A model generated the notes under the pieces. That model saw only the letters and a list, made by a program, of their open reading frames with translations, did no database searches and was not told where the DNA came from. 32,400 bases of DNA from Opitutales bacterium. Lineage in GTDB: Bacteria; Verrucomicrobiota; Verrucomicrobiia; Opitutales; Intestinicryptomonadaceae. A program made the position numbers and the translations under genes. This document shows, piece after piece, positions 1 to 32,400 of this stretch; position 1 is the first letter of the stretch; every line of letters begins with the position of its first letter. The DNA is taken from positions 1 to 32,400 of the forward strand of contig SUVP01000012.1 in the NCBI GenBank assembly GCA_015061945.1, written 5' to 3'.

Positions 1-119
1 TTACTCTGGTGATCATAGGCGAGAGGAAACACACGTTCCCATCTCGAACACGCTCGTTAAGCTCTCAGCCGCCGATGGTAGTACGACCCCGCTGTCGTGC
101 GAGAGTAGGTTGTTGCCAG
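1..119 (+). rRNA. rrf: 5S ribosomal RNA (5' edge at or just outside window start)
   Basis: The sequence carries the hallmarks of bacterial 5S rRNA: the CCCATCTCGAAC stretch near position 40, GCCGATGGTAGTA near 70-83, and the TGCGAGAGTAGG block near 98-109 before a closing CCAG at 115-118. The near-5' CTGG (about 5-8) can pair with that CCAG to form helix I. The 5' end may start one or two bases before the window. Its position directly before a strong terminator suggests it is the last gene of an rRNA operon lying to the left. Ends are estimated from the helix I pairing. Confidence 0.93.
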
Positions 120-125
120 TCTTAT

Positions 126-168
126 GAAGCCGGATGTCCGAAAGGATGTCCGGCTTCTCTTTGTTTTT
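126..168 (+). terminator. Rho-independent terminator of the rRNA operon
   Basis: A 14-bp stem (126-139 with 144-157, including two G-T wobble pairs) is closed by a GAAA tetraloop at 140-143 and followed by the T-rich run TCTTTGTTTTT. It begins a few bases after the 5S 3' end, so it most likely ends rRNA transcription. Confidence 0.88.
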
Positions 169-348
169 ACGGGGTCTTTTCTGAATTTGATAGAAACGTC
201 CGTGCGTCTGATAGCTTGTTAAGTTGAACTCGCTCGCACGGTGGTGCGAGTCTCGCCCTACGGGTAAATTGCGTTGCAATTAAAGTCACCTTGAAAAAAG
301 GATTGTGTTTGTGTCTGTTTTTTTGAAAATGAAAAAATGAGGAAAAGA

Positions 349-798
349 ATGTCGAGTTGGACTTTTTTAATAAAAAAGAGTCTTTTTATTTGTATACTTA
401 CAGTCTGTTTCGCTTATATTGTCGTGAATTATACTGGTACAAGAATTGGAGATATCGTCGAGATAAAAAAATCACATACAATATTTTCATATTCTCTTAA
501 ATCTAATGATAGAATATCTTTTAGATTTAAAGGTCCTTCCTATAGAAAGAGAAAAGATAAAGAAGTATATCCAATAAAAATCATTATAACCAATAAAAAT
601 ACACTTGAATCCATTGAAACAACGTTTACGCACAAGCACGGACGAAATAGATATGGTACCTCGCTTTTTTCGACAAGATATGCTATTACAATTAATAAAG
701 ATGCAAATTATTTGGTAGAAATTATTTTGTTGGAGGGAATAAATGAAGATACTTCACCTATCTATTTTGAACTTAAAAAAAATATGTTATTTTTTTAG
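349..798 (+). CDS. Hypothetical single-pass membrane protein
   Basis: No family was recognised. The protein (149 aa from this start) has a short basic N-terminus, one hydrophobic segment (about residues 8-27 from the ATG at 349) and then a roughly 120-residue domain rich in alternating beta-type residues and Lys/Arg, presumably outside the cytoplasm. An in-frame ATG four codons earlier (337) is possible, but GAGGA at 339-343 sits 5 bases before 349 and favours the later start. The gene is very AT-rich. It stands alone on the plus strand, facing a PEP-CTERM gene on the other strand. It could be a periplasmic anchor or an adhesin-like accessory protein; nothing in the sequence decides this. Confidence 0.6.
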   Translation: MSSWTFLIKKSLFICILTVCFAYIVVNYTGTRIGDIVEIKKSHTIFSYSLKSNDRISFRFKGPSYRKRKDKEVYPIKIIITNKNTLESIETTFTHKHGRNRYGTSLFSTRYAITINKDANYLVEIILLEGINEDTSPIYFELKKNMLFF

Positions 799-958
799 GT
801 TTTAGTTTCGATAATTGGCTGAAATATAGTATAGCTTGCTTCAGTGATATGAAACGATGTTACCACAAGAAATTCTACAAATAAAGGTTTCTCAGAAGTA
901 ATTTTGTATTCTAAAAAAAATACTTTTGTTAAAGATAATTGGGAAATTGAGAGAGTTT

Positions 959-1678
959 TTATTTGCGATATTTTCGGCAAAACGCAAGTAGAAGTGCGGA
1001 TATTGCCAGTATTGTTGCGTATGTGTCTGGTTCTGGAACTGCGACTTTTGAAAAACTTATATCGCTAATTTTCTCTATACTTTCTTTGGTTGCAAATGAT
1101 AATATCAAATTTTCGGGGATTAGATTTAAGTTAGAATCGCTAATTATTTCTGTTCCGAAAAGTACTCCATTTAGCCAAAGAGAAATTGTATATGAAGTTG
1201 CATTGTTTAATTCAAATGAGAATGCGAGTTCATCATAAGCCTTTGTGGCTGTCGGAATTTCTATGTTTTTATTTTCCCATTGTGCGTCAGAAAACGAGGT
1301 GCAATACGAGGATGATAATCCCATTGCCTTATCTTGTTCGACCTTGTTCTCGTTCAAATCGTCTATTATAACATAATCTCTGAACAAAGAAATTGCTGGT
1401 TTATTTTCGTATATTGTACTTGGTTTTTGAACAGGGCTGAACAAGTACATTGTTGTTGTATCGTGTTCAAAAGAAAAATTTTTGTATGTTATTTTTATAT
1501 ACGAAAAATCCGACGGAAGTTCTTTGTTGTAAATGTATGAATGTGGTTGTTCAACATTAAAAAAGCCATCATCAACTTTTGCGTAATCCCAATCCGAAAG
1601 ATTTATCGGAGATGCAAATGTTGTGCAAGTTATTCCCAAAAAACATGTAAGCAATAATTTTGAAAGCGATTTAGTCAT
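959..1678 (-). CDS. PEP-CTERM sorting-domain secreted protein
   Basis: The protein (239 aa) has a clear signal peptide (MTKSLSKLLLTCFLGITCTTFA, likely cleaved before SPIN). Its C-terminal sorting signal is complete: VPEP at about residues 213-216, a hydrophobic helix (about 219-233) and a basic tail ending RKYRK. PEP-CTERM proteins are exported and processed by an exosortase (EpsH/XrtA type), usually in bacteria that make extracellular polysaccharide. The middle of the protein is beta-rich (many Ser, Thr, Asn, Tyr), resembles a carbohydrate-binding or lectin-like jelly roll, and is not recognised further. It lies 97 bp downstream of the creD-like gene, with a terminator-like hairpin between them, so it may have its own promoter. 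No exosortase gene is in this window. Confidence 0.85.
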   Translation of the reverse strand: MTKSLSKLLLTCFLGITCTTFASPINLSDWDYAKVDDGFFNVEQPHSYIYNKELPSDFSYIKITYKNFSFEHDTTTMYLFSPVQKPSTIYENKPAISLFRDYVIIDDLNENKVEQDKAMGLSSSYCTSFSDAQWENKNIEIPTATKAYDELAFSFELNNATSYTISLWLNGVLFGTEIISDSNLNLIPENLILSFATKESIEKISDISFSKVAVPEPDTYATILAISALLLAFCRKYRK

Positions 1679-1724
1679 AATTACATAAAATGAAAAATGA
1701 GAACAAAAGCAAGATGTTTTTCGA

Positions 1725-1757
1725 GCAAAAAAAACTGCCTTTGTTTAAAGGCAGTTT
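1725..1757 (-). terminator. Terminator after the creD-like gene
   Basis: An 11-bp perfect stem (1732-1742 with 1747-1757, loop GTTT) is followed on the minus strand by a run of T (complement of the A-run 1727-1734). It lies 19 bp after the stop codon of the minus-strand creD-like gene. Confidence 0.8.
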
Positions 1758-1775
1758 GGGGAAGATTGAAAATTG

Positions 1776-2963
1776 TTATTGTTCTTTTTGGTTTAGGTTT
1801 GTTGTTAGTGCCATTATTGTTGCGAGTATTGCAAAGAGTGTGAGTGTTCCAATCAGTAGTGCAAATGTTTCTCTTGTTAACAGGATATAAATCATTGCAT
1901 AGGCGACTGCGTTTGTCGCAAAAATTGACATTGCCACTTTCTTTGCTTTCAGTACTGCTCCCATATACAAGGCAATCAATCCGGACGACATCGTCGCACT
2001 AATCAAAAATGCTGTTCCAAATGTAAGGTGTTCTGATATCGATAAGAGCAATAAATAGAACATCGGTGGAGTTAGTGATGCCATTAGATACTGGATTTTG
2101 TCAACTTCTCTGTTTGCGAAATATTCGGCAAGCAACAACGAAAACATATAAATTATTAAAAATAAAAATGCGTATGAAGTAGCTCTGTTGACTAACGCAT
2201 ATGCGTTTAACGGAATATACATTTCAACGTTAACTTTAGAATCGTTTATACCAGATTCATCGTTGGCAATATTCCATTTTGCATTGAAGCCTTCTTTGGA
2301 TACACTGCGTTCATCTGGTAAGTAATCGCCTTGAAAACTGGGGCTGTTCCAGTTGCTCGACATCGTTATACTGTTATTTTTTGCGCATGGATTAATTGAA
2401 ATATTTTTTATTCCTTTAATTGACATATTGATATCAATATTCAATTCAGTCTCTGGATTTTCGGCTATTATATTTGCATAATAATAACAATTCTCGATTG
2501 GTCGGCTTTTTTTAATATTCAACTTTTTTCCATTTAAGAAGGATTCTATTTTATTTATGCGCATCTTTTCGCAGGGGATTTTTAAGGATAGCAATCCTTT
2601 CTTATCTGTCTTGAATTTGGTCTTAATTTTTACATCGCTAAAAAATACAACGCATTTATGAATTCCTCTATATCTAATTTCCGACTTCGTGATAATGTCG
2701 GTGTCAAAGGTTGATGGATAAACAATATTATTGTCTTTTGATGTGATGTATGGTGTGGATAGCGTTATTGGTTCTCCCCATTTTTTTGTAATTTCGTCTT
2801 CTGCTTCTCTTGATAAAGTATGTCGCGAATCAGAGAAAAGCGATACTATAAATGACAAAAATAAAGCCAGAGGAAATAATAATCCTAAAATAATTATACT
2901 TTTTTTTAATCTTTGGTTTCTGTTATTTATGATAATTTGATTGTATTGTTGGTTTGTGTCCAT
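1776..2963 (-). CDS. creD: CreD-family inner-membrane protein
   Basis: At 395 aa it is close to the usual CreD length (about 450). There is one N-terminal membrane helix (about residues 21-43), a large periplasmic beta-rich region (about 45-255), and five closely spaced C-terminal helices starting near 257. Family features visible are the EDEITKKWGEPI segment just after the first helix, RSVSKEGFNAKW before the second helix, and the helix block with FSLLLAEYF and YLLLLSISEH. In enterobacteria CreD is controlled by the CreBC two-component system and is linked to envelope stress and colicin/beta-lactam tolerance; its molecular role is not established. No creBC genes are nearby. AAGGA lies 7 bases before the ATG. 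The gene appears monocistronic, with a promoter-like site upstream and a terminator downstream. Confidence 0.87.
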   Translation of the reverse strand: MDTNQQYNQIIINNRNQRLKKSIIILGLLFPLALFLSFIVSLFSDSRHTLSREAEDEITKKWGEPITLSTPYITSKDNNIVYPSTFDTDIITKSEIRYRGIHKCVVFFSDVKIKTKFKTDKKGLLSLKIPCEKMRINKIESFLNGKKLNIKKSRPIENCYYYANIIAENPETELNIDINMSIKGIKNISINPCAKNNSITMSSNWNSPSFQGDYLPDERSVSKEGFNAKWNIANDESGINDSKVNVEMYIPLNAYALVNRATSYAFLFLIIYMFSLLLAEYFANREVDKIQYLMASLTPPMFYLLLLSISEHLTFGTAFLISATMSSGLIALYMGAVLKAKKVAMSIFATNAVAYAMIYILLTRETFALLIGTLTLFAILATIMALTTNLNQKEQ

Positions 2964-3000
2964 AGTAGTCCTTATATTTCATTTTTAATTGTTAGGTTTT

Positions 3001-3030
3001 ATTATAAGCGATAGTTTTATCGAGGGACAA
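3001..3030 (-). promoter_or_regulatory. Putative sigma70-type promoter for the creD-like gene
   Basis: On the minus strand a perfect TATAAT (3006-3001) lies 18 bases after TTGTCC (3030-3025), a 4 of 6 match to TTGACA. Transcription would begin near 2994, giving a leader of about 30 bases that contains the AAGGA ribosome site. Confidence 0.5.
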
Positions 3031-3313
3031 ATGGACAGACAAAAACTTTCCCCCTATAGAATTTTTCTCTTACGCAATAATTGACTATTTATAAAAAATA
3101 AAGTTCCACAAATTTTTATATTTTTATGCGTATAAAAATAATTCTTTTTGTAAATAAAACAAAATATCATCAACACTTTGATGAGTACAATTGTGATACT
3201 CGTTTTAAAGGACAATTCACTTTGACAATATCGCCTATCTCCAAAGTGAGTTCGCAATACTGCTTATTCACTTGGGTTATGGGAAAAGCAAGCGATTGCC
3301 GTAGGCAATGCGA

Positions 3314-3352
3314 TAAGAAAACAGAAAACGCCACGATTATAGTCGTGGCGTT
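3314..3352 (-). terminator. Terminator of the lacI-kdgK operon
   Basis: A perfect 10-bp stem (3327-3336 with 3343-3352, GC-rich core GCCACGA, 6-base loop) is followed on the minus strand by TTCTGTTTTC. It lies about 50 bp beyond the kdgK stop codon. Confidence 0.8.
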
Positions 3353-3404
3353 CAAGGTCAAGAGGAGCGAAGCTCCGAAGTGCAGACTTCGTCTGCTCGT
3401 CTGG

Positions 3405-4499
3405 TTAGCGAATTACGCGTGCGCCCGAATTTGTTTCGGCAAGGCGCTTGACTTCTTCGAGGCGTGCAGTACTTGTGTCACCTGGTGTTGTCATTGCAAG
3501 TGCTCCGTGTGCTGCACCATAATCGACAGCCAGTTGTGGATTATCGAGTTCCATCATACCATAGATGAAGCCAGATGCAAAAGAGTCTCCACCGCCAACG
3601 CGGTCAAAAATTTCGAGTTGTGGACGTTTCTTCGATTCGTAGAAGTTGCCGTCCGACCAGCAGATTGCACTCCAGTCGTTAGAGCTTGCTGTGTGAACCT
3701 TACGCAATGTTGTTGCAGTTGCTTTAAAGTTCGGGAATTTTTTGACAGCATTGTTAATCATATTCTTGAAAGCTTCGACATCAATATTCGAGATATTTTC
3801 GTCGAGCCCCTCAACTTCGAGACCGAGACATGCAGTGAAGTCTTCTTCATTACCAATCATAACATCGACATATTTTGCGATTTCAGAATTGATTTCAACT
3901 GCACGAGCTTGTCCGCCGATATCTGCCCAAAGCGAAGGACGATAGTTGAGGTCGTAAGAAACGATTGTGCCGTATTTCTTTGCAGTTTTTGCTGCTTCGA
4001 GGACAACTTCGCCTGTTGTTTCAGAGAGTGCTGCAAAGATACCGCCAGTGTGGAACCATCTTACACCTTGTTTACCGAAAAGTTCTTCCCAATCGATATC
4101 GCCAACTTTAAGTTGCGATGCCGCCGAGTGTCCGCGGTCGGAGCAACCGAGAGCTCCACGGATGCCAAAGCCACGTTCTGTGAAGTTCAAGCCGTTGCGG
4201 ACATTTCTGCCAGCACCGTCAGCTTTCACCCACTTTACAAAGTCCATATTTACGCCACCTTGCAAAATGAAATCTTCGAGCAAATAGCCGACTTCATTTT
4301 TTGCAAAAGCACTTGCTAAGCCTGCACGCAAGCCGAAGCATTTGCGAAGTCCACGAGCTACATTGTACTCTCCGCCACCTTCCCATGCACGAAATGAGCG
4401 AGCTGTTCTGATGCGGTCGTCGCCTGGATCGAGGCGAAGCATAACTTCACCGAGTGATACTATATCGAATCTTGTTGAATCTTTTGATTTTGTTTTCAT
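3405..4499 (-). CDS. kdgK: 2-keto-3-deoxygluconate kinase (PfkB family)
   Basis: A PfkB/ribokinase-family sugar kinase (364 aa; relatives are about 310-345). The N-terminal part has SLGEVMLRLDPGDDRI and GGGEYNVARGL, the substrate-binding GG motif of the family. The second PfkB signature is DRVGGGDSFASGF (from residue 299), with the likely catalytic base Asp305 and GGGD in place of the usual GAGD anion hole. KdgK phosphorylates 2-keto-3-deoxygluconate to KDPG, the last step before aldolase cleavage in uronate breakdown. The substrate is inferred from neighbours: a LacI-type regulator 39 bp upstream in the same direction, then uxaC divergently. AAGGAA lies 5 bases before the ATG. Other PfkB sugar kinases (for example fructokinase) cannot be fully excluded. 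Confidence 0.85.
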   Translation of the reverse strand: MKTKSKDSTRFDIVSLGEVMLRLDPGDDRIRTARSFRAWEGGGEYNVARGLRKCFGLRAGLASAFAKNEVGYLLEDFILQGGVNMDFVKWVKADGAGRNVRNGLNFTERGFGIRGALGCSDRGHSAASQLKVGDIDWEELFGKQGVRWFHTGGIFAALSETTGEVVLEAAKTAKKYGTIVSYDLNYRPSLWADIGGQARAVEINSEIAKYVDVMIGNEEDFTACLGLEVEGLDENISNIDVEAFKNMINNAVKKFPNFKATATTLRKVHTASSNDWSAICWSDGNFYESKKRPQLEIFDRVGGGDSFASGFIYGMMELDNPQLAVDYGAAHGALAMTTPGDTSTARLEEVKRLAETNSGARVIR

Positions 4500-4538
4500 T
4501 GAATTTCCTTGTGATGTATTGTTGTTTATTAGAAATTG

Positions 4539-5528
4539 TTAAATTTTCATAGTGCTTTTTCTGATGATGAGTTCGCCTTCAGAATGTATAACTTTTGGTT
4601 CGGCGTTTTCGATAACAGCCGAGAAGCACATTTTGGCAAAATGTTTTACAGGTTGTCGGAAAGAAGTAACCGAAGGAATATAATTTTCTGCCGATGGAAT
4701 ATCGTCGAAGCCAGTTATAGCGACATCTTCAGGGACACGAATATCTGATTCATAGAATTTTTTTATGAGTCCCATTGCGATTGTATCGGAAGCACAAATT
4801 ATGGCGTCGGGCAAATTTTCTTTTCCTTTTTTGACGAGGTCTCGTCCAATTTCTTGACCGACTTTAAAGTCGTTAATACCGCTTGTAGGAGCGAGTGAGT
4901 AGAAGTTGCAATTAAAATCTTTTGCGACTTCTTCAGCTGATGCACAACGCAAATGGTGTGCGGGAACTTCTCGTGTAGCAAATGCGATTTTTTTTAAACC
5001 TAAATCTTTTGAAAGGTGAGTAAAAATTTTTCGCATAGCGTCGTTTTCATCAACACTAATTGAAAGAGTCAAATTTGGGTGAGAGCCGTGTCCGATGCGT
5101 GCGATAGGAATATCCTTAAAAGCTTCTGTCCATGATAAATCGCCGAAAGAACCGAGTACGATAATTCCGTCGACAGAGTGTTTATAAAGTGGGAGCAAGT
5201 CGGACTCGTGTGGTTTTCGATTTTGGAAACCGACCAGCAACAGCGAGTAATTGTGCGTATGCGACAATTCTTGAAGTTCGCTAATTAGAAAAGAAAAGTA
5301 CGGGTCGTTAAAATCGTATGCGACAATCCCGACTGTGCGACTTTTTTTACCTTTAAGAATCAGTGCGGCAGGTGATGGCACATAATTCATTTCTTTGGCG
5401 ACTTTAATAATCTCCTCAATTTTCTTTGGATGAACGCCAATTTTGTGTGCCTGCCCAGACAAAACTCGAGAGACCAACGATGTAGATACACCGATGCGTT
5501 GTGCTATGTCTCTTTGGGTAACTTTCAT
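4539..5528 (-). CDS. LacI-family transcriptional regulator of uronate genes
   Basis: At 329 aa it has normal LacI length. The N-terminal helix-turn-helix covers about residues 4-24 (TQRDIAQRIGVSTSLVSRVL), followed by the hinge around NYVPSPAALILKGKKSRTVG and a periplasmic-binding-protein-like effector domain (VGIVAYDFNDPYFS, HSVDGIIVLGS, DAIICASDTIAMGL, DVAITGFDDIPSAENYIPSVTSFRQP). It lies between kdgK (39 bp downstream, same strand) and uxaC (divergent, 143 bp), so it very likely controls both in response to a uronate or KDG-type intermediate. The effector is inference. No SD precedes the ATG. The upstream region has a good sigma70-type promoter and inverted repeats with TTGAG/CTCAA half-sites, which suggests self-regulation. 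Confidence 0.88.
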   Translation of the reverse strand: MKVTQRDIAQRIGVSTSLVSRVLSGQAHKIGVHPKKIEEIIKVAKEMNYVPSPAALILKGKKSRTVGIVAYDFNDPYFSFLISELQELSHTHNYSLLLVGFQNRKPHESDLLPLYKHSVDGIIVLGSFGDLSWTEAFKDIPIARIGHGSHPNLTLSISVDENDAMRKIFTHLSKDLGLKKIAFATREVPAHHLRCASAEEVAKDFNCNFYSLAPTSGINDFKVGQEIGRDLVKKGKENLPDAIICASDTIAMGLIKKFYESDIRVPEDVAITGFDDIPSAENYIPSVTSFRQPVKHFAKMCFSAVIENAEPKVIHSEGELIIRKSTMKI

Positions 5529-5548
5529 TTTTATTGTGTGTTGAGAAA

Positions 5549-5578
5549 ATTCTATTCAAAATTGAGCAAGTTTCTCAA
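5549..5578 (-). promoter_or_regulatory. Promoter of the lacI-kdgK operon, with TTGAG/CTCAA half-sites
   Basis: On the minus strand TTGAGA (5578-5573; 5 of 6 matches) lies 18 bases before TAGAAT (5554-5549; 5 of 6). The -35 lies in a TTTCTCAA block (5571-5578) that mirrors TTGAGAAA at 5541-5548, and TTGAG at 5562-5566 pairs with CTCAA at 5574-5578. Binding of the LacI-type protein here would block its own operon. Confidence 0.55.
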
Positions 5579-5634
5579 CTTCGAAAAAATCTTATTTCGG
5601 AGTCAAAAACCATTTTGCGAAAATTAGAAAAATC

Positions 5635-5663
5635 TTGACCTAAACTCAATCGTTTGAGACACT
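5635..5663 (+). promoter_or_regulatory. Weak putative uxaC promoter
   Basis: TTGACC (5635-5640; 5 of 6) lies 17 bases before GACACT (5658-5663; 3 of 6). The start codon would be only 8 bases after the -10, so the message would have almost no leader. The -10 match is poor. Confidence 0.3.
5645..5658. promoter_or_regulatory. Probable LacI-family operator in front of uxaC
   Basis: CTCAATCGTTTGAG is a 14-bp palindrome (12 of 14 symmetric) with a central CG, the usual form of LacI-family operators. It sits 13 bases before the uxaC ATG, between possible -35 (TTGACC, 5635-5640) and -10 elements. Its CTCAA/TTGAG arms match the half-sites around the lacI promoter. Confidence 0.6.
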
Positions 5664-5671
5664 TTTAGTCA

Positions 5672-7072
5672 ATGGAAAAATTTATTTCAAACGATTTTCT
5701 TTTGGATAATAAGTTTGCTCGAGAGCTCTATCACGAGTTTGCAGAAAAACTTCCGTTGATAGATTTTCATTGCCACCTCGACCCAAAAGAAATTGCCGAA
5801 AACAAAAAGTGGGAAAATATTTCTCAAGTATGGTTGGGCGGAGACCACTATAAATGGCGTCTGATGCGAAGCAACGGTGTAGATGAAAAATTCTGTACAG
5901 GCGAAGCGTCGGACAGAGAAAAGTTCCAAAAATTTGCCGAAGCAATGCCGTATATGCTCCGCAACCCGATGTACCATTGGTGCCATTTGGAGCTCGCCCG
6001 ATTCTTTGGTATCGACGATATTCTCCTTTCGGGCGATACCGCTGAAGAGGTTTGGAACAGAGCGAACGAAGTTTTGCAAAATGGTCTCTCTGCAAAAGAA
6101 TGTATGATGCGTAGCAATGTTGAAGCAGTTTGTACGACAGACGACCCAACATCAAATTTGGAATATCATGCAGAAATTGCAAAGAGCGATTTTAGTGTAA
6201 AAGTGTGTCCAACTTTCCGCCCTGACAAAGCGTTTGCTATCGAGAGCCCAAACTATTTGAAATATCTCGAAACGCTCGAGCAGGCAACTGGTATTGAGAT
6301 TAAGTCGTACTATGATTTGCTTGCGGCAATTAAACAACGCCACGACTTCTTCCATGCACATGGTTGTCGTGTGTCGGATTATGGTGTCGATACAGTATGG
6401 TTCAAAAATTCTTTCTATTACGAAGTAGAAGATACTTTCAAGAAGGCGATAAATTCAAGCGAACATCTCGCACCAGAAGAAGTGGTTGCGTTTAAGTCGG
6501 CAATACTTCTCGAATGTGCGTCGATGGATTATGAAAAAGGTTGGGTGCGTCAACTGCATATCGGACCAATCCGCAACAACAATTCAAAGATGTTTGAAAA
6601 GCTTGGTGCCGATACTGGATTTGATTCAATTGGGGAATCGAATTATGTAAAGTCGTTGTCTCGCCACCTCAATAAACTTGCCGAAACAGGAGCGTTGGGA
6701 AAGACCATAATTTACAATATCCATCCCAAAGATAATGAGATGATTGCTACTATGATTGGCAATTATCAAGATTCTTTGTGTGCTGGCAAATTGCAACTCG
6801 GTTCGGCTTGGTGGTTCTTGGATAATTACGACGGTATGCGTCGCCAGCTCGAAGCTGTTTCTAACTTGTCGTTGCTTGGACGTTTTGTCGGAATGCTTAC
6901 AGACTCACGTTCATTCTTGTCGTATGCAAGGCACGAATATTTCCGCCGAATACTTTGCAATATGCTTGGCACAGAAATGGAAAAAGGTTTCTTGCCTCGC
7001 GATATGGCACTTGTCGGGAAACTTGTTGCCGACGTTTCATACAACAACGCAAAATCATATTTTGAGCTTTAA
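5672..7072 (+). CDS. uxaC: Glucuronate/galacturonate isomerase
   Basis: UxaC (uronate isomerase, amidohydrolase fold) converts D-glucuronate to D-fructuronate and D-galacturonate to D-tagaturonate, the entry step of cytoplasmic uronate breakdown. The length (466 aa) matches the family. The N-terminal metal-binding motif IDFHCHLDPKEIAENK gives His33 and His35. Other family blocks are GGDHYKWRLMRSNGV, NVEAVCTTDDP, QLHIGPIRNNNS and SAWWFLDNYDGMRRQLEAVSNLSLLGRFVGMLTDSRSFLSYARHEYFRRILC (cited in part). No SD precedes the ATG, but homology begins at this Met (MEKFISNDFLLDN), so the start is secure. It is divergent from the lacI-kdgK operon with a CG-centred palindrome in between. A bidirectional terminator follows. 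Confidence 0.95.
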   Translation: MEKFISNDFLLDNKFARELYHEFAEKLPLIDFHCHLDPKEIAENKKWENISQVWLGGDHYKWRLMRSNGVDEKFCTGEASDREKFQKFAEAMPYMLRNPMYHWCHLELARFFGIDDILLSGDTAEEVWNRANEVLQNGLSAKECMMRSNVEAVCTTDDPTSNLEYHAEIAKSDFSVKVCPTFRPDKAFAIESPNYLKYLETLEQATGIEIKSYYDLLAAIKQRHDFFHAHGCRVSDYGVDTVWFKNSFYYEVEDTFKKAINSSEHLAPEEVVAFKSAILLECASMDYEKGWVRQLHIGPIRNNNSKMFEKLGADTGFDSIGESNYVKSLSRHLNKLAETGALGKTIIYNIHPKDNEMIATMIGNYQDSLCAGKLQLGSAWWFLDNYDGMRRQLEAVSNLSLLGRFVGMLTDSRSFLSYARHEYFRRILCNMLGTEMEKGFLPRDMALVGKLVADVSYNNAKSYFEL

Positions 7073-7081
7073 TTGCCAAAT

Positions 7082-7111
7082 AAAAAAGCCTCCCACGCGG
7101 GAGGCTTTTTT
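7082..7111. terminator. Bidirectional terminator between uxaC and the lipoprotein gene
   Basis: A 13-bp perfect stem (7082-7094 with 7099-7111; GCCTCCC core, ACGC loop) has A-run and T-run flanks, so it works in both directions. It is 10 bp after uxaC (+) and 16 bp after the minus-strand lipoprotein gene. Confidence 0.9.
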
Positions 7112-7126
7112 GTGTTCAAATATCAT

Positions 7127-8023
7127 CTATTTTATGTTTGCTCTAACAAGAACAGGGAAGTGGTCCGACGGATATTGTGGATTTGATTTTCCCTTTGGTG
7201 CAGGTGGGAGTAAATCGAAATTTGTGAGCTTGTCGGTTATGACAGCATACGAAAGAATATCGACATTTTTCGACGAAAGGATGAAGTCGATACGCGTTCC
7301 ACGTGGGATGCCTTTGAATGCATGGAATGTTCCTTCTGTTCCGTATGGTTTTGTTTTTGACGCAAGCTTGGAATCTTGAATAATTGGGTCCTTGAGGATT
7401 GTTTGCATTGGTGGCATATCGACTTTCAAATTGAAATCGCCGACGCAAAAGAAAGTTTGGTCTTTCGCAATTTCTTTAATTTTTTTCAAGAGAAGTTTTG
7501 CCGATTCTTCGCGTGCGATTTTTCCTTTGTGGTCAAAATGCAAGCTAAAGAAATAGAATTCTTTTGATGTAGCCAGATCCTTAAATTTCCCCCACGAGCA
7601 AATGCGTTTGCATGCAGCGTCCCAACCCTTGACTGGGACATCTGGTGTTTCGGCAAACCAAAAATCACCATTTTCTATGAGTTTTAAACGTACAGGATTG
7701 TAAAGAATTGCCGAATATTCACCTTTAGTTTTCCCGTCGTCTCTTGCTCTACCGATTGCATTGTAGCCTGTGTATTTTTTCAAATCTTCAATTTGATGCA
7801 AGAACCCTTCTTGAGTTCCTACGATATCGAAATTGTGGGCAAGGATAAGTTGACCACAACCTTCTTTACGAAGTTGCCACATATTTGATTCTGGCTTGGG
7901 TGCTAAACGCAAATTAAATGTCGCAACATTTAACAATGGAGTCGGCGATTTTACTGCCGATTCAATCGCATTGCAACCGGTTAAAAGAAAAAGTAATGAA
8001 ATAAGAGAAACGATTTTCTTCAT
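7127..8023 (-). CDS. Endonuclease/exonuclease/phosphatase-family lipoprotein
   Basis: A 298-aa protein with a lipoprotein signal peptide: MKKIV, a hydrophobic stretch and lipobox LLTGC (Cys17). The rest is a complete EEP (DNase I-like) domain with the expected motifs in order: VATFNLR, GTQEG (metal-binding Glu), FFSLHFDHKG, VGDFNLKVD, GTRIDFILSS and YPSDHFPVLV (catalytic Asp-His). Family members hydrolyse phosphodiester or phosphomonoester bonds in nucleic acids, inositol phosphates or sphingomyelin; the substrate cannot be read from the sequence. Membrane anchoring outside the cytoplasm favours nutrient scavenging of phosphate or nucleic acids. It is convergent with uxaC, and its start faces a small exported protein gene. 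Confidence 0.88.
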   Translation of the reverse strand: MKKIVSLISLLFLLTGCNAIESAVKSPTPLLNVATFNLRLAPKPESNMWQLRKEGCGQLILAHNFDIVGTQEGFLHQIEDLKKYTGYNAIGRARDDGKTKGEYSAILYNPVRLKLIENGDFWFAETPDVPVKGWDAACKRICSWGKFKDLATSKEFYFFSLHFDHKGKIAREESAKLLLKKIKEIAKDQTFFCVGDFNLKVDMPPMQTILKDPIIQDSKLASKTKPYGTEGTFHAFKGIPRGTRIDFILSSKNVDILSYAVITDKLTNFDLLPPAPKGKSNPQYPSDHFPVLVRANIK

Positions 8024-8128
8024 AGTTAAAAAATTATTTTAAAGATGGTTGTTAGTGTCAATAAAAATACAAATGTGCGTTTTTGTTGAAAAAATGTAAA
8101 AATAAGGTGATTATTGAGTAGAAAAAAT

Positions 8129-8157
8129 TTGCAATAGTCGGCGAGTTTTGTTTTATT
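8129..8157 (+). promoter_or_regulatory. Putative promoter of the small exported protein and possibly ileS
   Basis: TTGCAA (8129-8134; 4 of 6) and TTTATT (8152-8157; 4 of 6) are 17 bases apart. The -10 ends 8 bases before the ATG at 8166, so the transcript would be nearly leaderless. The match is modest. Confidence 0.35.
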
Positions 8158-8165
8158 AGAAGTTT

Positions 8166-8351
8166 ATGAAAAAAATAGTGTCAATTATATGCCTATTTAT
8201 TTTTACATTTTGTGCGTTTGCTCAAACATCGGCAAACGTATCAGAATCTGTCTCTGCACTCAAAGAAAAAGTAGCAAAACATAAAGTGCAGATATGCGAA
8301 AACGCCCAAATAATAAGAGTTATTCGCACAGATAACATATTTCTATTTTAA
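8166..8351 (+). CDS. Small exported protein upstream of ileS
   Basis: A 61-aa reading frame whose first 20 residues form a good signal peptide (MKKIVSIICLFIFTFCAFAQ, cleavage after CAFA). The mature part would be only about 42 residues, with a short amphipathic stretch (SESVSALKEKVAKH), a single Cys and a hydrophobic end. No family was recognised. It ends 21 bp before ileS in the same direction and may act as a leader gene of that operon. The first residues are nearly the same as those of the divergent lipoprotein (MKKIVS), which may be chance because many signal peptides start this way. No SD is seen. It may be a truncated remnant of a longer exported protein. Confidence 0.5.
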   Translation: MKKIVSIICLFIFTFCAFAQTSANVSESVSALKEKVAKHKVQICENAQIIRVIRTDNIFLF

Positions 8352-8372
8352 CGATTTATAAGGTACAAAAAA

Positions 8373-11162
8373 ATGTCAGAACAAGACTTCAAAAATACAC
8401 TCAATCTTCCTAACACAAAATTCCCAATGCGTGGCGATTTGGTAAAACGCGAACCTGCTCGCATTGAGTATTGGAAAAATACCGATCTTTACGGACGCAT
8501 CCAAAAGAAAAACGAAGGTAAAGAAAAGTTCGTTTTGCACGATGGTCCACCATTTACAAATGGCGATGTTCATATCGGCACAGCATTGAATAAAATTCTC
8601 AAAGACGTAATCATTCGTTATAAGACGATGAAAGGTTTTTCAACGCCATACGTTCCCGGTTGGGACTGCCATGGTTTGCCGATTGAACACAAAGTTGTAA
8701 AGATGTTGCGTGAACAAAAACGCGATGTCGATACAGCACAGTTGCGTGAAGAATGTGCAAACTTTTCATCTGACTTTATCGAAAAACAACGCAAACAATT
8801 TTTGCGTTTGGGAATTCTCGCAGACTGGGAAAAAGAATATAAGACAAAAAATCCAGAGTACGAAGCCGATATTTTGCGTACGTTTTCAGCGTTCGTCGAA
8901 AAGGGAATGGTTTACAGAAGCAAGAAGCCTGTGTACTGGTCTATCCCTTGTGCAACAGCACTCGCAGAAGCTGAAATTGAATATAAAGACCACACGAGTT
9001 CGTCAATTTGGGTAGCGTTTAAACTCGATGATGAGTCGAACAAAAAGCTTGGTTTGGAAAATGCCGAAGCAGTAATTTGGACAACAACGCCATGGACAAT
9101 TCCGTCGAATTTGGCAATGGCAGTAAATCCAGAAATCGACTATGTAACAGTTTCGGCGAATGGCAGAACATTTATCGTTTGCGAAGCACTCGCAGAAAAT
9201 TTTGTATCATCTGTTGGTTTGGAAAACGCAGAAATCAAAAAGCTTTGCAAGGGTGCAGATTTGGAAGGTGCAAAGGGTTACCATCCATTTATGAAACGCC
9301 TCAGTCCGATTGTTTGTGCAAGATATGTAACAACAGATTCTGGTACAGGTATTGTTCACATCGCTCCAGGACATGGTCTTGAAGACTATCAAGTTGGTCT
9401 CGACTATAAGCTCGATATTTACTCACCACTCGACGACAACGGTTGCTATGTTGATGACGGACAAATTCCACAAGAACTCGTCGGCGTAAGTGTACTCGAA
9501 AACGAAAGTGGCAGAAGTGCTGCAAATGGCAAAGTTTTGGAAATTCTCGACGCTTGCGGAGCTCTTCTTAAAATCGCAAAAATTTCTCACCAATACCCAC
9601 ATTGCTGGCGTTCTAAAACTCCAGTTATTTTCAGAGCAATGGACCAATGGTTTGTAGCTCTCGATAAGGACGGACTCCGCCAAAAAGCACTCGACGAAAT
9701 CTCGAATGTCGCATGGGTGCCAGAACGTGGTGAAAATAGAATCCGTGGTGCAGTTGAAGCACGTCCAGACTGGTGTATTTCAAGACAACGTTCGTGGGGT
9801 GTGCCGATTCCTGCATTCTACGACGAAAATGGCGAACCTCATATCGACGCAAAAGTTATCTGTGCAATCGCAGATAAAATCGAGAAGAAGGGAACAAACT
9901 TCTGGTATAACGCAAGCGAAACTGAAATTCTCGAAGGTATAGAAATTCCTGCATCGTGGGGCGAAGTTTCAAAACTTCGCAAGGGTACTGATACGCTCGA
10001 TGTTTGGATTGACTCAGGCTCAAGCCATATCGCATGTCTTGCCCGCAACCCTGACTTGCAGTGGCCAGCAGATCTCTACTTTGAAGGATCAGACCAACAT
10101 AGAGGTTGGTTCCAAAGCTCACTTTGGACAGCAGTTGCAACTCGTGGAAAAGCTCCGTACAAGAGAGTCATCACACACGGATTTATTGTCGACCAAAACA
10201 GAAAGAAAATCTCGAAAAGCGACGGCAAACCGCATACAGCCGATATGTACGTTGGCAAATGGGGTGCAGATATCATCAGAATGTGGATTAGTTCGGTCGA
10301 TTATCAAAACGATATCCCGATTTCAGACGATATTCTCGCACACGTCGCAACAGCGTACAGAGGTTTCCGCAATACAGTGATGTATCAGCTCGGTAATCTT
10401 TTCGATTTCGATAGTGCAAAAGATGCAATCGCACCTGAAAAGCTCGACGCAATCGATAAATGGGCACTCGCAAAAGCAATCGCATTTGCAGAAGAAGCAG
10501 ACAAGGCATACGCAAATTACGAATTCCACAAGGTCTATAAGCTTATCGATAACTTCTGTGGCGTAACACTCTCACGTATTTATCACGACATTCTCAAGGA
10601 TAGACTTTATACATGTGCGTCAAATTCATTTGAACGCCGTTCATCGCAAACAGCAATCAATATCATTAACGATATTCTTTTGAAGGTTGCATCACCAATC
10701 CTTACTTTTACATCGGATGAAGCTTTTGGATTTAAGTTCGGTGCAGAACTTTCCGAAAACTCTATTCACTTGCAAGATTGGCCAAATTATAGTGCAGAAT
10801 ATAACGACACTGCAGTATGTGCAAAAGTCGACACTATATTGTCAATTCGCGACAAGGTAAATGAACAGCTCGAAAAAATCCGCCAAGACAAAATCATCGG
10901 CAAGAGTCTCGAAGCCGAAGTTGAAATCGCAGTTGGTGCTGATTCTGAAGATGCGTCAATCTTACGCGAATTTGCAGATAAATTGGCTGAAATTTTCATC
11001 GTTTCGTCAGTAAAAATTGTCGAAGGTAAATTTGAAGATATGGCAGTACAAGTCCGCAAGGCAGAAGGCGAACGTTGTGTTCGTTGCTGGCGTGTCCTAA
11101 AAGATCTCGATGAACACGGCGTATGTCCACGTTGCAACGAAGCGATAGCATCAAAAAAATAA
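8373..11162 (+). CDS. ileS: Isoleucyl-tRNA synthetase
   Basis: IleRS charges tRNA-Ile. The length (929 aa) matches the bacterial type (E. coli 938). The class I signatures are HIGT (residues 67-70, within PPFTNGDVHIGTALNK) and KISKS (612-616). The editing (CP1) domain has the expected TTTPWTIPSNLA. Further blocks are DVWIDSGSSH and YFEGSDQHRGWFQSSL. A C-terminal zinc finger with four Cys (902, 905, 918, 921; CVRC...CPRC) marks the bacterial form, which is normally mupirocin-sensitive. AAGG lies 9 bases before the ATG. The next gene, the DksA-like protein, starts 9 bp after the stop, and lspA follows, so this is one operon. No T-box leader was found upstream. Confidence 0.97.
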   Translation: MSEQDFKNTLNLPNTKFPMRGDLVKREPARIEYWKNTDLYGRIQKKNEGKEKFVLHDGPPFTNGDVHIGTALNKILKDVIIRYKTMKGFSTPYVPGWDCHGLPIEHKVVKMLREQKRDVDTAQLREECANFSSDFIEKQRKQFLRLGILADWEKEYKTKNPEYEADILRTFSAFVEKGMVYRSKKPVYWSIPCATALAEAEIEYKDHTSSSIWVAFKLDDESNKKLGLENAEAVIWTTTPWTIPSNLAMAVNPEIDYVTVSANGRTFIVCEALAENFVSSVGLENAEIKKLCKGADLEGAKGYHPFMKRLSPIVCARYVTTDSGTGIVHIAPGHGLEDYQVGLDYKLDIYSPLDDNGCYVDDGQIPQELVGVSVLENESGRSAANGKVLEILDACGALLKIAKISHQYPHCWRSKTPVIFRAMDQWFVALDKDGLRQKALDEISNVAWVPERGENRIRGAVEARPDWCISRQRSWGVPIPAFYDENGEPHIDAKVICAIADKIEKKGTNFWYNASETEILEGIEIPASWGEVSKLRKGTDTLDVWIDSGSSHIACLARNPDLQWPADLYFEGSDQHRGWFQSSLWTAVATRGKAPYKRVITHGFIVDQNRKKISKSDGKPHTADMYVGKWGADIIRMWISSVDYQNDIPISDDILAHVATAYRGFRNTVMYQLGNLFDFDSAKDAIAPEKLDAIDKWALAKAIAFAEEADKAYANYEFHKVYKLIDNFCGVTLSRIYHDILKDRLYTCASNSFERRSSQTAINIINDILLKVASPILTFTSDEAFGFKFGAELSENSIHLQDWPNYSAEYNDTAVCAKVDTILSIRDKVNEQLEKIRQDKIIGKSLEAEVEIAVGADSEDASILREFADKLAEIFIVSSVKIVEGKFEDMAVQVRKAEGERCVRCWRVLKDLDEHGVCPRCNEAIASKK

Positions 11163-11171
11163 ATTATAATT

Positions 11172-12818
11172 ATGGCAAAGAAACCCGCTCCCCAAAAGAC
11201 AGTAAAAAGTAAAGCAAAAGTAGCTCCTAAGAAAAAAGCTATGCTCACTAAAAGTGTGCCAGCTAAAAAGGGAGCGGTCAAAAAGCCTACCTCAAAAACT
11301 AAGCCTACCTCAAAAACTAAGCCAGTTGTGTCAAAAAAACCGACTGCAAAAAAAGTAGTACCTGTAAAAAAACAGGTTCAGAAATCAACAAAGAACAATT
11401 TACAAAAGAAAGTTTCTGCTCCGAAAAAATCGGTGCAGAAATCCGTGTCGAAGCCGAAACAAAAAGTAGTGCCAGCAAAAAAACAAGTAGTTAAAAAACC
11501 TGTCGCAAATAAATCGGTAGCAAAGAAACAAGTAGTTAAAAAACCAGTTCCAAAAACGTCGGCAAAGAAAGAATTAAAATCAAAAAAAGTAGTCTCTAAG
11601 AAACCGACAACTACATCAAAATCTTTACAAAGAGACCTGAAGAGAAGAGCGATAGTAAACGCAAAGGCAACACCAAAGAAAATTGTATCGACAAAAAGCA
11701 CGGGCAAGGCGATCTCAAAAAAGGTCGAATCAAACGTGAAAAAAGATAAGAAAATTTCAAAACCAGCTCCTAAAAAAGCTGAAAAAAAAGTATCAAAACC
11801 AGCTTCAAGTAAGCCTCAACAGAAAAAAGTTCAACCAAAGAAAACGACTCCAGTAAAAAAGGAAGTCGCAAAAAAACCTGTTGCTAAAAAGACCGAAAAA
11901 GTAGCTCCGAAAAAAGTCGAAAAGGCTCCTAAAAAAGAAGCCAAAGTTGTCGAGAAGCCAGCGAAAAAAGAGGTCGGAAAAAAATCATCTAAAAAAGAAA
12001 AAGCAGTAGAAAAAGTTGAACCAAAGAAGACTGAAAAAAAGAAAGCTGAAGCACCAGTTCTTCCAAAAGAAGAAGTCGTTATAAGGTCGAGTGGCGGAAA
12101 ATTTCGCATAAGACCATCGCATAACATTTATTTTTCAATAGAAGATCTCAATGCATATTTTGAAAAACGAGATACATCTGTTGTTGCGACACAACGTGAG
12201 AAAATTGTCAGCAAGACAAAGGCGACGCCTGTTGTTGCAAAGCCAGTAGTTGCACCTGTACCACGTCAACCACTCACAGTTGCAACTGTGTTTGATATTC
12301 TCGGACTGAATCCAGTGGTAGCAAAGACGCACGATAAACTCGAAGAACAAGATGTTCCACGCAAATGGAAAAAGTATTACAAAATGCTTGTCGATTTGCG
12401 TAAACACCATTCGTCAGGCGTAGAGATGCGTTCGGAAGAAGTGCTTAAGCGTTCAGCAAAAGACGATGCGGGCGACTTGTCATCGTATGGACAACACCTC
12501 GCAGACGCTGGAAGCGAAAGTTTTGAACGTGATATTGCATACAATCTCATTTCTAATCAGAAAGAAATTCTTTCTGAAATCGACGAAGCAATAAAGCGAA
12601 TCAAAAACGGAACGTATGGTATTTGTGAAATCACAGGCAAGCCAATTCCAGAATCGCGTTTGCTTTCAATTCCATACACACGTTGTACGCTCGAAGGTCA
12701 GCAAATTAAGGAAGCTGAAATAAAGCGTCAAAAGGCAAGCCAGCGTGCATCGCTTTATGATATGACTGACGGCACATCGCAAAGTGTTCCATCTGACGAA
12801 GACTCTATATCAGAATAG
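11172..12818 (+). CDS. DksA/TraR-like protein with long Lys-rich histone H1-like N-terminus
   Basis: A 548-aa protein of two very different halves. Residues 1 to about 300 are low-complexity repeats of Lys, Ala, Pro, Val, Ser and Thr (KKP, AKK, KPV), like histone H1 or AlgP tails, and probably bind nucleic acid. The C-terminal part (about 400-548) is DksA/TraR-like: a coiled-coil region with LADAGSESFERD, then IKNGTYGICEITGKPIPESR and YTRCTLE. The zinc site is reduced: only Cys485 and Cys505 remain of four expected. DksA binds the RNA polymerase secondary channel and modulates rRNA and stress promoters. The gene starts 9 bp after ileS and ends 6 bp before lspA. An 18-bp perfect tandem repeat lies in the basic region. 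No SD is seen. Known PVC relatives share this layout, as far as I recall. Confidence 0.82.
   Translation: MAKKPAPQKTVKSKAKVAPKKKAMLTKSVPAKKGAVKKPTSKTKPTSKTKPVVSKKPTAKKVVPVKKQVQKSTKNNLQKKVSAPKKSVQKSVSKPKQKVVPAKKQVVKKPVANKSVAKKQVVKKPVPKTSAKKELKSKKVVSKKPTTTSKSLQRDLKRRAIVNAKATPKKIVSTKSTGKAISKKVESNVKKDKKISKPAPKKAEKKVSKPASSKPQQKKVQPKKTTPVKKEVAKKPVAKKTEKVAPKKVEKAPKKEAKVVEKPAKKEVGKKSSKKEKAVEKVEPKKTEKKKAEAPVLPKEEVVIRSSGGKFRIRPSHNIYFSIEDLNAYFEKRDTSVVATQREKIVSKTKATPVVAKPVVAPVPRQPLTVATVFDILGLNPVVAKTHDKLEEQDVPRKWKKYYKMLVDLRKHHSSGVEMRSEEVLKRSAKDDAGDLSSYGQHLADAGSESFERDIAYNLISNQKEILSEIDEAIKRIKNGTYGICEITGKPIPESRLLSIPYTRCTLEGQQIKEAEIKRQKASQRASLYDMTDGTSQSVPSDEDSISE
11285..11320 (+). repeat. 18-bp perfect tandem repeat (two copies) inside the Lys-rich region
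   Basis: Two identical 18-bp units (11285-11302 and 11303-11320) encode PTSKTK twice. Exact identity at the DNA level points to a recent slippage duplication in the low-complexity half of the DksA-like gene. Confidence 0.9.
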
Positions 12819-12824
12819 TACAAC

Positions 12825-13361
12825 GTGGGAACGAAAGTTTACAGGGGCAAAAAAAACAAAATGCCATCAACGGCATTTTTTGTTGCGTCGATATTGACAA
12901 TCGTATTCGACCAGCTGACAAAGTTTGCAATTATAAAAAATATCCCGTGGTCGCACGGCAACCCGACGTATCATTTTGGTGGAGAAAATGAGCCAATCTC
13001 GATAATAGATAATTTTCTCTATATTGTACATATCACAAATGAAGGTGCCGCATGGGGAATATTGTCGGGGCGAACGTACTTGCTCACATCGATAGCGTTG
13101 ATAGCGTTGGTCGCACTTTGGCTCTTTAGAAAGAGCTTAGGTTTTGAGCATTTGTGGGGTCGCTTTGCACTCGGAATTTTTGCAGGTGGAGTCGTCGGAA
13201 ATTTAATCGATAGAATCCGTTTCGGGCATGTTATCGATTTTATCGATGTTCATTTACCTTTGATAAATTACCGTTGGCCAGCTTTTAATATAGCCGATTG
13301 TGGAATTTGCATAGGCGTTACAATTTACATAATTGCCGTTCTTTTGGGCGAGCAAGATTAA
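12825..13361 (+). CDS. lspA: Lipoprotein signal peptidase II
   Basis: LspA is the inner-membrane aspartyl protease that removes signal peptides from lipoproteins. Motifs present are FDQLTKF at the end of the first helix, ITNEGAAWGIL, GGVVGNLIDRIRFGHVIDFIDV (first catalytic Asp in NLIDR) and WPAFNIADCGICIG (second catalytic Asp). There are four membrane helices and the length (178 aa) is usual. The frame opens with a GTG at 12825, 6 bp after the DksA-like stop; an ATG at 12861 just before the first helix is equally possible, and neither has a good SD. It is the last gene of the ileS operon. Its likely clients include the EEP lipoprotein encoded nearby. Confidence 0.95.
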   Translation: MGTKVYRGKKNKMPSTAFFVASILTIVFDQLTKFAIIKNIPWSHGNPTYHFGGENEPISIIDNFLYIVHITNEGAAWGILSGRTYLLTSIALIALVALWLFRKSLGFEHLWGRFALGIFAGGVVGNLIDRIRFGHVIDFIDVHLPLINYRWPAFNIADCGICIGVTIYIIAVLLGEQD

Positions 13362-13364
13362 TAA

Positions 13365-13406
13365 AAAAAGAAAACGAGATGCTCCAAAACATCTCGTTTT
13401 CTTTTT
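13365..13406. terminator. Bidirectional terminator between lspA and oadB
   Basis: A 17-bp perfect stem (13365-13381 with 13390-13406; CGAGATG core, 8-base loop) has A- and T-rich ends. It serves lspA (+) and the convergent oadB (-). Confidence 0.9.
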
Positions 13407-13448
13407 GTGTTCGCATCTCGAAAGCGAACGTATGAACAATCAAAACAA

Positions 13449-15023
13449 TTAGTGGGCAATTGTCGCAATGAAGAATCCAGCGACAAGTGCGGTGCCGATA
13501 ACGCCCGAAACGTTTGGTCCCATAGCGTGCATAAGCAAGAAGTTTGATGGATCAGCTTTTTGACCTTCAACTTGCGATACACGAGCAGCCATAGGAACAG
13601 CCGAAACACCAGCCGAGCCAATGAGTGGATTGATTTTTTCCTTGAGGAAAAGGTTCATTGTTTTTGCCATAAGTACACCTGCAGCTGTTGAGAAGCTGAA
13701 TGCAACAACGCCTAATGCGAGAATCGACAACGTGTCGACACGGATGAATCTATCGCCAGTCATAGTGATACCGACAGATGTTCCGAGGAAGATTGTCGTT
13801 ATGTTGATAAGTTCATTTTGTGCCGCTTTGCTGAGACGTTCGCAAACTCCGCATTCACGCAAGAAGTTTCCGAGCATAAGCATTCCGACAAGAGCGGATA
13901 CGTCTGGAACGAGGAGTATGCAGAAGATTGCAATCAAGAGTGCGAAAATCAACTTTTCGACCTTGCCGACTTTACGCATACTTTTCATTCTGATTTTTCG
14001 TTCAGATTCTGTTGTCAACCAACGCATAATTGGAGGTTGGATAATCGGGACAAGTGCCATATAACTATATGCTGCAACTGCAATCGGAGCGAGCAAATAC
14101 GGAGCGAGCTTGTTCGTGATAAAGATAGATGTCGGGCCGTCTGCACCGCCGATAATACCAATTGATGCTGCTTCTGGAGTTGAGAAGCCCAAGAAATATG
14201 CTCCAATGAATGTAGCAAATACGCCGAATTGAGCTGCACCACCCAAGAGCAATGTCTTTGGATTTGCGATAAGTGGACCGAAGTCTGTGAGAGCACCAAC
14301 GCCCAAGAAAATCAATGGTGGGAAGATTTCGAGCAATACGCCGAGTTGCAAGTAGTGGTATAAGCCACCAGTTCTTGCACTATAAACGTTTACGATGCGT
14401 TCGCCAGTGTCAACTTTCGCATTGTTTGTTGCAAAAACGTCTGTTACATCACCAGAAGCTTGAGCCCAAACAAAGATGTCGTCCTTTTGTAATTCAAGAA
14501 CTTCATTTCTGAAATTGACCTTAAATTTTTCTTCAGAAGAAACTACTTTGTTTGAATCTGGGCGTACGATAGCAATCAAATCCGGAATACCTTTTGCTTT
14601 TTTGAATGTATCTTTTCTTGATTCAGGCGATGTTACTTCTTCCAAGAAAGTGAAGTATTGGTCGACCTTTGCATCGGCATCGCGGAAAGAGATTGGTTCT
14701 TTTCCGATGATGTCTGCAACGTCCACTGGAATTTGTTTTACAACACGTGGAACAAATACCTTACCACCTTCTTTTGCGAAAGTTCTGACAATTTGTCCAG
14801 AAGTTGGCGAGATAATTTCGCCAGCAGGTTTATTTACAACACCTTCAGTTGGAAGGTTTGCAAGCAATGCTCCGAATGCAATCGGAACAAGAAGGAGTGG
14901 TTCAAATTCTTTGTAAACTGCCAAATACATAAGGACAGCTACAACCACCCACATTACAATCATACGCCAATCGACATAAAAAATACTTGTATCGAAAAGC
15001 AAATCAATAAGACTTTGTGTCAT
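13449..15023 (-). CDS. oadB: Sodium-translocating decarboxylase beta subunit with a large inserted domain
   Basis: OadB is the membrane subunit of sodium-pumping oxaloacetate/methylmalonyl-CoA/glutaconyl-CoA decarboxylases, coupling decarboxylation of the carboxybiotin carrier to Na+ export. Family blocks are clear: [48 protein letters not shown] (key Asp), [35 protein letters not shown] and [17 protein letters not shown]. At 524 aa it is about 100 residues longer than typical OadB. The extra length lies between helix 2 and the conserved core (about residues 62-222), with two stretches resembling halves of a biotinyl/lipoyl-type barrel ([19 protein letters not shown] and [20 protein letters not shown]). 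A strong SD (GGAGG) lies 10 bases before the ATG. oadG is 21 bp upstream. The alpha subunit is not in the window, so which acid is decarboxylated is unknown. Confidence 0.92.
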
Positions 15024-15044
15024 ATAGGTTATCCTCCGTTTGCT

Positions 15045-15203
15045 TTATTGCTTTTTGTCGAGAGCGGTGAAAATCATTCCGAGTAGCGAAGTCAAAATAG
15101 ACTGGAACGCCAGAACGAACATTACGACGAGAAACCCAATCCCAGAGTATGCTAAAATCTGCATAATGGTTGGGTGTGATGAAATTAGTTGTGCAAATAA
15201 CAT
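15045..15203 (-). CDS. oadG: Small OadG-like (decarboxylase gamma) subunit
   Basis: A 52-aa protein with a single membrane helix (GIGFLVVMFVLAFQSILTSL) and a short polar tail ending LDKKQ, in the same direction and 21 bp upstream of oadB. Size, one N-terminal helix and location match the gamma subunit, which holds the alpha and beta subunits together. The frame is open back to 15236, but the ATG at 15203 gives the compact form, with a weak AGAAAG before it. The assignment relies mostly on context; the sequence is too short for confident homology by eye. Confidence 0.65.
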   Translation of the reverse strand: MLFAQLISSHPTIMQILAYSGIGFLVVMFVLAFQSILTSLLGMIFTALDKKQ

Positions 15204-15311
15204 ATACTTTCTTTTGTTGTATCCACACACAAGCACATTTCGTGCGTGGAAAATTTGAGTGCGAATATTGTACGCAAAACTCCGTCATTGGAGTGCGTTA
15301 TGTTGAATAAT

Positions 15312-15337
15312 AAGTATGCGGAAACTTTCCGCTACTT
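15312..15337 (-). other. Hairpin between a small membrane gene and oadG
   Basis: An 11-bp stem with one bulged T (AAGTA + GCGGAA pairing with TTCCGC + TACTT, 3-base loop) lies 4 bp after the stop of the 136-aa gene, in the 138-bp gap before oadG. It lacks a clear T-run, so it may be an attenuator, an RNA-processing site or a 3'-end stabiliser rather than a terminator. Confidence 0.5.
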
Positions 15338-15341
15338 GCTC

Positions 15342-15752
15342 TCAAATCAATAAGACAGTATTATGTATTTGTGTTCTGGAGACGAATTGAGTTGATATGT
15401 TTTTATCCAGAACAAATTCAGCAATCACTTTTTTTAGGAGTGCCGAATAGAACTTTACAAGTAAGACTACGGCGAGCGAGCCGAGTGTAAATACGAATGA
15501 AAAACAAAGATTATAAAAAGAATATAATCTTCGGCGATCACGCAATCTTTCCACGGAATTTAGCAGAATTGTTGGTTGAATTGCAAATTCACCGTTCAAG
15601 ATATTATCGGCAGACGATGACGATGAAATCATTGTGGTTTCGTCGTTTTGCAAATTTTCGCTCTCAGATTTTACAGTTGTACCATTTCCACTCGCCATAA
15701 ATGTAGCGAGAGCAAAGAGCATCGTAAGTAAAATCTGTAAGATTGTTTTCAC
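15342..15752 (-). CDS. Hypothetical membrane protein of the oad operon
   Basis: A 136-aa protein starting at a GTG. The N-terminus is a signal peptide or first helix (KTILQILLTMLFALATFMASG), followed by a Ser-rich linker (MISSSSSADN) and a second helix (about residues 81-102, YNLCFSFVFTLGSLAVVLLVKF). No family was recognised. Its position before oadG and oadB and the single helix after a polar linker could make it an accessory subunit of the decarboxylase, but this is inference. The upstream 82-aa gene ends 21 bp away. GGAAA lies directly against the start codon, which is too close for a normal SD. Confidence 0.5.
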   Translation of the reverse strand: MKTILQILLTMLFALATFMASGNGTTVKSESENLQNDETTMISSSSSADNILNGEFAIQPTILLNSVERLRDRRRLYSFYNLCFSFVFTLGSLAVVLLVKFYSALLKKVIAEFVLDKNISTQFVSRTQIHNTVLLI

Positions 15753-15773
15753 TTTCCGTAGAATGAAGGTGCG

Positions 15774-16022
15774 TTATTTGTTTGTTTTTCGATACGACAC
15801 ACGCCACTTTTCTCGATGATTAAGAATCCAGTCGAGAAGTGCACGGTCGTAACCAATGTCGTGCCCAGCCTTTTCCGATTCAATCCATTTATGCTTCATT
15901 ATTTCTTCGCGTTCAGCGAGGAATTCACGATAAACGTTTGAATGTCTGAGCGACACTTCATCGGTTGTAGGTGTAAGCCGTAATTTTGGCATATCCTTGA
16001 GAAGATGCCCGACTATTCTCAT
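15774..16022 (-). CDS. Small conserved-looking soluble protein
   Basis: An 82-aa hydrophilic protein, rich in charged residues and without a signal peptide or membrane helix. The C-terminal half has a compact motif, HKWIESEKAGHDIGYDRALLDWI, followed by NHREKWR; the spacing of Trp, Glu, Asp and His suggests a real folded domain. It recalls short motifs in some bacterial proteins of unknown function, but no family can be named with confidence. It sits 37 bp after galM and 21 bp before the next small gene, all on the same strand, so it is likely part of the long trxB-to-oadB transcript. A weak GAAGA lies before the ATG. Confidence 0.6.
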   Translation of the reverse strand: MRIVGHLLKDMPKLRLTPTTDEVSLRHSNVYREFLAEREEIMKHKWIESEKAGHDIGYDRALLDWILNHREKWRVSYRKTNK

Positions 16023-16059
16023 TCTTCAAGAAAAAAATAGTCGAGCTAACATTTTATTT

Positions 16060-17178
16060 TTATTGTACTTGGAATTTAAAAATCGTAGTAGTGTCGTAAA
16101 CTTCGTTTGGACGAAGTGTTGTCGACGGGAACGATTTTTGGTTTGGAGAGTCTGGGAAGTGTTGTGTTTCGAGTGCGAGTCCGTAGCGATAGTGATAAAT
16201 TTTTCCATCTTTACCTTTTTCGCCTTGCAACACATTACCGCAGTAGAATTGTACCCCTGGTTCCTGAGTGTAAACAAGCATTTCTCGCCCACTGATTGGT
16301 TCATAGAGACGGATTGCAAAATCCATTGCTTTATCTCCAGTTTTATTGAGTACAAAGTTGTGGTCGTAGCCTTTGCCGAGTTTCAACTGCTTGTAATCGA
16401 ATTCAATACGCGAACCGATTGCTTTGGGCTGACGGAAATCAAATGGCGTATCTGTAACATCGCGTAATTCTCCTGTTGGGATAAGGTTTTTGTCGACAAC
16501 TGTGAACTTGTCGGCATTGATTGTAAGTTCGTGGTTGAGGATAGTTCCTTTGCCAGCTCCAGCGAGGTTAAAATACGAGTGGTTTGTGAGGTTGCAAACT
16601 GTTGGCTTATCGGTTGTAGCCTTATAGTTCACAATAAATTCGTTATTATTATTGAGCGTATATGTAACAGTCGCCTTGAGGTTTCCAGGGAAGCCTTGGT
16701 CACCGTCGGGCGATACAACTGATAGAATAACCGACACTGCATTGTCAGAAACTTTTGTTTGTGCTTTCCAAACTTTTTTGTCGAAGCCGACATTTCCGCC
16801 ATGCAAGCATGCTACGCCATTATTATTTTTTGGAAGATTATATTCTGTACCGTCGATTGAAAATTTGCCGTCACCAATTCTGTTGCCGTAGCGACCAACT
16901 ACTGCACCAAAATATGGGCTGATAGTTTCATAACTTTGCATATTGTCGAAACCGAGAACAACGTCATCTTTTTTTCCGTTGCGGTCTGCAACCCATAACT
17001 CACGGATAATAGCACCGTAAGTTATGATTTTTGCTTCGGTACCTTTGTTGTTTTTGAGTGTGTATTCTTTTACAAGCTCACCGTCTTTAGTTTTGCCAAA
17101 GTCGGATTCTTTTACACTTTGTGCAAAACACAAGCCTGCTGTTGCGAGTGCGAATAATGTTAATGTGTATTTTTTCAT
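16060..17178 (-). CDS. galM: Secreted aldose 1-epimerase (mutarotase)
   Basis: The 372-aa protein starts with a signal peptide (MKKYTLTLFALATAGLCFAQ), so it acts in the periplasm or outside. The galactose mutarotase domain is complete: GAVVGRYGNRI, ACLHGG (His126), NLTNHSYFNLAG (His200, catalytic acid), KGYDHNFVL (sugar-binding Asp) and LALETQHFPDSPNQ (Glu337, catalytic base). The enzyme interconverts alpha and beta forms of aldoses such as galactose and glucose. Exported versions are common in glycan-degrading bacteria, where they speed uptake of freed sugars. It lies 6 bp after rdgB in a tightly packed operon of otherwise housekeeping genes. Confidence 0.93.
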   Translation of the reverse strand: MKKYTLTLFALATAGLCFAQSVKESDFGKTKDGELVKEYTLKNNKGTEAKIITYGAIIRELWVADRNGKKDDVVLGFDNMQSYETISPYFGAVVGRYGNRIGDGKFSIDGTEYNLPKNNNGVACLHGGNVGFDKKVWKAQTKVSDNAVSVILSVVSPDGDQGFPGNLKATVTYTLNNNNEFIVNYKATTDKPTVCNLTNHSYFNLAGAGKGTILNHELTINADKFTVVDKNLIPTGELRDVTDTPFDFRQPKAIGSRIEFDYKQLKLGKGYDHNFVLNKTGDKAMDFAIRLYEPISGREMLVYTQEPGVQFYCGNVLQGEKGKDGKIYHYRYGLALETQHFPDSPNQKSFPSTTLRPNEVYDTTTIFKFQVQ

Positions 17179-17184
17179 AGTTTT

Positions 17185-17793
17185 TTATTTTTGATTTTTA
17201 AGAAATTCTACAAGTTGTGCGAAAGCCCGACCTCTATGGCTTATCGCATTTTTGTCTGAAGCCGAGAGTTCGGCTGTTGTCATATTTCTTTCTGGGAGAT
17301 AGAAAAGAGGGTCGTACCCAAAACCACCTTTGCCACATTCTCCGTGGTTTATAACTCCTTCGATTTTCCCCAAGAAAGAATGTTTTTCGCCGTTTGGAGT
17401 AAGCAATGTTATCGCACACACGAAACGGGCTGTACGGTTCTCATCGGCTACACCTTCGAGTTCTTTGAGGAGTTTTTTGTTGTTTTCGGAATCGGTATTA
17501 GCACCTGAAACGCCTGCGTATCGAGCAGAGTGTATTCCGGGGGCTCCGTCGAGAGCGTCGACGACAATTCCGCTATCGTCTGCCATAACGTATGCCGAGC
17601 TTGGTACTTTTTGTTTTAAAGCATTTGCTTTTATGAAAGAGTTTTCTTCAAAAGTTGTGCCGTCTTCGACAGGCGGTTCAAAATCTTTAGCATCTGACGC
17701 CGATAGCACTGTGCAGTTGATGTTTGCCTTTGCGAACATTTCCGCAAATTCTGCAATCTTGTGCTTGTTCGATGTTGCGATATAAATTTCCAT
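17185..17793 (-). CDS. rdgB: dITP/XTP pyrophosphatase (RdgB/HAM1 family)
   Basis: RdgB hydrolyses non-canonical purine nucleotides (dITP, XTP) to monophosphates and keeps them out of DNA. The 202-aa length is standard. Visible motifs are IATSNKHKIAEF at the N-terminus (nucleotide-binding SNxxK), ADDSGIVVDALDGAPGIHSARYAG in the centre (metal-binding DDSG), GFGYDPLFYLPE and the C-terminal SHRGRAF. The start is 1 bp after the stop of the upstream YhaM-like gene and galM begins 6 bp downstream, so translation is probably coupled. Confidence 0.96.
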   Translation of the reverse strand: MEIYIATSNKHKIAEFAEMFAKANINCTVLSASDAKDFEPPVEDGTTFEENSFIKANALKQKVPSSAYVMADDSGIVVDALDGAPGIHSARYAGVSGANTDSENNKKLLKELEGVADENRTARFVCAITLLTPNGEKHSFLGKIEGVINHGECGKGGFGYDPLFYLPERNMTTAELSASDKNAISHRGRAFAQLVEFLKNQK

Positions 17794-17794
17794 T

Positions 17795-18826
17795 TTAATG
17801 AATTGGTTTTTCTGTTAGCACTTTTGTCTTTAACGCACCAACATCGACAAATTCAGCGTCTCCAGCCGAGCGAAGTGATGCGTCGAGTGCACCCATTTTT
17901 GCGTCGAAATTATCTATTGTCGAAACAAATATTGCTTCGGGAGTTGCCGCACGCACAGCCGCACCCCACTCGGGCTCGCCTTGGTGGCTGAGGATAATAT
18001 GTTCAAGACGCATAAGAAGTTCTTTGTTCAACCCGACTTTCAGCCCTGCCTTGCGAACTATGCGATAGCCGAGAACAACGTGCCCTTGCAAAACTCCAAT
18101 CTTCGTGCGGTCTGGAGCAAGCCCTTGTGAGTACTCGATAACTTTGCCGATGTCGTGCAAGATACAACCAGCAATCGCCAAATCGGCATCGATAAACGGA
18201 TACAACGGCAATAGTGCCGACGCCATTCGTGCTGTTTTCAGCGAGTGTTCGAGAAGTCCGAAAACATAAGCGTGGTGCATTTTTACTGCAGCGGTACTCT
18301 TAAAAAACACATCGCCAACATCGTTGATTGCGTAAAGCACAGTTTCACGCAAGGCTTCGTCTTCGATTCTCTCGATAAATGCAAAAAGCTCTGTTTGCAT
18401 TTCGTCAGGATTATGAGGCGACACAGGGGCGAGATATTCGACAATTGCGTCGAGTTCTTCGCCTTCGATTAGTCTGGCAGAGTCAATTTTGGGGCTGAAT
18501 CTGCCTTGATAAAAATCTGTAATACCGTGGACTTCGTATGCAGAGCCTGCTATGGCATCACGGAATTCGTCAAAGACAGGCGAGCCGTCGAAACACATAG
18601 TTGAAAAAGAACCAGTATTGTCGCCAAATTCGAGCAAAAGAAATTCGTTGCCAGTTTTTGTCAGCTTAATTTGGCAAGAACGCAAAACTGCGAGGGCGAC
18701 AAATGTTCTTTTGCCGTCTTCTTCGCGGAGATTTTTTAAGTCTGCAATTTTTTCAGGCACAGGTTTCAACCTTTCGTTTTGCCAATCGTTTAGCGACGAT
18801 GCAAAATCTTGTGTTTGGTCGCTCAC
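17795..18826 (-). CDS. YhaM-like 3'-5' exoribonuclease (OB-fold plus HD domain)
   Basis: A 343-aa protein with an N-terminal OB-fold-like domain (about residues 30-125) and an HD phosphohydrolase domain. HD residues are HHAYVFGLLEHS (His185 region), CILHDIGK (His224-Asp225), QGHVVLGYRI, LEHIILSHQGEPEWGA and FVSTIDNFDAK. This order matches YhaM/CBF1, a 3'-5' exoribonuclease that trims short RNAs in Bacillus and Staphylococcus. The N-terminal domain is shorter than in Bacillus YhaM, so nuclease activity is inferred. It starts with GTG, 3 bp after the prmA stop; AAGG inside the prmA end is the likely ribosome site. Confidence 0.85.
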   Translation of the reverse strand: MSDQTQDFASSLNDWQNERLKPVPEKIADLKNLREEDGKRTFVALAVLRSCQIKLTKTGNEFLLLEFGDNTGSFSTMCFDGSPVFDEFRDAIAGSAYEVHGITDFYQGRFSPKIDSARLIEGEELDAIVEYLAPVSPHNPDEMQTELFAFIERIEDEALRETVLYAINDVGDVFFKSTAAVKMHHAYVFGLLEHSLKTARMASALLPLYPFIDADLAIAGCILHDIGKVIEYSQGLAPDRTKIGVLQGHVVLGYRIVRKAGLKVGLNKELLMRLEHIILSHQGEPEWGAAVRAATPEAIFVSTIDNFDAKMGALDASLRSAGDAEFVDVGALKTKVLTEKPIH

Positions 18827-18829
18827 AAA

Positions 18830-19705
18830 TTAGCCTTTCATTTTTATCTCGAGTCGCGACCACTCGCCCATTGCGAGCCCTTCGCACGATTCAAATCTGC
18901 CGTTTGAACGTGAGATAAAATAGTCTTTAACTTTATCGTTCTCAACTGCCAAGATACCACTCAATACAAGCCATCCACCGTCTTTGACTGCACCAATGAG
19001 AACATCGGCATAAATGCAAAGAACATCTGAAATGATATTTGCCAAAATAATGTCGGCTTGTTTGCCTGCAAGTGCTTTTTCGATTCCCGCATGTTCAAAC
19101 GATACGTTGTCGAGCGGAATAGAATTAAAGCCAGCATTTTCGGCACTCACACGGACTGCTTCTTCGTCTCGGTCGAATCCGTAGATTTTCCCATATCCGT
19201 AAAGTTTTGCAGTTAGTGCGAGAATACCCGAACCGCATCCAGCGTCGATAATATATTTATCGGCAGAATTACAAGTTTTTGCATAGTCGAGCATACTCAT
19301 TGCACAAAGGCGAGTTGTCGGGTGGTCGCCTGTGCCGAACGCAAGCCCAGCATCAAAGTAAAGGGCTTTGTCGCCTTCGGGGACGTTGTATTCATCACGC
19401 ATCCAAACAGGAACCCAATGCAAGTCTTGATAATTCCAAGGTTTCAAGAATTTCTTATACTCGTTTTGCCAATCGCAATCGTTAATTTGCTCGATTGAAA
19501 ATTCCGCAGGCAGAGTAGAGAAACGCTCACGCAATTCTTCGTAAGCTTGCTTTGCTTCGCCTTCAGTGTCGAAATACCCGAATAATTCAGGCGGGAGGCG
19601 ATCGTTAATTTTTTCGATACCCCAGTTTGAACGAGTCAACTCGCAGAAAGCGTCTTCGAGTGGTTGAACGAGTGCGTCGGTTGTGATAACTGAAAGCTTG
19701 ACCAT
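18830..19705 (-). CDS. prmA: Ribosomal protein L11 methyltransferase
   Basis: PrmA trimethylates ribosomal protein L11. The class I methyltransferase core shows GTGDHPTTRLC (residues 124-134), SAM-binding DAGCGSGILAL (154-164), YGFDRDEEAV, and ILANIISDV in place of the usual NPP-like loop. The frame stays open upstream to 19792, but those 29 extra codons overlap trxB; the ATG at 19705 (MVKLSVITTD) matches where the family begins and gives 291 aa, the normal length. It lies 5 bp after trxB and 3 bp before the YhaM-like gene. No SD is seen. Confidence 0.93.
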   Translation of the reverse strand: MVKLSVITTDALVQPLEDAFCELTRSNWGIEKINDRLPPELFGYFDTEGEAKQAYEELRERFSTLPAEFSIEQINDCDWQNEYKKFLKPWNYQDLHWVPVWMRDEYNVPEGDKALYFDAGLAFGTGDHPTTRLCAMSMLDYAKTCNSADKYIIDAGCGSGILALTAKLYGYGKIYGFDRDEEAVRVSAENAGFNSIPLDNVSFEHAGIEKALAGKQADIILANIISDVLCIYADVLIGAVKDGGWLVLSGILAVENDKVKDYFISRSNGRFESCEGLAMGEWSRLEIKMKG

Positions 19706-19710
19706 ATTTT

Positions 19711-20628
19711 TTAGTGTTGAGTTGCGAGTATACCAGCCATACAGCCCATTGATGTTGCTGTGATTGCTTGACGGAAAACACGGTCTGAACAATCGCCAGC
19801 AACAAATACGTTGTCGACATTTGTGCGGACAATCGTGTTGTCTTTGGCTTTGATATATCCGTCGGCGTCCATATCAACTGCTCCGACAAACGCTTTTGTA
19901 TTCGGAACGTGTCCGATTGCGACAAATACGCATGCACATGCAATCTCACGCAATTCGCCAGTCTTGAGATTCTTGACAATAACACCACGACAAACTCCAT
20001 TGTCGTCTTTCAAAACTTCTTCGAGAACAGAATCCCACACTGGCTCGATTTTTTCATTAGAAAGAACTCTGTCCGACATAATTTTTGATGCTCTGAATTC
20101 ATCTCTTCGATGAATTATTTTCACTGACGAGCAGAAACGTGTAAGGAAATTTGCTTCTTCGCACGCAGTGTCGCCACCACCTACAACTACAACGTCTTTA
20201 CCTCGATAGAATGCACCGTCGCACGTTGCACAAGCCGATACACCACGTCCGCCATAAAGTTCAGCTTCGCCTTTTGCTCCTGTCATTCGTGGAGCACTTC
20301 CTGTTGCAATGATGATTTTCTTCGCTTCCAAAACATTGCCGTCGGTTGTTGTGATTTTCTTCACCTCGCCCGAAAAATCAACGCTCGCAACTGCGACATT
20401 TTCTATTCTTGCTCCAAATTTTTGAGCTTGCTCACGCATTCTCCATACCAATTCAAAACCATTGATACCTTCTGGAAACCCTGGGAAATTTTCTACATCG
20501 CTTGTTGTTGTAAGAAGTCCCCCTGGTTGAGAACCCTCAAGTACAAGCGGATTTGTACCCGCACGTGCACAATAAATTGCCGCACCCATTCCAGCACAGC
20601 CACTACCAATAATGATGATTTCTTCCAT
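19711..20628 (-). CDS. trxB: Thioredoxin reductase
   Basis: TrxB passes electrons from NADPH through FAD to thioredoxin. The 305-aa length is typical. Features are the FAD-binding GSGCAGMGAAIYCARAG near the N-terminus, the redox pair CATC (Cys133 and Cys136) in SACATCDGAFY, NADPH-binding VVVVGGGDTACEEANFLTRF and the C-terminal FAD contact VFVAGDCSDRVFRQ. It is the first gene of a tightly spaced minus-strand string (prmA, YhaM-like, rdgB, galM, then oad genes). No SD precedes the ATG. The 82-bp gap to the GH28-like gene upstream holds no clear terminator. Confidence 0.96.
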   Translation of the reverse strand: MEEIIIIGSGCAGMGAAIYCARAGTNPLVLEGSQPGGLLTTTSDVENFPGFPEGINGFELVWRMREQAQKFGARIENVAVASVDFSGEVKKITTTDGNVLEAKKIIIATGSAPRMTGAKGEAELYGGRGVSACATCDGAFYRGKDVVVVGGGDTACEEANFLTRFCSSVKIIHRRDEFRASKIMSDRVLSNEKIEPVWDSVLEEVLKDDNGVCRGVIVKNLKTGELREIACACVFVAIGHVPNTKAFVGAVDMDADGYIKAKDNTIVRTNVDNVFVAGDCSDRVFRQAITATSMGCMAGILATQH

Positions 20629-20710
20629 ACAGTGAAAATCTAAAATCTTTCACTTATAGTGCAAGGAAAATATATACCTTTTCTCAAGAAAAAATCACGA
20701 TTTTATGCGA

Positions 20711-22156
20711 CTATTGCTCGGTAAATCTCCCCTCAATTTTATATTGCGAATTTACAAATTTTAATGTTTCGGCATTGCCTGCTGGCTTTTGGAAAAAACA
20801 ATCTTTTAAAACCAAATTTTTCGTATTTTCTGCATAGAATGCATGTCTGAATTCTGGTGCGTTATGCGTGATAAGTTGTATGTTCGCAAAAGTGATATTC
20901 TTTGCATTGCGAATAAAGAATCCGTACGCAGGCAACATCCTGCGAAACATACTGTTTTCGGGATATGCTTTTTTAGGATCACGAATCTTGTTGTGAATTG
21001 CCTTTTCTTCGACTCCACCCTTGATGTCAAAAATACAATTTTCTATGACCACATTTTCAAGCTCATACCCCTTTGGCGCAGTAATTGAACTTGTAATGAA
21101 ACTATCCGATACCGCAGTGATGTTCTTCATAAAAATATTTTTTGCAGAACTTTTCTTGCCCGTGGTGTTGTTTCTGTCGCGATTATCTACACGAATAAAA
21201 ATAGGCGTTTGTACACCTGTCATTGAGACATTTTCAATCTCTACTCCGTCAATTTTTCCGCCGTCAACAGCCTCAAGTGCGATTCCCGCAAGCCCAGTGT
21301 CAAGCCCCTCATCAACACCAAGCCTCTTATTCCTCCACCACTTAATTGGCGTATCTTTTGACGGCCTCGAAAGTACACAGTTGCGAACTTTTAGATTCTT
21401 GAAATCACTTTGCGTACCTGTGCCAATCTTTATGAAATTACATGAACTGGCAATCGCACAATTTTCGATTGTGATATTTTCAACAACAAAATCTTGGCTA
21501 TGCTCATTCTTTAAACAAATTCCATCATCGACAGCATTTATTACGCAGTTTGTTATCTTAACATTCTTACTGGCAATGTCTAAGCCGTCGTTATTGTGGT
21601 TTGCTTGAACATAAATGTTGAGCCTGTCGAGATTCACACCATCGCAATGTAAGAAAAATGCGTTCCAAAATGCAGGTGCAAGCATCGTCAAATTGTTCAA
21701 GTTTACATTTGTGCATCCGTCAAAAAGTATGTTGCGTGGACGATGTCTGCGCGCTTCTCCCTTGCTCGGAAATTTCTCACCCTGTCCACGTATAGTCCCG
21801 CCCTCAATGCCAATATTTTTCGCGTTTTTTGCATAAATAAGCGTGTAATTAAAATCATTGTCGGCAGTAGGAATATTGAGCTTGGGATAATCACTTGGAT
21901 TTTCACTTCCGAGAATTATAGTGTCAGGCTTGAGCTTTAAAACAACATTGTCCTTCATCACAAAAAAACCTGTCTTATACGTCCCCGACGGAAATATAAC
22001 TGCACCACCACCACTCGACGAACAATCATCTATCGCCTTCTGAATGAGTTCTGTGTTGAGGTTCTCATACCCCCCTCTTAACCCCGAAATCTTTACGTCA
22101 TCAGCAAGAACAAGACTCGCCGAAACAGAAAGAATAAATGCAAATACCTTTTTCAT
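20711..22156 (-). CDS. Secreted GH28-family pectin hydrolase (polygalacturonase/rhamnogalacturonase type)
   Basis: The 481-aa protein begins with a signal peptide (KKVFAFILSVSASLVLA). GGYENLNTELIQKAIDDC and GGAVIFPSGTY are the usual N-terminal blocks of GH28 beta-helix proteins, followed by the right-handed helix ladder. Catalytic region: NNDGLDIAS (residues 188-196) replaces NTDG, VDDGICLK supplies Asp210-Asp211, and SSCNFIKIGTGT stands where GHG and RIK occur in endopolygalacturonases. The missing His of GHG points to a rhamnogalacturonan- or exo-acting subgroup. Together with uxaC and kdgK it suggests use of pectin-derived galacturonate. A conserved DxxD-type beta-helix of another polysaccharidase family cannot be ruled out. 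It is the last gene before the inverted-repeat element. Confidence 0.85.
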   Translation of the reverse strand: MKKVFAFILSVSASLVLADDVKISGLRGGYENLNTELIQKAIDDCSSSGGGAVIFPSGTYKTGFFVMKDNVVLKLKPDTIILGSENPSDYPKLNIPTADNDFNYTLIYAKNAKNIGIEGGTIRGQGEKFPSKGEARRHRPRNILFDGCTNVNLNNLTMLAPAFWNAFFLHCDGVNLDRLNIYVQANHNNDGLDIASKNVKITNCVINAVDDGICLKNEHSQDFVVENITIENCAIASSCNFIKIGTGTQSDFKNLKVRNCVLSRPSKDTPIKWWRNKRLGVDEGLDTGLAGIALEAVDGGKIDGVEIENVSMTGVQTPIFIRVDNRDRNNTTGKKSSAKNIFMKNITAVSDSFITSSITAPKGYELENVVIENCIFDIKGGVEEKAIHNKIRDPKKAYPENSMFRRMLPAYGFFIRNAKNITFANIQLITHNAPEFRHAFYAENTKNLVLKDCFFQKPAGNAETLKFVNSQYKIEGRFTEQ

Positions 22157-22208
22157 GCAAAATAGTATTGTTTAGTATTGATGTTCCGTCAATATTTTTT
22201 TATTTGAA

Positions 22209-22272
22209 GGGCACCGGCGGACATTGCTGACGCAATAGTCCTTTGAAACGGGTTGCACAATTACACAGAAAA
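22209..22272 (+). repeat. Left terminal inverted repeat
   Basis: Matches the reverse complement of 22728-22791 with mismatches only at 22237 (A/C) and 22257 (T/G). TTTGA just outside (22203-22207) is also mirrored after one mismatch. The arm contains a bulged hairpin (22218-22240): GGAC/GTCC plus ATTGC/GCAAT around a TGAC loop. Confidence 0.93.
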
Positions 22273-22302
22273 ACTGGCAAAGCGTTGCCAGTTTTTCGTT
22301 TT
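22269..22302 (+). terminator. Terminator-like hairpin inside the left arm, pointing inward
   Basis: A perfect 12-bp stem (22269-22280 with 22285-22296, AGCG loop) is followed by CGTTTT. No plus-strand gene lies upstream that would need it, which suggests it belongs to the element itself. Confidence 0.7.
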
Positions 22303-22318
22303 AAGAATTTTTGATGTT

Positions 22319-22425
22319 GGGGAGGGTTGGTTGCACCCTCCCCAAACCCCACTGCAAGCAGGTGAGCCACCTGCACATCGTTGAAGGGGCGTTGCCCCTT
22401 ACGGAGATTGCATTCGCAATACTCC
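22319..22425 (+). repeat. Cluster of four short GC-rich hairpins
   Basis: Four consecutive perfect or near-perfect stem-loops: GGGGAGGG/CCCTCCCC (22319-22343), GCAGGTG/CACCTGC (22358-22374), AAGGGGC/GCCCCTT (22384-22400, GTT loop) and GGAG-ATTGC/GCAAT-a-CTCC (22403-22425). The last repeats the shape of the hairpin in the terminal arms. Confidence 0.8.
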
Positions 22426-22526
22426 TATCCTTGTTCGGATTTTTATTTGATGTGTGTTGCTATTTTAATGATTTAGTTTTTTAGAATAATAAAGAGGATG
22501 AACCGGTGCTTTTATTCTACCTCTTT

Positions 22527-22601
22527 GATATTCTATTGCCGTTATTGCCGGTGTAATTTGGCAATAACTAAAAATGTTGCACATTTTTACAATAGAATAT
22601 C
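22527..22601. other. Perfect three-stem junction (possible structured RNA or cruciform)
   Basis: A 12-bp outer stem (22527-22538 with 22590-22601) encloses two 9-bp hairpins: 22541-22549 with 22560-22568 (10-base loop) and 22569-22577 with 22581-22589 (TGC loop). All 30 pairs are Watson-Crick, and only two bases (CC, 22539-22540) are unpaired at the junction. A competing helix (22483-22497 with 22520-22534) overlaps the 5' strand of the outer stem. Confidence 0.75.
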
Positions 22602-22695
22602 GGGGGAATGCACCTACGCTTCCAGTCGATGTTTTACGGAGCTAAATGCGATGAATTGCAAGTTGCCACGCTTTTAAAAATACACCATTTAAAAC

Positions 22696-22731
22696 CTAAA
22701 ACGAAAACTCTCCAACGCCTTGGAGAGTTTT
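22696..22731 (-). terminator. Terminator-like hairpin inside the right arm, serving the TorF-like gene
   Basis: A perfect 12-bp stem (22704-22715 with 22720-22731) is followed on the minus strand by CGTTTTAGG. It lies about 70 bp after the stop of the TorF-like gene. Its stem sequence differs from the left-arm hairpin at five paired positions. Confidence 0.75.
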
Positions 22732-22791
22732 CTGTGTAATTGTGCCACCCGTTTCAAAGGACGATTGCGTCAGCAATGTCCGCCGGTGCCC
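22728..22791 (-). repeat. Right terminal inverted repeat
   Basis: Mirror copy of 22209-22272 (62 of 64 identical). It begins 11 bp after the stop codon of the TorF-like gene and includes the bulged ATTGC/GCAAT hairpin. Confidence 0.93.
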
Positions 22792-22802
22792 GTCAAAAAA
22801 AA

Positions 22803-23681
22803 CTAGAAGCCGAAGTCGACTTTACCGCCGAACCAGAAGTTATTTTCTCTGCCGAGGAGGCGATAATCTTGGTTTGGGTCGCCTTCATTGCCACCTTCAC
22901 GCATAGAGTATCTTACACCGCCGCTGATTGTGCAGTAGTCAGTGATAGAGAAAGCCAGGTCAGCACTTGCACCCCAGTAGAAGTAAGTTACGCCTTCATT
23001 TGGGGCACCGTTATCGCCATTTTTGCGACTTGCGGAGAGGTATCCGCCATAGACGCTAACAGGGAGTGTGAATCTACCGTCGTCGAGTAGCCATTCTCCG
23101 ACAGGGAGGGCGTAGCTGAGAGACACTTCGACAACTTGCTGTTTAAGAATCCAGTTATAGAAGTAGTAGACGGATGGGTTGAGGTTAATTCCGTTGAGGT
23201 ATGCCGAAGTATCGAAAGCACCGCCGACATATACTTCCATATCGCGTGAGATATTGTTGCGGGTCAGGTCAGTATCTGTGTAGTAGTAATAGATATAGCC
23301 GACATCGACGCGAAGTGATTTGTAGTAATAATTTACGCCGCCGTAGAGGTCGATTTCAGTCAAACCGCCTTTAGAGCCTTGAATTGGGGTATTTGCCCAA
23401 GCGCCGACATAGAGGTCGAAACCATAGATTGGGTAGGCAAATTCAATTTTTGGTTGGATAGAGTGCCCTGCGAATTTTTCGCCACGGAACATATACTGCG
23501 ATTCATATCCGACTGCGGCAGATACGCTCAGGAGCGATATTGACAAGTCAGGAGCGACGTCTTGGACGAGGCTTGCTCCGCCTTGCAAGGTTGAAGAAAT
23601 TGTAGTTAATGGGGCATCGATTGTCTGTGCGAACGAGACAGATGTCGCCATCATTGCCAAAGCTGAAATAAATTTTTTCAT
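22803..23681 (-). CDS. TorF-family putative outer-membrane porin
   Basis: The 292-aa protein has a signal peptide (MKKFISALAMMATSVSFA) and then many alternating aromatic beta-strands, ending in Phe (KVDFGF), as expected for an outer-membrane barrel. The block YESQYMFRGEKFAGHSIQPK, followed by YVGAWANTP and LTEIDLYGGVNYYY, is typical of the TorF/Gcw_chp family (TIGR02001-like), whose members are presumed porins of unknown substrate. It is monocistronic: the ahcY terminator lies upstream and a hairpin of the inverted-repeat element downstream. The stop codon is almost touching that element, so the element may have supplied its 3' end. No SD is visible. Confidence 0.83.
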   Translation of the reverse strand: MKKFISALAMMATSVSFAQTIDAPLTTISSTLQGGASLVQDVAPDLSISLLSVSAAVGYESQYMFRGEKFAGHSIQPKIEFAYPIYGFDLYVGAWANTPIQGSKGGLTEIDLYGGVNYYYKSLRVDVGYIYYYYTDTDLTRNNISRDMEVYVGGAFDTSAYLNGINLNPSVYYFYNWILKQQVVEVSLSYALPVGEWLLDDGRFTLPVSVYGGYLSASRKNGDNGAPNEGVTYFYWGASADLAFSITDYCTISGGVRYSMREGGNEGDPNQDYRLLGRENNFWFGGKVDFGF

Positions 23682-23746
23682 AGTAATGAATAATTGGAAA
23701 GATTTTTAGGTTAAATTTTACAACTTTGCAAGATTTAATTTTGGGG

Positions 23747-23780
23747 ACAAAAAAGCGTCGGATGTGAGTAGTCCGACGCT
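23747..23780 (-). terminator. Terminator after ahcY
   Basis: A 9-bp perfect stem (23754-23762 with 23772-23780, AGCGTCGGA) with a 9-base loop is followed on the minus strand by a T-run. It lies 15 bp after the ahcY stop. Confidence 0.85.
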
Positions 23781-23794
23781 CTTGTGGGGACAAA

Positions 23795-25201
23795 TTAGTA
23801 TCTATAATTTTCTGGTTTGAATGGTCCGTTTACCGAAACGCCGATGTAGTCGGCTTGTTTCTTTGTGAGCTTTGTGAGTTTTGCTCCGAGTTTTTCGAGG
23901 TGCAGGCGAGCCACTTCTTCGTCGAGTTTCTTTGGGAGGATATATACTTTGTTTTCGTATTTACCTTTATTTTCCCAGAGGTCGATTTGTGCGAGGGTTT
24001 GGTTAGAGAACGAATTGCTCATAACAAACGATGGGTGTCCGGTTGCACAACCGAGATTTACCAAGCGACCTTCTGCCAACAGGAAGATAGAATCTCCATT
24101 TGGGAAAGTGTATTTATCTACTTGAGGCTTAATATTTGTGCGTTTAATTTTTGGGAAAGCTTGAAGTTTTGCGACTTGAATTTCGCTATCGAAGTGTCCG
24201 ATATTGCAGAGGATTGCTTGGTCTTTCATCTTCTTCATATGGTCGATAGTGATGATATCGCAATTACCGGTTGTTGTTACATAAATATCAGCCAACGGGA
24301 GAGCGTCTTCGACAGTGACAACGCGATAACCTTCCATAGCGGCTTGGAGTGCACAAATTGGGTCGATTTCAGAAACGAGGATTGTTGCTCCGAGACCTTT
24401 GAGTGCTTGTACGCAACCTTTACCGACATCGCCATAACCGCAAACGAGAGCAACTTTACCAGCAATCATAACGTCAGTTGCACGTTTGATTCCGTCGACG
24501 AGCGATTCACGGCAACCATAGACATTATCGAACTTACTTTTTGTAACAGAGTCGTTAACATTGATAGCGGGGAAGAGGAGTTTACCTGCTGATGCACGTT
24601 GGTAGAGACGGTGTACGCCAGTTGTAGTTTCTTCGGATACGCCCTTGAGTTCGGCGACAACTTTGTGCCAGTGGTTTTTGTCTTGTTTATAAACTTTTTT
24701 AAGGAGCTTTTTAATAACAGCTTCTTCTTCAGATTCCGATGGAGTGTCGACCCATTTGTCGCCTTCTTCAAGCTCATATCCTTTGTGGATAAGCAAAGTT
24801 GCGTCGCCGCCATCGTCGACAATCAACTGTGGACCTTTACCATTTGGGAATGTGAGTGCTTGGTATGTGCAATCCCAATATTCTTCGAGGGTTTCGCCTT
24901 TCCAAGCAAAGACAGGGATTCCAGCCTTTGCGATTGCAGCAGCTGCGTGGTCTTGAGTTGAGAAAATGTTGCAACTTGCCCAACGTACATTAGCACCGAG
25001 AGCCTTAAGTGTCTCGATAAGAACAGCTGTTTGGATTGTCATATGCAACGAGCCACTAACGCGTACGCCTTTAAGTGGCTTTTGTTTTGCGTATTTTTCG
25101 CGGATAGCCATTAAGCCTGGCATTTCTGCTTCGGCGATATCGAGTTCTTTTCTGCCCCACGAGGCGAGTTTTATATCTGCAATCTTATATTCTTTTTTCA
25201 T
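23795..25201 (-). CDS. ahcY: S-adenosylhomocysteine hydrolase
   Basis: AhcY splits S-adenosylhomocysteine into adenosine and homocysteine, clearing the product of methyl transfer. The length is 468 aa. Motifs are [17 protein letters not shown] near the N-terminus, [14 protein letters not shown], the NAD-binding GYGDVGKG (residues 255-262) and the family C-terminus [10 protein letters not shown]. It includes the insert near residues 150-190 seen in many bacterial forms. metK lies 80 bp upstream on the same strand, so the two form a methyl-cycle unit. An imperfect hairpin separates them. No SD is evident. Confidence 0.97.
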
Positions 25202-25230
25202 AATTAAAAATATTGTTAATCGATTTAAAG

Positions 25231-25262
25231 AAAGGGCGGATATTTTGGTCCACCCTTTTTTT
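25231..25262 (-). terminator. Imperfect hairpin between metK and ahcY
   Basis: The stem AAAGGGcGGA with TCCaCCCTTT has one mismatch and an 8-base loop, with A/T-rich flanks. It could partly stop transcription coming from metK and set the ratio of the two enzymes, or stabilise the metK message. Confidence 0.5.
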
Positions 25263-25281
25263 ATGAATTAAAATGTTGAGC

Positions 25282-26457
25282 TTACTTTGCGTCGACAGCT
25301 TTTTTCAAAGCGTCAGCCTTGTTTGTTTGTTCCCAAGGCAAGTCAGCTTTTGTGAAGTGTCCGTAATTAGTTGTTTTCTTGTAGATAGGTTGCAAGAGGT
25401 TCAACTGTTTTACGATATCAGCTGGCTTAAAGCTAAATACTTTGCGTACTGCTTTTTCGATTTTGTCTTCAGCAACTTTGCCAGTGCCGAAAGTTTCGAT
25501 AGCAATGCTCAAAGGTTGAGGGTGTCCGATAGCGTATGCTACTTGAATTTCGCACTTGTCTGCGAGCTTTGCAGCAACGATATTTTTTGCTACCCAACGG
25601 CACATATATGCAGCCGAACGGTCGACTTTACTTGGGTCTTTACCCGAGAAAGCACCGCCACCATGGCGACCATAACCGCCGTAAGTGTCAACGATAATCT
25701 TGCGACCAGTTAAGCCCGAGTCTCCTTGTGGACCACCTACAACGAAGTTGCCTGTTGGGTTTACAAGGAATTGTGTATTCTTTACCAACAATTTCTTTGG
25801 GAGAACTTTCTTTACGACTTTTTCGACAATATAATTTTTGATTGTCTTGTGGTCTACGCCGTCTGCGTGTTGAGTTGATACAACGACATTTTCGATATAT
25901 GCAACTTTTCCATTTTCGTAAGCAACTGCTACTTGGCTTTTGCAGTCTGGACGCAACCATTTTGGACCTTTACCGCTCTTGCGTTGTTTTGCAAGTTCAG
26001 TCAAAATTCTGTGAGCGAACATAATTGCAGCGGGCATATATTCAGGTGTTTCGTTTGTTGCATAACCGAACATAATACCTTGGTCGCCAGCACCTTGTTC
26101 TGCTGTTTCTTTACCCTTTGCTTTGCGTGCGTCAACGCCTTGTGCGATATCTGGCGATTGTTTTGTCAAAAGGTTTGTTACAAATACTTTTTCGGCGTGG
26201 AAAACGTCGTCATCATTTACATAGCCGATTTCGTCGATAGCTTTGCGAACGATTTTTTCGTAATCGAGCTTTGCTTTCGTTGTGATTTCGCCAGCGATAA
26301 CAACGCAGTTGCTTTTTACGAGAGTTTCGCAAGCAACACGGCTGAATTTATCTTGTTCCAAGCATGCGTCGAGAACGCTGTCGGAGATATAGTCGGCAAC
26401 TTTATCAGGATGGCCTTCGCCTACTGATTCCGATGAGAATACATAATTGTCTATCAT
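25282..26457 (-). CDS. metK: S-adenosylmethionine synthetase
   Basis: MetK makes SAM from methionine and ATP. At 391 aa it has the usual length. Motifs are [19 protein letters not shown] at the N-terminus (GHPDK at 15-19), [12 protein letters not shown], the P-loop-like [18 protein letters not shown] and [11 protein letters not shown] near the end. It lies 43 bp after proS and 80 bp before ahcY, all on the minus strand. No SAM riboswitch is seen upstream; the 43-bp gap is too short for one. Confidence 0.97.
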
Positions 26458-26500
26458 AATTTTTTAAATTTACTTAGTTATGTTTTTTGATTCAAGAAAA

Positions 26501-28018
26501 TTAATACGACTTTGCAAATATTGCACGATACTTTGCAGGCTTGCCAGTGAAGATACAATTACCTTTTGGTTCGCCACCTTCGAGAGGAATACAACGTACT
26601 GTTACGCGTAAATCTTTTCGGAGCATATCTTCTACATCTTCGCTTCCGTCGTAATCGGCAACTGCAAACCCGCCGTGAATTTCAGGCTTCTTTTCGTTTT
26701 CTGGTGTGAAGTATTTGTAGAAATCTTCTTTGCTTGAAATCTCGACCATATTTTCGTCGCGATATTTTTTTGCACGAGCAAAGAGCGAGTCTTGGATATT
26801 CTGGAGAATGTCTGCAACTGTTTCGATAAATTCAGCACGAGCAATTGCTTTCTTTTCGCCATTGTCGCGACGTGCGACAAAAAGTGAATCGTTTGCAATA
26901 TCGCGTGGACCAACTTCGATACGGAGTGGAATACCTTTCTTGACCCAACTCCACATTTTTTCGCCACCACGCAAATCTCTCGAATCGATAACAACTCTAA
27001 TTTGCGAGCCGTTGTAGGTTTTACTTTCGAGTTCTTTCTTGAGTTTATCGCAATATGCGAGAACTTCTGCCTTAGTTTCTTCTTTGTGGAGAACGGGCAA
27101 GATAACAATATGTTGTGGAGCAAGTCTTGGTGGAAGTACGAGACCATCGTCGTCGGAGTGAGTCATTACCATACCACCGATAAGGCGTGTTGATACGCCC
27201 CAGCTTGTTGTCCAAGCGTATTCTTGTGTGCCTTCTTCTGAGAGATATTTGATGTTGCTTGCCTTTGCAAAATTTTGACCCAAGAAGTGCGATGTTCCAG
27301 CTTGAAGAGCCTTGCGGTCTTGCATCATAGCTTCTATACAATATGTATCAACAGCCCCTGGGAATTTTTCGCCTTCGGTTTTGCGTCCGCAGATAACAGG
27401 CATTGCCATATAATCTTGAGCAAATGTTTCGTAAACACGGAGCATTTTTTGTGTTTCAACTTCTGCTTCTTCTTTTGTTGCGTGAGCGGTGTGTCCTTCT
27501 TGCCAAAGGAATTCTGCTGTACGCAAAAATAGACGTGTACGCATTTCCCAACGGACAACGTTTGCCCATTGATTTACAAGAATTGGCAAGTCGCGATAAG
27601 ATTGTACCCAACGTGAGTACATCTCGCCGATGATTGTTTCAGAAGTTGGGCGGACGATAAGAGGTTCTTCGAGTGGCGATGCAGGTACGAGTTTACCTTC
27701 GTCATTTAATTCAAGTCTCGAGTGGGTAACAACAGCACATTCCTTTGCGAAACCTTCGACGTGTTCTGCTTCTTTTTCGAGATAGCTAACTGGAATGAAC
27801 AATGGGAAATACGCATTTGTATGCCCTGTATCCTTGAACATTTTGTCGAGGCTTTGTTGCATATTTTCCCAGAGCGAATAACCCCAAGGCTTGATTACCA
27901 TACATCCGCGAACGGGGCTATTTTCAGCTAAATCTGCTGCCTTAATTACCTGTTGATACCATTCAGGATAATCCTGTTGGCGTGTCGGTTCTATTGCAGT
28001 TCTTTTTTCTTTTGCCAT
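26501..28018 (-). CDS. proS: Prolyl-tRNA synthetase, archaeal/eukaryote-like type
   Basis: ProRS charges tRNA-Pro. The protein (505 aa from MAKEKRT) is the short class II form without the bacterial editing insert. Typical features are YPEWYQQVIKAADLAENSPVRGCMVIKPWGY, RPTSETIIG (motif 2 region), WQEGHTAHATKEEAE and THSDDDGLVLPPRLAPQHIVILP. The C-terminus ends in Tyr (AIFAKSY), a hallmark of this type. A GTG at 28039 opens the frame seven codons earlier, but the ATG at 28018 fits the family start better. No SD is seen. It is divergent from the superoxide dismutase gene. Confidence 0.95.
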   Translation of the reverse strand: MAKEKRTAIEPTRQQDYPEWYQQVIKAADLAENSPVRGCMVIKPWGYSLWENMQQSLDKMFKDTGHTNAYFPLFIPVSYLEKEAEHVEGFAKECAVVTHSRLELNDEGKLVPASPLEEPLIVRPTSETIIGEMYSRWVQSYRDLPILVNQWANVVRWEMRTRLFLRTAEFLWQEGHTAHATKEEAEVETQKMLRVYETFAQDYMAMPVICGRKTEGEKFPGAVDTYCIEAMMQDRKALQAGTSHFLGQNFAKASNIKYLSEEGTQEYAWTTSWGVSTRLIGGMVMTHSDDDGLVLPPRLAPQHIVILPVLHKEETKAEVLAYCDKLKKELESKTYNGSQIRVVIDSRDLRGGEKMWSWVKKGIPLRIEVGPRDIANDSLFVARRDNGEKKAIARAEFIETVADILQNIQDSLFARAKKYRDENMVEISSKEDFYKYFTPENEKKPEIHGGFAVADYDGSEDVEDMLRKDLRVTVRCIPLEGGEPKGNCIFTGKPAKYRAIFAKSY

Positions 28019-28176
28019 AGTTATAAAATAATATTGCACTATCTTTGCATTTTACCGTCTTCTATTCAAGAATATTTAATCCTAAAAAGCCTCTCCGACA
28101 CGATATTTAACTATTTTGTTCCGTTTTGCTAAACGTATCTTTAACACGACAAATAAAACGTCGATAAAAAGGGAGT

Positions 28177-28917
28177 ATGAAATTACTGACAAAAATAACT
28201 CCGCTTTTGGCTATGGCATCAATTTCTTTTGTTATATTTGCTCGCGGAGAAACTCAAATAAGAAAGGATACAATGAAATACGAACTCACTCCGCTCGAGT
28301 ATTCATACGATGCACTCGAGCCATATATCGACGCTGAAACTGTACAACTACACCACGACAAACATCAAGCAACATATGTAAATAATCTCAACAAAGCGTT
28401 GGCGTCGGAGCCTAATTTTGCTTTTGACGGAAGTGTCGAAGAATTGATTAGTTCGCTATCGCAAGTGCCGATGTCAATCCGCAATGCAGTTCGCAATAAT
28501 GGCGGTGGCGTGGCTAATCACGAATTTTATTGGCAAGGGCTTTCTCCGATAAAATCGCATCCGTCCGACGAATTATTGTCGGCTATAAAAGAGTCGTTTG
28601 GTTCGTTTGAAAACTTGCAAAAAATCCTCAACGACGCTGGACTTTCTCGATTCGGGAGTGGTTGGGTCTGGCTTGGTGTATCGCCCGACGGTAAGTTGAC
28701 AATTTGTTCGACGCCAAACCAAGATTCTCCCATTATGGATAAAGAAATTGTGTCTTGTTCGATTATCCCTATCCTCACAATCGATGTTTGGGAACACGCA
28801 TATTATTTGAAATATCAAAATCGTCGAGCTGATTATCTCAACGCTATATGGAATGTAATAAATTGGAATCGAGTAAACCAGCGATACGAGAATGCAATCA
28901 AAAGTCTGAAAAAATAA
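28177..28917 (+). CDS. sodA: Fe/Mn superoxide dismutase with optional signal peptide
   Basis: The enzyme converts superoxide to oxygen and hydrogen peroxide. Metal ligands (numbered from 28177) are His59 (QLHHDKHQ), His115 (NHEFYW), Asp203 and His207 (TIDVWEHAYY). GSGWVWLGV and NNGGGVANHEFYW are family blocks. From the ATG at 28177 the protein (246 aa) begins with a hydrophobic, signal-like segment (about residues 9-22) ending before GETQ. An in-frame ATG at 28273 gives a 214-aa form that starts just where cytoplasmic SODs start (MKYELTPLEYSYDALEP) and has a better SD (AAAGGA, 4 bases away). Both forms may be made. Which metal is used cannot be told by eye. A terminator follows. Confidence 0.93.
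   Translation: MKLLTKITPLLAMASISFVIFARGETQIRKDTMKYELTPLEYSYDALEPYIDAETVQLHHDKHQATYVNNLNKALASEPNFAFDGSVEELISSLSQVPMSIRNAVRNNGGGVANHEFYWQGLSPIKSHPSDELLSAIKESFGSFENLQKILNDAGLSRFGSGWVWLGVSPDGKLTICSTPNQDSPIMDKEIVSCSIIPILTIDVWEHAYYLKYQNRRADYLNAIWNVINWNRVNQRYENAIKSLKK
28261..28275 (+). promoter_or_regulatory. Internal ribosome site for the short superoxide dismutase
   Basis: AGAAAGGA (28261-28268) lies 4 bases before an in-frame ATG (28273) at the canonical SOD start. The upstream ATG (28177) has GGGAG only 1 base away, which is a poor spacing. Confidence 0.6.
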
Positions 28918-28935
28918 TCACAAATTTTACACAAA

Positions 28936-28970
28936 AAAAGAACGCCTCCTATATTGAAGCGTTCTTTTGT
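28936..28970. terminator. Bidirectional terminator after sodA
   Basis: A GAACGC/GCGTTC stem extended by A-T pairs (28936-28945 with 28959-28968; 13-base loop) has A- and T-runs on its two sides. It serves sodA (+) and the convergent GH42-like gene (-). Confidence 0.8.
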
Positions 28971-28986
28971 GTTTTTGATGTTTCAA

Positions 28987-30861
28987 TTAGTCGATTAGCT
29001 CAAAGAGAGCAGTGTCGGGCTTTTTGAATTCATACTCAAATTTGTCAGTGTTTTCTGCGACGATTTTATCAGAGTAAAGTTCTTTTACCTGTTTAACTTT
29101 TCGTGGCAAATTAACCATTCTTTTTCCACCCTCGATTGTGTGGATAGCAACAAGTTTGTCATTTGCATAAACAGGGACAGTTGCGTCTATATAAATATGT
29201 ACACCAGCTTCACGAGCAAACTGTTGAAGATTCTTTTTGTTAAACAGACTCATATTTGAATTGTAGACACTCTTCCAACCATTCATCTGTTTTACTTGAA
29301 TGCTTTTTGATTTTGCGAATGGGAAACCAACCAACTTTTCGGTGCGACTTTCATCGAGAGTTTTTCCGTCTGATACGCCAAAACCACGCATTGTTATAAC
29401 TGTTTTGTTGTCTTTAAAAACGTACTTGTCCAACAATTCTTTTTTCTTTGGTGTAATTTCAAATGAGTGTGGGAAAACTACCATTTTGTATTTTGAGAAA
29501 TCGACTTTTTCGATATCATCAAAAAAGATTGAAACGTACGGTGCACCGATAATCGAGATATTCTTTTTGATATGGCTATAAGCGAGATATTTTGAATAAA
29601 AGCCACTTTCTGGGTCGGTGATAACAACAACTTCTGCGTTGATTGGATATGTATCGTTTTGATGTTTCTTCCAGAGTTGGTACGATTTTTTTACAACTTC
29701 CATTGTTTCTGGAGTCTTAAAAATTCCGCCCCACATATCGAAACACCAAAGTGAATTTTGCCAAATGATTGCGTGCGAAAATTCACGTTTAAGTATTGCG
29801 TCTGATTCAGCTTGATTTTTTGCTCCGTGCAAGTGGATTCCACCAATTCTAACGTATGGAGTTAGATCTGCATTATAAGTGTGTGTGCGGTGGTCGATTT
29901 CTTGGAAGTAATGTTTGCCTCGCAATTTTACCGATTGGATTTGTGCGGTTGCACCACCACCTTGCCCCAACGCACGATTATCGTATCCACCAGGGCTACC
30001 GAGAAAGTCTGATGTCGGCGATGAGAAAGTCATACGGTTGTCGAGTTTTCCGCTGAAGCTCATTGGGCTGAATCCACAGAATGCACCAATTTGTCTTTTA
30101 TCACCAACGATATCGCGGACAATTTTCTGCAAGTCTTCAACACCTTGTGAAATGATATTTTCGGTGAAACGAGCGTATTCAATAACATCCTGATGTGTTG
30201 CTGGATCGATTTGTTCTTTTAGGAATTTTTGACTATGAATCCTTTTGTGTGTTGGAACTTCCCAATTTGGAAGGTTTCTATCTTTCAGCCACTTTGCCCA
30301 CAATTCTTCTTTTTGTGGAACAGCTCTACCTTGAGCGCAACAGTACCATTCACTTGTGCCACCACCTGCAATCATATATGCGTAGACTCTATCGCCGTAG
30401 CGTTCTTCCATGTGGTTGACATACGCTTTAATCATTTTCTCGGTGAGATCACGCCATTCTTTTATGCAGAGCGAATTTGATGGTTCGGCGTAGCTATCGC
30501 CACCCATACCGTATTTTCTATCGAGGCGACGTGCGAGCCACAACGGACTATTGACATCAATCATCACGATAAATCTTGCTCTTGGATTTTGTCTGATAAC
30601 AAGATCGAATTGTTCGTCGACAACGTTCCAAAGATATGTTTCATCCCAAACCCAGAATGGTGGGAATTTGCAGTATGGCTCACCAAGTGTGTTATATGAG
30701 TTTGACGGCATAACGGCGTATGTATCAATTCCAGCTTCGCCGAACGCACGCATAGCGGCACTTTCGGGCCAAAACGAACGATATGCAAAAAATGTTTCTT
30801 TTTTTGCACCATACAACGACAATGAGAGCATTGCCAAGAATAGAATAGTTAATCTTTTCAT
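28987..30861 (-). CDS. Secreted GH42-like glycosidase, copy A
   Basis: The 624-aa protein has a signal peptide (MKRLTILFLAMLSLSLYG). Residues about 20-400 look like a GH-A (TIM-barrel) domain of the GH42/beta-galactosidase clan, with likely acid/base Glu171 in AGGGTSEWYCC and possible nucleophile Glu321 in HYFQEIDHRTHTYN. The region from about 410 (AEVVVITDPESGF) to about 530 (FGVSDGKTLDESRTEKLVG) resembles the glutamine amidotransferase-like trimerisation domain of GH42. The C-terminal part is a small beta domain. Substrate is unknown; a plant- or host-glycan oligosaccharide is likely. A near-identical paralog lies 55 bp upstream on the same strand. No SD is visible. Confidence 0.75.
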   Translation of the reverse strand: MKRLTILFLAMLSLSLYGAKKETFFAYRSFWPESAAMRAFGEAGIDTYAVMPSNSYNTLGEPYCKFPPFWVWDETYLWNVVDEQFDLVIRQNPRARFIVMIDVNSPLWLARRLDRKYGMGGDSYAEPSNSLCIKEWRDLTEKMIKAYVNHMEERYGDRVYAYMIAGGGTSEWYCCAQGRAVPQKEELWAKWLKDRNLPNWEVPTHKRIHSQKFLKEQIDPATHQDVIEYARFTENIISQGVEDLQKIVRDIVGDKRQIGAFCGFSPMSFSGKLDNRMTFSSPTSDFLGSPGGYDNRALGQGGGATAQIQSVKLRGKHYFQEIDHRTHTYNADLTPYVRIGGIHLHGAKNQAESDAILKREFSHAIIWQNSLWCFDMWGGIFKTPETMEVVKKSYQLWKKHQNDTYPINAEVVVITDPESGFYSKYLAYSHIKKNISIIGAPYVSIFFDDIEKVDFSKYKMVVFPHSFEITPKKKELLDKYVFKDNKTVITMRGFGVSDGKTLDESRTEKLVGFPFAKSKSIQVKQMNGWKSVYNSNMSLFNKKNLQQFAREAGVHIYIDATVPVYANDKLVAIHTIEGGKRMVNLPRKVKQVKELYSDKIVAENTDKFEYEFKKPDTALFELID

Positions 30862-30916
30862 AATGATTTTCTATTTGTTTTCATTGAAAATAGATAAATC
30901 CCATTTGTCGTTTCAA

Positions 30917-32400
30917 TTAGTCGATTAGCTCAAAGAGAGCAGTGTCGGGCTTTTTGAATTCATACTCAAATTTGTCAGTGTTTTCTGCGACGATTTTATC
31001 AGAGTAAAGTTCTTTTACCTGTTTAACTTTTCGTGGCAAATTAACCATTCTTTTTCCACCCTCGATTGTGTGGATAGCAACAAGTTTGTCATTTGCATAA
31101 ACAGGGACAGTTGCGTCTATATAAATATGTACACCAGCTTCACGAGCAAACTGTTGAAGATTCTTTTTGTTAAACAGACCCATATTTGAATTGTAGACAC
31201 TCTTCCAACCATTCATCTGTTTTACTTGAATGGTTTTCGATTTCGCGAATGGGAAACCTACCAACTTTTCTGTGCGACTTTCATCGAGAGTTTTTCCGTC
31301 TGACACGCCAAAGCCACGCATTGTTACAACGGTTTTGTTGTCTTTGAAAACGTATTTATCTAACAACTCTTTTTTCTTTGGTGTAATTTCAAACGAGTGT
31401 GGGAAAACTACCATTTTGTATTTCGAAAAATCGACTTTTTCGATATCATCAAAGAAGATTGCTTCGTATGGTGCGCCGATAATCGAGATTGCTTTTTTGA
31501 TATGGCTATAACCGAGATATTTTGAGTAGAATCCACTTTCTGGGTCGGTGATAACAACAACTTCTGCGCTGGTTGGATATGTATCGTTTTGATGTTTCTT
31601 CCAGAGTTGGTACGACTTTTTCACAATTTCCATTGTTTCTGGAGTCTTGAAAATTCCACCCCACATATCGAAGCACCAAAGTGAGTTTTGCCAAATAATA
31701 GCGTGCGAAAATTCACGTTTAAGTATTGCGTCAGATTCAGCTTGATTCTTTGCTCCGTGCAAGTGGATTCCACCAATTCTAACGTATGGAGTTAAGTCGC
31801 CATTATAAGTGTGTGTGCGGTGGTCGATTTCTTGGAAGTAATGCTTGCCACGAATTTTTACTGACTTGATTGGTGCGCATGCGCCACCACCTTGCCCCAA
31901 CGCACGATTATCGTATCCACCAGGGCTACCGACAAAGTCTGATGTCGGCGATGAGAAAGTCATACGGTTGTCGAGTTTCCCAGAGAAGCACATTGGGATG
32001 AATCCACAGAATGCACCAACTTGTCTCTTGTCGCCAACGATATCGCGGACAATTTTCTGCAAGTCTTCAACACCTTGCGATATGATATTTTCGGTGAAAC
32101 GAGCGTATTCAATAACATCTTGATGTGTTGCTGGGTCGATTTGTTCTTTTAGGAATTTTTGACTATGAATCCTTTTGTGTGTTGGAACTTCCCAATTTGG
32201 AAGGTTTCTATCTTTTAGCCACTTTGCCCACAATTCTTCTTTTTGTGGAATGGCTCTACCTTGTGCGCAACAATACCATTCACTTGTGCCACCACCTGCA
32301 ATCATATATGCGTAGACTCTATCGCCGTAGCGTTCTTCCATGTGGTTGACATACGCTTTAATCATTTTCTCGGTGAGATCACGCCATTCTTTTATGCAGA
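30917..32400 (-). CDS. Secreted GH42-like glycosidase, copy B (5' end beyond window)
   Basis: This tandem paralog of copy A is cut by the window edge; the frame stays open to 32400, and alignment with copy A implies about 130 further N-terminal codons outside. The catalytic-looking GGGTSEWY and QEIDHRTHTYN motifs and the amidotransferase-like domain are all kept. Protein differences are few and conservative (for example ACAPIKSVKIRG against ATAQIQSVKLRG). The 55 bp between the copies hold no obvious promoter or terminator, so both may be co-transcribed. The last 270 bp (to the stop) are identical to copy A. Confidence 0.75.
   Translation of the reverse strand, partial: CIKEWRDLTEKMIKAYVNHMEERYGDRVYAYMIAGGGTSEWYCCAQGRAIPQKEELWAKWLKDRNLPNWEVPTHKRIHSQKFLKEQIDPATHQDVIEYARFTENIISQGVEDLQKIVRDIVGDKRQVGAFCGFIPMCFSGKLDNRMTFSSPTSDFVGSPGGYDNRALGQGGGACAPIKSVKIRGKHYFQEIDHRTHTYNGDLTPYVRIGGIHLHGAKNQAESDAILKREFSHAIIWQNSLWCFDMWGGIFKTPETMEIVKKSYQLWKKHQNDTYPTSAEVVVITDPESGFYSKYLGYSHIKKAISIIGAPYEAIFFDDIEKVDFSKYKMVVFPHSFEITPKKKELLDKYVFKDNKTVVTMRGFGVSDGKTLDESRTEKLVGFPFAKSKTIQVKQMNGWKSVYNSNMGLFNKKNLQQFAREAGVHIYIDATVPVYANDKLVAIHTIEGGKRMVNLPRKVKQVKELYSDKIVAENTDKFEYEFKKPDTALFELID

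Follow-up and report, generated by a model that had tools for sequence, protein, structure and literature searches.

The hairpin-rich element at positions 22209-22791 is probably a long member of a species-restricted, non-autonomous mosaic family of palindromic repeats, whose end modules would serve as terminators at gene ends. The building block of the family is an arm of ~107 bp, typically starting ~12 nt or less from a stop codon, and the long form consists of two inverted arms around two body modules, M1 and M2, found in about 11 places. The window analysed (32.4 kb) is the entire contig C5 of the 2.5-Mb, 15-contig, 97% complete genome of an uncultured Opitutales bacterium (G000); judged by its AdoHcyase, the nearest named record is the uncultured Opitutales MAG BRZ_GG__bin115 (88%).

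The ends of the element are inverted repeats, as the original prediction held: the first 64 nt and the reverse-complemented last 64 nt differ at 2 positions (62/64 identical). The repeat is longer than claimed, extending to 106 nt with 86% complementarity (22198-22303 and 22697-22802), and no other inverted repeat in the window comes close to this length; the near-identity of the two ends is confined to the outer ~64 bp. With the T-rich outer ends counted, the 583-bp element reaches ~605 bp. On the right, 11 bp separate the 583-bp unit from the stop codon (TAG) of the gene at 22803-23681, which is encoded on the minus strand. The placement 11 bp after a stop codon, noted originally, is thus right as a distance; the 11-bp T-rich stretch is itself part of the repeat, with a consensus (TTTTATATGAC) common to other copies, so that the gap between stop codon and element is truly zero. 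The product of this gene is probably a secreted, beta-barrel-like protein, judged by eye. On the other side, the promoter-like site of the GH28-family gene is intact within the 52 bp separating the element from that gene.

Folded as a single strand, the 583 nt have an energy of -283 kcal/mol (dinucleotide shuffles, -152 +/- 6.7; z = -19.4), a value reached by 0/100 shuffles, in agreement with the palindromic, hairpin-rich interior described at the outset. The interior is also free of genes, as had been stated, with no ORF of at least 80 aa lying wholly within the element; a 116-aa frame (22740-23090) begins in the right arm and exits across the antisense of the neighbouring gene. The scan of the element region against Rfam 15 gave no family match (best E 0.84, far under the gathering score).

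Table 1. Features of the element, its neighbours and the recombinase gene copies (window coordinates unless a contig is given).
Feature	Position	Strand	Details
Left arm	22198..22304	+	R1 covariance model, 115 bits; alignment of 29 arms
hp1, left arm	22219..22241	+	GGAC-ATTGC-loop-GCAAT-a-GTCC
Terminator-like hairpin, left arm	22268..22297	+	13-bp stem, 4-nt loop, A-tract before, T-tract after
Module M1	22317..22440	+	Four hairpins and CTATCC...GGATTTTT tail
M1 hairpins	22317-22345, 22358-22374, 22384-22400, 22403-22425		
Module M2	22483..22640	+	Highly conserved core
M2 outer stem GGTGC/GCACC	22505-22509 / 22610-22614		Encloses three-way junction
M2 three-way junction	22527-22538 / 22590-22601		Closed by GATATTCTATTG/CAATAGAATATC
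Right arm, inverted	22696..22802	-	R1 match, 117 bits; abuts stop of upstream gene, distance 0
Terminator-like hairpin, right arm	22703..22732	-	GAAAACTCTCCAA-GGCG-TTGGAGAGTTTTC, then GTTTTAG
hp1, right arm	22759..22781	-	Left-arm allele except one base
Upstream gene	22803..23681	-	292 aa, signal-peptide protein ending DFGF; no Pfam match
GH28-family gene, other side of the element	20711-22156	-	
Promoter-like site of the GH28-family gene	22164..22192	-	TTGACG-17-AATACT; consensus match only
331-aa tyrosine recombinase gene copies, G000	C11:42225-43217 (L005:314-1306), C6:27379-28362, C2:345950-346942		

Read from the outside in, the arm consists of the T-rich end, GGGCACCGRC, a REP-like hairpin (hp1), GGGTTGC, and a terminator-like hairpin with a 13-bp stem, an A-tract before it and a T-tract after it. 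In the left arm of the window copy these parts appear as the T-rich outer end TTTTATTTGAA, followed by GGGCACCGGC, the two hairpins and TTTTCGTTTTAA. The outer end contains a CGTC motif (CCCGTC) ~ten bases off hp1, unlike the published CGTC families. The inner stem of hp1 (ATTGC/GCAAT) is mostly constant, and its outer stem varies between copies by allele. At least six alleles are found for hp1 and at least four for the terminator-like stem (ACTCTCC, AACTGGC, AACTGCC and GACCACC). They occur in many combinations, and the two arms of one copy often differ; the terminator-like stem of the window copy is AACTGGC in the left arm and ACTCTCC in the right. The covariance model of the element ends (R1; 29 sequences, 20 pairs) shows compensatory changes in 10/20 consensus pairs, which represent fewer independent events than the counts suggest, given a handful of alleles spread by recombination. 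The pattern scan for terminator-like sites was at chance level (2 found, 1.6 expected), with the right-arm hairpin among the 2.

The long form is laid out as arm, four-hairpin M1, highly conserved core M2 and inverted arm. The mean identity is 96% in M1 and M2 versus 77% in the arms of the long copies. Across ten copies of M1, the variable columns are 1/78 of the paired and 13/46 of the unpaired positions (Fisher p = 8e-6), and in M2 they are 6/88 paired versus 4/23 unpaired, which on its own is not significant. None of the 113 pairs of M1 and M2 shows a compensatory change and the stems hardly vary, so the structure of the body rests on conservation, without covariation. Because the stems barely change, M1 and M2 are likely to work in a folded form, as DNA or RNA. 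Part of the M1-M2 region is duplicated in tandem in three copies (C11, C4 and C8). Elsewhere in the genome (C3; L279:2900-3200), an M1-like array has its start in the final codons of an aldolase-like gene (275 aa); the TGA stop of this gene sits in a hairpin loop of the array.

The genome-wide search proposed with the original prediction revealed a multicopy family. About 11 long copies were found at the DNA level, the window copy and ten others that are 583-607 bp long or truncated and share 85-94% identity with it, together with many short matches to an end only. The R1 covariance search detected about 43 arms at E < 1e-5. Arms also occur solo, in tandem or truncated, and decayed pieces are present as well. 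The long copies occupy non-orthologous sites (glycogen phosphorylase/MscS, PFL/recombinase, L-PSP/propeller, NusA, YbaB and others), and a single copy kept at the same locus in all relatives is clearly not what was found.

Among 54 relatives, the full element had no match save a 36-50-nt hairpin part of M1 in G001. There it is present in a tandem array and also downstream of PEP-CTERM-type genes, and the stem sequences of this M1-related module differ from those of G000. The M1 hairpin pattern is found in these two genomes only, among 373. The G001 array (L029:1480-2150; C2:703.1-703.8 kb) comprises ~nine 72-bp units around the M1 hairpin TTACGGAGATTGC...GCAATGCTCCTATCC. For the M2 region, the only other match among 273 genomes of the order is a 24-nt one in G185, which is chance-like and was rejected as a relative, and the scan of genome contigs with the M2 core gave no match. 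In 19 family members searched with the arm model, true relatives were detected only in G009, a genome of the same genus, in the form of TTTTATATGTTGGGCACCG followed by a GGAGATTGC/GCAATACTCC hairpin; the weak matches in G012, G013, G015, G017 and G018 are plain terminators by appearance and not relatives. G009 also contains repeated long palindromic mosaics of its own (L190, L196, L198 and L200; AAAACGTGCGAG..., AAAACGTGTGTGGTG...), in which terminator-like hairpins of variable stems lie within nested inverted repeats. These mosaics adjoin arm-like units with the outer end of the window element's family and an hp1-like hairpin. The plasmid and phage collections gave no match to the full element, and the phages none to M1. 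Viral contigs matched neither M2 nor the M1 hairpin, and none of their 14 matches to the short arm pattern is supported by the arm model. As all matches are confined to the element's own genome, except for the sub-modules in the congeneric G001 and G009, the family is species-restricted, with sub-modules shared within the genus.

The arms are closely associated with stop codons. For ORFs of at least 90 codons, the arm starts no more than 12 nt from the stop of a sense ORF in 26/44 arms and of an antisense ORF in 1, versus a mean of 0.9 and a maximum of 4 for arms shifted by 30-400 nt (400 trials). In several cases the stop codon falls inside the T-rich end of the arm. The glycogen phosphorylase encoded on C10 ends with IWHLL-stop, its last Leu and stop being supplied by the arm's TTTTATAG; in several relatives the enzyme ends with IWKL-stop. 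One arm has its start where a tRNA-Leu gene ends, and another sits after the T-tract of the apparent native terminator of the EF-Ts gene. The nine long copies with both neighbours known lie between convergent (5) or co-directional (4) genes and never between divergent ones, with the right arm on the stop side in 9/9. At several copies PEP-CTERM-like protein ends were recognised by eye, which is consistent with Verrucomicrobiota, and short AT-rich TTCGTTTTAGTTGTTAGATTATTTATTCTTTTTTT repeats follow one solo arm in tandem (L045:1400-1535; G000 C2:169.9-170.0 kb).

Homologues of the gene at 22803-23681 are present in 12 congeneric genomes, and 0/12 carry the element on the 3' side, most having an unrelated terminator there; the glycogen phosphorylase gene likewise lacks the element at its 3' side in 12 congeners, although the downstream gene order differs, so that these are comparisons of gene ends and not of exact empty sites. 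At the borders of seven complete copies, neither a target-site duplication nor a consistent direct repeat was found. Four sites (C12:32756, C4:223144, C11:49177 and C9:20300) show a truncated older arm in front of the new one, both in the same orientation. The break in the older arm differs from site to site, and in the cases read its lost portion did not reappear beyond the new arm. This arrangement is more readily reconciled with replacement or recombination at the gene end than with a simple insertion that splits an intact arm.

From their shape and place, the arms would terminate transcription of the gene that they abut, and with a stem followed by a T-tract, in a nearly symmetric arrangement, the terminator could work from both sides. 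With arms of this function, the 3' side of a gene would be a tolerated intergenic site, and the hairpins would keep pairing while their sequence changes. The copies presumably spread by a trans-acting activity, and our guess is that M1 and M2 might be what this activity recognises. Existing arms would then be replaced and shuffled by recombination between copies, as suggested by the truncated older arms beside new ones and by the hairpin alleles in many combinations. A bolder reading, to which we give little credence, places the arms at stops by a specific mechanism, for instance copying or integration coupled to the ends of transcripts or to terminator T-tracts, with replacement of the gene 3' end instead of cut-and-paste and with M1/M2 recognised as folded nucleic acid. 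Should the placement be active rather than selected, the mode of spreading would be beyond that of known transposases.

The suggestion of a non-autonomous mobile element survives in part: the copy number, the non-orthologous sites and the absence from 13 congeneric species are mobile-like, but the label of a classic MITE is unsupported because no target-site duplication was found at seven complete copies and, in the draft genome, no transposase whose ends match. Descent from an insertion sequence by deletion, with mobilisation in trans through a transposase specific for the inverted ends, would explain the long inverted ends, the gene-free interior, the moderate copy number, the intergenic sites and the patchy distribution. 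Such an origin is unlikely, however, in view of the seven complete copies that lack a target-site duplication, the often differing hairpin alleles at the two ends of one copy, and the many solo ends, which are not expected from a unit transposing end to end. Between arm pairs no transposase was found, in a draft genome with contig breaks inside copies and with a genome-wide transposase search that covered the Y1_Tnp family only. That search gave no match to RAYT (Y1_Tnp, PF01797) in the 97% complete assembly, with five control genomes positive. Only one pair of arms at most 2 kb apart has a gene between them, and this gene codes for a Sel1-repeat protein. At this locus (C14:257819-259637; L201:2820-4638) two diverged arms flank a 393-aa gene, and both carry the same unusual terminator stem, GATAACCTCAA/TTGAGGTTATC.

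A 331-aa tyrosine recombinase (PF00589) ends exactly at the start of M1 in the C11 copy, and in C14 M1 adjoins a decayed remnant of the 3' part of this gene. The element might be a non-autonomous derivative of this recombinase, with M1/M2 as its recombination site, the more so as several copies of the gene, some of them decayed, occur throughout the genus and family, and as the 3' ends of RAYT genes are captured in BIMEs (PMC2817692). We nevertheless consider this derivation improbable. Neither M1, M2 nor an arm lies beside the other two full copies in G000 or beside seven in relatives (L268-L274), for which reason we treat the recombinase as a neighbour, with a residual chance of a closer relation; M1 also abuts the stop codons of other genes. 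Most of the recombinase copies read have inverted repeats of the AGTATT-NNN-AATACT type (AGTATTNNNAATACT-type) on their upstream side, in the gap towards a divergent gene, which suggests a promoter-inversion (phase variation) switch. It is very improbable that the arms are host terminators homogenised at gene ends by recombination and not mobile at all. The tight placement at stop codons in sense orientation, the resemblance of the arms to functional terminators, and the truncated older arms, whose remainder was not seen beyond the new ones, would suit that explanation; yet in 12 congeneric species the orthologous genes have unrelated sequence at their ends, for the most part ordinary terminators, and the presence of a conserved 400-bp M1-M2 body at ~11 unrelated loci requires that a unit be copied, as opposed to point replacement.

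In comparison with known systems, integron attC sites were considered and set aside, as the arms follow housekeeping and tRNA genes singly. The element has the terminal inverted repeats of a MITE and no transposase gene inside, and shares with Correia elements and other MITEs the inverted ends, the intergenic location, the multiple copies and a potential to affect transcripts (PMC10969869). Correia elements have 26-bp ends, lie mostly upstream of genes and carry promoters (PMC10969869), in contrast to the 106-bp ends, the stop-codon placement and the terminator-like hairpins seen here. Like REP, BIME and REPIN sequences, hp1 is an extragenic imperfect palindrome of 20-40 bp (PMC2817692, PMC3116915, PMC3733652), and the inverted pairs, the mosaics, the preference for the 3' side of genes and the compensatory stem variants are also shared. 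The differences are the missing GTAG tag, the lack of a RAYT (Y1_Tnp) match in the 97% complete assembly, the ~107-bp arm with its terminator-like hairpin, and the fixed 400-bp body between inverted arms.

The pneumococcal SPRITE is a terminator-like repeat with 30 copies, for which target duplication is not established; it is enriched close to the 3' ends of genes and in the gaps of convergent gene pairs, and co-option as terminators has been suggested (PMC3049150). The arms likewise combine a terminator-like stem and a U-rich tract near gene 3' ends. By its description, SPRITE has an 18-bp stem and ends consisting only of AAAA/TTTT, whereas the arm has a 13-bp stem and a GGGCACCG-type end, adds a REP-like hairpin and abuts the stop codon itself, and arm pairs enclose the conserved structured body of 400 bp. 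BOX of S. pneumoniae is a modular composite of 67-637 bp with a variable number of modules (PMC3049150), and is similarly strongly folded and confined to a few related species (PMC3049150). It is set apart, also by description, by its boxA/B/C modules, the end modules here being independent terminator-like repeats, and by target-site duplications, which the seven complete copies lack. The sharp contrast originally drawn with MITEs and REP/BIME was overdrawn, since the element is composed of REP-like and terminator-like units that can stand alone as well, a trait of BIME, BOX and SPRITE.

The best reading of the sequences is that of a real, new composite repeat family, most like pneumococcal SPRITE/BOX and REP/BIME. 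It is unusual in its tight abutment to stop codons, in the fixed structured body between inverted terminator-like arms and in showing no sign of a transposase between arms. The family exemplifies small repeats that take over the 3' ends of genes as far as the stop codon itself, and it adds a composite repeat with terminator-like modules to Verrucomicrobiota, for which the papers considered name only the GTAG-type REPs of O. terrae (PMC3733652).
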